Part shown: positions 1 to 64,000 of the stretch, one piece after another
Layout of the letters: every line of letters starts with the position of its first letter
How positions within the stretch are numbered: position 1 is the stretch's first letter
The notes under the pieces: model-generated
The model's input: only the letters and a program-made list of their open reading frames with translations
What the model was told of the DNA's origin: nothing
Database searches by the model: none
Translations under genes and position numbers: made by a program
DNA from: Planomonospora sp. ID67723
Lineage (GTDB): Bacteria; Actinomycetota; Actinomycetes; Streptosporangiales; Streptosporangiaceae
Reading direction: 5' to 3'
Length of the DNA stretch: 64,000 bases
Assembly: GCF_015711605.1 (NCBI RefSeq)
Contig: NZ_JABTEZ010000003.1
Span: 310,001 to 374,000 of the forward strand

Positions 1-426
1 GACGGCGACCGCGAGGTCGCGGTCACCGATCTCGGCGTGCACCTGCGTCCCGCAGATGAGCTGCTCGCGGGTGAGCACCTGGTAGTCGGCGAGCATCTGC
101 TCGTAACGGGGGTCCGGGGAGATCTTCAGCGCCTCCGTGTCCACCAGCGGCACGCTTCCGGCCGCCGCGATCCCCAGTCCCAGCCCGTCCGCCGCCCGGA
201 TCACCGTACGGCGCAGCTCGACCAGGTCCTGCGCGAGGTCCTCCAGGCGGGTGCAGGGCCTGCTGTTGGCCTCCACCACCGAACGCTGCAGTTCGGGGGT
301 GAATCGATCCTCAGGCAGCTGCTGCAGCAGGAGGCCGGATCGCGGCACGAGGTGCCGGGTCTCGACGTCGACGACGTGGAACTCCTCCTCGACGCCCACC
401 GTGATCGGCCCTGTGAGACTCGTCAT
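1..426 (-). CDS. Carboxylate-amine ligase, YbdK/GCS2 family (N-terminal part)
   Basis: Only the first 142 codons are inside the window; the rest lies beyond the left edge. The ATG reads leftward from 426. Near residue 11 the protein has VGVEEEF, the glutamate-binding signature of glutamate-cysteine ligase family 2 (YbdK-type) enzymes, followed by conserved QRSVVEANS and CGTQVHAEI segments. Members have weak gamma-glutamyl-cysteine ligase activity in vitro and usually have an unclear physiological role; related EgtA proteins work in ergothioneine synthesis. No ergothioneine genes are visible here, so YbdK is the safer call. It is divergent from the AraC regulator gene, sharing an upstream region of about 270 bases that is less GC-rich than its surroundings. 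Confidence 0.88.
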   Translation of the reverse strand, partial: MTSLTGPITVGVEEEFHVVDVETRHLVPRSGLLLQQLPEDRFTPELQRSVVEANSRPCTRLEDLAQDLVELRRTVIRAADGLGLGIAAAGSVPLVDTEALKISPDPRYEQMLADYQVLTREQLICGTQVHAEIGDRDLAVAV

Positions 427-698
427 TCCCCATCACCCCAGAAATGTGCCGCTGCAAATGGATTTTCACCATCTGCCCAAAAAACCGGCCTTGGCACTTC
501 CGGCGTGATGTGTTAGGCGAAGATCCGGTCCGGATGGGCCGGCCCGGCCTGTGTGGTGACGGGCGGGATGGCCGCCTGCGGCCAGTATGCATTTGTACAT
601 GGTCAGGCGCATCCGGGGCGACGACCATGGGGGAATCGGCCGTGCGCGACCCCGCGCCGCCGCGCACACGTGACGGGCATCCGAGGACGGGAACGTCG

Positions 699-1688
699 AT
701 GGGCGAGACGGGAGAGCGGGTCCTGCTCGGCAACAGGAGGCTTTTCGCCACCGGGAACCTCGACGAGGCCCGCGAGCAGGTGTCCCGGGTGTTCTGCCCG
801 CACCGGCTGGAACCGGCCGGCGACCCCGCGCGGCCGGCCGTGTGCTTCAACTCCGCCCAGCTCGGTTCCGTACGGCTGAGCTACCTCGACTACGGGGCCG
901 GCGTCCGCATCGAGCCCGGCGAGCTGGAGTCCTTCTTCCTCGTGCAGATCCCGCTGGCCGGACGGAGCCTGATCCGGTGCGGCGGCCAGGAGATCGTGTC
1001 GACGCCCCGGCTGGCGTCCCTGCCGTCGCCGACGGAGTACCTCGACATGCGCTGGGAGGCGGGCTGCCCGCAGCTGATCGTCAAGTTCGAGCGGCGGGCG
1101 GTCGAGGGCGCCCTGGAGCACCTGCTCGGGGAGCGGCTCGACCGCCCGGTCGTCTTCGGCCTGGGTATGGACATGACCACCGGGTGGGCGCGGGCCTGGC
1201 GGGCGATGGCCGACCTGATCGTCGGCGAGGCCGAGCACGGCGACGGGCTCGCCGCGCAGCCGCTGGCCGTCGCCCATCTGGAGAACGCCATGCTCAGCTC
1301 GCTGCTGACCATGCAGCCCTCCAACTACCTGGCGCGCCTGGCCGCCCCCCGCACGCCCGCGGTGCCCAAGGTGGTGCGCCGGGCGATGGAGTTCATCGAG
1401 GCCCACGCCCACGAGCCGCTGACGACCGACGACGTCGCGCGCGCCGTGGCGGTCAGCGGCCGGTCCCTGCAGGAGGGGTTCCGCCGCCACCTCGGCCTGA
1501 CCCCGATGGGCCATCTCAGGGACGTGCGGCTGAGCCGGGTCCACGAGGAGCTGGCCGCGGGCGATCCCGCCCGGTGCACCGTGACCGGCGTGGCCGCGCG
1601 CTGGGGCTTCCTGCACCAGGGGCGGTTCGCGGCGCTCTACCGCACGAGATACGGGCAGTCGCCGTCGTTGACGCTGCGCGGGCGGTGA
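699..1688 (+). CDS. AraC-family transcriptional regulator
   Basis: The 329-residue protein has an N-terminal AraC-binding-like (cupin type) domain over about residues 20-200 and a C-terminal pair of helix-turn-helix motifs over about 225-325. The signature ends in VAARWGF..QGRFAALYR.RYGQSPS, typical of this family. The ATG at 699 follows GAGGACGG at a suitable distance; an in-frame ATG at 627 would add 24 residues with no family similarity. The gene sits 130 bases upstream of the StyA/StyB pair on the same strand, so it is the probable local activator of that pair, with an aromatic compound as possible effector. The regulatory link is inference. Confidence 0.85.
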   Translation: MGETGERVLLGNRRLFATGNLDEAREQVSRVFCPHRLEPAGDPARPAVCFNSAQLGSVRLSYLDYGAGVRIEPGELESFFLVQIPLAGRSLIRCGGQEIVSTPRLASLPSPTEYLDMRWEAGCPQLIVKFERRAVEGALEHLLGERLDRPVVFGLGMDMTTGWARAWRAMADLIVGEAEHGDGLAAQPLAVAHLENAMLSSLLTMQPSNYLARLAAPRTPAVPKVVRRAMEFIEAHAHEPLTTDDVARAVAVSGRSLQEGFRRHLGLTPMGHLRDVRLSRVHEELAAGDPARCTVTGVAARWGFLHQGRFAALYRTRYGQSPSLTLRGR

Positions 1689-1818
1689 CGCGGAGGCGAT
1701 CCCGCGCCAGGCGGACGGAACCCGCGCTGAGCGGATAGCCGGTCCGGCGGCGCCCGCCGTACCGTTCTCACCAGGCGCCGTTCGACCATCCCTCCCATCG
1801 GAAGAAAAGGACACCACC

Positions 1819-3057
1819 ATGCGCAGAGTCCTCATCGTCGGCGCCGGGCAGGCCGGCCTCCACCTCGCGGCGGGCCTGCTGCGGAGCGGCTACGACGTCA
1901 CCGTCGTCTCCAACCGGACCCCGGACGAGATCCGCGGCGGCCGGGTCACGTCGAGCCAGGCCATGTTCGGCACCGCGCTCTCCCACGAGCGCGCCCTCGG
2001 CCTGGACCTGTGGGGGGACGGCTGCCCGCCGATCGACGGGATCCAGTTCACCGTGGCCGGTCCGGACGGCGGCAGGGCGATCGACTGGGCGGCCCGGCTC
2101 GACGCGCCCGCCCGCTCGGTCGACCAGCGGCTGAAGATGCCCGCCTGGATGGAGGAGGTGGAGCGGCTCGGCGGGAAGATCGTCGTCCACGACGCGACGG
2201 CCGGGGACCTGGAGGCCTACGCCGCCCAGTACGACCTGGTCATGGTCGCCGCGGGCAAGGGGGAGATCGCCTCGCTGTTCGAGCGGGACGCCTCGCGCTC
2301 GCCGTACGACACCCCGCAGCGGGCGCTGGCCCTCACCTACGTCACCGGCCTGACCCCGCGGCCCGGCCACTCCGCGGTCTGCTTCAACGTCGTCCCCGGG
2401 GTCGGCGAGTACTTCGTCTTCCCGGCGCTCACCGTCGGCGGCCCCTGCGAGATCATGGTGTTCGAGGGCGTGCCCGGCGGGCCGATGGACTGCTGGGCCG
2501 ACGTGCGCACCCCCGCCGAGCACCTGGCCAGGAGCCGGTGGGTCCTGGAGACCTTCCTTCCCTGGGAGGCGGAGCGCTGCGCCGGCGTCGAGCTGACCGA
2601 CGCCGGCGGCGTGCTGTCCGGCCGGTTCAGCCCGGTCGTCCGCAGGCCGGTCGCGACGCTGCCCTCGGGTGCGGCGGTCCTCGGGGTCGCCGACGTGGTC
2701 GTGCTCAACGACCCGATCACCGGGCAGGGCGCCAACAACGCGGCCAAGTGCGCCGCCGCCTACCTCGCCGCCATCCTGGAGCACGGCGAGCGGCCGTTCG
2801 ACGCGGCCTGGATGGAGCGGACCTTCGAGGGCTACTGGGCGGACGCCCGGCACGCCACCGCGTGGACGAACGCCCTCCTGGCGCCCCCGCCCCCGCACGT
2901 GCTGGAGATCCTGGGCGCCGCCGGCGGGCTGCCCGAGGTGGCCTCCCGCTTCGTCAACGGCTTCGACGACCCGTCGGACTACGCGGAGTGGTTCATGGAC
3001 CCGGCGGGCGCGCGCGAGTACCTGGCACGCGTCGGCGGGGCCGGGGAGCCGTCATGA
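1819..3057 (+). CDS. styA: Styrene/indole monooxygenase-like oxygenase component (StyA family)
   Basis: The 412-residue protein starts with an FAD-binding Rossmann motif, VLIVGAGQAG, and continues with the StyA-like stretches SSQAMF and DPITGQGANNA. StyA uses reduced FAD, supplied by a partner reductase, to epoxidise styrene or oxygenate indole. The start is ATG preceded by the purine-rich GAAGAAAAGGA. Its stop codon overlaps the start of the downstream flavin reductase (ATGA), the standard styA-styB arrangement, so the two are translationally coupled. No styrene-oxide isomerase or phenylacetaldehyde dehydrogenase lies next to it, so the real substrate may be indole or another small aromatic. 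Confidence 0.88.
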   Translation: MRRVLIVGAGQAGLHLAAGLLRSGYDVTVVSNRTPDEIRGGRVTSSQAMFGTALSHERALGLDLWGDGCPPIDGIQFTVAGPDGGRAIDWAARLDAPARSVDQRLKMPAWMEEVERLGGKIVVHDATAGDLEAYAAQYDLVMVAAGKGEIASLFERDASRSPYDTPQRALALTYVTGLTPRPGHSAVCFNVVPGVGEYFVFPALTVGGPCEIMVFEGVPGGPMDCWADVRTPAEHLARSRWVLETFLPWEAERCAGVELTDAGGVLSGRFSPVVRRPVATLPSGAAVLGVADVVVLNDPITGQGANNAAKCAAAYLAAILEHGERPFDAAWMERTFEGYWADARHATAWTNALLAPPPPHVLEILGAAGGLPEVASRFVNGFDDPSDYAEWFMDPAGAREYLARVGGAGEPS

Positions 3058-3560
3058 GGTCCGTCACGAGATCACTGCGGGACGCCTTCGGGCAGTTCGC
3101 CACCGGGGTCGCGGTGGTCACCACCGCGACCCCGGACGGAGAGCGGGCCGGGGTGACCGTCAACTCGTTCACCTCGGTCTCGCTCGACCCGCCGCTGGTG
3201 CTGTGGTGCCTGTCCCGGCGGGCTCCCAGCGCGCCGGTCTTCCTGCGGGCCGGGCGGTTCGCGGTCAACGTCCTGGGCGAGGACCAGGGCCACCTGTCAC
3301 GGCGGTTCGCCACCCCGTCGCCGGACAAGTTCGCCGGGGTGGAGACCCGCCCCGGCCCCGGCGGCCTGCCGGTGCTCGCCGGGACGCTGGCCTACTTCGC
3401 CTGCCGTACGGCGGGCGTCCACGAGGGCGGCGACCATCTCATCGTCATCGGAGAGGTCGAGCACTTCCACCGCGCGGAGGGCGATCCGCTGGTCTTCCAC
3501 GCGGGAGGCTACCGGGCGGTCTCCGCGGCGCGGCGGGTGCTGGACCGGGCCGGGGCGTGA
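3054..3560 (+). CDS. styB: Flavin reductase, StyB-like partner of the monooxygenase
   Basis: This 168-residue protein has the flavin reductase-like split-barrel fold: it begins LRDAFGQFATGVAVVTT, contains GVTVNSFTSVSLDPPLVLWCL and ends in the usual histidine-containing GGDHLIVIGEVEHF and LVFHAGGYR segments. It would reduce FAD with NAD(P)H and deliver it to the oxygenase encoded just upstream. The ATG at 3054 overlaps the TGA of the oxygenase gene by four bases. The open frame extends far upstream, but only this start gives a normal family N-terminus. Confidence 0.88.
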   Translation: MRSVTRSLRDAFGQFATGVAVVTTATPDGERAGVTVNSFTSVSLDPPLVLWCLSRRAPSAPVFLRAGRFAVNVLGEDQGHLSRRFATPSPDKFAGVETRPGPGGLPVLAGTLAYFACRTAGVHEGGDHLIVIGEVEHFHRAEGDPLVFHAGGYRAVSAARRVLDRAGA

Positions 3561-3574
3561 CCCGGCCCGGCGGG

Positions 3575-5092
3575 TCACCTCTCGTTGATGTCCGTCAGCG
3601 GCAGCGGCTGCTTGAGGTTGGCCGGGGCGTTCCACTTCTGCAGCTCGGAGTCGTCGCAGACGGCCACCTTGGTCTTGCTGGTGCCGTCGCTGTGGGTGTC
3701 GGGGCTCAGCGCCTCGAGGTCGGTCGGGACCAGGCAGTTGCCGTAGCCGTCCATGATGCGGTAGCTGGTGGTGTAGTCGCCGGTGTCGCCGTACACGGTC
3801 CACTGCAGGTTGGTCGCCAGGGTGCCGGTGGCCGCGCAGGCGGTCACCGTGACGTACTGGTTGGCCGCGGTGGAGTTGGGGCTGCGCAGGCAGTATCCCT
3901 GGTTGTTGTAGACGGTGCGGATGCGGCCGGTGGTCTTGCGCGCGGGAGCGACGACCGCCGGGATCGACCACTTCTGGTTCCAGCTCACGTTGCCGTCGGG
4001 CGCCTGCTTGCAGAACCAGACGATCATGTACGGCCGGCTGACCACGTGGTCGGTGACGTCCAGGCAGCGGCTGAACTGCTTGAAGTTCACCAGCTGCCCG
4101 GTGGCGGCGCTCGCCATTCCCGCGCCGACGCCGGGCTGGGGCCGGAAGACGGTCTGGGTGGCGGTGGTGGTGCAGCCGCCGAGCACGACGTAGCTGCCGG
4201 GCAGGCCGGGGTTCCTCAGGCTGAGGCAGAAGCTGTTCAGGGCGACGCCGTTGCTGGTGCCCTGGAAGTTGGAGTTGTTGTTGAGGCTCCACTGCTGCCG
4301 GGGAGTGCGGTCCAGGCACGGCTGGAACAGCACGGACGCGCCGGTCCTGTGCGGGGAGCCGGCGTCCAGGCACATGCCCATCGGCGCCGAGGAGCTCTCC
4401 GAGCCCACCAGCTTGAGGCTGAGGTCCTCGGTGTAGGCGAACTGCTGCTCGCTGACGCCGGGCTTGCACGGCTGCATCCGCAGCGGCGTGCCGGGGGCGG
4501 GCGGGTCGACGGGGCCGGCGTCCATGCAGAGCGGGGCGATGGTGGGCTGGGCGACCGGGATCGCCCCGCCGGCGATGTTGGCGTTGGTGGTCTGGAACGA
4601 GTAGGTCGCCTCGAGCGTCCGCGTGCCCTTGGTGCCGGTGCCGAAGGCGCCCTCCGGGGTCTCGGTGCCGGTGGCGACGATCGAGGCGGTGGCCGGCACG
4701 TCCGGAGGGGGGCAGGCGAGGACGGTGCCGTCGGCGTTCCGGTAGGTGATTTCCACCCGGTAGCGCGGGGAATCCAGTGAGCTGTCCGGAAGCAGGTTCC
4801 CGGACAGCTCACACGAGGGCAGCTTCTCCACCACGCCGTTGCCGGCGCCGTCCGCGGCGGCGCGGATCTGCCCGAGCGCGGCGTCGATGCCGGCCTGGGC
4901 GGCGTGCAGCGCGTGGACGCGCTCCGAGCCGGTGCGGGTGACGGTGATCTGGCCGATGACCACCGGCACCAGCAGCGCGCTCAGCGAGATGCCGACCAGG
5001 GTGAGCAGCAGGGCCATCGGCAGCGAGCCGCGGTCTCCGGTCCCGGGACGCGGGACGCCGGCCCGCCGGCAGGGCTTCGAAGTGGGGATCAT
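3575..5092 (-). CDS. PilX/GspK-like minor pilin with ricin-type lectin domain
   Basis: This 505-residue protein ends the pilus cluster. Residues 1-22 form a basic leader ending in GDRG, followed by SLPMALLLTLVGISLSALLV, a pilin-like hydrophobic helix. The glutamate normally found at position 5 of mature pilins is absent, as in GspK/PilX-type proteins that cap a pilus tip. From about residue 165 on there are repeated Q-x-W type blocks (RQQWSLN, NQKWSIP, LQWTVYG, LQKWNAP) with CLDA and CLDV motifs, which indicates a ricin-B beta-trefoil carbohydrate-binding region. I infer a sugar-binding adhesin at the pilus tip. It starts two bases after the preceding gene. Confidence 0.8.
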   Translation of the reverse strand: MIPTSKPCRRAGVPRPGTGDRGSLPMALLLTLVGISLSALLVPVVIGQITVTRTGSERVHALHAAQAGIDAALGQIRAAADGAGNGVVEKLPSCELSGNLLPDSSLDSPRYRVEITYRNADGTVLACPPPDVPATASIVATGTETPEGAFGTGTKGTRTLEATYSFQTTNANIAGGAIPVAQPTIAPLCMDAGPVDPPAPGTPLRMQPCKPGVSEQQFAYTEDLSLKLVGSESSSAPMGMCLDAGSPHRTGASVLFQPCLDRTPRQQWSLNNNSNFQGTSNGVALNSFCLSLRNPGLPGSYVVLGGCTTTATQTVFRPQPGVGAGMASAATGQLVNFKQFSRCLDVTDHVVSRPYMIVWFCKQAPDGNVSWNQKWSIPAVVAPARKTTGRIRTVYNNQGYCLRSPNSTAANQYVTVTACAATGTLATNLQWTVYGDTGDYTTSYRIMDGYGNCLVPTDLEALSPDTHSDGTSKTKVAVCDDSELQKWNAPANLKQPLPLTDINER

Positions 5093-5094
5093 GG

Positions 5095-5802
5095 TCAGGG
5101 GCTTCCTTCGTCGCAGACGTTGTCGGCTTCCGTCTCGCGCGACGTGTTGAGGGCGGTGAAAGTGACGTCGAAGTCCGTGGCCCTGGCGTGCTGCCCGGTG
5201 CCCACCCGGATGGCCAGGTTCACGCGGAGCTGCTGGTAGTCGGGGATGAACGCGGGGTCGGCCGGGCCGGTGCCGGAGGCGGCCTTCGGGAGGGACCCGG
5301 CGGCGCGCACGGAGAACGGCGGGTCGGTCGCCAGGCCGCCGTCGGTCACGACGTACGACGCCAGCGTCTCGCCCGGCGTCCCCGCGGCGGGCGGGGAGCC
5401 GGGTGTCCACCGCTGCAACTGCAGAACTCCGCTGCTGAGGCTCAGCCGCAGCCGCTTGCACTCCAGCGTGCGGGTCTGCGCGTTCACCCCGGCGAACCCC
5501 ACGTACCAGTACTTGCTGTCGCTCCTGACGGTGGACAGCCAGGAGGCGTAGCGGATCTCCTTGTCCAGCCGCTGGAACGCGGTGTGGAGCTGGGACTGGG
5601 CGGTCGACAGCGACTCCACGGTGTTGACGGCGCGGTAGACCTGGATGACGCCGGTCGTGAACATCGTCATCACCACGCCCATGACGCCTATCGTCACCAG
5701 GACCTCGATCAGCGAGATCCCGGAGTCCCCGGCGGCGGGGGCGCCGCGGGAGGGCCGGAGCCGGCGGGCGGCCCGGAGCCGGAGGAGTCGGAGCCCGCCC
5801 AT
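5095..5802 (-). CDS. PilW/GspJ-like minor pilin
   Basis: The 235-residue protein has a basic leader ending GDSG at residue 28, followed by ISLIEVLVTIGVMGVVM, a type III signal with cleavage after glycine and the conserved glutamate at mature position 5. The rest is a single soluble domain of the PilW/GspJ kind with CECKRLRLSL-like beta strands and two well-separated cysteines. The ATG overlaps the TGA of the upstream minor pilin gene (ATGA), so expression is coupled. It would be processed by the PilD encoded in the same cluster and would assemble with the flanking minor pilins to start pilus assembly. Confidence 0.8.
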   Translation of the reverse strand: MGGLRLLRLRAARRLRPSRGAPAAGDSGISLIEVLVTIGVMGVVMTMFTTGVIQVYRAVNTVESLSTAQSQLHTAFQRLDKEIRYASWLSTVRSDSKYWYVGFAGVNAQTRTLECKRLRLSLSSGVLQLQRWTPGSPPAAGTPGETLASYVVTDGGLATDPPFSVRAAGSLPKAASGTGPADPAFIPDYQQLRVNLAIRVGTGQHARATDFDVTFTALNTSRETEADNVCDEGSP

Positions 5803-7568
5803 CACCGCACCGTCCAGGTGAACATCAGTACCGCCCACTTGTTGGTGGAGTCCACGACCTTCAGCCTGACGGTGTAGGTGCCCGGGGTGGTGGGCGTCCC
5901 GGTGATCTCCCCGTTGAACGGGCCGTCGGGGGCGATGCGCAGCCCCGGCGGGAGCCCGTCCGCCGTCCAGGTGTTGTAGCCGCTGTTGCTTCCGCCGTCG
6001 GCCACCACGGCAAGGGAGACCGGCCGGCCGGCGGTGCCGGCCTGGTCGGGAGCGGCGGGGTCGGGGGCCACGACGCCCATGTCGTTGGGCCGCCGCTGCC
6101 GGACGTTCCAGACGAAGGTCGTGGCGACCTCGTCGCCCGTGCGGTCCTTGACGTACACCGTGGTGACGTAACGGGTGCCCCACCAGGTGGTGCCGTAGAT
6201 CTCGCCCGTCGCCGGGTCGATGCGCAGGCCGTCCGGGAGGTTCTCGGCACGCCAGATGTAGGGGCCGGCGCCGCCGGTCGCGGACATCCGGACGCCGCTG
6301 ACGTAGTCGCGGATGTAGTTCGTCCGCGGGCCCGCCTCGGCCATGTCCAGAGTCAGGATCTCCCAGGCGAACGTCACCGAGTCGGTCTTGCCGCCCTTGT
6401 CGGTGATCGTCACGGTCACCTGCCTCGTCTCGTAGGTCGTCGGGGTGCCGGAGACGACACCGGTCGTGGTGTTGACCGACAGGCCCGCGGGCAGGCCGGC
6501 GGCCGACCAGGCCAGCGGACCACGTCCCCCGGTCGCCTGGATCTGCAGCGAGACCGGCGTGCCGGCCCGGGTCGTCTGGTCCCCGGGGTTCGTCAGCTCC
6601 GGCAGGTCGTAGATGGTCCAGGGGAACTCGGCGGTGTCGGTGTCGCCGTCCCGGTCGGTGACGGCGGCCTTCACGGTGTACGTGCCGGGCGTCGTCGGCG
6701 TGCCGGTGACCTGACCGCTGGTCGATCCGGTCAGCCCGGCGGGCAGGCCGGTCACCGACCAGGTCAGCGGGAGCCGCCCGCCGCTCGCCAGGAGCTGCAG
6801 GTTCACCGCGACGGTGCGGTAGCCGTACTGGGGGCCCGGGTTGGTCACCACCGGCGGGGGACGCTTGATGTAGAAGATCGGGTCGCCGGCCGAGCTCATC
6901 AGGGTCGAGGTGACGTAGACGCACTCTTCGGGCTGGCAGGCCTTGTGGTTCCAGGTCACCGCGACCACGACGCGGAAGAACGGCACGCTCACGGTGCCGG
7001 GGATGGGCTTGTCGGGGTGGTCGCAGGCGAGGGCCGTCACGGAGGAGGACGGGCCCGGCTGGCGGCAGCGGCCGACGTACCAGCTCTGCTCGTACCGCAC
7101 CCCGCCGACGGTGACGGTGACGGGCTTGGTGGGCAGGGTCGCGGTGTCGCCGGAGGTGGAGCCGGAGGCCAGCATCGGGTCCCAGTCCCGCTTCATGGTC
7201 TGCAGGTAGGGGAGCACGGCGGTGGGCGCGTCGTCCCACTGCTCCTTCGACTTGATGTCGCTGCGTCCGGCGAGGAGAGCCGACCCCTTGACGGCCCGCG
7301 CCCGCTCGACGGCGTCGCCGGCGAGCTGGATCGCCAGCTGCTCGCTGCGCTTGTGGCCGGTGAAGGTCAGTGAGTTGGTGAAGAAGACCGTCAAAGCGGC
7401 CATGACGGTCCCGATCACCACCATGGAGACCATCACCTCGATCAGCGTGAAACCGGCCTCGCCGCGGGCGGCTCCGCGGGCGCGGGAGGCGGCGTGCGAC
7501 CGCACGGGGGTACGGCGGTCGCACGAGCCGGCACGCGATCGCGCGGGAGTACGGCGATCGGCCGACAT
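5802..7568 (-). CDS. Large minor pilin with tandem Ig-like (He_PIG) domains
   Basis: The protein is 588 residues, far longer than a normal minor pilin. It has a 39-residue basic leader ending GEAG, then FTLIEVMVSMVVIGTVMAAL with Glu5. After a pilin-like domain it carries about four repeats from roughly residue 215 on, each with the putative-Ig pattern LPxGL...TGxxxGTPTTPGTYTV. Such repeats are common in extended surface adhesins. The ATG at 7568 is preceded by CCAGGAGGCGTG, a strong ribosome-binding site; a start 18 codons upstream has none. Together with the two genes after it, it probably forms an elongated tip structure. Confidence 0.82.
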   Translation of the reverse strand: MSADRRTPARSRAGSCDRRTPVRSHAASRARGAARGEAGFTLIEVMVSMVVIGTVMAALTVFFTNSLTFTGHKRSEQLAIQLAGDAVERARAVKGSALLAGRSDIKSKEQWDDAPTAVLPYLQTMKRDWDPMLASGSTSGDTATLPTKPVTVTVGGVRYEQSWYVGRCRQPGPSSSVTALACDHPDKPIPGTVSVPFFRVVVAVTWNHKACQPEECVYVTSTLMSSAGDPIFYIKRPPPVVTNPGPQYGYRTVAVNLQLLASGGRLPLTWSVTGLPAGLTGSTSGQVTGTPTTPGTYTVKAAVTDRDGDTDTAEFPWTIYDLPELTNPGDQTTRAGTPVSLQIQATGGRGPLAWSAAGLPAGLSVNTTTGVVSGTPTTYETRQVTVTITDKGGKTDSVTFAWEILTLDMAEAGPRTNYIRDYVSGVRMSATGGAGPYIWRAENLPDGLRIDPATGEIYGTTWWGTRYVTTVYVKDRTGDEVATTFVWNVRQRRPNDMGVVAPDPAAPDQAGTAGRPVSLAVVADGGSNSGYNTWTADGLPPGLRIAPDGPFNGEITGTPTTPGTYTVRLKVVDSTNKWAVLMFTWTVR

Positions 7569-7669
7569 CACGCCTCCTGGTCTTCCTTCCGGGCACACGG
7601 GGTCCGCTCCGAGGGCGGGCATCGGGATACTGATCGGCGGCGTCGCGCCGCTGTTTAGGGCTTCCGCGT

Positions 7670-8344
7670 TCAGGGCTGCTGTCCGGCGGCCGCCCCGGCG
7701 ACCGGGGGAGCCGGGGCCTCCGGGGCCGCCGGGGCCTCCGGGGCCGCCGGGGCCTCGGGGGCCGCCGGCTCGTCGGTCGGCGGGGCGACGAAGATCTTCA
7801 TGTTGACCGTGAGGCTCGACTCGCCGGAGCGCGTCTCGCCGTCGCCCCCCGAGGAGCCGAGCGTGAGGTCGCCGATCAGCGCGGCGCGCGAGTGCACCCG
7901 CTGCACCTGGTCGAGGAACCGGCCCAGGTCGGTGGCGTCGCCGGTGGCGGTCACGGCGACGGGCAGGGCGTGCAGCTCCGCGCCGGAGGCGGTGACCGGT
8001 TCGGACTGACCGACGCTGACCCCGTCCACGGTGACGCCCGCGGCGTCACCCGCCCGCTGCAGCGCGCGCAGGAACTCCTCCGAGTTCGCGGCCGTGGGCA
8101 GCGCCTCCCTGGCCGTGCGCAGCTCGGTCTTGTACCGGGGCAGCTCGGCGTTCTCCCGGCTCAGCTCCGCGATCCTGCTGCGCAGGGTCGCGGCCTGGAC
8201 CTCGGTGGTCTCGGCCTCGGCCTGCAGGCGGTCGGTCTCGTCGTGCTGTGGCCCGACGAAGAAGAACCAGCCGACGGCGAGCAGGAGGGCCGCGGTGAGG
8301 AGACCGCCGACGATCCAGAGCCGGTCGGTCCGTCCGGTGAACAT
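7670..8344 (-). CDS. pilO: Type IV pilus inner-membrane assembly protein PilO
   Basis: The 224-residue protein has a short cytoplasmic N-terminus, one membrane helix at about residues 11-30, a coiled-coil stretch (about 35-80) and a ferredoxin-like periplasmic-type domain ending near residue 190. This is the PilO layout; in pilus machines PilO pairs with PilN to link PilM to the platform. The C-terminus is a repeat-rich tail of alternating PAAPEA units, encoded by a very GC-rich DNA repeat. The ATG overlaps the pilN stop codon by four bases. Confidence 0.82.
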   Translation of the reverse strand: MFTGRTDRLWIVGGLLTAALLLAVGWFFFVGPQHDETDRLQAEAETTEVQAATLRSRIAELSRENAELPRYKTELRTAREALPTAANSEEFLRALQRAGDAAGVTVDGVSVGQSEPVTASGAELHALPVAVTATGDATDLGRFLDQVQRVHSRAALIGDLTLGSSGGDGETRSGESSLTVNMKIFVAPPTDEPAAPEAPAAPEAPAAPEAPAPPVAGAAAGQQP

Positions 8345-9051
8345 CAGTTCCCCTCCTCGGTCTCGGTGGAGTACCGGCCGCCGAGCGCGGCGTCGGTGAT
8401 GTCGAGGCGCAGGCCGAAGTCCACGCCGGCGTCCTGCTCGCGCACGTCGTTGAGGAGCGGGTTGCCCAGGCCGGGCACCTCGCCGAGCGCGTCGACGTAG
8501 GCGGCCACGTCCCGCTTGCCGTCGCCGACGCCCGTGATGCTGACCTCCCCGATCAGCTCCTCGCCGGAGGTGTTCGGCAGGGCGGAGTCGTCCGTCTCCC
8601 GGGTGCCGCCCTCGGCCTTCTCCTTGATCTTGGCGGTGATGCTGGAGAGCTTGACGCCATCCGGCGCGGCCTGGCTGACGGAGGAGAGCAGGCGAGCCCA
8701 GCGCAGGTCGTCGGCGAGCAGCGCGGCGAGCTGGGTGTTGATCGTCTCCGCCTGCCCCCGGACGTTGACGAGCTCGGAGAACTCGTTCCGCCGGCGCATC
8801 GAGTCGTGCAACTCGGTCTGGGCCCGGGCCAGCTCCTCCTCGGCGGCCGTCGTCTGCTGGCTGGCCAGGACGTACCAGCCGCCCAGCAGCAGGACGAACA
8901 CGGTGAGGACGGACAGCACGAGGTTGCGGGCCCTGCGGCCGCGCCGGGCGGCCGCGATCTCGGGCGGCAGCAGGTCGGCCGCGACGGACAGCGTTCGGAA
9001 CGGGTCCTGGACGGGCATGTCCGGGCCGGGAAGGAGGGGAGTGGTGCTCAT
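8344..9051 (-). CDS. pilN: Type IV pilus assembly protein PilN
   Basis: The 235-residue protein has a cytoplasmic N-terminal segment containing DLLPPEI, close to the PilN motif that binds PilM, a membrane helix at about residues 44-65, a coiled coil and a small C-terminal domain. It lies between pilM and pilO with ATGA overlaps at both ends, the usual order. The gene product should form a PilN-PilO heterodimer in the membrane. Confidence 0.83.
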   Translation of the reverse strand: MSTTPLLPGPDMPVQDPFRTLSVAADLLPPEIAAARRGRRARNLVLSVLTVFVLLLGGWYVLASQQTTAAEEELARAQTELHDSMRRRNEFSELVNVRGQAETINTQLAALLADDLRWARLLSSVSQAAPDGVKLSSITAKIKEKAEGGTRETDDSALPNTSGEELIGEVSITGVGDGKRDVAAYVDALGEVPGLGNPLLNDVREQDAGVDFGLRLDITDAALGGRYSTETEEGN

Positions 9052-10088
9052 CAGGCTGCTGCTCCCAGGGTGAGGCCGATCGAGACCGCGGCGGTGGCCG
9101 CGCGGACCGGGTCGAGGCTGTCGTGCTTGTCGCGGCGGCCGCGGCGCGTGCGCACGGTGGGGTCGACGAAGGACACCTCGATGCCGAGCTGGGCGTGCAG
9201 GACCTCGACGAGGCCGGGCATCAGGGCGCCGCCCCCGGAGAGCACCACCCGCGCGACCCGGGTGGGCCGGTTGCCGGAGCCGAGGTAGGCGAAGGAGTTG
9301 CGGATCTCGTTGACGAGGGGCCGGGCGGCCTCGCGGATCACCTCGGCGTTCTCGGCGTTCTCGGCGGGCTGGTCGCTGCGGAGGCCGACGCGGCACTTGA
9401 GGTCCTCGGCCTGCCACGGGTCGATGCCGAGCTGGGCCGCGACGGTCTCGGTGACCTCGGCGCCGCCCCGGGGGATGGTCCGGACGATCAGCGGCACGCC
9501 GTCGGTGTGGACGACGACGATCGTCGTCCGGGCGCCGAGGTCGATGATGGCCTCGACCTGCGAGTCCAGGCGGGCGGCGGCGCGCAGCAGCGCGAAGGAG
9601 GCGAGGTCCACGCGGGCGACGTGCAGCCCGGCCTGCTCGACGGCGTGCACGGCGGTGGTGACGACGTCCTTCGGGGCGGCGACCAGCAGCCCGCGCACCG
9701 TCTCCTGCTCGCCCGCGTCCTCCAGAGGGAAGAAGTCGAGCAGGGAGCGCTCGACCGGCAGCGGCAGCGCGTCGCGCACCTGGAACGGCAGGGAGGGCCG
9801 CATCTCGCGGGCCGGCAGGTTGTTGACCGACATCTCGCGGACCACGACCTGGGGGGTGGTCACGCCGAGCACGACCTTGCGGCTGCGGAACTTCGTCGCC
9901 GACCAGAGCCGCTTCAGCTCGGTGGTGACGGCCTTGGCGTCGTGGATGACGCCGCCCTGCACGGCGCCCGGCGGTAGCGGGACCGCCCCGATGTTCGTGA
10001 TGACCGGGCCGTCCTTGCCGCGAGTGGTCTCCACCGCGCGGATGGACGTCGAACCGATGTCCAGTCCGATGGGGTTGACGGCGGCCAT
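9051..10088 (-). CDS. pilM: Type IV pilus assembly ATPase-like protein PilM
   Basis: The 345-residue protein has the actin-like fold of PilM: PIGLDIGSTSIRAVE at the N-terminus (phosphate-1 loop), IDLGARTT in the middle and VVLSGGGALMPGL near the C-terminus. PilM binds the PilN tail at the cytoplasmic face of the membrane. The start ATG at 10088 lies 76 bases downstream of pilD. The stop codon overlaps the pilN start. Confidence 0.88.
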   Translation of the reverse strand: MAAVNPIGLDIGSTSIRAVETTRGKDGPVITNIGAVPLPPGAVQGGVIHDAKAVTTELKRLWSATKFRSRKVVLGVTTPQVVVREMSVNNLPAREMRPSLPFQVRDALPLPVERSLLDFFPLEDAGEQETVRGLLVAAPKDVVTTAVHAVEQAGLHVARVDLASFALLRAAARLDSQVEAIIDLGARTTIVVVHTDGVPLIVRTIPRGGAEVTETVAAQLGIDPWQAEDLKCRVGLRSDQPAENAENAEVIREAARPLVNEIRNSFAYLGSGNRPTRVARVVLSGGGALMPGLVEVLHAQLGIEVSFVDPTVRTRRGRRDKHDSLDPVRAATAAVSIGLTLGAAA

Positions 10089-10164
10089 CAGGTGCTCCTC
10101 GTGGTCAGGGTCGTCGGCGGCAGGGTTGTCGGCAGGGTCGTCGAAGTCGTCATGGCGGGCGGGG

Positions 10165-10953
10165 TCAGGCGGACGGCGTGAGCAGGCCGACGTACCAGGC
10201 GGCGATCGGCCCGGCGGCGAACACCGCGAGCAGGGCGCCGGCGAGCATGGCGGGGCCGAACGGCATGGCGGTCTTGCGACCGGCTCTGCCGGCGGCCAGC
10301 AGCGCCGTCCCGGCGAGCCCGCCGAGCAGGAAGGCGGCGAACGTGCCGATGACGACCGCGCTCCAGCCCAGCCAGCCGAGGTAGAGGCCGAGTAGTCCGG
10401 CGAGTTTCACGTCGCCGAAGCCCATCCCCCCCGGGTAGATCCAGGCGAGCGCGAAGTAGAAGGCGAACAGCACGGCCATCGCGGCCAGGCCGCGCAGGGC
10501 CGGAGTCCAGTCGGCGCCGGTGACGGCCGCGGGGGCCAGCAGCAGGGCGCCGACGGCGTACGACGGCTTGACGATGGCGTCCGGCAGCCGGTGCACATCA
10601 AAGTCGATCATGGAGAGGGCCACCGCGACCGCCGCCAGGTAGAGGTAGGCGGGCAGTTCCGGGGTGACCCCGAACCGGGCGGTCACCGCGGCGAACAGCA
10701 CCGCGGTGGCCAGCTCGACCAGGGGGTACCGGGCGCTGATCGGCTCGCGGCAGGCGGCGCACCGGCCGCGCAGCGCGAGCCAGCTCAGCACCGGTACGTT
10801 CTGCCAGGGCCGGACGGCCGCGGCGCAGTGCGGGCAGTGCGAGCCGGGCCGCAGCAGCGACTCGGCCCGCGGGACCCGGTGGATGACCACGTTCAGGAAG
10901 GAGCCGACCAGCAGGCCGAGCACTCCGGCCAGTACGAGCACGAGTGTGTCCAT
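10165..10953 (-). CDS. pilD: Prepilin peptidase / N-methyltransferase (A24)
   Basis: The 262-residue membrane protein has the full two-domain architecture. An N-terminal methyltransferase-type segment with two CxxC pairs (CPHC and CAAC) is followed by the aspartate protease core with IDFDVHRLPD and GFGDVKL, which carry the two catalytic aspartates. Eight or so hydrophobic segments are visible. It would cleave the leaders of the PilA-type precursors in this cluster after glycine and methylate the new N-terminus. It lies downstream of pilA, beyond a hairpin that could reduce its transcription relative to the pilin. Confidence 0.92.
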   Translation of the reverse strand: MDTLVLVLAGVLGLLVGSFLNVVIHRVPRAESLLRPGSHCPHCAAAVRPWQNVPVLSWLALRGRCAACREPISARYPLVELATAVLFAAVTARFGVTPELPAYLYLAAVAVALSMIDFDVHRLPDAIVKPSYAVGALLLAPAAVTGADWTPALRGLAAMAVLFAFYFALAWIYPGGMGFGDVKLAGLLGLYLGWLGWSAVVIGTFAAFLLGGLAGTALLAAGRAGRKTAMPFGPAMLAGALLAVFAAGPIAAWYVGLLTPSA

Positions 10954-11010
10954 CGAGGTCTCTCCTTCCTGTCAGTGGGCTCAAAGAGATTCGCCGAGGT
11001 GGCGGGGTTT

Positions 11011-11047
11011 CCGGCGGGACGGCACGGTCTGCGTTCCGTCCCGCCGG
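11011..11047 (-). terminator. Hairpin just after pilA
   Basis: Arms CCGGCGGGACGG (11011-11022) and CCGTCCCGCCGG (11036-11047) pair over 12 bases around a 13-base loop. It starts seven bases after the pilA stop codon in the direction of transcription and before pilD. There is no clear T-run, as is common in actinobacteria. It could be a partial terminator or an RNA-stabilising stem giving much more pilA message than pilD message. Confidence 0.6.
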
Positions 11048-11053
11048 GCGAGA

Positions 11054-11515
11054 TCACGCCTTGCAGGTAGCGATCTTGGCGTTGGTCACCGCTTCGACCG
11101 AACCACCCTTGGTGTTGTCGTACACGTACACCGCACCCGAGCCGGTGCCGTTGGTGGCGCAGATCAGGTAGTCAGTGTTGCTAACCTTGAGGTAGTTCAG
11201 CTCGGTACCAGCAGAGATGCTCACCTTCTGTGCGGTGCTACCACTCCCGAGGGTGAAGACTCCCTTTGCGGGCGCCGCCAGGCCATCCGGGTACTTGTTG
11301 CCGTTCACCGTGTAGTAGCTCTCCACGGCGGTGATGGCGCCGCGCACGTCGGACTGCGCCGACTTGTCGGCCGCGCCCTCGCGGTAGTTCATGTAGACCG
11401 GGATCGCGATGGCGACGAGGACGCCGATGATCACGACGACCACCAGCAGCTCGATCAGGGTGAAGCCGCGGTCGCCGTGCGCGCGCTTCTGCAGACGCCG
11501 GAGCGTTGCGTTCAT
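11054..11515 (-). CDS. pilA: Major type IV pilin PilA
   Basis: The 153-residue precursor has a 17-residue basic leader ending GDRG, then FTLIELLVVVVIIGVLVAIAIPVY, a classic pilin helix with Glu5. The mature domain is about 136 residues and has two cysteines (ICATNG and TCKA at the extreme C-terminus) that would close a D-loop disulphide. The start ATG is preceded by AGGAGT at a good distance; an upstream in-frame start would destroy the leader. Its own 115-base upstream gap after pilC probably holds a promoter. Confidence 0.93.
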   Translation of the reverse strand: MNATLRRLQKRAHGDRGFTLIELLVVVVIIGVLVAIAIPVYMNYREGAADKSAQSDVRGAITAVESYYTVNGNKYPDGLAAPAKGVFTLGSGSTAQKVSISAGTELNYLKVSNTDYLICATNGTGSGAVYVYDNTKGGSVEAVTNAKIATCKA

Positions 11516-11630
11516 GGTGAGACTCCTGTACTCATTTTGGTGGAAAGTGGCGCTCAGGCGGTCGCCCGGCGCCGAACCGGCCCGGAGGCCGGTCATTTCC
11601 GTGGCGCGCACGGAAAGTTCTTGGGGTCAG

Positions 11631-12860
11631 TCAGTTCTGGATGTTCTGGTAGATCGTGAACATCGGCAGGTAGAGGCAGACGACCATTCCGCCGACCACG
11701 ACACCCATGACGATGACCATGAGCGGTTCGATCGCCGCGGTCAGGGACTCCGCCGCGGTATCAACCTCTCTGTCATAGAAATCGGCAACCTTGTCGAGCA
11801 TCTGACTGATTTGTCCACTTTCTTCGCCGACTTCGACCATCTGAGCGACCATGCGCGGGAAGATGGCGTGCTTGCTGAGTTGTGTGGACATGGGCTGGCC
11901 GTCGCGCACCGCCGACTGCAGGTCCTTCATCGCCTCGGCGATGACCGCGCTGCCGGTGGTCGCGCCGACCACGTCGAGGGCCTGCATCACCGGCACGCCG
12001 GCCCCGAGCAGGGTGCCGAGGTTGCGGGAGAACCGGCTGATGGCGATTTTCGCGAACAGCTTCCCGAAGACCGGCAGGCGCAGCTTCAGCTTGTCGAACG
12101 CCAGCCGCAGCGCCGGTCTGTTCCGCAGTTCCCTGCGGAACAGCACGGTCCCGCCGATGACGACGGCGACGAACAGCGGTCCCGACCAGGCCAGGCTGTG
12201 GCTGGCGGTGACGAGGATCTGCGTCGGCAACGGCAGCTCGCCGCCGAACTGTTTGAACATCCCCTCGAAGACCGGGACGATGAAGGCCAGCACGCCGGCG
12301 ACGAGGAACCCGGTGAAGATCAGGACGATGACCGGGTAGGTCATCGCTCCCTTGATCTTGCCACGCAGCGAGGCGTCCTTCTCGAAGTTGACGGCGATGC
12401 GTTCCAGGGCGTTGTCGAGGAAGCCGCCGGCCTCTCCGGCCCGCACCAGCGCGACCATGAGCGTCGGGAAGATCTTGGGATGCTTGCCGAGGGCGCCGGA
12501 GAGCGAGATGCCGCCCTCGATGTCCATCCGCACCTCGCTGATCGCCTTCTTCAGCGAGGGCTTGGTCGCCTGGTCCTCCAGGACCGTCAGCGAGCGCATC
12601 AGCGACATGCCGGAGGCGGTCATGGTCGCGAACTGGCGGGCGAAGACCGCCAGGTCCTTGAGGGTGGTGCGGCTGCCCAGACCTGGGATGGTGATCTCCC
12701 GCCGGAGCAGCGAGCCGCCCTCGGTGATCGACACCGGTGTGAGGCCCTGCTGGCGCAGGTGCTGGGCGGCGGCGGCCTCGTTGGCGGCCTCGACCGTGCC
12801 CTTGGCGCGCTTGCCGTCGCGGTCGATGGTCTGGTACTCGAATGTCTTGGTGACCGGCAT
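11631..12860 (-). CDS. pilC: Type IV pilus inner-membrane platform protein PilC
   Basis: The 409-residue protein has two copies of the T2SF domain: the first begins near LAVFARQFATMTASGMSL and the second near ISRFSRNLGTLLGAGVP, each with the conserved GEESG/GEAGG motif, and three membrane helices. This is the normal PilC length and layout; it connects the motor ATPases to the pilus base. The ATG lies two bases after pilT. The reading frame is open for a further 2 kb upstream, but this is only the shadow of pilT and pilB. Confidence 0.93.
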   Translation of the reverse strand: MPVTKTFEYQTIDRDGKRAKGTVEAANEAAAAQHLRQQGLTPVSITEGGSLLRREITIPGLGSRTTLKDLAVFARQFATMTASGMSLMRSLTVLEDQATKPSLKKAISEVRMDIEGGISLSGALGKHPKIFPTLMVALVRAGEAGGFLDNALERIAVNFEKDASLRGKIKGAMTYPVIVLIFTGFLVAGVLAFIVPVFEGMFKQFGGELPLPTQILVTASHSLAWSGPLFVAVVIGGTVLFRRELRNRPALRLAFDKLKLRLPVFGKLFAKIAISRFSRNLGTLLGAGVPVMQALDVVGATTGSAVIAEAMKDLQSAVRDGQPMSTQLSKHAIFPRMVAQMVEVGEESGQISQMLDKVADFYDREVDTAAESLTAAIEPLMVIVMGVVVGGMVVCLYLPMFTIYQNIQN

Positions 12861-12862
12861 GG

Positions 12863-13978
12863 TCACGCCCTCCCGACGAGGCGCTTGAACTCCTCCGCCG
12901 AGTGGCAGATGTCCAGCGCGTGTTCGAAGGTGATGAGCCGTCCCCGGACCCGCTCGGCCAGGTGCTGGTCGAACGAGATCATGCCGCCGCTCCCGCCGGA
13001 CTGCATGAAGGACGGGATCTGGTGGTTCTTCCCCTCGCGGATGAGGTTGCGGATGGCGGGGGTGGCGACCATGATCTCCGCGACGACCGCGCGGCCGGCG
13101 CCGTCCGCCCGCGGGGCCAGCGCCTGGGTGACGACGCCCTGCAACGCCGTGGAGAGCTGGGTGCGGATCTGCTGCTGCTGGTGCGGCGGGAAGATGTCGA
13201 TGACGCGGTCGACCGTCTGCGCGGCGCTCTGCGTGTGCAGGGTGGCCAGGACGAGGTGGCCGGTCTCCGCGGCGGCCAGCGCGGTGGCGGTCGTCTCCAG
13301 GTCGCGCAGCTCGCCGACAAGGATGATGTCGGGATCCTGGCGCAGCGCGTGCTTGAGCGCCTGGGAGAACGAGGAGGTGTCCGCGCCGACCTCGCGCTGG
13401 TTGACGATGCAGCGCTTGTGCGGGTGGAGGAACTCGATCGGGTCCTCGATGGTGACGATGTGCCCCGAACGGGTGCGGTTGGCCAGGTCGACCAGGCCGG
13501 CCAGCGTGGAGGTCTTGCCCGAGCCGGTGGGCCCGGTCACCAGCACCAGCCCCCGGGGCAGGTGGGCGAACCTCGCCACCGAGTCCGGCAGGCCCAGCTC
13601 CTCCAGCGGCTTGATCTCGTGCGGGATGGCCCGGAAGGCCGCGCCGTACGAGCCGCGCTGCTGGTAGAAGTTGGCGCGGAAGCGGGAGACGCCCTCGATG
13701 CTGTAGGCGACGTCGAGCTCCTGATCCCGCTCGAAGCGCGCCCACTGGGCCTCGTTCACCGCCCCGCGCAGCAGCATCGCCGTGTCGCTCGGGGAGAGGC
13801 TGCCGAAATGCTGCAGCTGGAGCAGTCTGCCGTCCACCCGGATCGCGGGCGGCGCGCCCGCCGTCAGATGCAGGTCCGAGCCGCGTTCGTCGACCAGGGA
13901 CACAAGCATCGCGTTGAGCGTTCTGCGCGCCTCGCCGAAGGCGTCCTTCAGGTGCCCGAGCGGATGAACCGCCTCCAT
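12863..13978 (-). CDS. pilT: Pilus retraction ATPase PilT
   Basis: The 371-residue protein has the Walker A motif GPTGSGKTST, the Asp box TIEDPIEF, the Walker B region DIILVGELRDLET and the His box ATLHTQSA. Near the C-terminus is AIRNLIREGK, the PilT retraction motif that separates it from PilB. The presence of PilT suggests a retractable, twitching-type pilus rather than a pure secretion pseudopilus. Upstream of its ribosome-binding site AAGGAGA is an inverted repeat listed separately. Confidence 0.94.
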   Translation of the reverse strand: MEAVHPLGHLKDAFGEARRTLNAMLVSLVDERGSDLHLTAGAPPAIRVDGRLLQLQHFGSLSPSDTAMLLRGAVNEAQWARFERDQELDVAYSIEGVSRFRANFYQQRGSYGAAFRAIPHEIKPLEELGLPDSVARFAHLPRGLVLVTGPTGSGKTSTLAGLVDLANRTRSGHIVTIEDPIEFLHPHKRCIVNQREVGADTSSFSQALKHALRQDPDIILVGELRDLETTATALAAAETGHLVLATLHTQSAAQTVDRVIDIFPPHQQQQIRTQLSTALQGVVTQALAPRADGAGRAVVAEIMVATPAIRNLIREGKNHQIPSFMQSGGSGGMISFDQHLAERVRGRLITFEHALDICHSAEEFKRLVGRA

Positions 13979-13991
13979 GGGAAATCTCCTT

Positions 13992-14010
13992 GCCGTTACC
14001 GAGTAACGGC
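13992..14010. promoter_or_regulatory. Inverted repeat directly upstream of pilT
   Basis: GCCGTTAC (13992-13999) and GTAACGGC (14003-14010) are perfect eight-base arms with a three-base spacer. The repeat ends 14 bases before the pilT start codon and abuts its ribosome-binding site. It could be an operator or an RNA hairpin controlling pilT translation. A second short palindrome, TATTCCGGAATA, lies at 14044-14055 in the same pilB-pilT gap. Confidence 0.45.
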
Positions 14011-14161
14011 CTGTTCGGCCGTATGTGTTCAGATATGAGGTGATATTCCGGAATAGTCCTGCCGCTGATCGCCAGGTCCGCCGTGTGCCGCCTCGGCGCT
14101 ACGGGCGCGCCGTACCGCCGCGCCGTGTCCCGCGCCCCGGCCCGGGATGCCGTGTCCACGG

Positions 14162-15838
14162 TCAGATCGCGACGCGCAGGACCTCCGGGAGCGAGGTCTG
14201 GCCCTCGGCCGCCTTGGCCAGGCCGTCCAGGCGGAGCGGGCGCATGCCCTGGGCCTCGGCGACCCGCTGCACCTCGTTGGCGGAGGCGCGCTGGATGGTG
14301 AGGCCCTCGATCTCCGAGGACATCGGCATGACCTCGTGCAGGGCGATCCGGCCGCGGTAGCCGGTGTTGGCGCAGTTGCGGCAGCCCGCCGGCTTCCACA
14401 GGCGCTCCGGGCGGGGCAGCTCGCCGAAGGGCCAGCGGGCCCCGGCCAGCTCGGACTCGGCCGGGACGTACTCCTGCTTGCACCAGTCGCACAACCGCCG
14501 CGCGAGCCGCTGGGCCAGCACGCAGTCGACCGACGAGCCGACGAGGAACGGCTCGATGCCCATCTCGGTCAGCCGGACGACCGCGCTGGGCGCGTCGTTG
14601 GTGTGCAGGGTGGAGAGCACGAGGTGGCCGGTGAGAGCGGCTTCGACGGCGAGCTGCGCGGTGGCCCGGTCGCGGATCTCGCCGATCAGCACGACGTCGG
14701 GGTCCGAGCGCAGGATCGCCGGGAGCACGGCCGCGAAGGTCAGCCCGGCCTTGTGGTCGACCTGCACCTGGTTGATGCCGGGCAGCCGGTACTCGACCGG
14801 GTCCTCGACGGTGATGATGTTGACGGTGGGCTTGCTGATCGACGCGAGGGTGGCGTAGAGGGTGGTCGACTTGCCGGAGCCGGTCGGCCCGGTCACCAGC
14901 ACCATGCCGTGCGGCTTGGTGAAGGAGCCGGAGAAGCGCCGGTGGTTCTCCTCGGTGAAGCCGAGGTTGTCGAGCTCGAGGTTGATGCCGCCGGTGTCGA
15001 GGACCCGCAGCACGATCTTCTCGCCCCACACCGTGGGCAGGGTGGCGGTCCGCAGGTCGACCTTCCGGCCGTTGATCATGACGGTGATGCGTCCGTTCTG
15101 CGGGATCCGGCGCTCGGTGATGTCGACGCCCGACATGATCTTCAGTCGGGAGATGAGAGCCGACTGCACGTGCCGGGGCACGGTGTCGATCTCGTGCAGC
15201 ACGCCGTCGATGCGGTAGCGCACCCGCAGGTCGTGCTCGGTCGGCTCCAGGTGCAGGTCCGAGGCGCGGTTCTGGATGCCCTGCTCCAGCAGAGAGTTGA
15301 CGTACCGGACGATCGGCGCGTCCTCCTCGACGGAGTTCAGGTTCGACACCGCAGCCTCGGCCGCCTGCTCGGCGCGGAGCGCCTCGGCGACGTCGCCGAG
15401 GTCGTTCTCCTCGCGCTTGAGCTTGTCCATGATGCGGCGCAGCTCGCTGCGGGCCACCACGACCGGCCGGACCGTCAGCCCGGTCGCCGCGCGCACGTCG
15501 TCGAGCGCGACCACGTCGCCCGGGTCGGTGATGCCGACGGTGATCTCGTTCTCGTTCAGCGAGAGGCCGAGGACGCGGTGGCGCAGCGTCAGGGCGAGCG
15601 GGATCTTGGAGATCGCGGCCGGGTCGATCGGGTAGCCGACCAGGTCGACGCTCTTGATCCCGTACATGTCCGCGGAGGCCTCGGTGAGCTGGACCTCCGT
15701 GACGACGTTGTCGTTGATGAGCACCGCGCGCAGGGAGCGCCCGGTACGCTCGGCCTCCTCCGCCGCTCGCTCGAGCGCCTGCGGGTCGGCGCCCCGCTGC
15801 TTCAGCGCGTCGATCAGCGGAGAGAAGATCTGGTTCAT
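14162..15838 (-). CDS. pilB: Pilus extension ATPase PilB
   Basis: The 558-residue protein has an N-terminal MshEN-type domain (about 1-150) and a C-terminal secretion ATPase core with GPTGSGKSTT, TVEDPVEYRL, DVVLIGEIRD and STLHTNDA. Between Walker B and the C-terminus is the four-cysteine zinc site CDWCKQ and CRNCANTGYRG typical of PilB. The ATG at 15838 is preceded by AGGGGTGAC. It is the first gene of the pilus cluster on this strand and is divergent from recQ, so the cluster promoter should lie between 15839 and 16031. Confidence 0.94.
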   Translation of the reverse strand: MNQIFSPLIDALKQRGADPQALERAAEEAERTGRSLRAVLINDNVVTEVQLTEASADMYGIKSVDLVGYPIDPAAISKIPLALTLRHRVLGLSLNENEITVGITDPGDVVALDDVRAATGLTVRPVVVARSELRRIMDKLKREENDLGDVAEALRAEQAAEAAVSNLNSVEEDAPIVRYVNSLLEQGIQNRASDLHLEPTEHDLRVRYRIDGVLHEIDTVPRHVQSALISRLKIMSGVDITERRIPQNGRITVMINGRKVDLRTATLPTVWGEKIVLRVLDTGGINLELDNLGFTEENHRRFSGSFTKPHGMVLVTGPTGSGKSTTLYATLASISKPTVNIITVEDPVEYRLPGINQVQVDHKAGLTFAAVLPAILRSDPDVVLIGEIRDRATAQLAVEAALTGHLVLSTLHTNDAPSAVVRLTEMGIEPFLVGSSVDCVLAQRLARRLCDWCKQEYVPAESELAGARWPFGELPRPERLWKPAGCRNCANTGYRGRIALHEVMPMSSEIEGLTIQRASANEVQRVAEAQGMRPLRLDGLAKAAEGQTSLPEVLRVAI

Positions 15839-16031
15839 GTCACCCCTACGGCAGCCTGTCTCCGGACGTGTCCCGTCCTGAGGTCTCATCGGCCGCCAGG
15901 GGCGCTACCTGAGCTACTTCCGCGGGCCGGGGCCGGAGTGGGCACGATCACAACCCCACGATCACGACCCCCGGGAACCCCGGCGCGCGGGACGCCGGGC
16001 GGGAGGTTCCCGATCCTCCTAGAATGACCCG

Positions 16032-17879
16032 ATGGCTTCCCCCCAGAGCGGACCCGAGGCGGATGACGCCTCTCGCGTGCTGCGCCGGATCTTCGGGTAC
16101 GACACGTTCCGGGAAGGGCAACGGGAGATCATCGATCACGTCGTCGCCGGCGGCGACGCGCTCGTGCTCATGCCCACCGGCGGCGGCAAGTCGCTGTGCT
16201 ACCAGATCCCCGCGCTCGTGCGCGAGGGCACCGGCGTCGTCGTCTCGCCGCTCATCGCGCTCATGCAGGACCAGGTCGACGCGCTGCGGGCGCTCGGGGT
16301 GCGGGCGGGCTTCCTCAACTCCACCCAGGAGCCGGACGAGCGCCGCGAGGTCGAGTCCGCCTTCCTCGCCGGCGAGCTGGACCTGCTCTACCTCGCCCCC
16401 GAACGCCTGCGGGCCCCCGCGACGCTGAGCCTGCTCGACCGGGGCGCGATCGCGCTGTTCGCCATCGACGAGGCGCACTGCGTCGCCCAGTGGGGGCACG
16501 ATTTCCGCCCCGACTACCTGGCCCTGTCCGCGCTGCACGAGCGCTGGCCCGCCGTGCCCCGCATCGCGCTGACCGCGACCGCCACCGAGGCCACCCACGC
16601 CGAGATCGCCTCCCGGCTGAACCTCCGGGAGGCCCGCCACTTCGTGGCGAGCTTCGACCGGCCGAACATCCGGTACCGCATCGCGCCGAAGAAGGAGCCC
16701 AAGCGGCAGCTGCTGAAACTGCTGCGCACCGAGCACCCCGGGGACGCGGGCATCGTCTACTGCCTGTCGCGGGCCTCCGTCGAGAAGATCGCCGCTTTCC
16801 TGACGGAGAACGGGATCGAGGCGCTGCCGTACCACGCGGGGCTCGACGCGCGGACCCGGGCCGCCCACCAGGCCCGCTTCCTGCGCGAGGACGGCCTCGT
16901 CATGGTCGCCACCATCGCGTTCGGGATGGGCATCGACAAGCCGGACGTGCGCTTCGTCGCCCACCTCGACCTGCCCAAGTCCGTGGAGGGCTACTACCAG
17001 GAGACCGGTCGGGCCGGGCGAGACGGCCTGCCCTCCACCGCGTGGCTGGTCTACGGGCTCCAGGACGTCGTGCAGCAGCGCAGGATGATCGAGACCTCCG
17101 AAGGCGACGACACCCACCGCCGCCGCCTGGGCACCCACCTCGACGCCATGCTGGCCCTGTGTGAGACGGTCGAGTGCCGGCGCGCGCGGCTGCTCGCCTA
17201 CTTCGGCCAGCAGGGAGCCGCCTCCTGCGGCAACTGCGACACCTGCCTGTCGCCGCCGGAGACCTGGGACGGCACCGTCGCCGCCCAGAAGATCCTCTCG
17301 ACCGTGCTCCGGCTCCGGCGCGAGCGGCGGCAGAGCTTCGGCGCGGGACAGATCATCGACATCCTGCTGGGCAGGAAGACCGAGAAGGTCGTCCAGCACG
17401 ACCACGCCGCCCTGACGGTGTTCGGCATCGGCACCGAGCTGAACGAGTCGGAGTGGCGGGGCGTGGTGCGCCAGATGCTGGCCCAGGGACTGCTGGCCGT
17501 CGAGGGCGACTACGGCACGCTGTCGCTCACCGACGCCAGCGCCGAGGTGCTGGCCCGGCGGCGCCAGGTCACGCTGCGGCGCGAGCCCGAGCGGACGGCG
17601 CGCTCCGAGCCGGCGGACAGGACCGCAGGCCCCCGCCGCACGGCCCCCGCCGACCTGCCCGAGGAGGCACTGCCGGTCTTCGAACGGCTCCGCGCCTGGC
17701 GGGCCGCGACCGCGAGGGAGCAGGGACTGCCCGCTTACATGATCTTCCACGACGCGACCCTGCGCCAGATCGCGGCCGAGCACCCGTCGACCCTGGCCGA
17801 GCTGGGCGAGGTGAGCGGCGTCGGCGAGAACAAGCTGGCCAAGTACGGCGAGCAGATCCTCCGGGAGCTCGTCAGCTGA
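16032..17879 (+). CDS. recQ: ATP-dependent DNA helicase RecQ
   Basis: The 615-residue protein has the RecQ helicase core: MPTGGGKS (Walker A, about residue 55), IDEAHC, SQ-type motifs, and the aromatic-rich loop [14 protein letters not shown] RecQ-C-terminal zinc region follows with CGNCDTC, then a winged helix, and an HRDC domain at about 535-610 ([13 protein letters not shown]). It unwinds DNA during recombination and repair. No ribosome-binding site precedes the ATG. TAGAAT at 16020-16025 is placed so that transcription would begin at or next to the ATG, suggesting a leaderless message. Confidence 0.93.
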
Positions 17880-18393
17880 ACGCGTCGCAGCGGCCCGACC
17901 AGATCCGCAGCCCCTTGTCCCGCGCCTTCGCCTGCTCGGTCCGCATCACCCTGATGTACCTGTCGTTGGACCGGTAGAGCAGGGCCTTGGCGAATCCGTG
18001 GCGGATGAGGTTGCGGCTCACGGACACGCCCTCTCGGTTCCAGACGTAGAAGAGGCGGCGCCCGTAGTGGTCCTTGACGTCTTCGTCCCGTAGCAGGTAG
18101 ACGGCCTTCCCGACGGGCAGGAGCCGGCGGGTGCGCTCCGTGGCGGCCTCGAACCAGCACCGGCCGCGCTCGGGGGTGTCGGGTCCCAGGAAACGGACCC
18201 GGACGACCGGGCCGTCCTTGCGGAGCCGGACCTCGATCGTGTCGCCGTCCACGATCCGCACGACGGTCGCCTTCCTGACGGCCTTCGGCAGGCCGGACGG
18301 GGCGGCGGAGGCCGGCGCGGCCGTCAGGACGGTCAGGGGAACGGCGGTGAGGACGGCGCAGGCCGGCAGGGACAGGCGAAGGAGACGTCTCAC
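17872..18393 (-). CDS. Secreted thermonuclease-like (SNase) protein
   Basis: Starting at GTG 18393, which is preceded by GAAAGG, the 173-residue protein begins with a signal peptide (basic start, hydrophobic core, AAPASAAPS cleavage region) and then an SNase-like domain with [26 protein letters not shown] and YGRRLFYVW. Staphylococcal nuclease uses the equivalent aspartates and arginines for calcium-dependent cleavage of DNA and RNA. Length fits the family. An ATG at 18444 would add 17 residues before the signal peptide and is less likely. Its last eight bases overlap the end of recQ in convergent orientation. Confidence 0.82.
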
Positions 18394-18581
18394 GGAGGAC
18401 CTTTCGCTCACGGGACGGGTGATCGGGTACGGCAGGCGGTGCAAGACCCGTACCCCGGCTGTTCACCCGGGTAATCACCGCGTTCGGTGAAGTAATCCCC
18501 GGATTCCCCGCGTCTCCCGGGGCCCGATGGGGTCAGGGCACGGCGTCGCGGATGCCGGCCGGGCGGAGGAGGGCGGTGGAC

Positions 18582-18962
18582 TCACGCCGCCAGGACGGCG
18601 GTCAGGGCGACCAGCGGGGGCAGGATCTGGATCCCGGCGGCGCGCAGGAACCGGCGGTCGGTGACGATCAGCACCGCTCCCGCGCCCACCATGCAGGCGG
18701 CGGCGAACCCGATCAGCGTGGCACCGGCCACCGGTCGCCCCAGCGTGCCGGCCGCCACCCCGGCCAGCGCGCCGAGCGCCAGGAACAGGTTGTAGAAGCC
18801 CTGGTTGAACGCCATGGGCCGGATGACGTCCGCGTCGCGCTGCGATGCGACGAGGAAGCGCCGCCAGACCTCCGGCCGGGTGAAGCGCAGGCTCTCCATG
18901 ACGAAGAACCCGATGTGGACGAGGGCGGCGACGACCGCGGCCACGTATGCGACGACGAACAT
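18582..18962 (-). CDS. DUF1304 family small membrane protein
   Basis: The 126-residue protein has four hydrophobic helices and conserved features of DUF1304 proteins: an N-terminal helix ending HIGFFVMESLRF, then RPMAFNQGFYNLFLALGA. The biochemical role of the family is unknown. The ATG at 18962 follows a strong GTGGAGG. The upstream region carries two operator-like repeats, so it is probably repressor controlled. Confidence 0.8.
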   Translation of the reverse strand: MFVVAYVAAVVAALVHIGFFVMESLRFTRPEVWRRFLVASQRDADVIRPMAFNQGFYNLFLALGALAGVAAGTLGRPVAGATLIGFAAACMVGAGAVLIVTDRRFLRAAGIQILPPLVALTAVLAA

Positions 18963-18980
18963 GGGATGCCTCCACGAGTT

Positions 18981-19022
18981 TTGAACCGATCGATTCAAAA
19001 TATACTGTACCAATCGGTTCAA
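18981..19022. promoter_or_regulatory. Double operator-like repeats upstream of the DUF1304 gene
   Basis: TTGAACCGATCGATTCAA (18981-18998) is an 18-base palindrome with one mismatched pair. Fifteen bases further on, ATCGGTTCAA (19013-19022) is the exact inverse complement of its first ten bases. An AT-rich stretch with TATACT lies between them, a likely promoter element. The size and symmetry fit a TetR-type dimer site used twice. No TetR gene is adjacent on either side. Confidence 0.6.
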
Positions 19023-19243
19023 ATCCGACGGACAGGACACGGGACGGACGCGCTCGTTCGCGGCGCGGAGGCGGCAGGGGCCGTACGGGACCGCTCCGGA
19101 AGCTCCTTCCGGGACCGGTCCCGGAGACGCTCAGCGGCCGTATCTCCCGTAGGAGCGGCACCGCGCCCCGGATCCCGCCGAGGAGGCGGCCCCCGGCCGC
19201 GCAGCGCCGCCGTGCCCGACGTGCCAACGAGGAGCGAGGGAAA

Positions 19244-19681
19244 ATGACCGGTGTCACCGCCACAGCGCACTGCCTGGAGCTCTCCGCCTTCCCGACCTCG
19301 CCCTACTACGCCCGCGTGTACGTCCAGCGCGTGCTGGAGGGCTGGCGGCGGGACGATCTGGTCGAGACGGCCCGGCTCGTCGCCTCCGAACTGGTCTCCA
19401 ACGCCGTCAAGGCGACCGTGCCCCGTCCCGCCTCCGCGGCCGCGGCCCGCACGAGCCCCGACCACGTCCGGCTGGATCTCTACCGGGCCGGGGAGGCGGT
19501 CGTGCTGCGGGTCTGGGACGCCAGCCGCACCCCGCCCGTCCTCAGATCCCCCGGCCGCGACGACGAGGACGGCCGCGGCCTCCACCTCGTCGACCTGCTC
19601 GCCAGCGACTGGGGCTACCACCGCCCGAGATCGGGCGGCAAGATCGTCTGGTGCGTGCTGGCGGCGCCGTCCGCCGGGTAG
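19244..19681 (+). CDS. ATP-binding protein, anti-sigma-factor-like serine kinase (HATPase)
   Basis: The 145-residue protein matches the small single-domain ATPases of the RsbW/SpoIIAB kind that are numerous in filamentous actinobacteria. It has ETARLVASELVSNAVKA (N box) and LRVWDAS (G1-like), DGRGLHLVDLLASDWGY (G2) and GKIVWCVL near the end. Such proteins bind sigma factors or anti-anti-sigma factors. The ATG at 19244 follows GGAGCGAGGGAA. No partner anti-anti-sigma gene is adjacent. Confidence 0.82.
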   Translation: MTGVTATAHCLELSAFPTSPYYARVYVQRVLEGWRRDDLVETARLVASELVSNAVKATVPRPASAAAARTSPDHVRLDLYRAGEAVVLRVWDASRTPPVLRSPGRDDEDGRGLHLVDLLASDWGYHRPRSGGKIVWCVLAAPSAG

Positions 19682-19872
19682 GGCCGCCCTGCGGGCCCGC
19701 TCCAGGCGCCGGAGGTCCGCGGGTCCCGGCCGCAGGAGCATCCCCACCGGTTCGTGATCACCGCAGCGCTCGGTGCGGGCCGCGCGGACCCGGGGCCATG
19801 GCTTGACGCCCTGCACATCTGGGGGAAGTGTCCAAATTGGAGTGGGTTGTCGAGCTGGGGGAGGGGCCTGCG

Positions 19873-21042
19873 GTGCGGGATGTCCTGGACGTGATCCTGA
19901 GGTGGTACTCGGCGGGGGAGACGTTCGCCCTCGCCACGGTGGTGAGCACGTTCAGGAGCGCGCCGCGCGAACCGGGGGCGGCGATGGCGGTCTCCGCCGG
20001 AGGCGAGGTCGTCGGCAGCGTCTCCGGGGGCTGCGTCGAGGGCGCGGTGTACGAGGCGGCCCGGCAGGTGATGGAGTCGGGGCGGCCGGTCCTGGAGAGG
20101 TACGGCGTCAGCGACGACGAGGCCTTCGCCGTCGGGCTCACCTGCGGCGGCATCCTGCACGTCTACGTCGAACCGGTGAACCGGGAGACCTTCCCCGAAC
20201 TGGCCGCGGTGGCGGCGGCGGTGGCCGGTCGCCGCCCGGTCGCCGTCGCGACGACCGTCACCGCGCCCGGCACCGGTCCCGCCTCGCCGGCCCGGCCCGC
20301 GACGGGCGGCGCCGCGTCCGGCGAGGCCGCCGCCGTCCTCGGCGCGCGGCGGGTGATCTGGCCCGGCCACGCCTCGGGCTCGCTCGGCGCCGAGGGCCTG
20401 GACGTGGCCGTCGACGACGACGCGCGCGGCATGCTCGCCCAGGGCCTGACCGGCGAGCGCCACTACGGGCGGCGCGGCGAGCGGCGCATGGACGAGGTCG
20501 CGGTGTTCGTGCGGTCCTTCGCGCCGCCGCCCCGGATGCTCGTCTTCGGGGCGATCGACTTCGCCGCGGCCGTGGCGCGGATCGGGAAGTTCCTCGGCTA
20601 CCACATCACCGTCTGCGACGCCCGCGGCGTCTTCGCCACCCGCAAGCGCTTCCCGGACGCCGACGAGGTCGTGGTGCGCTGGCCCCACCAGTACCTCCGG
20701 GAGACCGAGGTCGACGGGCGCACGGCGATCTGCGTGCTCACCCACGACCCGAAGTTCGACGTGCCGCTCCTGGAGGTCGCGCTGCGCACCCCGGCGGGCT
20801 ACATCGGCGCGATGGGCAGCCGCCGTACCCACGACGACCGGATGAAGCGGCTGCGCGAGGCGGGTCTGGCGGAGGAGGAACTGGACCGGCTGCACTCCCC
20901 GATCGGCCTCGACATCGGGGCCCGCACCCCGGAGGAGACGGCGGTGTCGATCGCGGCCGAGCTCATCCGGCACCGCTGGGGCGGCACCGGCATGCCGCTG
21001 AAGCAGACCGAGGGCCGGATCCACGGGACGCCGCCGACGTGA
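19873..21042 (+). CDS. XdhC/CoxI family protein
   Basis: The 389-residue protein has an N-terminal XdhC_CoxI domain (VVSTFRSAPREPGAAMAV, GSVSGGCVEG, LTCGGILHVYVEP) and a C-terminal Rossmann-type XdhC_C domain with YIGAMGSRRTHDDR and SPIGLDIGARTPEE. XdhC binds molybdenum cofactor, promotes its sulfuration and passes it to xanthine dehydrogenase-type enzymes. No such enzyme is encoded nearby, so it may serve a distant one. GTG at 19873 follows GGGGGAGGGG; an in-frame GTG at 19828 would add 15 residues with a badly spaced site. Confidence 0.82.
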   Translation: MRDVLDVILRWYSAGETFALATVVSTFRSAPREPGAAMAVSAGGEVVGSVSGGCVEGAVYEAARQVMESGRPVLERYGVSDDEAFAVGLTCGGILHVYVEPVNRETFPELAAVAAAVAGRRPVAVATTVTAPGTGPASPARPATGGAASGEAAAVLGARRVIWPGHASGSLGAEGLDVAVDDDARGMLAQGLTGERHYGRRGERRMDEVAVFVRSFAPPPRMLVFGAIDFAAAVARIGKFLGYHITVCDARGVFATRKRFPDADEVVVRWPHQYLRETEVDGRTAICVLTHDPKFDVPLLEVALRTPAGYIGAMGSRRTHDDRMKRLREAGLAEEELDRLHSPIGLDIGARTPEETAVSIAAELIRHRWGGTGMPLKQTEGRIHGTPPT

Positions 21043-21132
21043 GCACGTGAACCCGGCGACGGGTTCCGTCCGGGGCCGCCTCGGGGCCGTCTCGAAACCG
21101 TGGAGCGCCGACGGGCTCGCCGGACCGTCGGC

Positions 21133-21366
21133 TCATTCCGCCGGGGCCGAGAGCCGGTCGAAGAGATCGAGGGCGGCCTGCCGGACCTCGTCGGGGGTGA
21201 GCCCGCCGAGGACGGTGCGGGCATGGGTGATGTCCCGCGTGGTGGCGCAGGTGATGGCCACCGACGCGGCGGCGGCGTGATCGATCGATCCCGCCTGCGC
21301 GTTGTCGGCGAGCTCCTGGGCGGTCGCGGCGAGGTCGAGGTTGTCCCTCTCGGATGAGGCGGTCAC
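21133..21366 (-). CDS. Small hypothetical protein
   Basis: A 77-residue protein of unknown function. The GTG at 21366 is preceded by AAAGGATCTCC. It is predicted to be mostly helical and acidic, with an alanine-rich first half (ATAQELADNAQAGS) and a second half ending in TPDEVRQAALDLFDRL. I do not recognise a family. It is the only credible reading frame here on this strand. Confidence 0.55.
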   Translation of the reverse strand: MTASSERDNLDLAATAQELADNAQAGSIDHAAAASVAITCATTRDITHARTVLGGLTPDEVRQAALDLFDRLSAPAE

Positions 21367-21780
21367 GGAGATCCTTTCATGGGGCGGTGGTGACTTTGAG
21401 TCATTGTGAGGGGCTCCGGCCCTCGCGCGGGCGGGGTTCGCCGGATTCACCGGTATGCCCGGCCTTGAGCACCGGCGGAACCACTGATCCGGATGGGGGG
21501 CGATGACCGCGCACGAGCGCAATGGCCCGGATGACACCCGCAGACGCGCGGGTTCGACCCCGGCGGCGCCTCCTGCACGCCCCTGCCCGATATCCTGGGA
21601 GGCGGCGCCGTCCCGCGCCGGACCTCCTGAGCCCGCGCCCACGCCGCGGGCCCCCGCGGAGGCAGAGGGGATCGTTGTCCTCGGGGCGTGAACGGTGTCA
21701 CCCGGTCTGACACGGCCTGCACGGCGGAACGAGCACCGAGCGTGGGAGACGTGCGCGCGCCGCCGCCCCAGGAGCAGATC
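21367..21780. other. Non-coding gap between divergent genes
   Basis: This 414-base stretch separates the small minus-strand gene from the BtrH-like gene. I see no convincing coding frame. A TATCCT hexamer at 21591-21596 could be a -10 element for the rightward gene, which would leave a leader of about 180 bases. A short GGGTTCGACCCC-like segment near 21550 resembles a tRNA T loop but has no partner arms. Confidence 0.4.
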
Positions 21781-22998
21781 ATGACCGACCACAAGCACCT
21801 CAAGCGCCGGGTCCGCGAGCGGATGGCCAGGACCGGCGAGTCCTACACCGGCGCGCTGCGCCACGTCCTCGCCGCCCGTGGGACCGCAGCGGGGGGACAC
21901 CCGCCGAGCGGGCACCATGACGCGGCGCTCCTGCACCACCTGCTGCCCGGCCACAGCGAGGCGATGCTCGCCGGACTCGGCGGCGGCATCGGGTTCATGT
22001 ACGCCGTCTTCGAGTACCGGGGCCACCACCCGACGGTGACGATCGTCGCCCAGGCCCATCCCGAACCGATGATCCCCACGGCGCTCGCCCGTGCCGGGAT
22101 CGCCCACGAGGTCCGGCAGACCGGCTCGCCCCGGGTCGCCGAGCGCGCCCTGCGCGAGACCCTGGAGGCGGGCCGGACGGCGATCTGCCGGGTCAGTCGT
22201 TTCGCGCTGCCCTGGCGGCCGGGGCTGCCGTTCCCCGACCCGCTGGAGGTCGCGGTCGTCGGCCTCGACGGCGGCGACGCGCTGGTGCGGGACGCGCGCG
22301 CCGAGCCGGAGCGGCTGCCCCTCTCGGAGTTCATGGCCGCGTGGTCGGCGCTGAGGAAGGCCCGCCACCATCTGGTCTCGGTCACCGGCCCGGCGGGCGC
22401 CGACCCGGCGGAGGCCGTGCGGAAGGCGATCGCCGCGACCGCGGCCGGGATGACCGGGCCGGTGCTGGGCAACGCCTTCGACGTCAACTTCGGTCTCTCG
22501 GGCATGAACCGGTTCGCCGGGCAGCTCGGGGACGCCGGGGGCAGGACCGGCTGGGCGCGGCGGTTCGCCCATCCGGAGGCGTTCTTCGGCGCGATGACGC
22601 GGCTGCACGAGTGCCTGGAGACCGAGTACACCGCGCCCGGCGCGACCCGCCCGCTGTACGCCGCCTTCCTGGACGAGGCCGGCGCCCTGCTCGGCGGTAC
22701 GGCCTGCGCCCGGGCGGCCGGGCTCTACCGTGAGGCGGGGGAGCTGTGGTCGCGGATCGCCGCCCGGGCGGCCGAGCCGTTCCCGCGCTACCGGGAGCTG
22801 GCCGAGGAGAGAGCCGAGCTGCTGCTCACCGAGGGGGCCGGAGCCGCCGCCCGGCTCCGGGAGATCGCCGCGACGGGCGCCTACGGGGGGCCGCTGGGTG
22901 AGGACGAGCGGAGGGACCTGCTGGCCGAGCTGGCCGGGCTGGCGGCGCGGGCCGTACGGGTCGAGGAGGAGGCGGTGGCGGCGCTGCGGGCCGTCTGA
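21781..22998 (+). CDS. BtrH N-terminal domain / DUF4872 protein
   Basis: The 405-residue protein has a short basic start (KHLKRRVRERMARTGESYTGALRHV, read here only as a recurring actinobacterial N-terminal segment), then a BtrH-type domain with GLGGGIGFMYAVFEYRG and a C-terminal DUF4872-like helical region. BtrH transfers an acyl chain from a carrier protein in butirosin synthesis, but stand-alone homologues are widespread and mostly uncharacterised. ATG 21781 follows CAGGAGCAG. There are no antibiotic-pathway genes beside it, so a function in secondary metabolism is not supported. A weak hairpin (GTCCGGGCC 23011-23019 with GGCCCGGAC 23071-23079) follows it. Confidence 0.75.
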   Translation: MTDHKHLKRRVRERMARTGESYTGALRHVLAARGTAAGGHPPSGHHDAALLHHLLPGHSEAMLAGLGGGIGFMYAVFEYRGHHPTVTIVAQAHPEPMIPTALARAGIAHEVRQTGSPRVAERALRETLEAGRTAICRVSRFALPWRPGLPFPDPLEVAVVGLDGGDALVRDARAEPERLPLSEFMAAWSALRKARHHLVSVTGPAGADPAEAVRKAIAATAAGMTGPVLGNAFDVNFGLSGMNRFAGQLGDAGGRTGWARRFAHPEAFFGAMTRLHECLETEYTAPGATRPLYAAFLDEAGALLGGTACARAAGLYREAGELWSRIAARAAEPFPRYRELAEERAELLLTEGAGAAARLREIAATGAYGGPLGEDERRDLLAELAGLAARAVRVEEEAVAALRAV

Positions 22999-23098
22999 AC
23001 CCGGGGCTCGGTCCGGGCCGGTGTCGGCCTCGGCGCCGGCGCCGGCGCCGGGCGCTGAGCGGCCGGCGGGGGCCCGGACTCCGGCGGAGGCGGAATTA

Positions 23099-23138
23099 AT
23101 CGGATGCGACGCATTCCGATCGCCGCTACCGTTGAAAA
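23099..23138 (+). promoter_or_regulatory. Probable promoter of the Y RNA array
   Basis: TACCGT at 23127-23132 matches the actinobacterial -10 pattern TANNNT and ends seven bases before the first paired base of Y RNA unit 1 at 23139, about where transcription would start. No good -35 hexamer was found. Immediately upstream is an imperfect inverted repeat, ATCGGATGCG (23099-23108) and CGCATTCCGAT (23110-23120), which could be a regulator site. All of this is read from the sequence; activity is inference. Confidence 0.4.
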
Positions 23139-23213
23139 CGCCTCAGGTGCGAGGGGACCGGATACTTCTTTTCCAGAGAAAACCAGCCGGGACCGATATC
23201 GAACTCTGCGGCG
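23139..23213 (+). ncRNA. Y-RNA-like RNA, unit 1 (compact, no tRNA-like domain)
   Basis: Closing stem 23139-23145 (CGCCTCA) pairs with 23207-23213 (TGCGGCG), one mismatch. The conserved 5' strand GGTGCGAGGGGACCGGATAC begins at 23146; its second helix GGGACCGG pairs with CCGGGACC, with tandem G-A/A-G mismatches in the middle. The 3' side of the internal loop reads ATCGAACTC. The apex is a simple hairpin, TTTTC-CAGA-GAAAA (23169-23182), where the other units carry a tRNA-like domain. It is the first and smallest member of the array (75 bases). Confidence 0.75.
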
Positions 23214-23231
23214 CAGACAAATGAATACGCG

Positions 23232-23369
23232 CTTCCCCGGTGCGAAGGCTGCGGATACTTCATCGCTCTCTCAAAGCGAAGGTCCGGGTTCGAGTCCCGG
23301 CGCCGGCTCCGGCCGGTGTGGTGTAACGGCAGCATATCTGTGCCGCCGCCGGCTTCGATCTCGGGGAGG
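23232..23369 (+). ncRNA. Y-RNA-like RNA, unit 2 (complete permuted tRNA-like domain)
   Basis: Closing stem 23232-23238 (CTTCCCC) pairs with 23363-23369 (GGGGAGG). Loop strands are GGTGCGAA (23239-23246) and TTCGATCTC (23354-23362); upper helix GGCTGCGG (23247-23254) pairs with CCGCCGCC (23343-23350), one mismatch. The apex is a whole permuted cloverleaf: anticodon-type arm TCGCT-CTCTCAA-AGCGA (23263-23279), T arm CCGGG-TTCGAGT-CCCGG (23284-23300), acceptor 3' strand CGCCGGC, tetraloop TCCG (23308-23311), acceptor 5' strand GCCGGTG, then TG and D arm GTGT-AACGGCA-GCAT (23321-23335). Loop position 33 is T and the anticodon reads CUC, as in tRNA-Glu. Confidence 0.85.
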
Positions 23370-23382
23370 ACGACGAATGCAC

Positions 23383-23531
23383 GGGCCCTCCCGGTGCGAA
23401 GGCAACGGTTACTTCGATTAGGGATCGGGAAGTCCGGGTTCGATTCCCGGCGCGCCGGCTGGAACCTGCGGCGCGTGGTGTAAGGCAGCACGCTTCGTAC
23501 CGTCGCCGGTCTTCCGAACTCGGGAGGGCCC
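23383..23531 (+). ncRNA. Y-RNA-like RNA, unit 3 (permuted tRNA-like domain)
   Basis: Closing stem GGGCCCTCCC (23383-23392) pairs perfectly with GGGAGGGCCC (23522-23531). GGTGCGAA follows, then helix GGCAACGGT (23401-23409) with ACCGTCGCC (23499-23507), A-C mismatch at the fourth position. The apex has a weak anticodon-type arm TTCGA-TTAGGGA-TCGGG (23413-23429), T arm CCGGG-TTCGATT-CCCGG (23434-23450), acceptor CGCGCCG (23451-23457) paired with CGGCGCG (23469-23475) around an 11-base loop, TG, then D arm GTGT-AAGGCA-GCAC (23478-23491). The 3' loop strand reads CCGAACTC. Confidence 0.85.
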
Positions 23532-23547
23532 CACAATTGCATACGCA

Positions 23548-23659
23548 CCCCCCGGTGCGACGACAGCGGATACTTCGAGGTTCGATTCCTGACAGCCCGA
23601 CCCCATCGGGCTGGTGCCCGATCGGCCGGGCGGTCCGTCGTCATCCCGATCTCGGGGGG
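23548..23659 (+). ncRNA. Y-RNA-like RNA, unit 4 (tRNA-like domain without anticodon arm)
   Basis: Closing stem CCCCCC (23548-23553) pairs with GGGGGG (23654-23659). GGTGCGAC follows, then helix GACAGCGG (23562-23569) with CCGTCGTC (23635-23642), again with an A-C mismatch at the fourth position. The apex has a short T arm around TTCGATT (23581-23587) whose stem carries one bulged G, an eight-base acceptor CAGCCCGA (23593-23600) with TCGGGCTG (23606-23613) closed by five bases, and a D-like arm GCCCG-ATCGGC-CGGGC (23616-23631). No anticodon arm precedes the T arm. The 3' loop strand reads CGATCTC. Confidence 0.78.
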
Positions 23660-23671
23660 ACCACCGTTCCA

Positions 23672-23812
23672 GAACGTGCCCGGTGCGCAGGCGAGGGATA
23701 CTTCCACTGTTGACGGGGTGGTTGCCGGTTCGAGTCCGGCCGGGGCAGAACAGCCCCGTAGCTCAAGTGGCAGAGCACCTTCGCCTTCGCCGCCTCGATC
23801 TCGGGCACGTTC
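23672..23812 (+). ncRNA. Y-RNA-like RNA, unit 5 (permuted tRNA-like domain)
   Basis: Closing stem GAACGTGCCC (23672-23681) pairs perfectly with GGGCACGTTC (23803-23812). GGTGCGCA follows, then helix GGCGAGGG (23690-23697) with CCTTCGCC (23784-23791). The apex has a hairpin CCACT-GTTGACGG-GGTGG (23704-23721), T arm GCCGG-TTCGAGT-CCGGC (23724-23740), acceptor CGGGGC (23741-23746) with GCCCCG (23753-23758) closed by AGAACA, then TA and D arm GCTC-AAGTGGCA-GAGC (23761-23776). De-permuted it would read as a near-normal tRNA with a six-pair acceptor. It ends 50 bases before the rsr start codon. Confidence 0.85.
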
Positions 23813-23862
23813 TGCGCGAACGCGGGTTCCCTCCTGCTCTCACCGCGAAAGGAGCCGCGTCC

Positions 23863-25455
23863 ATGTCCAAGTTCAACACGTTCGTCAACGCCGTGACCAG
23901 CCGCTCCGCCGTCTCCAGCCCGGTGACGACCGAGCGCGCGCCGTCCGGCCGCACCCACGAGGGCGCCCCCGGATACGTCCGCCAGGCCAAGGGGGAGCTG
24001 TTCCTGCTCGCGGTCTCGAACATGGTCGGTGAGGACGCCTTCTACGAGAAGGCGGGCGAGCGCGACGAGCGCTTCCGCGCCCTCGTCCACCGGGTCGCGG
24101 TCGAGGACGGCGCGTGGATGGCCCGCTTCCTGCCCTGGCTGCGCGGTACGGCGAACCTGCGCACCGCCCCGATCGTCGCCGCTCTGGAGTCGGTCAGGGC
24201 GCGCCTGGCCGCCGGGCAGCACGGCCTCAACCGGCAGTTGGTCAGCGGTGTCCTGCAGCGCGCCGACGAGCCCGGCGAGGCGCTCGCCTACTGGATGTCC
24301 CGGTACGGCCGCGCGGTGCCCAAGCCGGTCAAGCGCGGCATCGCCGACGCCGTCCAGCGGCTGTACGGCGAGCGCAGCCTGCTCAAGTACGACGGCGAGA
24401 CCCGGGGCTTCCGCTTCGGCGACGTGATCGACCTGGTGCACCCCGCCCCCGCGGCGGACCGGCCGTGGCAGGGCGAGCTGTTCGCGCACGCCCTGGACCG
24501 CAGGCACGGACGGGACAAGCCGATCCCCCGGACGCTGGCGACGTTGCGCGCCCGGGCCGAGCTGGCGGCCCTGCCGGTGGACGAGCGCCGCGCCGTACTG
24601 GCCGAGCCCGCCCGGCTGGCGGCCGCGGGCATGACCTGGGAGGCGCTCGCCGGATGGCTGCAGGGGCCGATGGACGCCCGGGCGTGGGAGGCCGTCGTGC
24701 CGTCGATGGGCTACATGGCCCTGCTGCGCAACCTCAGGAACCTCGACGAGGCCGGTGTCTCCGACGAGGTCGCGGAGCGGGTCATCGCCAAGCTCACCGA
24801 TCCGGACGAGGTCGCCCGCTCGCGGCAGCTGCCGTTCCGGTTCTACTCCGCGTACCGCACGGCGCCCTCGCTGCGCTGGGGGCACGCGCTGGAGCGGGCG
24901 CTGGGGCTGGCGACGCGCAACGTGCCGTCGTTCGGCGGCCGGACCCTCGTCCTGGTGGACACCTCGGCGTCCATGACGGGTGGCGCGGTCTCGGCGCGCT
25001 CCGTCGTCACACCGGCCCAGGCTGCCGCGCTGTTCGGCGTCGCGCTGGCCGCCCGCGGCGAGCGGGTGGACCTGTACGGCTTCGCCGACGGCGTGTTCCG
25101 GCACAAGGTCGGAAAGGGCGCGTCCGTGCTGAAGGAGATGGACCGCTTCTGCGCGCGGATCGGCGAGGTGGGCCACGGCACGCAGATCGCCGCCTCGGTC
25201 CGCAGGGCGTACTCCGGGCACGACCGGGTCGTCATCCTGTCCGACATGCAGACGATGAGCGGTCACTACGGCGGCGACGTCACCGGCGCGGCACCGCCGC
25301 ACGTCCCCATGTACGGCTTCAACCTGCAGGGATACCGGCACGCGGCGATGCCGACCGGCTCGGGCAACCGGCACGAGTTCGGCGGCTTCTCCGACGCGAC
25401 GTTCCGGCTGATCCCCCTGCTGGAGGCGGGGGAGGGGACGGGCTGGCCGTTCTGA
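23863..25455 (+). CDS. rsr: Ro60/Rsr orthologue: TROVE domain plus von Willebrand A domain
   Basis: The 530-residue protein begins with an N-terminal TROVE region (FLLAVSNMVGEDAFYEKAGERD, residues about 45-65; WMARFLPWLRGTANLRTAPIVAAL) made of HEAT-like repeats that form the RNA-binding ring of Ro60. The C-terminal third is a vWA fold with the metal-ion motif VDTSASM near residue 365 and a late VVILSDMQT. Ro proteins bind Y RNAs on the outside of the ring and misfolded RNA ends in the cavity, and help RNA quality control with exonucleases such as PNPase. ATG 23863 follows AAAGGAG. It lies directly after five Y-RNA-like units on the same strand and is followed by a strong terminator. Confidence 0.93.
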   Translation: MSKFNTFVNAVTSRSAVSSPVTTERAPSGRTHEGAPGYVRQAKGELFLLAVSNMVGEDAFYEKAGERDERFRALVHRVAVEDGAWMARFLPWLRGTANLRTAPIVAALESVRARLAAGQHGLNRQLVSGVLQRADEPGEALAYWMSRYGRAVPKPVKRGIADAVQRLYGERSLLKYDGETRGFRFGDVIDLVHPAPAADRPWQGELFAHALDRRHGRDKPIPRTLATLRARAELAALPVDERRAVLAEPARLAAAGMTWEALAGWLQGPMDARAWEAVVPSMGYMALLRNLRNLDEAGVSDEVAERVIAKLTDPDEVARSRQLPFRFYSAYRTAPSLRWGHALERALGLATRNVPSFGGRTLVLVDTSASMTGGAVSARSVVTPAQAAALFGVALAARGERVDLYGFADGVFRHKVGKGASVLKEMDRFCARIGEVGHGTQIAASVRRAYSGHDRVVILSDMQTMSGHYGGDVTGAAPPHVPMYGFNLQGYRHAAMPTGSGNRHEFGGFSDATFRLIPLLEAGEGTGWPF

Positions 25456-25465
25456 GAACCCGGGA

Positions 25466-25504
25466 GGCCGTCCCCGCGCGGTGGTTCACCGCGCGGGGAC
25501 GGCC
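25466..25504 (+). terminator. Terminator after rsr
   Basis: Arms GCCGTCCCCGCGCGGTG (25467-25483) and CACCGCGCGGGGACGGC (25487-25503) pair perfectly over 17 bases around GTT, with one extra outer pair. It begins 11 bases after the rsr stop codon. The fold is strong enough to act without a T-run. Confidence 0.8.
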
Positions 25505-25557
25505 CGCCGCCCGCTGCGGGAAGCGATTTCACCCGGAGGTGGGACACCCTTTCGGGC

Positions 25558-26262
25558 ATGTTCGCTATCTATACGGGTGTGAACTTTTCTGAGCTCTCCC
25601 GGCGGCGCTCTCCGCTGCTGCCCGCCATGGCCCTGACCGCGGCCCTCGCCGCGCTGCCCGCCTGCTCGGCGCAGGAGGCGGCCGCCCCTCCGGCGGCCAC
25701 GCCCGCCACCGTCGCCCCCACCGCCACGGGGGCCTCCTCGCCCGCCGGGACCGGCGCCGCGCCCGCCCGGTCCACGGGTCCCGCCGGGCCCACCGCGACG
25801 GCCTCGGCTCCCGACGTCTTCGGGACCGAGTTCCAGACCGGCCCGGACCGCGACTGGAGCAAGGGGCGGCCGGCGCCGTTCGAGGGGGTCCTGCGCGGCT
25901 GGATCACCGGGGTGGACGCGGACGGGACGGCCGAGTACCGGCCGATCCGCTTCGCCCTGAGCGGCGGGGAGGACGGCCACTTCGAAGGCCCCCCGGAGGG
26001 GGACGTGCTCCGGTTCGCGGCTCCGATCGCCGAGGACGTGGAGTACTTCAGCGCCTACGGCTGTGACGGGACCGGCCCGACCTACGACAAGGCCACCAAC
26101 CTCGGTACCGCGCGCTGCCCCCGGCAGAGGTTGATCGACGAGGTGAAGGAGGCCGCCTCGCTCGGAGAGGGCGGGGGCCTCACCCGGCCCGCGCTGATCA
26201 CCACGGAGGGCGGGCGCATCGTCAGGGTCGTCAACATCTACTGGCAGGGCGGCGGCGGCTGA
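25558..26262 (+). CDS. Putative lipoprotein of unknown function
   Basis: The 234-residue protein has a basic start, a hydrophobic stretch and the lipobox LAALPAC at about residues 30-36, followed by a low-complexity Ala/Pro/Thr linker (about 38-85) and a folded C-terminal domain (about 88-234) with two cysteines and PRQRLIDEVKEAAS. I do not recognise the domain. ATG 25558 is preceded by GGAGGTGGG at a rather long distance, and GTG 25579 is an alternative start. A near-perfect hairpin follows. Confidence 0.7.
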   Translation: MFAIYTGVNFSELSRRRSPLLPAMALTAALAALPACSAQEAAAPPAATPATVAPTATGASSPAGTGAAPARSTGPAGPTATASAPDVFGTEFQTGPDRDWSKGRPAPFEGVLRGWITGVDADGTAEYRPIRFALSGGEDGHFEGPPEGDVLRFAAPIAEDVEYFSAYGCDGTGPTYDKATNLGTARCPRQRLIDEVKEAASLGEGGGLTRPALITTEGGRIVRVVNIYWQGGGG

Positions 26263-26275
26263 TCGTCCCGGGGAG

Positions 26276-26317
26276 GTACGGCGCACGCCTCCGCAAGGAA
26301 CGAGGCGCGCGCCGTAC
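26276..26317 (+). terminator. Terminator after the lipoprotein gene
   Basis: Sixteen-base arms (26276-26291 and 26302-26317) pair with one mismatch around a ten-base loop, 13 bases after the stop codon. A TCGTTTTTC stretch follows about 16 bases later. Confidence 0.7.
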
Positions 26318-26443
26318 GACACGGGCGGGTCTCGTTTTTCACTCCGGTACCAAATGTGCGCCCGGGTTTGGCAAACAGGACGCCTCCTTTCTGGAATGAT
26401 CGTCCCGATATCCCCTGGACATCGAGCTGACGGACCGTGACAT

Positions 26444-27694
26444 ATGCCCCTTATTGATGAAATTGCCACTTATGTCTCGGACCAGCCGGTCAGAACGGCC
26501 ATCATCTGCGTGGCAGGTCTGATCCTCGCGGTCCTCGCCTACTTCGTCCTGCGCGCCGCCGCCCGCGTGACGGTCCGGCTCTTCCACCGCTACGTCGCGC
26601 CCCGCCCGGTCGAGGACATCCTCACCATCGTCGCCGCCAGCATCGCCACCGGTGTGTCCGCCCAGGGCATGTGGAAGTTCGCCGGCGACGTCCTCGGCTT
26701 CGACGGGCCGCTGCGGCTGCTGCTCTTCGCGTTCATCGAAGTCGCCGTGATCACCAGTGCCGTCCGGGCCCGCCGCAACATGCGGGAGAACTTCTCCGCC
26801 GGCATCGACGGCGTCGCGGTGTGGGCGCTGACCTGCCTGACCGCGGTGCTGTCCAGCATGGACGCCCGCAGCGTCGCCGAGGCGGTCTTCCGGCTCGCCG
26901 CCCCGCTGGTGGCCGCGTGGCTGTGGGAGCGGGGCATGGCGATCGAGCGGCACCGCATCACCGGGCGCTCCCGCATCAACTGGAGGCTCACCCCCGAGCG
27001 CATGCTCGTCCGGATCGGGCTGGCCGAGGTCAGCGACCGCACGGCCAGCGAGGTCGACGCCCACCGGAGGCTGACCCGGGTCGCGCTGGCCGCCAAGAAG
27101 GCCCGCGCGCTGCGCGAGGGCGGGGCCTCCGAGCGGAAGATGCGCGCGGCGCTGGCGAAGCTGGACCGGGAGATGGACCGGGCGGTGGAACACACCGGCC
27201 TCGCGGTCGACCAGGCCCGCCAGGAGGCGCTGCTGTCGCAGATCGGAGCGCTCTACAACACCTCCGCCCTGATCGACCTGAGCCCGCCGGTCCCGTGGGC
27301 CCCCGAGCCCGAGACGGCTTCCCCGGCGCTCCCCGCCGCGTCGCCGATCGGCGTGGCGGTCGACGACGACGACGAGGCCGAGGTGATGGACGACACCACC
27401 GGCATGACGGTCGACCCGGTCCAGCGCGCGGCCCTGATGCGGGCGGCGCGCGAATACTGGGACAAGCAGATCGAACGCAGGTTCGTCCCCCGCGCGACGG
27501 ACATCGCCCACGAGACCGGCATCCCGCTGGCCACCGCCCGCGAGTGCCGTGCGCTGTGGAAGCTGGAGCCCCGTGCCCACGCCCTGATCGAGGCCGCACA
27601 GAGCGAGCACGGCCTCGTCGACACCGGGACCTTCCCCGCCATCGAGGTGCCCGAGCCCGCCCTGACGGTGAACGGCTCGGGCCCCGGCCACTGA
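26444..27694 (+). CDS. DUF2637-like integral membrane protein
   Basis: The 416-residue protein has an N-terminal membrane part with about four helices (near residues 20-40, 60-78, 85-105, 125-140), a basic region with ERMLVRIGLAEVSDRTASEVDAHRR-type charge, a long helical stretch (about 200-270) and a C-terminal helix-turn-helix-like segment (IAHETGIPLATARECRALWKLE). The membrane part and overall plan resemble DUF2637 proteins, which are related to actinomycete plasmid spread (Spd) proteins. No other transfer gene is nearby. The ATG at 26444 has no obvious ribosome-binding site. Confidence 0.6.
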   Translation: MPLIDEIATYVSDQPVRTAIICVAGLILAVLAYFVLRAAARVTVRLFHRYVAPRPVEDILTIVAASIATGVSAQGMWKFAGDVLGFDGPLRLLLFAFIEVAVITSAVRARRNMRENFSAGIDGVAVWALTCLTAVLSSMDARSVAEAVFRLAAPLVAAWLWERGMAIERHRITGRSRINWRLTPERMLVRIGLAEVSDRTASEVDAHRRLTRVALAAKKARALREGGASERKMRAALAKLDREMDRAVEHTGLAVDQARQEALLSQIGALYNTSALIDLSPPVPWAPEPETASPALPAASPIGVAVDDDDEAEVMDDTTGMTVDPVQRAALMRAAREYWDKQIERRFVPRATDIAHETGIPLATARECRALWKLEPRAHALIEAAQSEHGLVDTGTFPAIEVPEPALTVNGSGPGH

Positions 27695-27703
27695 CGCCCC
27701 GCC

Positions 27704-27731
27704 GCACGGGGGCGTGACCCCGCCCCCGTGC
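27704..27731. terminator. Hairpin after the DUF2637-like gene
   Basis: GCACGGGGGCG (27704-27714) pairs perfectly with CGCCCCCGTGC (27721-27731) around six bases, nine bases after the stop codon. Confidence 0.65.
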
Positions 27732-27820
27732 TCCCGGTGCCTGACCTGGGTCTCTTCTCCGCGTGATTGCCGTGCCGCAGAGGGTACGTAGAGGGCCTGT
27801 CGCAGATCGGAGGGGCCCTC

Positions 27821-28696
27821 ATGGCAGGCTCGGATGATGTCAGTGTCTTCTTCGTCGGGAACGCCACCACGGTGATCCGTTACGGCGGATTCACGGTGCT
27901 GACCGATCCGAACTTCCTCCACCGGGGCCAGCGGGCCTATCTGGGCTACGGGCTCAGCTCCCGGCGCCGCACCGACCCGGCGATCGAGATCGGGGAGCTC
28001 CCCGCGCTGGACGCCGTGGTGCTGTCGCACATGCACGGTGACCACTGGGACCGGGTGGCCCGCCGGGGCCTCGACAAGGACCTGCCCGTCATCACCACGC
28101 CCCAGGCCGCCCGCCGCCTCCGCCGTCAGGGGTTCGGCCAGGCGCGGGGCCTGGAGACCTGGCGCCAGCACGAGCTGCGCCGGGGCGAGCGCACGCTGAC
28201 GGTCACCTCGCTGCCCGGCCGCCACGCCCCCGGCCCGGCCCGGCTGCTGCTGCCCCCCGTGATGGGCAGCATGCTGGAGTTCGCCCGCTGGGGGCGGGTG
28301 GAACTCCGCCTGTGCATCAGCGGCGACACCCTGATGGGCCGGGAACTGGCCGGGATCCCGCGCCGGTTCCCCGAGGTCGACCTGGCCATCCTCCACCTGG
28401 GCGGGACCCGGATCCTCGGCATGACGGTCACCATGGACGGGGCGCAGGGCGCCGACTGGCTGCACCTGATCGGCCCGCGTGCCGCCATCCCGGTGCACTA
28501 CGACGACTACGAGGCCTTCGCCTCCCCGATCGAGGACTTCCGCAATCACGTCGAGATCGTCGGCATGTCCGAACGGGTGCACTACCTCGAACGCGGTGAG
28601 ACCTTCCACCTGCCCGTGTGGCGCGCGCAGCGGGGCGAGCGCCTCACGGCCGGGGGCTCCTCCACGGCCCCCGAGCACGGCGGGCCGCAGGACTGA
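27821..28696 (+). CDS. MBL-fold metal-dependent hydrolase (UlaG/NAPE-PLD-like)
   Basis: The 291-residue protein belongs to the metallo-beta-lactamase fold group typified by UlaG and NAPE-phospholipase D. It has the metal-binding motif SHMHGDHWD near residue 70, SLPGRHAPG, CISGDTL and PVHYDDYEAF, which supply the usual histidine and aspartate ligands. The substrate cannot be told from sequence. ATG 27821 follows GGAGGGG; an ATG 18 codons upstream lacks one. It stands between a terminator and a small disordered protein gene. Confidence 0.85.
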   Translation: MAGSDDVSVFFVGNATTVIRYGGFTVLTDPNFLHRGQRAYLGYGLSSRRRTDPAIEIGELPALDAVVLSHMHGDHWDRVARRGLDKDLPVITTPQAARRLRRQGFGQARGLETWRQHELRRGERTLTVTSLPGRHAPGPARLLLPPVMGSMLEFARWGRVELRLCISGDTLMGRELAGIPRRFPEVDLAILHLGGTRILGMTVTMDGAQGADWLHLIGPRAAIPVHYDDYEAFASPIEDFRNHVEIVGMSERVHYLERGETFHLPVWRAQRGERLTAGGSSTAPEHGGPQD

Positions 28697-28739
28697 GGGC
28701 CCCGCCGGACCTGGATCGAGATCGGAGAGGGAGAACCAC

Positions 28740-28919
28740 ATGACCGAGACGGATCCGCAGGGCGCCGAGGCGTACGACCCGGAGGCCAGGGTGCCGGACG
28801 ACCGTGAGGACTCCGCGGGAGCGGACGCCCCGAGCGGGGACGACCCGAAGGGCCCCGCCGCACAGATCCCCGACGATCGGAAGGCGGCCGCCAGGTCAGA
28901 GATGCCGGACTCGGCGTAG
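28740..28919 (+). CDS. Small acidic, probably disordered protein
   Basis: A 59-residue protein made almost only of D, E, P, A, G, R and S, with no hydrophobic core, and the motif PDDR present twice (VPDDRED and IPDDRKA). The ATG follows CGGAGAGGGAG, a convincing ribosome-binding site, which is the main reason to call it. Function is unknown. It resembles in composition another small gene at 34303. Confidence 0.55.
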   Translation: MTETDPQGAEAYDPEARVPDDREDSAGADAPSGDDPKGPAAQIPDDRKAAARSEMPDSA

Positions 28920-28938
28920 CCGGAGAGACGGGAGCCGC

Positions 28939-28978
28939 GGACCTGGAACCCCGACGGCGGCGAAGAGGCTCCAGGTCC
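28939..28978. terminator. Hairpin between convergent genes
   Basis: GGACCTGGA (28939-28947) pairs with TCCAGGTCC (28970-28978) around a loop of about 22 bases, between the small acidic protein gene and the converging alcohol dehydrogenase gene. Confidence 0.5.
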
Positions 28979-29007
28979 GGCCCTGAACGGGAGACCGCGG
29001 GGACGGC

Positions 29008-30177
29008 TCAGGGAGTGAAGACGGCGCGGACGCAGCCGTCCTCCTTGTTCTTGAACATCTCGTAACCGCGCGGGCCGTCGTCCAGGCTCATCGGATGGGT
29101 CAGCAGGTGGCTCGCGTCGATCTCGCCGCGGGCCATGCGGTCGAGGATCATCGCGATGTAGCGCTGCCCGTGCTGCTGGCCGCTGCGCAGGGTGAGTCCC
29201 TTGTTCATCACCGCGCCCATGGGGAACTTGTCGACGAAGCCGAGATAGACCCCGAGCACCGAGACGGTGCCGCCCTTGCGGCAGGCGTGGATGGCCTGGC
29301 GCAGCGGCAGTCCCCGGTCGGTCTGCAGGCGGACGGCCTGCTTGACCCGGTCGTAGGCGTACTGCGCGCCGGTGCCGTGGCCCTCCATCCCGACGGCCTC
29401 GATGCACACGTCGGGGCCGCGCCCGCCGGTGGTCTCCTTCAGGGCGTCGAGCACGTCGACCTTCTCGTAGTCGAGCGGTTCGGCGCCCACGTGGTCGGCG
29501 GCCATCTTCAGGCGCTCGGGGAACCGGTCGATCGCGATCACCCGTTCCGCCCCCATCAGGTAGGCGGCGCGCACCGCCATCTGGCCGACTCCGCCGCAGC
29601 CCCAGACGGCCACCACGTCACCGGGCTCGATTCCGGCGATGTCGGCTCCCATCCACCCGGTCGGCACCGCGTCGGAGGCGAACACCGCGTTGGCGTCCGC
29701 CACCCCCTCGGGCACGGGGAAGGCGTTCACGTCGCCGTACGGCACGCGGATGTACTCGGCGTGGCTGCCGGCGAAGCCGCCCATGGCATGGGAGTAGCCG
29801 AAGATGCCCGCCGTCGCGTGGCCGTTGAGGGTCTCCAGGAACCCGGGGTCGGGGTTGCTGTTGTCGCACAGCGACCACATCTCGGCACGGCAGTTGCGGC
29901 AGCGACCGCAGCCGATGATCGAGCACACGACCACCTTCTCGCCGACCCGGCGATCGCGCACGTCCGGGCCGACCTCCACCACCTCGCCGAGGAACTCGTG
30001 CCCGATGACGTCCCCGGCCATCATGGTCGGCACGTACCCGTCCAGCAGGTGGAGGTCGGAGCCGCAGGTCGAGCTCGCGGTGACGCGGACGATCACGTCC
30101 TGGCGGTTGAGGATCGCCGGGTCCGGGACGTCCTGGACCGCGAGCTCGTTCACGCCGGCCCAGCACAGCGCTCTCAT
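29008..30177 (-). CDS. Zinc-dependent alcohol dehydrogenase (formaldehyde dehydrogenase-like)
   Basis: The 389-residue protein is a medium-chain dehydrogenase: CGSDLHLLDGYVP with the catalytic-zinc cysteine, GHEFLGEV, the structural-zinc cluster CGRCRNCRAEMWSLC, and the NAD-binding WGCGGVGQMA. The long insert after residue 250 (ERLKMAADHVGAEPLDY through GHGTGAQYAYDR) is typical of the glutathione-independent formaldehyde dehydrogenase-like branch. Its ATG overlaps the stop of the upstream small gene (ATGA). The physiological substrate is uncertain. Confidence 0.88.
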   Translation of the reverse strand: MRALCWAGVNELAVQDVPDPAILNRQDVIVRVTASSTCGSDLHLLDGYVPTMMAGDVIGHEFLGEVVEVGPDVRDRRVGEKVVVCSIIGCGRCRNCRAEMWSLCDNSNPDPGFLETLNGHATAGIFGYSHAMGGFAGSHAEYIRVPYGDVNAFPVPEGVADANAVFASDAVPTGWMGADIAGIEPGDVVAVWGCGGVGQMAVRAAYLMGAERVIAIDRFPERLKMAADHVGAEPLDYEKVDVLDALKETTGGRGPDVCIEAVGMEGHGTGAQYAYDRVKQAVRLQTDRGLPLRQAIHACRKGGTVSVLGVYLGFVDKFPMGAVMNKGLTLRSGQQHGQRYIAMILDRMARGEIDASHLLTHPMSLDDGPRGYEMFKNKEDGCVRAVFTP

Positions 30178-30581
30178 CGCACACCCCTCCTCATCAACTG
30201 CCTGGCCACCGGGAGGGTGGCGCGGCCCAGCACGGTACGGTGCCCCTCCGGCTGGCCCTCCATCCGCAGGACCTCGCCGGTCTCCAGAAGCTGCTTGAGC
30301 GCCCTCACCTGCTCGCGGACCGTTCCGTCCGCCGAGTGCACGGCGAGCTCGGTGCCCCGGCCGCCGGGCGCCGGGCTGATGCGCACCTCGTGGTGCTCGG
30401 CCAGCTCCGCCAGCGCGTCAGGGCGGTTCACGCCGGTCAGCTCCGCGGGATCGCACGCCACGGTGACGGCGAACCACTCCGCGGGGCCGGGCCGGAGCGC
30501 GGCGCGCCCGCGTGCCCTGCGGAGCGCGGCGACGCCTCCGGCGGCGAGCGCGGCCAGGGCGATACTTCGTTTTGCGACCAT
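30174..30581 (-). CDS. Hypothetical protein with N-terminal membrane helix
   Basis: This 135-residue protein has a short basic start, a hydrophobic alanine-rich helix (about residues 5-20) and a soluble domain with EWFAVTVACDP and RISPAPGGRGTELAVH. The pattern of strands hints at an SRPBCC-like fold, but I cannot assign a family with confidence. The ATG follows GAGGAGGCCACC. It overlaps the alcohol dehydrogenase start by four bases, so the two form an operon. Confidence 0.65.
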   Translation of the reverse strand: MVAKRSIALAALAAGGVAALRRARGRAALRPGPAEWFAVTVACDPAELTGVNRPDALAELAEHHEVRISPAPGGRGTELAVHSADGTVREQVRALKQLLETGEVLRMEGQPEGHRTVLGRATLPVARQLMRRGVR

Positions 30582-30777
30582 GGTGGCCTCCTCAGGTCGT
30601 CGGGCCACCCGCCATTCCCCGGGTTCACGGGGGAAAACCGCCGGCCGCAGCCGGTGGGGCGAGTGCGCGGCCACCTCCATCCGGCGACCACCCAGGTCCC
30701 CGCCGTACATCCGAGTGCCTGATCCGTCCGGTATCGGGCCGCCGCGGCCCTGATGCGGACGCCCGGCGCGGCCTAAC

Positions 30778-31794
30778 GTGGAGGTCGTGGAGGAGACGAG
30801 AGGCGGTACCGGTCGGGTGATCGTGCTGGTGCTGCCGGAGGTGAACCTGCTCGATCTGGCCGGTCCGGTCCAGGCTTTCGACGCGGCGGCCCATCTGGGG
30901 GCGCCCTACCGGGTGGAGTACGTCGCGGACGCGTCCGAGGTGGTCTCGGCGCAGGGACTGCGGTTCGCCGGGCTGGGGCCCCTGCGGCCGGTCGGACCGG
31001 GAGACCTCGTGCTGGTGCCCGGACACCGGGTGTACGAGCCCGCGCCGGGAGAGCTCCTGGTCTCCGGGACGGTGGTGGAGTGGCTGCGGGCCGCCTGCCG
31101 GGACGGGGCGCGGGTCGCCTCGGTCTGCAGCGGGGCCGCCGCGCTCGGCGAGGCCGGCCTCCTGGACGGCCGCCGCTGCACCACCCACTGGTCGCTGATC
31201 GACGCGATGCGCGAGCGGTACCCCGCGGCCCGGGTACAGCAAGCGGTGCTCTACGTCCACGACGGGCCGGTGAGCACCAGCGCGGGCATCGCCACCGGGC
31301 TCGACCTGGCGCTCTCGCTGGTCGAGCGCGACCACGGGCCGGCGCTGGCCGCCGCCGTCGCCCGTCAGCTCGTGGTCTACCTGCGGAGGTCCGGGACGGA
31401 CGGGCAGATCAGCGCGTTCCTGCAGTACCGCGCCCACCTCAACGAGGCCGTCCACCGGGTCCAGGACCACCTGGCACAGCACCTGGACACCCCGCACACC
31501 CTCGCCGAACTCGCCGCCGTGGCGCACCTGTCACCACGCGGGCTGAGCCGCGCCTTCACCGCCACGGTCGGGATCACCCCGCTGGAGTACCGGCAGCGGC
31601 TCCGGCTGGAGCTCGCGGCGACGCTGCTGGCCGAGACCGGCCTGACCGTCGAGGCGGTCTCCGCCCGGTGCGGGTTCCGCGACGCGCGCCACTTCCGGCG
31701 GCTGTTCACCGCCCGGTACGGCGCACCTCCGTCGGCGTCCCGGCACGCCGCGGTGACCGCGCAGCCTTCCCGGCACGCTCCGGCGGCCCCGTAG
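30778..31794 (+). CDS. GlxA-type regulator: DJ-1/PfpI domain plus AraC helix-turn-helix
   Basis: The 338-residue protein has an N-terminal DJ-1/PfpI domain (VIVLVLPEVNLLDLAGPVQAF, then VASVCSGAAALGEAGLLDG with the nucleophile-elbow cysteine) and a C-terminal AraC-type DNA-binding domain ending in CGFRDARHFRRLFTARYG. This is the GlxA/FtrA layout. The GTG at 30778 has no clear ribosome-binding site; GTG 30787 is an alternative. It precedes, on the same strand, a membrane-anchored protein that has a related DJ-1/PfpI domain, and probably regulates it. Confidence 0.85.
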   Translation: MEVVEETRGGTGRVIVLVLPEVNLLDLAGPVQAFDAAAHLGAPYRVEYVADASEVVSAQGLRFAGLGPLRPVGPGDLVLVPGHRVYEPAPGELLVSGTVVEWLRAACRDGARVASVCSGAAALGEAGLLDGRRCTTHWSLIDAMRERYPAARVQQAVLYVHDGPVSTSAGIATGLDLALSLVERDHGPALAAAVARQLVVYLRRSGTDGQISAFLQYRAHLNEAVHRVQDHLAQHLDTPHTLAELAAVAHLSPRGLSRAFTATVGITPLEYRQRLRLELAATLLAETGLTVEAVSARCGFRDARHFRRLFTARYGAPPSASRHAAVTAQPSRHAPAAP

Positions 31795-31905
31795 CCCTCG
31801 CGGCGCGTCCCGGCCCCATCGCCTTTCCGGGTCTTGCCCGCTTCCGGCGTCCCGGATCATCACCCCCTCATTTCTCCCCCCTTTCCGTCGTCGAGGAGAT
31901 CCGCC

Positions 31906-33324
31906 ATGCCTTCGTCCTCAGTGCCTTCAGCGTCCTCAGCGTCCTCAGGGGCGTCCGCGCCCTTCGCCTCGCGCCGCCGTGTCCGAGCCCTGCTCCGCAT
32001 CCTGGCCGGTCTCGTGCTGTCCGCCGCCGTCCTGGCCGGTGCCGCTTTCGCCGGGGTGACGGCGTCGATGAACGAGAGCTTCCCGTCGGTGCCGCCCCCG
32101 GTGCCGCCGGAGGGGTGGCCCGCCCCGGCGCCGGTGCCGTCCGGGCGGACGGTCGTCGCGGTGGTGCTCGGCGCGACCGGTTCGGTGGTCGGCGACGTGC
32201 TCCCGCCGTACGAGGTGTTCGCGCGCTCGGAGAGGTTCGCGGTGTACACCGTCTCCGAGCGCCGGGAGCCGGTGGCGCTCTCCGGGGGCCTGAACGTGCT
32301 CCCCGACCACACGCTGGGCGGGGTGGACGCCGGTACGGCCCAGGCGCCGGACGTGGTCGTGGTGCCCGCGGTGGTCGAGCCCAGAGGGGAGCGGGAGGCG
32401 GCGCTGCGGGCGTGGATCGCCCGGCAGGCCGGCCGGGGCGCCCGGATCCTGGGCGTGTGCGCCGGTTCGGACCTGCTGGCCGCGGCCGGTGTGCTGGACG
32501 GCCGGCGGGCGACCTCGTTCTGGAAGCGGATCGGCTCGCTGGAGGAGTCGAACCCCGAGGTGGAGTGGGTGCGGGGACGGCGTTACGTCCAGGACGGCCC
32601 GATCACCACGACCGCCGGGGTCACCTCGGGCGTGGTCGGCGCGCTCCGCCTGGTCGAGGAGATCGCCGGGGCCGGGGAGGCCGGCCGGATCGGCCGGGAC
32701 GTGGCCTACCCCGGCTGGTCGGTGGGAGGCCCGACGGCGATCCCGGTCAACGGCCTGTCCCTGTCCGACCTGCCGTACGGGCTCAACGCCGCCTTCCCGT
32801 GGTGGCGTCCCTCGGTGGGCGTCGGGTTGACCGGGGGAGCCGGAGAGCTCGACGTCGCGGCCGCCCTCGAGGCCTACTCGGGCACGTCGTTCGCCTTCCG
32901 CACGGTGGCCGTCGCCACCGGTCGCACGGTCAGGACCCGGCACGGGATGGTGCTGCTGGCCGAGCCGGTGGGCGAGGGGACCGGCTCCGTGGACCGGCTG
33001 GTGGTGCCGGGCGTCCGGAGCGCGGGGGCGGTCGAGCCGCGGCTGGCCGCATGGGCGGCCGCGCGCGGGCTGGAGGTGGAGCTGCCCCATCGGGGGCGGG
33101 CGGGCGGGGAGTCCGGCTTCGACCCGGTCCTGCGCGATCTCGCCGCCCACGCCGACCGGGCCACCGCCCGCACCACCGCGAAGTTCACCGAGTATCCCGC
33201 GGCGCATCTGGAGCTCACGGGAGCCGCCTGGCCATGGCGCCCGACCGCGCTGCTCGCCGCGGTGCTGGTGATCGCCGCCGGAGTCGGCCTCCTTCCCCGG
33301 TCGCGCCTCCTCCGGCGCGTCTGA
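31906..33324 (+). CDS. Membrane-anchored DJ-1/PfpI family protein
   Basis: The 472-residue protein has a serine-rich start, a membrane helix (about residues 28-50), a DJ-1/PfpI domain at about 75-260 with VVLGATGSVVGDVLPPYEVFA and GVCAGSDLLAAAGVLDGRRAT (elbow cysteine), a second less clear domain, and a C-terminal membrane helix followed by RSRLLRR. ATG 31906 follows CGAGGAGATC. Anchored DJ-1 proteins of this size are unusual; the role is unknown. A regulator with a similar domain lies 111 bases upstream. Confidence 0.78.
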   Translation: MPSSSVPSASSASSGASAPFASRRRVRALLRILAGLVLSAAVLAGAAFAGVTASMNESFPSVPPPVPPEGWPAPAPVPSGRTVVAVVLGATGSVVGDVLPPYEVFARSERFAVYTVSERREPVALSGGLNVLPDHTLGGVDAGTAQAPDVVVVPAVVEPRGEREAALRAWIARQAGRGARILGVCAGSDLLAAAGVLDGRRATSFWKRIGSLEESNPEVEWVRGRRYVQDGPITTTAGVTSGVVGALRLVEEIAGAGEAGRIGRDVAYPGWSVGGPTAIPVNGLSLSDLPYGLNAAFPWWRPSVGVGLTGGAGELDVAAALEAYSGTSFAFRTVAVATGRTVRTRHGMVLLAEPVGEGTGSVDRLVVPGVRSAGAVEPRLAAWAAARGLEVELPHRGRAGGESGFDPVLRDLAAHADRATARTTAKFTEYPAAHLELTGAAWPWRPTALLAAVLVIAAGVGLLPRSRLLRRV

Positions 33325-33414
33325 TGTGTTCCGGCTTGCCGGGAAGGTCGGAGTGATTACCCTGGTCGTTGTGGGTAGCAGGATGGTCACGTTCACACCA
33401 TGAAGGAGCAATCC

Positions 33415-33723
33415 ATGGCTCTCCCCACTCTTACCCCCGAGCAGCGCCAGGCCGCCCTCGCCAAGGCGGCCGAGACGCGTACGGCCCGCGCCAAGCTGCT
33501 GGCCGACGTCAGGTCCGGGGCGGTCACCCTCAAGGAGCTGCTGGACCGCGACGACGAAGTCGCCAAGCGCATCAAGGTCTCCCAGGCGCTTCGGGCCCTG
33601 CCCGGCGTGGGCAGCGTGAAGGCCGCGCAGCTGATGGCACGGGCCGACGTGGACGAGGCGCGCCGGCTCGGCGGGCTCGGCGCGCAGCAGCGCCGCAAGC
33701 TGATCGAGGCCACGTCGAAGTGA
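33415..33723 (+). CDS. Integration host factor-like protein (actinobacterial mIHF family)
   Basis: The 102-residue protein begins MALPTLTPEQRQAALAKA and contains KVSQALRALPGVGSVKAAQLM, the helix-two-turn-helix DNA-binding core of mIHF/sIHF, and ends QQRRKLIEATSK. These nucleoid proteins bind DNA non-specifically and shape the chromosome. ATG 33415 follows AAGGAGCA. In other actinobacteria the main mIHF gene lies beside gmk; here it does not, so this may be a second copy. A terminator follows. Confidence 0.85.
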   Translation: MALPTLTPEQRQAALAKAAETRTARAKLLADVRSGAVTLKELLDRDDEVAKRIKVSQALRALPGVGSVKAAQLMARADVDEARRLGGLGAQQRRKLIEATSK

Positions 33724-33726
33724 GAG

Positions 33727-33761
33727 GGTGACCGGCTCGCGCACGCGCGCAGCCGGTCACC
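33727..33761 (+). terminator. Terminator after the mIHF-like gene
   Basis: GGTGACCGGCT (33727-33737) pairs perfectly with AGCCGGTCACC (33751-33761) around a 13-base loop, three bases after the stop codon. Confidence 0.75.
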
Positions 33762-33825
33762 CCGCCCGGCGGCCGAACCCGGGAGGGTGAGGAGTACAGG
33801 CCGCCGTACCGGGTACCGCCGCGTC

Positions 33826-34260
33826 ATGAGCGAGGATCGCCCCGATTCGCGGCACCGCAGGCCCGAAGGGCTCGACGACGCCACCGTCGAGGCACTGGGC
33901 AAGCTGTCGGAGGCCCTGGAGACGACCGAACGCGCCCGCGGGCACCTGTACGCCTTCCACCAGCTCACCGGTCACGCCGACCTGATGCTCGACGAGGCCG
34001 TGGAGCTGCTGCGCGCCGCCGGGCACGACGAATACGCCGACGCGGTCTCCACCGAGCTGATCGGGCGCAACGTGATCGAGAGCCGGTGGACCTTCCAGAT
34101 CGTCGAGGACTACGACGACGGCTACTACCGCTGCTTCCGAGACCTGGAGGCGCGGGCCAGGAACGCGCTGGCGGGCGGTCGCCGCCATCTCTACGAGGCC
34201 GAGATGAAGGAGCGCCGCCGCACGCGCGGCCTCCCCGGCCACGAGGCCGCGCCCGAGTGA
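33826..34260 (+). CDS. Conserved hypothetical protein
   Basis: A 144-residue soluble protein. Helical segments are visible (ATVEALGKLSEALETTERARGHLY, residues about 20-45, and MLDEAVELLRAAGHDEYADAVS), followed by the conserved-looking WTFQIVEDYDDGYY and a basic C-terminus. I recall similar proteins of unknown function in actinomycetes. The ATG at 33826 has only a weak upstream site. No catalytic motif can be named. Confidence 0.65.
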   Translation: MSEDRPDSRHRRPEGLDDATVEALGKLSEALETTERARGHLYAFHQLTGHADLMLDEAVELLRAAGHDEYADAVSTELIGRNVIESRWTFQIVEDYDDGYYRCFRDLEARARNALAGGRRHLYEAEMKERRRTRGLPGHEAAPE

Positions 34261-34302
34261 GCCGGCGGGAATGATGTCCTCCCCGCGGGGGAGGGGGGCG
34301 GT

Positions 34303-34560
34303 ATGAACGACGAACGTGATCCCGCCGAGAGCCCCTCCGCGCAGCCGGAAGACGGGCCGCCGCAGGGGAGCGGTGACGCGCCACCCGCCGTGCCGGACGC
34401 GGATGTGGGAGAGAGCCGGACGGTGGCGGAGCGCTCGGGAGCCGACACGGCCTTCCCCGGCCGGCCGCTCCCGGCCGATCCGGTCGAGCCCTCCCCTCCG
34501 GAAGGCGACAGCGGGGACGGGTCCCGGGCCCCGGAACCGGACATGGGCCCGTCATCCTGA
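34303..34560 (+). CDS. Small disordered acidic protein
   Basis: An 85-residue protein rich in P, D, E, G and S without hydrophobic core, probably disordered. The ATG follows GGGGGAGGGGGG, a strong purine-rich site, and the frame is free of stops with codon use typical of the neighbours. Function is unknown. It ends just before a hairpin and a converging gene. Confidence 0.5.
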   Translation: MNDERDPAESPSAQPEDGPPQGSGDAPPAVPDADVGESRTVAERSGADTAFPGRPLPADPVEPSPPEGDSGDGSRAPEPDMGPSS

Positions 34561-34574
34561 CAGGGCGGCCCCGG

Positions 34575-34591
34575 CCGTGCGGCCCGCACGG
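34575..34591. terminator. Hairpin between convergent genes
   Basis: CCGTGCG (34575-34581) pairs with CGCACGG (34585-34591) in a short GC-rich gap between the small acidic protein gene and the acyl-CoA dehydrogenase gene. More GC-rich repeats follow up to 34640. Confidence 0.45.
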
Positions 34592-34640
34592 GGCCGCACG
34601 GCCCGTCGCGCGGGCCCGCACGGGGACCGCGCGGGCCCGC

Positions 34641-35792
34641 TCAGACGAAGGCGCCGATCCCGGTGATCGCGCGGCCCACGATCAGGCTGTTGATCTCTCT
34701 CGTGCCCTCGTAGGAGTAGATCGCCTCCGAGTCCGCCACGAACCGGCCCATGCCGTAGTCGAGGACGATCCCGTTGCCACCCATGATCTCGCGGCCCCAG
34801 CCCACGGCCTCGCGCATCCGGGCCGTGCAGAAGGCCTTGGCCATGGCCGAGTGCTCGTCCCGGTAGACACCCGCGTCCTGGAGCTGCGCCAGCCGTACCA
34901 CCATGCCGAGTGAGCAGGTGACGTTGCCCAGCATGCGCACCAGCAGGTCCTGCACGAGCTGGAAGCCCGCGATCGGACGCCCGAACTGCTCGCGTTCCCC
35001 GGCGTAGGCCAGGGCCGTCTCGTAGGCGCCCATCATGCAGCCCACCGCCTGCCAGGCGACCCCGCCGCGGGTCTGGCGCAGGATGACGGCGGTGTCGCGG
35101 AAGCTGTTCGCCTCCTGCAGGCGGTTCGCCTCCGGAACCAGGCAGTCGGTCAGAGTGATGTCGGCGTTCTGCACCGTCCGCAGGGCGATCTTGTTCTCGA
35201 TCCTCGTGGCGGTGAAGCCGGGGGTGCCCTTCTCGACCACGAAACCCTTGACCTGCCCGTCGGCCTCGTCCTTGGCCCAGACCACGACCAGGTCCGCGAA
35301 GGTCGCGTTGCCGATCCACCGCTTGGCGCCGTTGAGCACCCAGGTGTCGCCCTCGCGCCGGGCCGTCGTGCGCAACCCGGCGGCCACGTCGGATCCGCCC
35401 TCGGGCTCGGTCAGGGCGAAGGCGCCGATCTGCTCCATCGCGGCCATCGGGGGCAGCCACCGGTCCCGCTGCTCCGCCGAGCCCAGCCGGTGGATGCTCC
35501 CCATCGCCAGCCCGTTGTGCACCCCGAAGAAGGTCCCCATCGACGGGTCGACCCGGTTCATCTCCAGCACCACGAACCCGGTCAGCAGGCTCCGGGCCCC
35601 CCGGTACGGCAGGCCCGCGACGTCCAGCTTGGCCAGCTCCGGGATGAGGTGGTGCGGGAACCGGGCGTGCGTCCACGTCTCATCGGCTATCGGCGCGACC
35701 TGCTCGGCCATGAACTCCCGTACCCGCAGCAGGACCTCCTTCTCGGCTCCGTCGAGCAGGTCGGCGTAGTCGTAGAAGTCACCGGTCGTCAT
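34641..35792 (-). CDS. Acyl-CoA dehydrogenase, glutaryl-CoA dehydrogenase-like
   Basis: The 383-residue protein has the full acyl-CoA dehydrogenase fold: GAFALTEPEGGSDV (FAD and substrate loop), WIGNATFADL, and YEGTREINSLIVGRAITGIGAF at the C-terminus with the catalytic glutamate in YEGT. The overall sequence is closest in my reading to actinobacterial glutaryl-CoA dehydrogenases. It would oxidise an acyl-CoA and pass electrons to ETF. ATG 35792 follows GGGGAGATC. No other beta-oxidation gene is adjacent, so it is a single-gene unit. Confidence 0.87.
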   Translation of the reverse strand: MTTGDFYDYADLLDGAEKEVLLRVREFMAEQVAPIADETWTHARFPHHLIPELAKLDVAGLPYRGARSLLTGFVVLEMNRVDPSMGTFFGVHNGLAMGSIHRLGSAEQRDRWLPPMAAMEQIGAFALTEPEGGSDVAAGLRTTARREGDTWVLNGAKRWIGNATFADLVVVWAKDEADGQVKGFVVEKGTPGFTATRIENKIALRTVQNADITLTDCLVPEANRLQEANSFRDTAVILRQTRGGVAWQAVGCMMGAYETALAYAGEREQFGRPIAGFQLVQDLLVRMLGNVTCSLGMVVRLAQLQDAGVYRDEHSAMAKAFCTARMREAVGWGREIMGGNGIVLDYGMGRFVADSEAIYSYEGTREINSLIVGRAITGIGAFV

Positions 35793-35885
35793 CGTGTCGA
35801 TCTCCCCTCGGCGGTGTGTGACCGCTCCACTGCCCGCGGGGGAGGGCGTCAACCGGGGCGGTCGCCGCCGAGGGGCGCCGGCACG

Positions 35886-35915
35886 GAGAAGGCCCGGGTC
35901 GCCCCGGGCCTTCTC
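35886..35915 (-). terminator. Terminator of the secreted-protein gene
   Basis: GAGAAGGCCCGGG (35886-35898) pairs perfectly with CCCGGGCCTTCTC (35903-35915) around four bases, 41 bases past the stop codon of the leftward gene at 35957. It may also insulate the acyl-CoA dehydrogenase promoter. Confidence 0.75.
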
Positions 35916-35956
35916 TGCGTCCGCCGGAACCGTTCACCGGGTCCGGCACGTGTCGG

Positions 35957-36715
35957 CTACCGGCCGCGGTGGGACCAGCGCTTGACCCTGACCCAGTCGG
36001 AGCGGCTGGCGCTCTCGCCGAGCTCGTCGTCGCCCTCGAACACGGCGCGGAACTCGCCGCTCCTGAAGGCCCGGCTCTTGGCGTAGAACCGGCCCCGGTG
36101 GTCGGTGTCGCCGGAGGTCACGTACTTCCAGGCGCTGGAGCCGCTGGAGCGGTAGTAGATCTCCACTTCCTCGTCGTCCAGGCCCTGCCAGCGCCAGTCC
36201 TCACGGACCTGCAGGCGCCCGGAGAAGTGGATCCAGCGGCCCTTGCGGACCGTACCCGGGTCGGCGGAGAACCTGGTCAGGCGGGTCTCCGCCTGGCCGG
36301 CCTCGTGCTTGACGGAGAAGTTGACCTGGTCGGTCACCTTCTTGCCGTCCTTGTCGAAGGCGTCGGCGATCGCGAGCCAGCGCCCCTCGTAGTCGGACTT
36401 GTCGAAGCTGGCGACGAAGCGCCACAGGTCGCCCTCGTGGATGACCTTGGGCTCCTCGGCGGCCAGGGTGCGGGCGCGGTCGCTGTCCGGCCGGAGGCGG
36501 AGCTCGACGCGGACCGCCTCGGTGGTGCGGACCTCGACGGTGACCGGGGTCTCCTCGCCGCCCTTGACGACGACCGGGTTGGGGTTCACGTTGGCGATCT
36601 TCACGGCGAGCTGGGCGCGTGTCGCGGAGGCCGTACCGGCTCCGGCGGTCAGGAGCAGCGAGCCGCCCACGACCGTTGACAGGACACCGACCGCGATTCT
36701 CTTGATCAAGATCAT
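35957..36715 (-). CDS. Secreted protein of unknown function
   Basis: The 252-residue protein has a signal peptide (residues 1-31, ending GTASATRA) and two beta-rich domains: one at about 35-135 (VVVKGGEETPVTVEVRTTEAV) and one at about 145-245 with FSGRLQVRE and YYRSSGSSAWKYVTSG, similar in style to Ig-like calcium-free repeats of secreted actinomycete proteins. No enzyme motif is visible. ATG 36715 follows GGGGAGAGG. A perfect nine-base inverted repeat lies just upstream of that site. Confidence 0.72.
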   Translation of the reverse strand: MILIKRIAVGVLSTVVGGSLLLTAGAGTASATRAQLAVKIANVNPNPVVVKGGEETPVTVEVRTTEAVRVELRLRPDSDRARTLAAEEPKVIHEGDLWRFVASFDKSDYEGRWLAIADAFDKDGKKVTDQVNFSVKHEAGQAETRLTRFSADPGTVRKGRWIHFSGRLQVREDWRWQGLDDEEVEIYYRSSGSSAWKYVTSGDTDHRGRFYAKSRAFRSGEFRAVFEGDDELGESASRSDWVRVKRWSHRGR

Positions 36716-36731
36716 TCCTCTCCCCGTTCTC

Positions 36732-36759
36732 TGGAAGCGAGCTCGGGTGATCGCTTCCA
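36732..36759 (-). promoter_or_regulatory. Leader hairpin upstream of the secreted-protein gene
   Basis: TGGAAGCGA (36732-36740) and TCGCTTCCA (36751-36759) pair perfectly around ten bases, 16 bases before the start codon and right before the ribosome-binding site. It may act as an operator or as an RNA stem affecting translation. The rest of the gap up to 36994 is unusually AT-rich for this window (for example AGAATATAAATC near 36899). Confidence 0.45.
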
Positions 36760-36994
36760 CAGCCTTTAACGACGAGGCAGAGGGTGAAGATGTTGCCTTA
36801 AATCCCGAAAAATCCTGACTCAAGTTTCCGTCTGATCACGTTTCGGCGACAAGATCGCAGGTCGACCGCCGATTCCGCGCGCCGGGCGAATCGCGGAAAC
36901 AGAATATAAATCTGTCCGATTTGCCGGGATTACATGCGGGGGATCGGGAGAAGGGCCGTTCGGCGGCCCGGTCGTCTGCGGATACCGTTCATTC

Positions 36995-38632
36995 ATGAGC
37001 GCCACCATCGTCGCCAAGGATCTCGCCGCCGGACACGGCGACCGCGCCCTCTTCTCCGCACTGGATCTGGTCGTCGCCCCGGGCGACGTCGTCGGCCTGG
37101 TCGGCGTGAACGGCGCGGGAAAGTCCACCCTGATGCGCATCCTCGCGGGCCTGCTCCCGCCCGAGCACGGCGCCGTACGGCTCAGCCCGCCCACCGCCAC
37201 GGTCGGCTACCTGCCCCAGGAACGCGAGCGCCGGGCCGGCGAGACGGTCGCCGCCTTCCTGGCCCGGCGGACCGGGGTGGCCGACGCGCAGCGTGCGCTC
37301 GACGTCGCCACCGAGGGCCTGGTGGAGGGCCGTCCCGGCGCCGACGACGCCTATGCGGCGAGCCTGGAGCGGTGGCTGGCCCTGGGCGGCGCGGACCTGG
37401 AGGAGAGGGCCGAGGGGGTCGTCGCCGACCTCGGCCTGGAGGTGGGGCTGGAGCGTCCGATGACGGCCCTGTCGGGCGGCCAGGCCGCCCGGGCGGGCAT
37501 GGCTTCCCTGCTGCTGAGCCGCTACGACGTCTTCCTGCTCGACGAGCCCACCAACGACCTCGACCTGGACGGCCTGGAGCGGCTGGAACGCTTCGTGACC
37601 GGGCTGCGCGCCGGGACGGTCCTGGTCAGCCACGACCGCGAGTTCCTGGCCAGGACGGCCAACCGGATCGTCGAGCTCGACCTGGTCCAGCAGCAGGTGC
37701 GGGCCTACGGCGGCGGCTACGAGGCCTACCTGGCCGAGCGCGAGGTCGCCCGCCGGCACGCCCGCGAAGAGTACGAGCAATACGCCGGCACCGTCGCCGA
37801 GCTCAAGGCCCGTGCCCTCACCCAGCGCAACTGGATGGAGAAGGGCGTCAAGAACGCCCGGCGCAAGGCGACCGACGGGGACAAGATCGGCCGTAACTTC
37901 CGCGTCGAGTCGACCGAGAAGCAGGCCGCCAAGGCCCGCCAGACCGAGCGGCTGATCGAGCGTCTGGAGGTGGTCGAGGAGCCCCGGAAGGAGTGGGAGC
38001 TCCGCATGGAGATCGCGCTCGCCCCCCGGGCCGGAGCGGTCGTCGGGACGCTGCGCGGAGCCGTGGTCCGGCGTGGCGCGTTCACCCTCGGCCCGGTGGA
38101 CCTGCAGATCGGCTGGGCCGAGCGGGTGGCGATCACCGGCGCCAACGGCTCGGGCAAGACGACGCTGCTGGGCGCGCTCCTCGGGCGCATCCCCCTGGAC
38201 GAGGGCCACGCCTCCCTCGGGCCCGGCGTGGTCGTGGGCGAGGTGGACCAGGCGCGCGGGCTCTTCCTCGGCGACGAGCCGCTGCTGGAGGCCTTCGCCT
38301 CCGCCACGGACGGCATGGTCCCCGCCGACGCCCGCACGCTGCTGGCCAAGTTCGGCCTGCGGGCGGCCCACGTGGTGCGCCCGGCCGCGACCCTGTCGCC
38401 GGGGGAGCGCACCCGGGCCGCGCTCGCGCTGCTCCAGGCCCGGGGGGTGAACCTGCTCGTCCTCGACGAGCCCACCAACCACCTGGACCTGGCCGCGATC
38501 GAGCAACTGGAGTCGGCGCTCGCCTCCTACCCCGGAACCCTCCTGCTGGTCACCCACGACCGCCGGATGCTGGACGCCGTGCACACCACCCGCCGCATCC
38601 ACGCCGACGCCGGACAGATCACGGAGCTGTGA
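36995..38632 (+). CDS. ABC-F family ATP-binding protein
   Basis: The 545-residue protein has two ABC domains joined by a linker and no membrane segments: VGVNGAGKST and LSGGQAARAG with DEPTNDLD in the first, TGANGSGKTT and LSPGERTRA with DEPTNHLD in the second. ABC-F proteins act on ribosomes, and several give antibiotic resistance by ribosome protection. The linker is about 60 residues and highly charged. The start ATG has no ribosome-binding site; TACCGT at 36983-36988 would put the transcription start at the ATG, suggesting a leaderless message. Resistance versus general translation role cannot be decided here. Confidence 0.9.
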   Translation: MSATIVAKDLAAGHGDRALFSALDLVVAPGDVVGLVGVNGAGKSTLMRILAGLLPPEHGAVRLSPPTATVGYLPQERERRAGETVAAFLARRTGVADAQRALDVATEGLVEGRPGADDAYAASLERWLALGGADLEERAEGVVADLGLEVGLERPMTALSGGQAARAGMASLLLSRYDVFLLDEPTNDLDLDGLERLERFVTGLRAGTVLVSHDREFLARTANRIVELDLVQQQVRAYGGGYEAYLAEREVARRHAREEYEQYAGTVAELKARALTQRNWMEKGVKNARRKATDGDKIGRNFRVESTEKQAAKARQTERLIERLEVVEEPRKEWELRMEIALAPRAGAVVGTLRGAVVRRGAFTLGPVDLQIGWAERVAITGANGSGKTTLLGALLGRIPLDEGHASLGPGVVVGEVDQARGLFLGDEPLLEAFASATDGMVPADARTLLAKFGLRAAHVVRPAATLSPGERTRAALALLQARGVNLLVLDEPTNHLDLAAIEQLESALASYPGTLLLVTHDRRMLDAVHTTRRIHADAGQITEL

Positions 38633-38665
38633 CCCGCCGCGCCGGCGTGCGGGGGAGCGCCCGGG

Positions 38666-39586
38666 TCAGCGGCCCAGCTTGAGGTAGAGCTTGTAGGCCC
38701 GGTCGCCGAGGTAGGGCGAGGAGTTCCAGACGGTGGCGCCGTCGGCGTTCATCCACTTCATGCTCTGCACGCCGACGAGGTAGCCGGTCCCGGTGGCCGT
38801 GGAGTAACCCCGGATCCACGGGCCGCCGCTGGAACCGCCGTTGAGCGGGCAGCGGGCGAACCGGTGCCGCGCGATGCCGGCGGAGGGCACCGTGTAGAGC
38901 GCGGTCGTCTGCCCGCAGCTCACCACCTTCGTGCCGGCCCACGGGTACTCGGCGGGGTAGCCGAAGATCCGCATGCTGATCTTGGCGGGCTGGTTCCACA
39001 GGATGCCCTGGCCGCCGACCACGTTCGCGATGTTCCTGCCGCTGACCTTGCCGACGGTCACGAACGCGTAGTCGTAGTCGGGGTCGTACGACTTGGCCCA
39101 CTCGGGCTCGATGGCCACCTTGGCCATGGTCCAGACGCCGTAGGGCTTGAGGTGCTGGCCCTTGCTGTAGGCGTAGCCGGGGATGAAGATCCAGTTCCTG
39201 ACCCACTGCCTGTTGCCGTACACGCAGTGCGCGGCGGTGGCCAGCAGGTTGCGGCCCCGGGAGTTCACCACGCTCGCCGAGCACGAGTAGTCCTGGCCGC
39301 CCAGGGTGAAGAAGACCCTGCCGATGCTGCGCGGCTGCGCCGTCCCCTTGATGGCCAGCGGCGCGACGTTCCTGGCCACCGCCGTGGGCGTGCCGGTCCG
39401 CTGGAAGGCAGGGGCGGCGCTGCCCTTGCGCGGGGCGGCCGGGCGGGCCGCGTTCATCCGGGCGCCGGTCCAGTAGCCGAAGACCGCCTTCGCCTCGGCG
39501 GTCTCCGATACGGAGTGGCTGATGGGCTCGGGGTCGGTGACGGCCTGAGGGCCGACGAGGGCGAGGGAGAGCGCGAGGGCGATCAT
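38666..39586 (-). CDS. Secreted trypsin-like serine protease
   Basis: The 306-residue precursor starts with a short signal peptide (MIALALSLALVGPQA) and, after a pro-region, has an S1-type protease fold: LLATAAHCVYG supplies the histidine, DPDYDYAFVTVG the aspartate and CPLNGGSSGGPW the serine. Cysteines near the histidine (YSCSASVV and AHC) could form the usual disulphide. ATG 39586 follows AGGACG. It converges on the ABC-F gene. Upstream, tandem 11-base repeats sit in an AT-rich region. Confidence 0.85.
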   Translation of the reverse strand: MIALALSLALVGPQAVTDPEPISHSVSETAEAKAVFGYWTGARMNAARPAAPRKGSAAPAFQRTGTPTAVARNVAPLAIKGTAQPRSIGRVFFTLGGQDYSCSASVVNSRGRNLLATAAHCVYGNRQWVRNWIFIPGYAYSKGQHLKPYGVWTMAKVAIEPEWAKSYDPDYDYAFVTVGKVSGRNIANVVGGQGILWNQPAKISMRIFGYPAEYPWAGTKVVSCGQTTALYTVPSAGIARHRFARCPLNGGSSGGPWIRGYSTATGTGYLVGVQSMKWMNADGATVWNSSPYLGDRAYKLYLKLGR

Positions 39587-39632
39587 GGACGTCCTAGGGT
39601 CAATGGCTAGTAAAGCGGATATAAATCTATAA

Positions 39633-39662
39633 AACGCCCAAACATGCAAGTAACGCCCAAAC
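39633..39662. repeat. Tandem 11-base direct repeats upstream of the protease gene
   Basis: AACGCCCAAAC occurs twice, at 39633-39643 and 39652-39662, 19 bases apart, just upstream of an AT-rich stretch (TATAAATCTATAA) that probably holds the protease promoter. On the gene's strand the unit reads GTTTGGGCGTT. Two direct repeats about two helix turns apart suggest an activator binding side by side. Confidence 0.5.
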
Positions 39663-39786
39663 GAAGATCTACCTAGCAGATGCCGTACCGAGACGTCCGG
39701 GCTGGCCGACCCGATGCGAGTTGACCTCAAGCATGCTTAAGGTTGCAGACTGGCGGGCGACACGCCGCTCAGCCAGGAGTAACGCC

Positions 39787-40359
39787 ATGCTCGACATCGC
39801 CGTCATCGCCGCCACCAGTCCGCAGGGCCGCTCGGGGGCGAACGTGAGCCGGTGGTTCCTCGGGCAGGCCGGGCGGCGGGCCGATCTCCGCCTGGACGTC
39901 ATCGATCTCAACCGGATCCCGCTGCCGCCGTTCCATCCCGGGCGCCCGCCGTCGGAGACCGATCCGGCCACGCGTGAGCTGGCCGCCCGGATCGGCGCCG
40001 CCGACGGCTTCGTGGTGATCACCCCCGAGTACAACCACGCCTATCCGGCGGTGCTCAAGCTGGCCGTCGACGCGGTCCGCCGGGAGTGGGCCGCCAAGCC
40101 CGCCGGGTTCGTCTCGTACGGCGGGCAGTCCGGCGGGCTGCGCGCCGTGGAGCAGCTCCGGCTCGTCTTCGCCGAGCTGCACGTGGTCTCCCTGCGTGAC
40201 ACCGTGAGCTTCCACCGGGTGGAGGGCCGGTTCGACGAGGACGGGGAGCCGCTCGACCCGGCGGGGGTCAACGGGGCGGCCAAGGTCCTGCTGGACCAGC
40301 TCATCTGGTGGGGGACCGCGTTGCGGGAGGCGCGCGAGGCCCGGCCGTACAGCCTCTGA
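39787..40359 (+). CDS. NADPH-dependent FMN reductase family protein
   Basis: The 190-residue protein has the flavodoxin-like fold of the NADPH-dependent FMN reductase group, with DIAVIAATSPQGRSGANVS at the N-terminus, VVITPEYNHAYPAVLK (the family signature) and FVSYGGQSGG. It probably reduces quinones, azo dyes or flavin. ATG 39787 follows CAGGAGTAA. Nothing nearby fixes its role. Confidence 0.87.
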   Translation: MLDIAVIAATSPQGRSGANVSRWFLGQAGRRADLRLDVIDLNRIPLPPFHPGRPPSETDPATRELAARIGAADGFVVITPEYNHAYPAVLKLAVDAVRREWAAKPAGFVSYGGQSGGLRAVEQLRLVFAELHVVSLRDTVSFHRVEGRFDEDGEPLDPAGVNGAAKVLLDQLIWWGTALREAREARPYSL

Positions 40360-40456
40360 GCCTGTTCCGGCCCCGGTGCTTCGGACGGAGGCGAAACATG
40401 CAGGAAATCTCCACAAGGGAGGATGATGTGGAGATCTATCCTTATATGGGGGATTC

Positions 40457-42217
40457 GTGGTCGGCGCTCTCGATCATCGCTACAGGGGCGAGCATCCCAT
40501 CCGCACGCTCGCCTACCTCTTCAAGGAGGAGCGCCTCAAGCTCCTCGTCGCGGTCCTGGCCTTCCTGGTCAAGCACAGTCCCATCTGGGTTCTGCCGCTG
40601 ATCACGGCCAACATCATCGACGTCGTGGAGCACCGCAGCCCCGTCGCGAGCCTGTGGGTCAACACGGCGGTGCTCCTGACCCTGCTGCTGCTCAACTACC
40701 CCCTGCACCTTCTCTACGTCCGCTGCCTGCACGGCGCAATCCGGCGGGTGGGCACGGGCCTGCGCTCCGCGCTGTGCCGCCGGATGCAGCACCTGTCCAT
40801 CGGCTACCACTCGCGGGTCAGCGCGGCCGTGCTCCAGACCAAGGTGATCCGCGACGTCGAGAGCATCGAGCAGACCGCCCAGCAGACGGGCGACATGGGC
40901 CTGTCCGCCCTCACCACGCTGGCCGGCGGGCTGGTGATGGTCGCCTTCCGGGTGCCCGCCGCGATCCCGGTCTTCCTGGTGGTCGTGCCCGCCGCCGCGT
41001 ACCTGGTCATGAAGATGCGCTCCCGCATGCGCGAGGACAACGAGAGCTTCCGCCGCGAGGTCGAGAAGCTGTCGGCCCGGGTCAGTGAGATGACCACGCT
41101 GATCCCGATCACCCGCGCGCACGGCCTGGAGCGGGACGCCCTGCACCGGGTCGACGGCACGCTGACCAGCGTGCTGCGCAAGGGGCTCCGGCTCGACCTG
41201 CTCAACGGCAGCTTCGGCGCCCTGGCCTGGATCCTGCTCAACGCACTCGGCGCCGCCGTCCTGGCCGGGTCCGCGCTCGTCGCCTACTACCAGGTCATCC
41301 CGGTCAACAGCGGCGACGTGGTCATGCTGAGCACGTTCTTCCCGATCCTCACCTCGGCGGTCACCTCGCTGCTCAGCCTGACCCCCGTGATCAACAAGGG
41401 GCTGGCCTCGGTGCGGTCGGTCGGCGAGGTGCTCCAGGCCCCCGACCTGGAGCACAACGCGGGCAAGGCCGAGGTGGTCTCCGCTCGCGGCGAGGTGGAG
41501 TTCCGCGGCGTCGGGTTCGCCTACGGGGATCCGGGCGAGGCCCCGGCCGTGAAGGACTTCACCTTGAAGGTGAGCCCCGGGGAGACGGTCGCCCTGGTCG
41601 GACCCTCCGGGGCGGGGAAGTCGACCGTGCTCAACCTCGTCATCGGCTTCCTGCGTCCCACCTCGGGGCGGATCCTGCTCGACGGCCGCGACATGGAGAC
41701 GCTGGACCTGCGCACCTACCGCAGGTTCCTGTCGGTCGTGCCGCAGGAGTCCATCCTGTTCGAGGGCAGCATCAGGGAGAACGTCACCTACGGCCTGGCC
41801 GACGTCTCCGAGAAGCGGGTACGGCAGGCGCTGGAGGACGCCAACGCGACGGAGTTCATCGACCGGCTGCCCGCGGGGCTCGACACGGTGGTCGGGGAGC
41901 GGGGCGCCCGCCTGTCCGGCGGCCAGCGGCAGCGCCTGGCCATCGCCCGAGCGCTGATCCGCGACCCGCGCGTGCTGATCCTGGACGAGGCGACCTCCGC
42001 CCTGGACACCCGCTCGGAGGCGCTCATCCAGCAGGCGCTGGCCCGCCTGGTCACCGGTCGCACGGTGTTCGTCGTGGCCCACCGCCTCTCCACGATCCGG
42101 GGCGCCGACCGGATCGTGGTGATGCGGGACGGCGGGATCGAGGAGATCGGCACCCACGAGGAGCTGATGCGCGTGCGCGGCGTCTACGCCGGGCTCCAGG
42201 GAGCCCAGCTCGCCTGA
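40457..42217 (+). CDS. ABC exporter (fused permease and ATPase)
   Basis: The 586-residue protein has an N-terminal six-helix ABC exporter membrane domain (about 20-310) and a C-terminal ATPase domain with [10 protein letters not shown], the Q loop [31 protein letters not shown] and [10 protein letters not shown]. It would work as a homodimer, exporting an unknown lipid or drug-like substrate. The start is GTG 40457, preceded by GGGGGA. Confidence 0.9.
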
Positions 42218-42297
42218 CCCGGGAGGAAGGCGCAGCTGACCGTCCCGCGATTTTGCCGTCCGCGTTCAGGGGTAGGGGGGCGGCGAGGAGGCACACC

Positions 42298-43032
42298 ATG
42301 CGAGCACTGGGAGTCGACATCGGAGGTTCGGGGATCAAGGGCGCCCCGGTGGACCTGCAGAGGGGTGAGCTGACCGAGGAGCGGCTGCGGATCCCGACGC
42401 CCGTCCCGGCCACGCCCGAGGCGGTCGCCGAGGTGGTCGGGCAGATCGCGGCGCACTTCTCCTGGAGCGGGCCGGTCGGGGTGACCTTCCCCGGGGTGGT
42501 GCTGGACGGCATCACCATGACGGCCGCCAACATGAACCCCGGATGGATCGGAGTGGACGCCCGAGGGCTGTTCGCCACGGCGACGGGCAGTCCCGTGGCG
42601 GTGCTCAACGACGCCGACGCCGCGGGGCTGGCGGAGATGGCGGTCGGCGCGGCCAAGGGCGAGGCCGGGGTGGTGCTGATGCTGACCTTCGGCACCGGGA
42701 TCGGCAGCGCCCTGTTCGTCGACGGTCACCTGGTGCCCAACACCGAGCTGGGCCACCTGGAGCTCCGCGGGAAGGACGCGGAGAAGCGCGCCTCCGACCA
42801 CGCGCGCGAGCACCACGACATGAAATGGGAGGAATGGGCCGAACGGGTCGAGGAGTATCTCCGGCACGTCGAGATGCTGTTCTCCCCCTCGCTGATCGTC
42901 ATCGGCGGCGGGGTCAGCAAGAAGGCCGACAAGTTCCTGCCCCACGTGAACGTGCGGACTCGTCTCGTCCCGGCCGCGCTGCGCAACGAGGCCGGGATCG
43001 TCGGCGCCGCGATGGCAGCCGCGGACCTTTGA
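42298..43032 (+). CDS. ppgK: Polyphosphate glucokinase
   Basis: The 244-residue ROK-family kinase begins with [16 protein letters not shown], the phosphate-binding loop with the polyphosphate glucokinase-specific GIKGAPVD, and contains [11 protein letters not shown] and [12 protein letters not shown], as well as ELGHLEL. It phosphorylates glucose with polyphosphate or ATP, a typical actinobacterial enzyme. Length agrees with the family. ATG 42298 follows GAGGAGGCAC. Confidence 0.93.
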
Positions 43033-43155
43033 TCGCCCTGTGCGGCATCTGTCGGAAAGGCCGATCAGTCTTTGGCGGCACTTTGCCGGACATGCTCTCT
43101 GGCCTGGGTAGATAGCGGGGGTCAGCAAGATCCGACCGGGTGGGAGCAGCGCGAG

Positions 43156-43707
43156 ATGGTGTGGCGGACGGGTGTGCTGGGGCGGTGGATCGGGGCGGCC
43201 GGGGCGGCGGCCGTCATGGTCGCGGTGGCGGCGGCGCCCGCCGGGGCGCTCCAGGACGACGTGGAGGTCTCGCCGGGCCGGGTCACGCCCGGCGGCAGCG
43301 TCGAGGTCACGGCGCACGACTGCGGAGGACCCGCGACCGCCAAGTCCGAGGCGTTCCAGGGCGACGTGGAGCTGACCGGGGGGAGCGTGGGCACCCCGTC
43401 CGGCACGGCCCGGGTGGCCCAGGGGGCCGAGCCCCGGAGCTACGTCGTGGAGGTCGAGTGCGAGGGCACCAACGTCACCCTCTACGGGTCCTACGAGGTC
43501 GTCGGCGCCGGCGGTCCGGACACCGGCGGGGGCGGTCTCGCCCTGGCGGGGGGAGCGGCAGAGCGGGAGGCGGGGCCCGAGGCGGTCGCCGGAAGGGGGA
43601 CCGCACCGGCCGTGATGGCCTGGGGTCTCGGCGGTGCCGCCGCCTTGTTGACCGGCGCGGGAGGGCTGGCGCTGGTACGGCGCCGCCGGGCGGCGGGGCG
43701 TGGCTGA
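43156..43707 (+). CDS. Secreted or membrane-anchored surface protein
   Basis: The 183-residue protein has a signal peptide (residues 1-33, ending PAGALQD), a small beta-rich domain (VSPGRVTPGGSVEVTAHDC through SYVVEVECEGTNVTLYG, two cysteines), a glycine/alanine-rich linker and a C-terminal hydrophobic helix with the basic tail RRRRAAGRG. That tail looks like a sorting signal, but no LPxTG-type motif is present. The last eight bases overlap the sortase gene, so the two are coupled. ATG 43156 has the weak upstream site GGGAGCAG. Confidence 0.75.
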   Translation: MVWRTGVLGRWIGAAGAAAVMVAVAAAPAGALQDDVEVSPGRVTPGGSVEVTAHDCGGPATAKSEAFQGDVELTGGSVGTPSGTARVAQGAEPRSYVVEVECEGTNVTLYGSYEVVGAGGPDTGGGGLALAGGAAEREAGPEAVAGRGTAPAVMAWGLGGAAALLTGAGGLALVRRRRAAGRG

Positions 43708-44605
43708 CCCTCTCGTGACCGACCCCCTTGTGACCGCCCCTCTCGTGGCCGGCCGTCCTGGGGCGGGCCGTCCCATGGTGGCCGGGCGAGGCGCCCGTAC
43801 GGCCCGGCGGCACACGCGGAGGGGCCCCGGGCGCGGGACGGCGCTCTCGCGGTACGTCGCGGAGGCCGTCGGCCGCATGATCCCGGCGACGGGGTTCAGA
43901 ACCGCCGTCCCCGCGCTGGGACTCGGGGCGGCCCTGCTGGTCACGGGGTGCATGGCGGCGACCGGGGAGCGGGCGGACCCGTCCCTGGCCCGTTCCCTGC
44001 CGGTCACCGCACCCGCCCCCCCGAGGGACTCCGCCGTGCCGGTCCCGCCGGTGGCCTCCGCCGGAGCGGGCACGCGCAAGGGGAGGCGCGTCGGCTGGCC
44101 CGCCCCGCTGCCGGGTGAGCCCGGTGCGGCCGAACCGCTGGCGCTCGTGGTTCCGAGGGCCGGGGTCAACGCCCCGATCACCTGGATCGGACCCACCTCC
44201 GAGGGCGTTCTGGAGGCGCCGCCGCTCTGGCGTGCCGACCTGGCGGGCTGGGACAGGTCCGGCCCGATGCCGGGCGAGGCGGGCCCCGCGGTGATCGTCG
44301 GCCACCTCGACACCAGGACCGGCCCCGCCGTCTTCGCCCGGCTGCCCGGCCTGGTGCGGGGCGACACGGTGGCCGTGATCCGCCGGGACGGGAGCGTGGT
44401 GGTCTTCCGGGTGACGTCGGTCGAGCGGGCCCCCAAGGCGGCCTTCCCGGTGAGCCGGGTCTACCGGGCCCGGCCGTATCCGACGATCAGGCTCGTCACC
44501 TGCGGGGGCCGGTACGACCGCGAGCGCCACTCCTACGAGGAGAACCTGATCGTCTACGGCGACTTCGCGGCCTGGTACCGGCTGTCGGACTTCCCCCGGG
44601 GGTGA
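43700..44605 (+). CDS. Sortase (class E/F type)
   Basis: The 301-residue protein has a long basic N-terminus, a membrane helix (about 65-85, AVPALGLGAALLVTGCM), a proline-rich linker and a sortase domain with VIVGHLDT (catalytic histidine), RLVTCGGRYD (catalytic cysteine) and a late arginine in ERHSYEENLIVY. These are class E/F features. The GTG at 43700 overlaps the preceding surface-protein gene; ATG 43775 is another start that would keep the whole fold. Its natural substrate is likely the upstream gene product, though that lacks a clear motif. Confidence 0.82.
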   Translation: MADPLVTDPLVTAPLVAGRPGAGRPMVAGRGARTARRHTRRGPGRGTALSRYVAEAVGRMIPATGFRTAVPALGLGAALLVTGCMAATGERADPSLARSLPVTAPAPPRDSAVPVPPVASAGAGTRKGRRVGWPAPLPGEPGAAEPLALVVPRAGVNAPITWIGPTSEGVLEAPPLWRADLAGWDRSGPMPGEAGPAVIVGHLDTRTGPAVFARLPGLVRGDTVAVIRRDGSVVVFRVTSVERAPKAAFPVSRVYRARPYPTIRLVTCGGRYDRERHSYEENLIVYGDFAAWYRLSDFPRG

Positions 44606-44730
44606 CCGGCCGGCGCCTGAAACTTTCATCGGGCCGCGCGGGTGTTCCCTCAGGTCAGACGGGGACAGCGCCGCACAGGACGGCCCGTGAAAGGTCACAT
44701 GCTGTACACATCCCGGAAACATCCGGACTA

Positions 44731-44744
44731 TGGGAGCGCTCCCA
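44731..44744. promoter_or_regulatory. CebR-type operator upstream of the cellulase gene
   Basis: TGGGAGCGCTCCCA is a perfect 14-base palindrome identical to the established CebR/LacI-type box that controls cellulose-utilisation genes in streptomycetes and relatives. It lies 23 bases before the cellulase start codon. Cellobiose would release the repressor. CebR itself is not encoded in the window. Confidence 0.85.
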
Positions 44745-44767
44745 CCCCTCGTCTGGAGATGACACCA

Positions 44768-47071
44768 ATGAGAGCTCATCCGCGCCGCCATGCCTGGCGG
44801 AACCGGGCTGCGACCGCGGCGGCCGTGCTGGTCGCCGCCGCCGGTCTCGCCACCGGTCAGGCGGCGACGGCCCACGCGGCCGTCGCCTGCGACGTCGCCT
44901 ACTCCACCAACGACTGGCAGGGCGGCTTCACCGCCAGCGTCACCGTCAAGAACCTCGGTGACGCGCTGGACGGCTGGACCCTCGGCTTCACCTTCACCGG
45001 TGGGCAGAAACTCCAGCAGGGCTGGTCGGCCACCTGGAAGCAGGAGGCGGACAAGGTCACCGCCAAGAACCTGGAGTGGAACGGCAAGCTGGCCACCGGG
45101 GCCTCGACGAACGTCGGCTTCAACGGCTCGTGGAGCGGCTCCAACCCGAAGCCGACGGACTTCACGGTCAACGGCGTCGCCTGCGGCGGGCAGCCGCCGG
45201 TCAACCAGGCCCCGACCGTCAGCCTGACCAGCCCGGCGAGCGGCTCCTCGCACGCCGCGGGCGCGGCCGTGCCGCTCGCCGCGACGGCCTCCGACGACGG
45301 CGCGGTCAGCAAGGTCGAGTTCTACGTCGACGGGGCGCTCGTCAACACCGACACGACCGCCCCCTACTCCCACTCCGCCACCGGCCTGGCCGCCGGATCC
45401 CACACCGCCAAGGCCAAGGCCTACGACAACGGCACCCCGGTCCTCAGCAAGGAGAGCGCCGAGGTTCCCTTCACCGTGACGGGCGGAGGCACCCCGTCGA
45501 TCGTCGCCTCCCCCACCTCGGTCAGCGTGCCCGAGGGCGGCAGCAAGACCACCGGGTTCAAGCTGAGCCAGGCGCCGTCGGGCAACGTCACGGTCAACCT
45601 CACCAAGACCGGTGACGGTGACATCACCGTCGCGCCGTCCTCGCTGACCTTCACCGCGTCCAACTGGAACACGGCGCAGAACGTGACGGTCTCCGCCGCC
45701 GAGGACGCCGACGAGACCGACGGCACCGCCACCATCGCGGCCGCCGCGAGCGGCCACACCGGCGTCTCGGTCACCGCGACCGAGGAGGACAACGACGGCG
45801 ACACGCCGCCGGTCGGCGAGCACGTCGACAACCCCTACGACGGCGCGACCGGCTACGTGAACCCCAACTGGTCGGCCAAGGCCGCCGCCGAGCCGGGCGG
45901 CGCCGCGGTGGCGAACATCTCCACCGGCGTGTGGCTGGACCGCATCGCGGCCATCGCGGGCAGCTCCTCGTCGATGGGCCTGCGCGCCCACCTGGACGAG
46001 GCGCTCAAGCAGGACGCCGCCAACGGCAGCAAGCCGCTGACGATCCAGTTCGTCATCTACAACCTGCCCAACCGCGACTGCTCGGCCCTGGCCTCCAACG
46101 GTGAGCTGCTCATCGCCCAGGACGGCCTGAACCGCTACAAGAACGAGTACATCGACCCGATCGCCGCCATCATGAAGGACCCGAAGTACGCGGCGCTGCG
46201 GATCGTGACGATCGTCGAGATCGACTCGCTGCCCAACCTGGTCACCAACCTCAACGTGGCCAAGTGCCAGGAGGCCAAGGACACCGGGGCCTACGTCAAC
46301 GGGATCCGCTACGCCCTGGACAAGCTGCACGCCATCCCGAACGTCTACACCTACATCGACGCCGCCCACCACGGCTGGATCGGCTGGGACACGAACTTCG
46401 GCCCCTCCGCCGAGCTGTTCGCCACCACCGTCGCCGGCACCGCCAAGGGCTTCGAGAGCGTCGACGGCTTCATCACCAACACCGCCAACTACTCGGCGCT
46501 GAAGGAGCCGCACTTCACCATCAACACGACCATCGGCGGCCAGACGATCCGCCAGTCCGACTGGGTCGACTGGAACTACTACGTCGACGAACTCTCCTTC
46601 GCCCAGGCCTTCCGGCAGGAGCTCATCAGGAGGGGCTTCAAGTCGACCATCGGCATGCTGATCGACACCTCCCGCAACGGCTGGGGCGGAACCGCCCGGC
46701 CGGGCGCGCCGAGCACCTCCTCCGACGTCAACACCTTCGTCAACCAGTCCCGCATCGACCGCCGGATCCACGCCGGCAACTGGTGCAACCAGAGCGGCGC
46801 CGGTCTCGGCGAGCGGCCGCAGGCCAACCCGGCTCCGGGCCTGGACGCCTACGTCTGGATCAAGCCGCCGGGCGAGTCCGACGGCTCCAGCAAGGCCATC
46901 CCGAACGACGAGGGCAAGGGCTTCGACCGAATGTGCGACCCGACCTACGAGGGCAACGAGCGCAACGGCAACAGCATGAGCGGTTCGCTGCCGGACGCCC
47001 CGGTCTCCGGTCACTGGTTCTCCGCCCAGTTCCAGGAGCTGCTCAAGAACGCCTACCCGCCCGTCCAGTAG
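44768..47071 (+). CDS. Secreted cellulase: CBM2, Ig-like modules and GH6 catalytic domain
   Basis: The 767-residue precursor has a signal peptide (to about residue 38, ending TAHAA), a CBM2 cellulose-binding module (about 38-140, with two cysteines near its ends), an Ig-like module (about 148-240), a third beta-rich module (about 245-345), and a GH6 domain from about 353 on. GH6 landmarks are YNLPNRDCSA (an active-site aspartate) and VTIVEIDSLPNLV (the likely catalytic acid) and WIKPPGESDG. It is most likely an exo-acting cellobiohydrolase, but endo activity cannot be excluded. ATG 44768 follows CTGGAG. A CebR box is upstream and a terminator downstream. Confidence 0.9.
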   Translation: MRAHPRRHAWRNRAATAAAVLVAAAGLATGQAATAHAAVACDVAYSTNDWQGGFTASVTVKNLGDALDGWTLGFTFTGGQKLQQGWSATWKQEADKVTAKNLEWNGKLATGASTNVGFNGSWSGSNPKPTDFTVNGVACGGQPPVNQAPTVSLTSPASGSSHAAGAAVPLAATASDDGAVSKVEFYVDGALVNTDTTAPYSHSATGLAAGSHTAKAKAYDNGTPVLSKESAEVPFTVTGGGTPSIVASPTSVSVPEGGSKTTGFKLSQAPSGNVTVNLTKTGDGDITVAPSSLTFTASNWNTAQNVTVSAAEDADETDGTATIAAAASGHTGVSVTATEEDNDGDTPPVGEHVDNPYDGATGYVNPNWSAKAAAEPGGAAVANISTGVWLDRIAAIAGSSSSMGLRAHLDEALKQDAANGSKPLTIQFVIYNLPNRDCSALASNGELLIAQDGLNRYKNEYIDPIAAIMKDPKYAALRIVTIVEIDSLPNLVTNLNVAKCQEAKDTGAYVNGIRYALDKLHAIPNVYTYIDAAHHGWIGWDTNFGPSAELFATTVAGTAKGFESVDGFITNTANYSALKEPHFTINTTIGGQTIRQSDWVDWNYYVDELSFAQAFRQELIRRGFKSTIGMLIDTSRNGWGGTARPGAPSTSSDVNTFVNQSRIDRRIHAGNWCNQSGAGLGERPQANPAPGLDAYVWIKPPGESDGSSKAIPNDEGKGFDRMCDPTYEGNERNGNSMSGSLPDAPVSGHWFSAQFQELLKNAYPPVQ

Positions 47072-47102
47072 TCCCCGCCGGCACGGTTCGGTAGGGCCCC
47101 GA

Positions 47103-47137
47103 GGCCCCGTCGCCCCCCACAAGGGGGCGGCGGGGCC
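47103..47137 (+). terminator. Terminator after the cellulase gene
   Basis: Fifteen-base arms 47103-47117 and 47123-47137 pair with one G-T pair around a five-base loop, 31 bases past the stop codon. Confidence 0.75.
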
Positions 47138-47290
47138 GTACCCGTGTCCGGCCCGCTCGCGAGGGAGCGCCGGGGGAGGAAGTGCGGCTGTGCCGTAGCC
47201 GGGCGGATATTGGGATGCACGCGGGGAACGGGTCAGGCACCATGGGCGGTTGGCTCCTGACCCGTGGGCCGAAAGTATCCTGGCACCGAC

Positions 47291-50200
47291 ATGGGAACGC
47301 CTCAGTTGACATCTCCACTCGCCGACCTCCACGCGCGCCTGCCCGAGCTGACCCTCCGCGACCAGCGGCGGCTGGGGCGGCGGCTCGACGGCGCACGCAA
47401 GGTCAGGAACCGCTCCGCGCAGCAGAAGATCGCCGCGGAGATCGGCGCCGACATCGAACGGGCCGAACGCCGGATCGCCGAGCGGCGTGCGGGCGTGCCG
47501 GCGGTGACCTATCCGGAGGCGCTCCCGGTCAGCCAGCGCAAGGACGACATCCTGGAGGCCGTCCGCGACCACCAGGTCGTGATCGTCGCCGGTGAGACGG
47601 GCTCGGGCAAGACCACCCAGTTGCCGAAGATCTGCCTGGAGCTGGGCCGGGGGGTCAAGGGCCTGATCGGGCACACCCAGCCCCGCCGGATCGCGGCCAG
47701 GACCGTGGCCGAGCGGGTGGCCGAGGAGCTGGACACCCCGCTCGGCGAGGCGGTCGGCTACAAGGTGCGCTTCACCGACCAGGTGAGCGACGGCACGCTC
47801 GTCAAGGTCATGACCGACGGCATCCTCCTGGCCGAGCTGCAGGGCGACCGAGAGCTCGCCCAGTACGACACGCTGATCATCGACGAGGCGCACGAGCGCA
47901 GCCTCAACATCGACTTCATCCTCGGCTATCTCAAGCAGCTCCTGCCCAGGCGCCCCGATCTGAAGGTGATCATCACCTCGGCGACCATCGACCCGGAGCG
48001 CTTCTCCCGGCACTTCGGCGACGCCCCGATCGTGGAGGTCTCCGGCCGGACCTACCCCGTCGAGGTGCGCTACCGGCCGCTCGGCGAGGACGACGACCAG
48101 ATCCAGGCGATCGGCGACGCGGTGGACGAGCTCTGCCTGGAGGGGCCCGGCGACATCCTGGTCTTCCTCAGCGGCGAGCGGGAGATCCGCGACACCGCCG
48201 ACGCGCTGTCCAAACGCGGCGACGTCGAGGTCCTCCCGCTGTACGCCCGCCTGTCGGCCGCCGAGCAGCACCGGGTCTTCCAGCCGCACCGGGGCCGCCG
48301 CGTCGTGCTGTCCACCAACGTGGCCGAGACCTCGCTGACCGTGCCCGGCATCAAGTACGTGGTCGACCCCGGCTTCGCCCGCATCTCCCGCTACAGCCAC
48401 CGCACCAAGGTGCAGCGCCTGCCCATCGAGGCGATCTCCCAGGCCTCGGCCAACCAGCGCAAGGGCCGCTGCGGCCGTGTCTCCGAGGGTGTGTGCATCC
48501 GGCTCTACGAGGAGGAGGACTTCCTCGCCCGGCCGGAGTTCACCGACCCGGAGATCCTGCGCACCAACCTCGCCTCGGTCATCCTGCAGATGACCTCCAT
48601 CGGACTGGGCGACATCGCGGCCTTCCCGTTCGTCGAGCCGCCGGACCAGCGCCAGGTCAAGGACGGCTTCGACCTGCTGCGCGAGCTCGGCGCCTTCGAC
48701 GAGGCCAAGCACATCACGCCGCTGGGCCGCAAGCTCGCCGGGCTCCCGGTGGACCCGCGGCTGGCCCGGATGGTGCTGGAGGCCGACCACAACGGCTGCG
48801 TCCGCGAGGTCATGGTCATCGCCGCGGCCCTGTCCATCCAGGACCCGCGCGAGCGCCCGGCCGACAAGCAGCAGGCCGCCGACGAGATGCACCGGCGGTT
48901 CGCCGACAAGGAGTCGGACTTCGTCTCCTACCTGAACCTCTGGAACCACCTCCAGGAGAAGCAGAAGGAGCTCTCTTCGAGCGCCTTCCGGCGGTTGTGC
49001 AAGGCCGAGTTCCTCAACTACCTGCGCGTGCGCGAGTGGCAGGACGTCTACAGCCAGCTCCGGCAGATGTCGAAGTCGCTCGGGGTCACGCTCAACAGCA
49101 CCCCCGGCGACGAGCAGAAGATCCACACCTCGCTGCTGTCCGGCCTGCTGTCGCACATCGGCGTCAAGGACATCGACAAGAAGGGTCCCCAGGACGGTCC
49201 CCGCCGCCCTCTCACCGAATACATCGGCGCCCGCAACGCCCGCTTCGCGATCTTCCCCGGCTCCGCGCTGGCCAGGAAGCAGCCGCTCTGGGTGATGTCC
49301 GCCGAGCTGGTGGAGACCTCCCGGCTCTGGGCCCGGGTCAACGCCAGGATCGAGCCCGAGTGGGTCGAGCCGCTGGCCCAGCACCTGATCAAGCGCACCT
49401 ACTCCGAGCCGCACTGGGAGAAGAAGCAGGCCGCCGTCGTGGCCTACGAGAAGGTCACCCTGTACGGCGTGCCGATCGTGGCCCAGCGCAAGGTCAACTA
49501 CGGCCGCGTCGACCCCGAGCTCAGCCGCGAGCTGTTCATCCGGCACGCCCTGGTCGAGGGCGACTGGGAGACCCACCACGCCTTCTTCGCCGAGAACCGC
49601 AGGCTCCTGGAGGAGGTCGGGGAGCTGGAGGAGCGGGCCCGCCGCCGCGACATCCTCGTCGACGACGAGACCCTGTTCGACTTCTACGACCAGCGCGTCG
49701 GCTCCGACGTCGTCTCCGGACGCCACTTCGACTCATGGTGGAAGAAGACCCGGCAGAGCGACCCCGACCTGCTCAACTTCGAGAAGTCGATGCTGATCAG
49801 CGAGACGGCCGGGGACGTCAGCCAGCGCGACTACCCCGACGTCTGGCGGCAGGGCGGGCTCAGGTTCCCGCTGACCTACCAGTTCGAGCCCGGCGCCGAC
49901 GCCGACGGCGTGACCGCGCACATCCCCCTCTCCCTGCTCAACCAGGTCAACGTCGAGGGCTTCGACTGGCAGATCCCCGGCCTGAGGGAGGAGCTCCTCA
50001 CCGCGCTGATCCGCTCCCTGCCCAAGAACATCCGGCGCAACTTCGTGCCCGCCCCCAACTACGCCAAGCAGGTGCTCCAGCGGGCCAAGCCCACCCAGGA
50101 GCCGCTGCTGGCGGTGCTGGAGCGGGAGCTGCTCAACCTCACCGGCATCCAGGTCCCGCGGGAGGCATGGCAGCTCGACAACGTCCCCGACCACCTGAAG

Positions 50201-51184
50201 ATCACCTTCCGGGTGATCGACGGCCGCAAGCACAAGATCGCGGAGAGCAAGGACCTGGCCGAGCTCAAGCGGCGGCTCGCCCCCAAGCTCCGCCAGACCC
50301 TCTCCAAGGCCGCGGGCATGGAGCAGTCCGGCCTGACCACCTGGAGTCTGGGCGAGCTGCCCAAGACGTTCGAGCAGCGGCGGATGAAGGCCTATCCGGC
50401 CCTGGCCGACGAGGGCGCGAGCGTGGCCGTGCGGATGTTCGAGACCGAGGCCGAGCAGCGCCGCGCCATGTGGGAGGGCACCCGCAGGCTGCTGCTGCTC
50501 AACACCCCCTCCCCGGCCAAGTGGGTCCTCGGACGCCTGGACAACCAGGCCAAACTGGCGCTGAGCCGCAGCCCGCACGCGGGCGCGACGGCGTTGTTCG
50601 ACGACTGCATCGCCTGCGCCGCCGACAAGCTGATGGGCGAGTACGGCGGGCCGGTCTGGGACGAGTCCGCCTTCGCCACCCTGCACGACAAGGTCCGCGC
50701 CGAGCTGTTCGACACCACGGCCGAGGTGGTCGACCGGGTCCGGAGCATCCTGGCGGTCTGGCACGCCCTCAGCACCCGGCTGGCCGAGTCGCGCCCCGCT
50801 CCCGCCGTGGAGGACGTCCGCGACCAGGTCGCCCACCTCGTCTACCCCGGCTTCGTCACCGCCACCGGGTACGCCCGCCTGCCCGACCTGCTGCGCTACC
50901 TCAAGGCGGCCGAGCGCCGGCTGGAGAAGCTCCCCGACGACCCGTACCGCGACGAGGAGCGCATGCACAAGATCCATGACATCGAGGACGACTACCACGA
51001 CCTGGTCGAGAAGCTCCCGCCCGCCCGCCGCGGCGACGAGGACGTCCGCAAGATCCGCTGGATGATCGAGGAGCTGAGGGTCAGCTACTTCGCCCAGACC
51101 CTCGGCACGCCGTACTCCATCTCCGACAAGCGCATCCGCAAGGCGATGGAGGGCGTGGACCTGGGGCAGTCCTTCCAGCGGTAG
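47291..51184 (+). CDS. hrpA: ATP-dependent RNA helicase HrpA
   Basis: The 1297-residue protein is a full-length DEAH/RHA helicase: GETGSGKTTQ, IIDEAHERSLN, ITSATIDPERF, TNVAETSLTVPGI and QRKGRCGRVSEG in order, followed by the helicase-associated and OB-fold regions and the long DUF3418-type C-terminal part. HrpA acts on mRNA and ribosome-associated RNA. ATG 47291 has no good ribosome-binding site; TATCCT at 47276-47281 suggests a message that begins close to or at the ATG. A GTG at 47264 in frame is possible but would add nine residues. Confidence 0.92.
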   Translation: MGTPQLTSPLADLHARLPELTLRDQRRLGRRLDGARKVRNRSAQQKIAAEIGADIERAERRIAERRAGVPAVTYPEALPVSQRKDDILEAVRDHQVVIVAGETGSGKTTQLPKICLELGRGVKGLIGHTQPRRIAARTVAERVAEELDTPLGEAVGYKVRFTDQVSDGTLVKVMTDGILLAELQGDRELAQYDTLIIDEAHERSLNIDFILGYLKQLLPRRPDLKVIITSATIDPERFSRHFGDAPIVEVSGRTYPVEVRYRPLGEDDDQIQAIGDAVDELCLEGPGDILVFLSGEREIRDTADALSKRGDVEVLPLYARLSAAEQHRVFQPHRGRRVVLSTNVAETSLTVPGIKYVVDPGFARISRYSHRTKVQRLPIEAISQASANQRKGRCGRVSEGVCIRLYEEEDFLARPEFTDPEILRTNLASVILQMTSIGLGDIAAFPFVEPPDQRQVKDGFDLLRELGAFDEAKHITPLGRKLAGLPVDPRLARMVLEADHNGCVREVMVIAAALSIQDPRERPADKQQAADEMHRRFADKESDFVSYLNLWNHLQEKQKELSSSAFRRLCKAEFLNYLRVREWQDVYSQLRQMSKSLGVTLNSTPGDEQKIHTSLLSGLLSHIGVKDIDKKGPQDGPRRPLTEYIGARNARFAIFPGSALARKQPLWVMSAELVETSRLWARVNARIEPEWVEPLAQHLIKRTYSEPHWEKKQAAVVAYEKVTLYGVPIVAQRKVNYGRVDPELSRELFIRHALVEGDWETHHAFFAENRRLLEEVGELEERARRRDILVDDETLFDFYDQRVGSDVVSGRHFDSWWKKTRQSDPDLLNFEKSMLISETAGDVSQRDYPDVWRQGGLRFPLTYQFEPGADADGVTAHIPLSLLNQVNVEGFDWQIPGLREELLTALIRSLPKNIRRNFVPAPNYAKQVLQRAKPTQEPLLAVLERELLNLTGIQVPREAWQLDNVPDHLKITFRVIDGRKHKIAESKDLAELKRRLAPKLRQTLSKAAGMEQSGLTTWSLGELPKTFEQRRMKAYPALADEGASVAVRMFETEAEQRRAMWEGTRRLLLLNTPSPAKWVLGRLDNQAKLALSRSPHAGATALFDDCIACAADKLMGEYGGPVWDESAFATLHDKVRAELFDTTAEVVDRVRSILAVWHALSTRLAESRPAPAVEDVRDQVAHLVYPGFVTATGYARLPDLLRYLKAAERRLEKLPDDPYRDEERMHKIHDIEDDYHDLVEKLPPARRGDEDVRKIRWMIEELRVSYFAQTLGTPYSISDKRIRKAMEGVDLGQSFQR

Positions 51185-51210
51185 GCGTCCCCGCCGCGGG
51201 GCGGGATTTC

Positions 51211-53514
<2,304 letters not shown>

Positions 53515-53742
53515 GCCTTCAAGTGTCTCATTCAAGTATCTATGAAGACTTTTCTGTGATTTCCGGAGAAGAGATCGATGGTTGGGGTGGAAAACCTTCA
53601 ACTCGCTGGTAACCCCTCCGCTGGAAGGGGACCGGCCGTGCGCGAAGGCTCCGGCCGCCGGGACGGCCGCCCCGCGGCCGGAGGCGGGGAGCGGCACTAG
53701 GATGCGGTGGGCCCACGGAGGGCTGTGGAGGGAGAGAATGCC

Positions 53743-54390
53743 GTGATCCGGGCGCTGGTGTTCGACGTGGGGGAGACCCTGATCGACGAGACGCGGATCT
53801 GGACGCGCTGGGCCGACCGGCTCGGCGTCACCCGGTTCACCATGCTCGGCGTGCTGGGCGGCATGGCCGCGCTCGACCGGTCCTTCGCCGAGGCGTTCCA
53901 GATCATCAGGCCGGGGTTCGACGTCGAGACGGAGCAGGAGGCGTGGAAACGCGAGGATCCCGACGGGCTCCGGGTCGACTTCGACGCCGCCGACCTCTAT
54001 CCCGACGTACGGCCCGGCCTCGCCGCCCTGCGCGAGCTCGGCTACGAGCTGATCATCGCCGGGAACCAGCCTCCCCAGGCCCACGACGCGCTGGCCGCCA
54101 TGGACCTGCCGGTGGACGCCATATACACCTCCGACGGGTGGGGTGTGTCCAAGCCCGATCCCGCGTTCTTCGCCAAGGTCGTGGCGGTCTCGGGCCGCGA
54201 GCCGGGGGAGCTCCTCTACGTGGGCGACCGTCTCGACAACGACGTGTTCCCCGCCCGGCGGGCGGGCATGCGGACGGCCCTGATCCGCCGCGGACCCTGG
54301 GGATACCTCCACGCCGCCCGCCCGGAGGCGGCCCGGGCCGACCACGTCGTCGAGGGCTTCCCCGATCTGGTCGCCGCGATGCGGCCCTGA
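53743..54390 (+). CDS. HAD-superfamily hydrolase
   Basis: The 215-residue protein begins IRALVFDVGETLIDE, a HAD motif I variant in which the usual second aspartate is replaced (DVGET), seen in a set of HAD proteins. Later motifs are IIAGNQ (motif II region), KPDPAFF (lysine) and YVGDRLDNDVFPARRAGM (motif IV). The aspartate nucleophile is present, but loss of the second aspartate could alter phosphatase activity. GTG 53743 follows GGAGGGAGAG. Confidence 0.82.
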   Translation: MIRALVFDVGETLIDETRIWTRWADRLGVTRFTMLGVLGGMAALDRSFAEAFQIIRPGFDVETEQEAWKREDPDGLRVDFDAADLYPDVRPGLAALRELGYELIIAGNQPPQAHDALAAMDLPVDAIYTSDGWGVSKPDPAFFAKVVAVSGREPGELLYVGDRLDNDVFPARRAGMRTALIRRGPWGYLHAARPEAARADHVVEGFPDLVAAMRP

Positions 54391-54432
54391 CGGCCGCGGC
54401 CCGTTCCCGCGCCGGTGACGCGGGTCCGGCAC

Positions 54433-54451
54433 GCGGGGGATCGTCCCCCGC
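54433..54451. terminator. Hairpin between convergent genes
   Basis: GCGGGGGA (54433-54440) and TCCCCCGC (54444-54451) pair around TCG in the gap between the HAD gene and the converging small gene. Confidence 0.55.
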
Positions 54452-54489
54452 GGTCCGCCGCGGGGGCGCCGGGATGCGACCACGCAGGG

Positions 54490-54786
54490 CTATTTGACGC
54501 GGTGGATGTGGACCGCGCGCTCCTCGGCCGACAGGTCGTGGACGTCGACGTCGGTGACGTAGGACTCCTGCAGTTCCTCGGAGCCCGGCGCGACCAGCCG
54601 GCCCTCGTCGTGCCGGGCCCGGTGGCGCTCCGGGGCCTCGCGCCGGAGGCGCTCGTCCAGGGTGTCCCGGTGCGCGGGGTCGTCCTCGACGATCTGGTGG
54701 TTGAAGCCGAGGTCGCTGGTCGCCTGCTCGACCTCGATCGACTGCTCGTCGCTCATCCCGTAGCGATCCGGAGGTAGTTGGCTCAT
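54490..54786 (-). CDS. Small acidic protein, possibly DUF5709
   Basis: The 98-residue protein contains a central segment TLDERLRREAPE and GRLVAPGSEEL, which recalls DUF5709 proteins of actinobacteria, and ends with VTDVDVHDLSAEERAVHIHRV. Highly charged, no membrane segment, function unknown. The ATG at 54786 has no clear ribosome-binding site; an ATG at 54756 is a possible alternative. Confidence 0.6.
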   Translation of the reverse strand: MSQLPPDRYGMSDEQSIEVEQATSDLGFNHQIVEDDPAHRDTLDERLRREAPERHRARHDEGRLVAPGSEELQESYVTDVDVHDLSAEERAVHIHRVK

Positions 54787-54880
54787 ACCGGGGCACTACC
54801 CGATACAGAGCAGGAAAACCGCAGGTCAGGAGTAGATATATCCCGAGCGTCCAGGGACGGCGCCGACTCGCGGCCTGCGG

Positions 54881-56419
54881 TCACAGCCCGGCCGCGGCTC
54901 CGATGAGCGAGCGCGGGTCGGCCGCCCCGGCCAGCACGCCCGAGGGGAGCACGTCGATGAGGTGGGCGTGGCCGAAGGCGGAGCCGTACGGCAGCGCGCC
55001 GACCGGATGGCCGCGCCGCGCCAGGCCCTCGCCCCACGGGGCGCCCTCCTCGACCTCGACCACGGCCTCGTCAGGCGCCCGCCAGGTGTCGAAGCCGGTG
55101 CCGCCGGAACCCAGCCGCCAGCGGGCGGCCCCGATCGCCTCGCCGGGGGTCTGGCCGCAGGAGAGCAGGCGGGTGAGGACCTGGAGCAGGATCTGCGGCT
55201 GGGCGTCGCCGCCCATGGTGCCCGCGACCGCGCGGAGCGAGCCGTCGGCGTGGGTGACCAGCGCCGGGACCAGGGTGTGCGGGGGGCGGCGGCCGGGGCC
55301 GTACTCGGCGGGATGGCCCGGGACGAGGGAGAAACCGATGCCTCGGTTGTGCAGGTTGATGCCGGTGCGGGGTTCGAAGACCAGGCTGCCGAACCCGGCG
55401 GCGTTGGACTGGATCAGCGAGACGCCCATGCCGTCGCCGTCCACCGCGCACAGGTAGGTGGTGTCGCCGGAGGCGGCCAGGTCGCGCACGGCGAGCCGCC
55501 GGGCCGGATCGATCAGGGCGCGGCGCCGGTCCGCCGAGTCCAGGGCGGCGGCGACGGACGCGCCCTCGAACAGCGATTCGGGCCGGTCGTACCCGGCCAC
55601 CCGCGCGGACTCGACCAGCAGGTGGGCCCAGAGCGGGTCGGCGGGGTCGGCGGGCAGGTCGAGACCCTCCGCGACCGCGAGTCCGAGCAGCAACAGGTAG
55701 CCCTGGGAATTGGGCGGCATCGTCCACACGTCGTGCCCGAAGACCCGTGTGCGCAGCGGCTCGACCCACTCCGCGCTCCCCTTGGCCAGGTCGTCCTCGG
55801 TGTACTCGCCGCCGCCGGTCGCGAGCAGCCCTTCGCCGAACTCGCCGAGGTAGAACCCGTCCCGCCCGCCGGCCAGCGCCGTCAGAGCCCGGGCCACCCC
55901 CGGCCGCCGGACCAGGTCCCCGGCTGCCCGCGCCGGGGCGAAGTCCTCGCACAGCGGGGCGACCTTCGCCAGCCCGGGGGCCAGGAGCGGGGAGACCGGG
56001 AAACCGCCCGAGGCGTGGCCGACGGCCGGGGCGAGCACCTCGGCGAGCGGCAGCCTGCCGTACCGGCCGTGCAGGGCCAGCCAACCGTCCGCGCATCCGG
56101 GCACCGGAACCGAGCGGACGTCGTGGTGGAAGGGCATGTGCTCGTGTCCCTCGGCCCGCAGCCGCTCGGGGTCGGCGCCCGACCCCGCCCGCCCGGAGGC
56201 GTTGAGCGCCGCCGGAGCCCCCGGCCCGTCGTGCACGAGGGCGAACAGGTCCCCGCCCAGTCCGCACATGTGCGGTGCCGTCACCGCCAGCACGGCGTTG
56301 GCCGCCACGGCCGCGTCGGCCGCCGAGCCGCCCCTGTCCAGCATGGCGACCCCGGCCCTCGACGCCAGGTGATCGACCGTGCAGACCATGCCGGAGCGTG
56401 CGTAGCGCGTGTTGTGCAT
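54881..56419 (-). CDS. Gamma-glutamyltransferase family protein
   Basis: The 512-residue protein has the Ntn-hydrolase plan of gamma-glutamyltranspeptidase: GVAMLDRGGSAADAAVAANAVL near the start, MCGLGGDLFALVH, and GDTTYLCAVDGDG at about residue 320, where the first threonine of the TTY pair should be the autoprocessing nucleophile. There is no signal peptide, so it may act inside the cell. Some family members are acylases or hydrolases rather than transferases. The ATG at 56419 is preceded by a purine-rich segment at long distance, so the start is uncertain. Confidence 0.85.
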   Translation of the reverse strand: MHNTRYARSGMVCTVDHLASRAGVAMLDRGGSAADAAVAANAVLAVTAPHMCGLGGDLFALVHDGPGAPAALNASGRAGSGADPERLRAEGHEHMPFHHDVRSVPVPGCADGWLALHGRYGRLPLAEVLAPAVGHASGGFPVSPLLAPGLAKVAPLCEDFAPARAAGDLVRRPGVARALTALAGGRDGFYLGEFGEGLLATGGGEYTEDDLAKGSAEWVEPLRTRVFGHDVWTMPPNSQGYLLLLGLAVAEGLDLPADPADPLWAHLLVESARVAGYDRPESLFEGASVAAALDSADRRRALIDPARRLAVRDLAASGDTTYLCAVDGDGMGVSLIQSNAAGFGSLVFEPRTGINLHNRGIGFSLVPGHPAEYGPGRRPPHTLVPALVTHADGSLRAVAGTMGGDAQPQILLQVLTRLLSCGQTPGEAIGAARWRLGSGGTGFDTWRAPDEAVVEVEEGAPWGEGLARRGHPVGALPYGSAFGHAHLIDVLPSGVLAGAADPRSLIGAAAGL

Positions 56420-56511
56420 GTGCAGAGCGTACGGCCTCCCCTCCCGGCGAGGGCGTGCCCGCGGCGCGGGCACGGTCACGGGTCTCCCGCGGCACCTTAA
56501 GAGAATTTAAT

Positions 56512-56532
56512 CGTTAGGAACCTTTCCTAACG
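56512..56532. promoter_or_regulatory. Palindromic operator upstream of the polysaccharide-lyase-like gene
   Basis: CGTTAGGAA (56512-56520) and TTCCTAACG (56524-56532) are perfect nine-base arms with a three-base spacer, in an AT-rich pocket (GAGAATTTAATCG) 56 bases before the start codon. The form resembles operators of sugar-responsive regulators (for example ROK type) seen upstream of secreted carbohydrate enzymes; the regulator itself is inference. Confidence 0.6.
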
Positions 56533-56587
56533 AAGCTGGCTGAGGCAGGATGTCGTCACCCCCGATCCGCGTCCCGAGGTGACCGCC

Positions 56588-57643
56588 GTGACACGTCCGC
56601 GTACCGCCCTGCTGCTCCTCGCCGCCCTGGCCCTGCCGGCCTGCGCCGTCCCCGCCGCCGCATCCGTCGCCGATTCCGTCACCGGATCCTCCGGCGGGGC
56701 CGTTCCGGCCGCGGCCGGGGCCGCGCCCGCCTGGCAGCTCCGCTGGGCGCCGGAGCCCTCACGAACGGGTCTTTCCGCCTTCGAGACCGTCGAGGACGAC
56801 CGGGCGGGCTCCCACCCCGCGGCCAAACCCCACATCAAGGCGGTGGGCGACACCTTCCGGTTCGACATGCACACGGTGGACCGCGACAGCGCCGCCGACA
56901 GGCAGCGCCAGGAGGTCACCGGCATGCGCAACGGCGCGTCGTACCTGCAGTGGCGGCTCGGCGAGACCTGGCGGGTCACCTACTCGATGTACGTTCCCGG
57001 CTCGCTCAAGGCCACCAGCACCTTCACGCACATCATGCAGACCAAGCAGCCGGGCACCGGCACCTCCCCCATCACGGTGACCTCGCTGCGCAGGGTCGGC
57101 GGGAAGCAGACGATCGAGCACAAGATCTTCGCCGGTGACATCCTCGTCGGGCGGACCGATCTCGAACCGCTGCAGGACAAGTGGGTGCGGGTCGAGTACG
57201 AGATCAAGATCGGCGACGGCACCGACGGATCGGTGCGCTGGGTCATCCGCGACGGCGGGACCACGGTGATCGACGCCCGGAAGACCGGCGTCGACACCTT
57301 CCTGGCCGACCGGGTCCGTCCCAAGTGGGGCATCTACCGCTCGCTCGGCGACACCTCCGGGTCGCTGCAGAACACCTACCTGCTCCTCCGTGACATGCGC
57401 GGCTACCAGCTGACCGGCGGTACCCCCGGCCCGGGCCCCACCCCGACGCCCACGGCCGCTCCCACCGGGACGCCGGCCCCCTCGCCCGCTCCGACGGGCG
57501 CGACGCCGTGGAAGGCGGGCACCGCCTACGCCGTCGGCGCCCGGGTCACCTGGGCCGGGCTGACCTACCGGTGCCTGCAGGCGCACACCGCCCTGGCCGG
57601 CTGGGAACCGTCCAGCGCCCCCGCCCTCTGGCAGCGCGTCTAG
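56588..57643 (+). CDS. Secreted polysaccharide-lyase-like protein with CBM5/12 module
   Basis: The 351-residue precursor has a signal peptide with LPAC that might be a lipobox, then a beta-jelly-roll-like domain (about 50-275) with WRLGETWRVTYSMYVPGSL, QTKQPGTG and KWGIYRSLG, typical of the secreted heparin/alginate-lyase-like group (Polysacc_lyase). A Pro/Thr linker follows (about 285-305) and a C-terminal chitin/cellulose-binding type module with WKAGTAYAVGARVTWAGLTYRC and GWEPSSAPALWQ. The exact substrate is unknown. GTG 56588 follows CGAGGTGA; GTG 56579 is also in frame. Confidence 0.82.
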   Translation: MTRPRTALLLLAALALPACAVPAAASVADSVTGSSGGAVPAAAGAAPAWQLRWAPEPSRTGLSAFETVEDDRAGSHPAAKPHIKAVGDTFRFDMHTVDRDSAADRQRQEVTGMRNGASYLQWRLGETWRVTYSMYVPGSLKATSTFTHIMQTKQPGTGTSPITVTSLRRVGGKQTIEHKIFAGDILVGRTDLEPLQDKWVRVEYEIKIGDGTDGSVRWVIRDGGTTVIDARKTGVDTFLADRVRPKWGIYRSLGDTSGSLQNTYLLLRDMRGYQLTGGTPGPGPTPTPTAAPTGTPAPSPAPTGATPWKAGTAYAVGARVTWAGLTYRCLQAHTALAGWEPSSAPALWQRV

Positions 57644-57705
57644 ACCGCGATCCGCGCTACCCCGACCGGTGCGGCCGGCCGGGGCGGGGGCGGCGCAGAC
57701 GCGGT

Positions 57706-57751
57706 CCGGGCGATGACGGAAGCACAGGCCGGGCGATGACGGAAGCGCAGG
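57706..57751. repeat. Tandem 23-base direct repeat
   Basis: Two adjacent copies (57706-57728 and 57729-57751) of a unit beginning CCGGGCGATGACGGAAGC differ at one position. It lies just upstream of the response-regulator gene. A partial third copy (CTGGGCAATAAGG) follows. It could be a slipped duplication or a binding-site repeat. Confidence 0.6.
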
Positions 57752-57816
57752 CTGGGCAATAAGGTGTCGGGCATCCCCGGACCCGCCGGACCGGGCCGTC
57801 CGCACAGGAGCGCTCG

Positions 57817-58497
57817 ATGGCAGGGCATCGGATTCTCGTCGTCGACGACGACGCGGCGATCCTGCGCTCCCTGGGCAGGGGCCTGCGGCTGGCGGGGTTC
57901 TCCGTGGAGACCGCCGCTTCCGGGAGCCGGGCGTTGGATCTGGCGGGAGGGGCCGACGCGGTCGTCCTCGACGTATCGATGCCCGGGCTGCCGGGGACGG
58001 AGGTGTGCACCCGGCTGCGGGCCTCGGGTTCGGAGGTGCCGGTGCTGATGCTGTCGGCCATGGACGAGACGGCCGACCGGGTGGCCGGGCTGGCCGCCGG
58101 GGCCGACGACTACGTCGTCAAGCCGTTCGACCTGGAGGAGCTGGTGCTGCGGCTGCGCGCCCTGCTGCGCCGGGCCGGCCGCACGCCCGGCGCCCTGGTC
58201 CGGGTGGGCCCGCTGACGGTCGATCCGGCCGCCCGAAGGGTCGCCCTGGGCGGCAGGGAGGTCGGGCTGACGCGGCGGGAGTTCGACCTGCTGGAGGTGC
58301 TGGCGCGCAACGCGGGAGTCGTGCTGTCGCGCCCGGTGCTGCTGGAGCGGGTCTGGGGATACGACTTCGAGGTGACCGGCAACGCGGTGGACACCTTCGT
58401 CGGTTACCTGCGGCGCAAGCTGGAGGCGGGGGGAGAGCCTCGCATGGTGCACACGGTGCGCGGGGTCGGATTCGTGCTGCGGGAGTCCCCGCCGTGA
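57817..58497 (+). CDS. Response regulator, OmpR/PhoB family
   Basis: The 226-residue protein has a receiver domain ([11 protein letters not shown], phospho-acceptor aspartate in VVLDVSMPG near residue 50, KPF lysine) and a winged-helix DNA-binding domain (about 130-225) ending [13 protein letters not shown]. It is the partner of the histidine kinase encoded 55 bases downstream. ATG 57817 is preceded by the weak CAGGAG. Confidence 0.9.
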
Positions 58498-58552
58498 TCC
58501 CGTCGCCCGGCGCCGAACCGGCAGGGAGCCCCTCACCGCCGCGGGGGCGGTC

Positions 58553-60163
58553 GTGAACCGGCCGGCCGCCGCTCCCGGGACGGCCGGGAGGCGTCTCGCG
58601 GGGCGTCCGGCCATGCGGCTGTCCACCCGTTTCGCCGTCTGCCTCGCCGTGCTGGTGCCGCTCCTGGTGCTGCTGGCCGGGGCGCTCGTGCTGGGCCTGG
58701 CCGCCCAGGACCTGCGCGAGGAGCGGGACCGGCAACTGACGGTACGGCTGCGCGCGCTGACGCCGATGGCCTCGACCTACGCCCGGCGGGCCCGCCTGAC
58801 GACCGGCACGGCGCCCGACCTCCTCGGCCGGCGGCTGGCGGTGGCGGCCACGGGCGCGGAGAGCCCGGGCGGGATGTACCTCGAGGTGCCCGGGATCGAG
58901 CCGCTCGTCGTCGGAGCCGTGCCCGCGGTCCTGCCCGCAGCCGGGGCCGGGCCGGGCGAGGCCGGAAAGGGCGGGATCCTCGCCGGCGGAGCGATCGGAC
59001 CGGCCACCTTCACCGACGGCGGGCGGCGGTGGCGGTTCGCGGCGGCGGATCTCGGCGTCCGCGGTGACCGGGGCCGGCTGTGGGTGTTCGACCCGGAGGA
59101 CCGCCTGTCCGGGCAGTTCCGCACGCTCGTCAGGAGGGTGGGGCTGACCACGCTGGTCGCGGCGGGCGCGGGGGCCGCGGCCGGTCTGGGGCTCGGCCGC
59201 TTCGCGGTCCGGCCGCTGACGGCACTCCGCCGGCAGGCGCGCGGGATCGACGCGCCGTCCCGTACGGGCGCCCGGCTGACGACCGCCTCGGGGGTCGCCG
59301 AGATCGACGAGCTGGCCGGTCTGGTCAACGAGCTGCTGGACCGGCGGGACGCGGCGGTGACGCGCACGGGCGAGGCGCTGGAGACCGCCCGCGCCTTCGC
59401 CGCCACGGCCGCGCACGAGCTGCGGACACCGCTGACCAGCATGGGCACCAACCTGGGCCTGCTCGACCACCCGGAGCTGGACCCGGCCGAGCGTGCCGAG
59501 ACCGTCGCGGACCTGGTCGCCGAGCATGCCCGGATGCAGCGCCTGATCATGATGCTGCGCGGGCTGGCCCGCGGTGAACTGCTCGACCCCGCGGCCTTCA
59601 CCGAGGTCGACCTGACCGAGATCGTGGCCGCCGCGGCCGAGGACGCCCGCCGCCGCCACCCGCACGCAGTCATCACCACCGTGCTCGCGGACGGCCTCCC
59701 CGTCCGCGGATGGGCGGAAGGGCTGCGGATGATCGTGGACAACCTGCTCGACAACGCCGCGCTCCACGGTGCGGACGCCCACGGCCACGCCACGATCACC
59801 GTCATCCTGTCTCCGGCTCCGGTTCCGGCTCTCTCCCCGGTCACGCCCCCGGACGGCCCGTCCTCCGACCTCCCCGCTCCGGCCGGCGGCGTCGTCCTCG
59901 CCGTCCAGGACGCCGGCCCCGGCATCCCGCCCGCCGACCGGGAAACGGTGTTCGCCCGGTTCCACCGGCGCGCCGGCAGCCCCGGCTCCGGCCTCGGCCT
60001 CACCCTGGTCCACCAGCAGACGACGCTGCACGGCGGCACCGTCACCGTGACCGGCCCGCACGGCGGCGCCGGGGGGGACGGCGGCGGGACACGCGTCGAG
60101 GTGCTCCTGCCGTGGGCGGGCCGCCCGGCGGAGCGGCCCGCAGCCGTGTCCTGGCTGAAGTGA
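58553..60163 (+). CDS. Sensor histidine kinase
   Basis: The 536-residue protein has a first membrane helix at about 25-50, an extracytoplasmic sensor region (about 55-195), a second helix (about 200-220), a HAMP-like linker and the kinase core: H box AAHELRTPLTS near residue 285, N box MIVDNLLDNAALHG, G1 VQDAGPGIP and G2 SGLGLTLV. The order matches the response regulator upstream, making a two-component system; the signal is unknown. The start is GTG 58553, with an ATG at 58613 as alternative. Confidence 0.88.
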   Translation: MNRPAAAPGTAGRRLAGRPAMRLSTRFAVCLAVLVPLLVLLAGALVLGLAAQDLREERDRQLTVRLRALTPMASTYARRARLTTGTAPDLLGRRLAVAATGAESPGGMYLEVPGIEPLVVGAVPAVLPAAGAGPGEAGKGGILAGGAIGPATFTDGGRRWRFAAADLGVRGDRGRLWVFDPEDRLSGQFRTLVRRVGLTTLVAAGAGAAAGLGLGRFAVRPLTALRRQARGIDAPSRTGARLTTASGVAEIDELAGLVNELLDRRDAAVTRTGEALETARAFAATAAHELRTPLTSMGTNLGLLDHPELDPAERAETVADLVAEHARMQRLIMMLRGLARGELLDPAAFTEVDLTEIVAAAAEDARRRHPHAVITTVLADGLPVRGWAEGLRMIVDNLLDNAALHGADAHGHATITVILSPAPVPALSPVTPPDGPSSDLPAPAGGVVLAVQDAGPGIPPADRETVFARFHRRAGSPGSGLGLTLVHQQTTLHGGTVTVTGPHGGAGGDGGGTRVEVLLPWAGRPAERPAAVSWLK

Positions 60164-60274
60164 CCGTCGGGGACGCCGCGCCGACCGCCACGGAACCCCG
60201 GCGACCCCGGTCGCCGCGGCGTCGCCAGGTCGGCGGAGTCCCGTCCCCCGGCCGCCGGTCCGGTCGCCCCACCC

Positions 60275-60967
60275 TCAGGGGAGTTCCAGGTCGGGTTCCC
60301 CGAGGGCGCTCCGGAGATGGGCCATCAGGTGCCGGAGCGCCTGGAAGCGTTCGCGGGCCGGTGCGGTCAGCAGCGCGTCCAGCAGGTCCTCCTCGTGCTC
60401 GGTCAGCGGCACCATGCGCAGATGGGCCATGCGGCGCGAGCCCGCGGTCCGGGGGACGTCGTGGATCGCGTACAGCGCGTCGACGACGGTCTCGACGCAG
60501 ATCGACGACCAGAAACCCTGCTCCCGGACGTCACCCGACTCGGCCGCCCGATCGAGCTTGGCCTGGCCGTGCCAGAGAAGCGAGGCGAGGTTCTGGCGGG
60601 CCTCGACCGAGGTCCGGTACGTTTCCAGTACCGCCCGCGCCCGCGCGGCCAGCCGCTCCGCCGGGCCGGAGTCGTGCACCACCTCGCCCTCGAGAAAGGC
60701 GAAGAGCCACGACGTGCGCGCCCGGTCGAAGCGCGCGAGCCAGGCCGCCTCGGTCCGCGCGATCCACTCGACCAGCAGCCCGTCACGGACGGTGCGCCGG
60801 GAGACCGGAAGCGACGTCTGCTCGGCGGTGACCACCAGGAGATCGACGTCGGACGTGGGGCGATGCTCGCGCCGGGCCACCGAACCGCCGATCAGGACGG
60901 CGAGGACGTCGTCGCGGGCGGCGAGTTCGCCGGCCGCCCTGACGGCGAGGGCGTGGTGAAGATCCAT
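60275..60967 (-). CDS. Nucleotidyltransferase-domain protein
   Basis: The 230-residue protein has an N-terminal minimal nucleotidyltransferase domain with LIGGSVARREHRPTSDVDLLVV, including the GS and DxD-type catalytic residues, and a C-terminal helical region (about 110-225) like those of HEPN-type or DUF4111 partners. The substrate could be a small molecule or a protein or tRNA. It stands alone, without an antitoxin partner. Confidence 0.82.
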   Translation of the reverse strand: MDLHHALAVRAAGELAARDDVLAVLIGGSVARREHRPTSDVDLLVVTAEQTSLPVSRRTVRDGLLVEWIARTEAAWLARFDRARTSWLFAFLEGEVVHDSGPAERLAARARAVLETYRTSVEARQNLASLLWHGQAKLDRAAESGDVREQGFWSSICVETVVDALYAIHDVPRTAGSRRMAHLRMVPLTEHEEDLLDALLTAPARERFQALRHLMAHLRSALGEPDLELP

Positions 60968-61104
60968 CCCACGACTCTCGGCCCCCGCGCCGTCCGGCGC
61001 AATCCGCCGTGGACGACGTGGAAGGCCAGGCCGTACGGTGTCGGCCTCCGGGGCGCCTTCCGCCGGGCCGTCCGGTGAAGGGGCGGGCCGCCCCGGGCCG
61101 GAGG

Positions 61105-62217
61105 TCAGCCGGTCGCGGTGGCGTCCGCCGGGCCGGTGGTCTCGTGCGCGGCCGTACGGCGCCAGGCGGGGCGCCCGGCGGTGTAGGTGGCCAGGCAGCG
61201 GCCCGGTCCGTCGTGGAGCAGGGCGGTGCAGGCGGTCTCAGCGTCGGCCTCGACCGCGAAGACGGCGAAGTCGGCACGGCTGCCCGCCTCCAGGCCGCCC
61301 AGGCGGCCGGGACCCTCGGCCAGGCCCAGGGCCCGGGCTCCGCCGAGGGTCAGGGACTCGACCAGGAAGCGGTCCACGGCGGGATCGCGGGGGAGGGTGC
61401 GGCCGAGCACGCGGGCGGCGGTCAGCGGGTCGCCGCCGGTCCGGGTGCCGACGGCGATCGTGTTCTCGCCGTCCAGCAGGCCCTCGGCGGCGAAGGGGGA
61501 GGAGAGGACCGCGACGGTTCCCCGGGCGCGCAGGAGCTTGCGGCCGGCCTCGCCGAGCGGGCCGGAGAGCGCCACGTGGGTGCCGGGGCCCAGTGCGCCC
61601 ACCCGGTCCAGGAAGCCGGCGTCCAGGAAGACCGCGTCCGGGAATCCGGAGTCCGGGGCTGCGGTGGGGCGGCCGAGTTCGACCAGGAGCCGCAGGCCGA
61701 AGGTCCTGGACAGGATGGCCAGGTCCTCCATGACCACGGGGTCGGGGGAGTGCGCGGCGATGCCGATGATCCCGGGGTGGTCCACCTCGCGGATGGCGGT
61801 GATGAGCCGGTCGCGCTCGCTCGCCTCCCAGAGGTGCTCGTCCTCGCAGCGCGTCTCCAGGTAGGTCACCCCGCCGAGGGCGGTCTCGCCGGGGACGGAG
61901 GCGGCGTCCAGGTCGGCGGCCACGCCGGCGACCGCGGTGACGCCGTGGGCGGGCGCGGACAGGAGACCCCGGTCGAGCCGGACGTGCGCGTCGATCAGCC
62001 CGGGAACGATCATGCCCGGCCAGTGCACCGAGCCGGAGTCGGGATGGGCGGCCTCGATCTCCGCGCGGGGTCCGACGGCGATCACCCGGTCGCCCCGGAC
62101 GGCGAGCGCGCCGTCGGCGACCGGCGGTCCGGAGACGGGCAGCAGCAGCGGGGCGCTGTGCACCGTCACCGCGGAGAGCGCATGCGTGCCGAGGAGGCGA
62201 CCGGCGCGCATGGGCAT
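61105..62217 (-). CDS. Amidohydrolase-fold protein with degenerate metal site
   Basis: The 370-residue protein has the amidohydrolase plan: an N-terminal beta sandwich (VTVHSAPLLLPVSGPPVADGALAVRGDRVIAVGP), PGLIDAHVRL where the usual HxH reads H-V-R, IGIAAHSPDP, THVALSGP, and a C-terminal LGGLEAGSRADFAVFAV. The second histidine of HxH and the late aspartate (usually in a GTD-type motif; here GTRTG) are missing. So it may not bind metal normally, or may use a different mechanism. It is closest in style to imidazolonepropionase/aminofutalosine-deaminase-like proteins. ATG 62217 follows AGGAGTGCCT. Confidence 0.75.
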   Translation of the reverse strand: MPMRAGRLLGTHALSAVTVHSAPLLLPVSGPPVADGALAVRGDRVIAVGPRAEIEAAHPDSGSVHWPGMIVPGLIDAHVRLDRGLLSAPAHGVTAVAGVAADLDAASVPGETALGGVTYLETRCEDEHLWEASERDRLITAIREVDHPGIIGIAAHSPDPVVMEDLAILSRTFGLRLLVELGRPTAAPDSGFPDAVFLDAGFLDRVGALGPGTHVALSGPLGEAGRKLLRARGTVAVLSSPFAAEGLLDGENTIAVGTRTGGDPLTAARVLGRTLPRDPAVDRFLVESLTLGGARALGLAEGPGRLGGLEAGSRADFAVFAVEADAETACTALLHDGPGRCLATYTAGRPAWRRTAAHETTGPADATATG

Positions 62218-62364
62218 AGGCACTCCTGTCCGAAGGTCCTCCGGAGAGACTAGACGGGCCGGTCCGGACTTCTCAAACACCCCGGCTTCCGTGGCGCAGG
62301 GAGGTCCTGCTGATTCAAGGAAGGCCGTTGATCTCCGCTTGACTGCTATATAACGTCATTTATC

Positions 62365-64000
62365 GTGATCAAACCCCCCAGGTTGGCGAAGGCGCTGATC
62401 GCGGCAGTGATCCTGCTTCCCCTCGGCCTCGCCTCCATCCCCGCGTCCGCCGAACCGGCTCCCGATCCCGAGCACCCCTGGCGGCTGAACCACTGGCCGC
62501 AGCAGCAGCCCTGGCAGCAGGACGCCCCGGCGACCGCGCTGCGGGGCGGCCGCCCGGGCGCCCCCGCCCCGATCGATCCGCAGAACTGGAAGAACCCGGA
62601 CCACATGACGTGGGCCGACTACGTCAAGCCCCCGGGAACGAACTGGGCCGACCCGGCGGTCCAGGGCTCCGAGCGCACCTTCCGCGGCGCGCTGGTCCTG
62701 CTCGACTACCCCAACCAGCCGTTCGTGGTCACCCGGCCGAAGGGCTCGACGGTCTTCGGCAACCCCAGCGCCGAGGCCCACGACGTCCCGCGCGAGGAGG
62801 TCGCCCGGTTCTACAAGGACTTCCTCAACACCCCCAACCAGCTCAACCGCGGCCACACCATCCATGAGTACTGGATGGAGGACTCCGGCGGGCGCTACGG
62901 CGTCGACCTGACCGCCTTCGGGCCGTACCAGATGCCCGGCAAGTCCCACGAGTACGCCATGGAGTTCCAGGGCGGCACTGCCTGCCCGGCAGGGGACACC
63001 TGCACCAGGAACATCAGGACCGACGGGCGGGCCGCGTGGACCGCCGCCGAGGGGCCGGAGGTCCCCGCCGGGTTCGATTTCGTCTTCTATCTGAGCGCCG
63101 GGCAGGACGAGTCGGCCACCTGGCAGGAGTTCGGGCCGATCAAGTTCCCGACGAAGGAGGCGGTGACCGACGAATTCGGCCCGCCGGACCCGGCCCTGCC
63201 CAACTGGGCCAGGACCCGCTACGTCGAGTGGACGTCCTGGGCCTCGGCCGCCTCCATCTGGCCCAACGCCGGAGGCGGCTCCTCCACCCAGGCCGAGAGC
63301 TCGGGCCAGGGCGTCTACGCCCACGAGCTCAGCCACATCCTGGGCATCGGCGACAACTACAACAACCCGTTCGGGGTACCGCCGCGCCGCGCCTACACCG
63401 GCATCTGGGAGATGCTCAGCCGGGGCAGCTTCAACGGCCCCGGCGGCCCGCACAGCCGTTGGATGATCCCGCCCACCGGCGGCGGCTCGATGGGCGCCCA
63501 GCACATGCTCCGCAACAAGATCAAGCTGAAGATGGTCGACGAGAAGAACGTCCTGCGCCTGTCGCGCGAGGCGCTCGACGAGTCCGGGCCGGTGGTCGCC
63601 AGGGTGACCGCCCGCGCCGTGCAGCCGGGCGAGAAGGGGTTGTCGGGCGTCAACGTCGCCTTCGACACCGGCGACAGGAGCCCGGCCTGCGACGTGGCCA
63701 CCGACCCGTTCTGCGACGGCGGCGGCTACGAGAACTACACCGTCGAGGTCGTCGACCGGATGGGTTCCGACTCCTTCACCCCGGACTCCGGAGTCCTGCT
63801 GGCCAAGACCAAGAACGAGGACCGGGCCCCGTTCGAGTGGGTGATCGACGCCAACCCGCAGGACATCGGGATGACCGACTACGTCCTGCCGGACGGCACC
63901 GCGGTGCCGATCACGGTCGGCGACTACCGCCAGCTCTCGGACGCCCTCTTCCACGCGGGGACCGGTTCCGGCAGCGAGTTCGAGTACGTCGACGAGGCCA
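62365..64000 (+). CDS. M6-family metalloprotease (immune inhibitor A-like), N-terminal part
   Basis: The 545 codons in the window run off the right edge. The protein has a signal peptide (about 1-30, ending IPASAEP), a pro-region, and a M6 catalytic domain with the zinc motif YAHELSHILGIGDNY (HELSH) near residue 325 and IWEMLSRGSF. M6 enzymes are secreted proteases; the C-terminal domains are missing from view. The GTG at 62365 has no ribosome-binding site and follows an AT-rich promoter-like TATATAAC, so a leaderless or short-leader message is possible. Confidence 0.88.
   Translation, partial: MIKPPRLAKALIAAVILLPLGLASIPASAEPAPDPEHPWRLNHWPQQQPWQQDAPATALRGGRPGAPAPIDPQNWKNPDHMTWADYVKPPGTNWADPAVQGSERTFRGALVLLDYPNQPFVVTRPKGSTVFGNPSAEAHDVPREEVARFYKDFLNTPNQLNRGHTIHEYWMEDSGGRYGVDLTAFGPYQMPGKSHEYAMEFQGGTACPAGDTCTRNIRTDGRAAWTAAEGPEVPAGFDFVFYLSAGQDESATWQEFGPIKFPTKEAVTDEFGPPDPALPNWARTRYVEWTSWASAASIWPNAGGGSSTQAESSGQGVYAHELSHILGIGDNYNNPFGVPPRRAYTGIWEMLSRGSFNGPGGPHSRWMIPPTGGGSMGAQHMLRNKIKLKMVDEKNVLRLSREALDESGPVVARVTARAVQPGEKGLSGVNVAFDTGDRSPACDVATDPFCDGGGYENYTVEVVDRMGSDSFTPDSGVLLAKTKNEDRAPFEWVIDANPQDIGMTDYVLPDGTAVPITVGDYRQLSDALFHAGTGSGSEFEYVDEA

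Follow-up and report, generated by a model that had tools for sequence, protein, structure and literature searches.

The window, a stretch of 64,000 nucleotides from Planomonospora sp. ID67723, carries a tandem row of five Ro-partner (Y) RNA units, U1 to U5, on the + strand at 23139-23812, directly before rsr, the gene of the Ro60/TROVE protein (Table 1). The closing stem of the last unit ends at 23812, leaving 50 bases to the rsr ATG at 23863. The genome holds a single rsr match. Among the named matches listed, the Rsr closest by identity is that of Planomonospora venezuelensis (89%), followed by those of Planobispora species and P. parontospora (86%), and a Pfam search of the five ORFs around rsr named no rtcB or rtcA product.

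Table 1. Features of the Ro locus in the window and the basis on which each was assigned.
Feature	Position	Strand	Basis
Putative promoter-like block GGAATTAATCGG...GCTACCGT	23092..23132	+	conserved in sister species
U1, short Y RNA: Ro stem and anticodon-arm-like hairpin	23139..23213	+	sequence, folding
U2, full permuted-tRNA Y RNA	23233..23369	+	arms by sequence; folding
U3, full permuted-tRNA Y RNA	23386..23528	+	arms by sequence
U4, mid-size Y RNA	23548..23659	+	sequence inspection
U5, full permuted-tRNA Y RNA	23672..23812	+	similarity to Rfam RF02553 YrlA
rsr, Ro60/TROVE protein, 530 aa	23863..25455	+	PF05731, E 5.5e-16

The motif GGTGCG starts at 23146, 23239, 23393, 23554 and 23682 and the motif CGAWCTC at 23200, 23356, 23515, 23647 and 23796, and a closing stem is possible between the 5' and 3' ends of every unit. 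Folded without constraint, U3 forms this stem when its ends are set at 23386..23528 and misses it with another choice of ends. By chance hardly any unit is expected, as 300 dinucleotide shuffles of 23001-23862 gave a mean of 0.01 and a maximum of 1. The pattern GGTGCGN{6,12}GGNTACTTC, which all five units fit, occurs five times in the 8.3-Mb genome, and in the same 8.3 Mb neither the opposite strand nor a reversed control pattern gave a single occurrence. A looser detector flagged further spots of the window outside the array, two on the + strand and two on the - strand. The motif positions, the shuffles and the genome-wide count bear out the claim of the earlier note that five tandem units on the + strand end 50 bases before the rsr start. 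Its description of the five as repeats of one plan holds for the closing stems, which are common to all, but not for what lies inside them, where U1 and U4 depart from U2, U3 and U5.

The Ro stem shared by all units consists of the closing pairs, a G-C pair, an internal loop of the UG/AU-like type, an inner helix and GGN-TAC-TTC. In a full unit a hairpin and a variable loop come after TACTTC, then a T arm, an acceptor stem closed by a loop of its own, and finally U8 with the D arm, and from this order a full unit is predicted to be a tRNA opened between the D arm and the anticodon arm, that is, circularly permuted. The tRNA-like domain of T arm, closed acceptor and D arm is present in U2, U3 and U5, partly present in U4 and missing from U1, and GGTTCGA T-loops are confined, among the five, to U2-U5.

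U1, which is without T arm, acceptor or D arm, has a hairpin at 23166-23180 with a 4-bp stem and the loop TTTCCAG (triplet TCC), whose pairing probability by energy folding is 0.72-0.86. The anticodon-like arm of U2 (23263-23279, pairing probability 0.92-1.0 by energy folding) carries the loop CTCTCAA, identical to the host tRNA-Glu CTC loop, and is followed by a T arm (23284-23300), a closed acceptor (23301-23318) and, from 23319, a Gln-like D arm TGGTGTAA, so that the triplet and the D arm of U2 correspond to different tRNAs, Glu and Gln. U3 has an arm at 23413-23429 with the loop TTAGGGA (triplet AGG), a T arm at 23434-23450 and the same Gln-like D arm; its arm reaches a pairing probability of just 0.27-0.55 and its minimum-energy fold differs. 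U4, with no anticodon-like arm, has the T-loop GGTTCGA at 23579 immediately 3' of TACTTCGA, an acceptor-like hairpin and a weak, degenerate D arm. In U5 the arm-like sequence at 23702-23718, TTCCA CTGTTGA CGGGG with triplet GTT, contains an A-C mismatch in the stem; energy folding gives this arm a probability of 0 and a shifted hairpin instead. The T arm (23724-23740), a closed acceptor and the D arm TAGCTCAAGTGGCAGAGC follow, and the U5 orthologues in loci L025 and L026 have an intact arm stem with the loop CTGTTAA. The earlier note makes no mention of permuted-tRNA modules or of anticodon-like hairpins.

For comparison we collected 274 distinct units, counting identical sequences once, of which 131 were classed as full, with a core of at least 112 bases and a T arm found. 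Covariation was assessed with our own scripts, in which swapping of partners between units served as the control, and with RNAalifold. The closing stem was paired at 0.975 compared to 0.710 upon swapping (274 units), with double changes at all 6 positions; the corresponding values were 0.986 and 0.586 for the acceptor (102 units) and 0.980 and 0.805 for the D stem (128 units), all three stems having been selected on pairing. A T after the acceptor (U8) is found in 121 of the 131 full units. RNAalifold was given 27 full units, mostly arm-bearing picks (26 of 28 picked, L079 and L101 being left out, and U5 of the window), and recovered the Ro stem and the arm, T, acceptor and D helices, with 36 pairs, 20 of them with double changes; four arm pairs are among them, one being C-G in 15 units and G-C in 12. 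In 24 short units it found the Ro stem and did not predict the hairpin, where the alignment was poor.

Could these be ordinary tRNA genes, or decayed ones, that lie in a cluster? ARAGORN calls a tRNA-Glu(ctc) at 23237-23307, within U2, and calls tRNAs in other arrays. Yet in 80 units the would-be 5' acceptor strand showed no covariation with the 3' strand of the acceptor at 16 offsets, whereas the closed acceptor hairpin of these units is paired at 0.984, and the Rfam tRNA score of U2, 27.4 bits, is under the cut-off of 29; we rejected this explanation, which we find scarcely credible, on the lack of acceptor covariation in the ordinary order. Algae and archaea have circularly permuted tRNA genes that mature into tRNAs and share with our units the permuted order of tRNA parts. 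The units differ from them in that their ends form a Ro-type stem and that ordinary-order acceptor pairing is not conserved.

Rows of units are usual beside actinobacterial rsr. Our detector, an own script, combines the 5' motif, the TACTTC block, the 3' motif and the closing stem, and the main sample comprised the best 80 named actinobacterial rsr loci among those listed. At least two units lie within 1 kb upstream of rsr in 68 of these 80 and at least three in 38 (0 units in 2 loci, 1 in 10, 2 in 30, 3 in 22, 4 in 14 and 5 in 2), and the 80 kb upstream of rsr hold 202 units, whereas the rest of these loci and their opposite strand, 1.52 Mb in all, hold 23. Counted within 2 kb at 127 loci, some species being present twice and two of 129 loci having been dropped as the N-terminus of rsr was unmatched, 0 units were found in 7, 1 in 12, 2 in 42, 3 in 32, 4 in 30, 5 in 3 and 6 in 1. 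Loci with at least two units include those of Planobispora, Microbispora, Nonomuraea, Actinomadura, Lentzea, Rhodococcus, Nocardia, Streptomyces, Glycomyces and Nocardiopsis. In the family of the host, some Rsr match (E up to 0.001, weak matches included) is present in 142 of 341 genomes. One further genome (G005) has YrlA-like matches and yet no rsr match, and in the stretch of it that was examined the detector finds no unit.

The view of the earlier note that five units in a row were not known therefore has to be given up as far as rows are concerned, although five itself occurs in only 2 of the 80 loci. Among Ro loci of this class such a row is nothing out of the ordinary, with five at the long end, and as rows are common beside actinobacterial rsr we dropped it as the main novelty. 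Recurrent arrays beside rsr and compensating changes, which that note had named as support, were both found, by our own scripts and RNAalifold. The similarity of U5 to YrlA, the recurrence beside rsr and the covarying stems likewise uphold the suggestion that Y-RNA-like RNAs lie beside Ro. We are confident that the five units are Y RNAs that partner Rsr, and their sequence makes it likely that they belong with YrlA, the bacterial Y RNA that mimics tRNA.

The linkers between units have a median of 27 bases (n=165). The hexamer ACAACT occurs in 44 of 134 linkers of at most 45 bases and in none of the four linkers of the window, and it would read better as a processing site. A separate promoter for each unit was considered, and the short linkers with this hexamer make it the less favored reading. 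The promoter-like block upstream of U1 contains a possible -10 element, TACCGT at 23127-23132, about 7 bases 5' of U1. The block is kept in Planomonospora venezuelensis, and GCTACCGT with its spacing to U1 is kept also in Planobispora; such a -10 hexamer was found in only 23 of 120 loci and any TANNNT in 55 of 120. From the common strand, the short linkers and the conserved promoter-like block, co-expression of the array with rsr is plausible, and the operon-like row may give one transcript that starts near U1 and is cut at the linkers. The common strand and the 50 bases to the ATG would also suit an array that acts in cis, as a regulatory 5' leader of rsr. We consider this improbable, as every unit is closed on itself by a covarying stem, the number and order of the units differ between species, and YrlA-type RNAs are described as separate RNAs in the review PMC8394870.

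A scan of arm geometries in the 131 full units gave as the best a stem of 5, a loop of 7 and a variable loop of 5, as in tRNA: perfect 5-bp stems are found in 37% of the units at variable loop 5/loop 7 and in 21% at the next best, the neighbouring 4/7. Requiring at least 4 of 5 pairs at tRNA geometry, an anticodon-like arm is possible in 97 of the 131 and fails in 34, among them U5. The loops of these 97 carry a pyrimidine at position 32 in 91, U33 in 87, a purine at 37 in 89 and A38 in 87, and 52 are equal to a host tRNA anticodon loop, compared to a mean of 17.6 and a maximum of 30 in 2000 column shuffles. Since related genomes share loops by descent, distinct loops were also counted, and 18 of 50 in the full units are host-identical against 6.7 upon shuffling (maximum 13). 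Reading the 97 loops 1-3 bases off gave 0-3 host matches. The host reference consisted of 59 ARAGORN tRNA calls with 54 loops from stretches of the genome that holds the window; these stretches cover 41 places, part of 68 Rfam matches, near-duplicates by score having been skipped. Where ARAGORN miscalls a tRNA on units of the best 80 named loci, its triplet agrees with ours in 23 of the 24 overlaps that were inspected by eye, and in the remaining one (L091) it gives two letters of the triplet.

With a fixed arm geometry, not selected on pairing, 225 short and full units were paired at 0.682 compared to 0.557 upon swapping (maximum 0.578), and sliding this geometry by 1-3 bases abolished the excess in the same 225. 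Among 15 new full units that had been held out, 9 have the arm, with U33 in 8, a purine at 37 in 8 and A38 in 7. The short units were anchored at TTC. Among 74 of them, stems of at least 4 perfect pairs carry a 7-base loop in 28, a 9-base loop in 11 and a 5-base loop in 9, and in shuffled short units the 7-base loop on at least 4 pairs has a mean of 1.9 and a maximum of 6 in 200; with at least 3 pairs the 7-base loop is found in 46 of 74 and the 9-base loop in 29. U33 is present in 43 of these 46, A38 being weaker (24). Sixteen short-unit loops are host-identical compared to 4.5 upon shuffling (maximum 12), and of 34 distinct loops 9 are, compared to 2.9 (maximum 9). Anchoring 151 full-size units at TTC as well gives equal numbers of 7- and 9-base loops at 4 pairs (69 each), because a 5-bp arm with its top pair opened counts as a 9-base loop; at 5 pairs the numbers are 65 and 5. 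A 7-base loop was found in only 4 of 79 mid-size units.

Energy folding of single sequences is less favorable to the arm. The median probability of the arm pairs reaches at least 0.5 in only 37 of the 97 full units and is below 0.1 in 36, whereas the same test gives the real anticodon stem of host tRNAs at least 0.5 in 38 of 58 and below 0.1 in 9. For arm-bearing short units the numbers are 18 of 28 and 1. Short units thus fold the arm as well as real tRNAs, and full units fold it worse. In the window this folding supports the arms of U1 and U2, is about even for U3 and does not support that of U5. In view of these numbers we lowered our estimate for the arm, which had been high; it is still probably a real structure in most units able to form it, and the comparative signal of the loop and the covariation stand despite the folding result.

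Units that do not form the arm point to a second arrangement. Of the 34 arm-less full units, 32 could be tested for canonical pairing of strands 27-31 with 39-43; 14 are perfect, and the mean of 3.75 pairs out of 5 exceeds the 2.6 obtained upon swapping (maximum 3.22), and arm-bearing units also show a small excess (2.87 compared to 2.55, maximum 2.78). As in classical YrlA, the Ro stem of the arm-less full units would start at the anticodon loop. Two unit architectures exist, at times within one array.

Within the arm, the triplet varies between relatives. The last unit has hardly changed among eight Lentzea species in the Ro stem, TACTTC and the arm, with the exception of two single columns and the three anticodon positions, which read GTA, GTT, TTT or CCT. 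The U1 triplets across sister species of the host are TCC, CCC, TGG and CGG, and the loops CTCCCAA, TTTGGGA and TTCGGCA occur there. In 189 ortholog-like pairs, formed by 74 units with identical arm stems, the triplet differs in 155, and the difference rates at positions 32-38 are 0.43, 0.19, 0.62, 0.56, 0.46, 0.47 and 0.22.

These rates bear on an explanation by structure only. In it the tRNA-like part is a compact fold for tRNA-modifying enzymes or PNPase docking, and the anticodon-like hairpin is a leftover from the capture of a tRNA, with a triplet that is free to drift. According to the review PMC8394870, DusA and TruB modify known YrlA, which also tethers PNPase, and the energy folding of full units, often in favor of other pairings, agrees with such a leftover. 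So do the 41 closest pairs, whose rates at 32-38 are 0.24, 0.12, 0.46, 0.22, 0.22, 0.27 and 0.20, position 34 alone standing out. D-arm type and triplet often clash as well: a Glu triplet is present in 5 of 14 units with Glu-type D arms compared to 4 of 86 others (Fisher p 0.0024, uncorrected for descent), and the agreement of D-arm identity with the triplet, in some units only, is weak. However, free drift should neither preserve U33, a purine at 37 and A38 nor yield loops exactly like those of the host in 52 of 97 units; the hairpin persists in short units, which lack a tRNA body; and in the 189 pairs the three triplet positions vary most, 33 and 38 least, and 32 and 37 are intermediate. We regard the structural explanation as a serious possibility that falls short of being the expected one.

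A different use of the same loops would be as a decoy or sensor for anticodon nucleases, the units offering varied anticodon loops and Rsr registering their cutting or binding. Triplets that vary within a conserved frame speak for this use, and Wolin and co-workers proposed (PMC7790460) that the tRNA-like domain of YrlA could be a competitive inhibitor of an anticodon nuclease. The same source reports, however, that Salmonella YrlA was not a substrate of the RecA-dependent nuclease. In the units themselves, triplets within arrays are not unusually diverse: 1 of 57 comparisons gave the same triplet against 2.2 by chance, which is not significant, and we abandoned the idea that triplets within an array avoid repeats. 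Arrays of tRNA genes lie upstream in 3 of the best 80 named loci (L043, L054, L055), but the stretch examined at the other 77 has none.

Phages add to this picture. Of 69 phage records with a match, nine Ro loci were sampled; in each of them TACTTC occurs two or more times in the 1 kb upstream, and at least three (pSt2308, Atuin and Alone3) have their Ro gene surrounded by a cluster of tRNA genes. Streptomyces phage Quantum has a unit with a Gln-like D arm and the loop CTCTGGA; the loop is CTGTTAA in Xanthomonas phage Olaya and CTTCTAA in Gordonia phage VanLee; in several other units of the nine loci no arm was seen. Weighing both sides, a role as nuclease decoy or sensor seems to us rather doubtful.

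We return to the reading in which the units imitate tRNA and act through its anticodon loop. The terminal stem GGTGCG...CGAWCTC would serve as the Ro-binding tether, as the basal stem of Y RNAs tethers Rsr in relatives (PMC8394870). The inner part would imitate tRNA to a varying extent: the arm alone in U1, the body without the arm in U4 and, in this strain, U5, and a whole permuted tRNA in U2 and U3. In such a permuted tRNA the anticodon arm comes first, then the variable loop and the T arm, then the two acceptor strands with a loop between them and last the D arm, the Ro stem being placed between the D arm and the anticodon arm. As the acceptor end is closed by a loop, the RNA should escape charging and use in translation. 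The set held by Rsr would show tRNA surfaces to tRNA-binding factors and would most likely occupy or recruit those that read the anticodon loop, and the set probably spans several tRNA identities, since its arms are often different from one unit to the next and vary at the triplet. That a five-unit row of Y RNAs for Rsr and a modular, tRNA-imitating architecture hold jointly is, on balance, probable. Action through anticodon-reading factors is proposed tentatively, and we think it unlikely, if conceivable, that Ro carries in bacteria and phages on its Y RNAs a fast-evolving panel of anticodon-arm mimics that would sample different tRNA identities, as bait or sensor in a conflict over tRNA cleavage, with the triplet as the variable aim of each RNA.

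To our knowledge vertebrate Y RNAs have no tRNA-like part; the units resemble them in the short motif GGUCCGAAGG / GGUGCGAAGG, the vertebrate form being as given in the earlier note. The closest known relative is YrlA (Rfam RF02553; Salmonella YrlA, PDB 6CU1), which is likewise found beside rsr, has a terminal Ro stem and contains, as do the full units, a T arm, a closed acceptor and a D arm in circularly permuted order. The permutation relative to tRNA is described in PMC11472068 and the resemblance to the D, T and acceptor arms in the review PMC8394870. The junction is conserved, the Rfam letters gaAUGCuu being aligned to GGAUACUU-like letters. U5 matches RF02553 over its tRNA-like part with 44.4 bits (E 2.3e-8), the best score in the window, compared to a gathering score of 69 that none of the five units reaches, and U1-U4 gave no YrlA match at E up to 1. 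The Rfam consensus includes a long-range stem but lacks an anticodon arm; the units here can form a local anticodon-like arm between the Ro stem and the T arm, and they occur several per locus, with and without a tRNA body. In Salmonella, two Y RNAs adjoin rsr in one operon, rsr-yrlBA, with rtcBA (PMC7790460); the window shares the location next to rsr but has five units and no rtcB or rtcA among the five ORFs.

The listings of the literature searched show no statement of an anticodon arm or of such rows, and our view that the imitation of the anticodon arm, and not the row, is the unusual part is provisional. If Y RNAs carry tRNA imitations with shifting anticodons, the function of bacterial Ro becomes testable through the triplet, and Ro would be tied to tRNA damage, a direction already indicated by the Salmonella RtcR work.

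The arm may be older than Actinobacteria. Five plasmid loci, out of 40 plasmid records with a match, were inspected by eye and without statistics. A YrlA of a Rhizobium plasmid (59.8 bits), which adjoins rtcR and rtcB, carries relative to the Rfam model a CTGTTAC arm-like insert, and it is this insert that suggests the greater age. No clear arm was seen in the Bifidobacterium and Pseudomonas plasmid loci; that of Rhodococcus rhodochrous has arm-like loops on short stems, and in the Deinococcus taeanensis locus a TTGTTAA arm is visible. On this reading of the units, tRNA finders and some phage records label Y RNAs as tRNAs.

Y RNA units can be taken for tRNAs by gene finders and, it seems, in some phage records. 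In the window, ARAGORN reports a tRNA-Glu(ctc) at 23237-23307, which is the 5' part of U2, the second of the five Y RNA units upstream of rsr. Public records of phages list four tRNAs that overlap TACTTC units preceding Ro genes (loci L202, L204, L206 and L208); all four look like Y RNAs rather than tRNAs.

The TACTTC block lies at 23163-23168 in the window and at the equivalent place in the remaining units, and it is common to units of all sizes, including those of the phage rows, a recurrence to be read with the fact that our detector requires this block with at most two mismatches. The unpaired TAC of the block is conserved across units. Between units, ACAACT is present in 44 of the 134 linkers of 45 bases or less (L003, L028 and L030, for example) and in none of the four linkers separating U1-U5; judged from sequence, it may be a processing site.

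Another genome of the same family, G005, has no Rsr match and carries Rfam YrlA matches of 46.9 and 37.6 bits at L198 (C15:15000-18500), a locus at which the detector finds no Y RNA units.

Features neighbouring or overlapping Y RNA units
Feature	Position	Description
ORF upstream of Y RNA row	window 21688-22998	BtrH_N + DUF4872 domains
Annotated phage tRNA	L202:2704-2775	Arg-tct
Annotated phage tRNA	L204:1274-1347	Ser-gct
Annotated phage tRNA	L206:1233-1323	Pro-tgg
Annotated phage tRNA	L208:667-734	Gln
tRNA array, 30 genes (ARAGORN)	L043:1734-4509	Micromonosporaceae MAG; upstream of Y RNA units and rsr
tRNA array, 23 genes (ARAGORN)	L055:1949-4530	Catelliglobosispora; upstream of Y RNA units and rsr
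tRNA array, 5 genes (ARAGORN)	L054:1729-2758	Rhizocola; upstream of Y RNA units and rsr

The ORF upstream of the row in the window has, as far as we could see, no connection to Ro. Elsewhere in the same genome (C1:932403-933188, outside the window), seven tightly spaced tRNA genes, most of them with low scores, occupy less than 800 bases.
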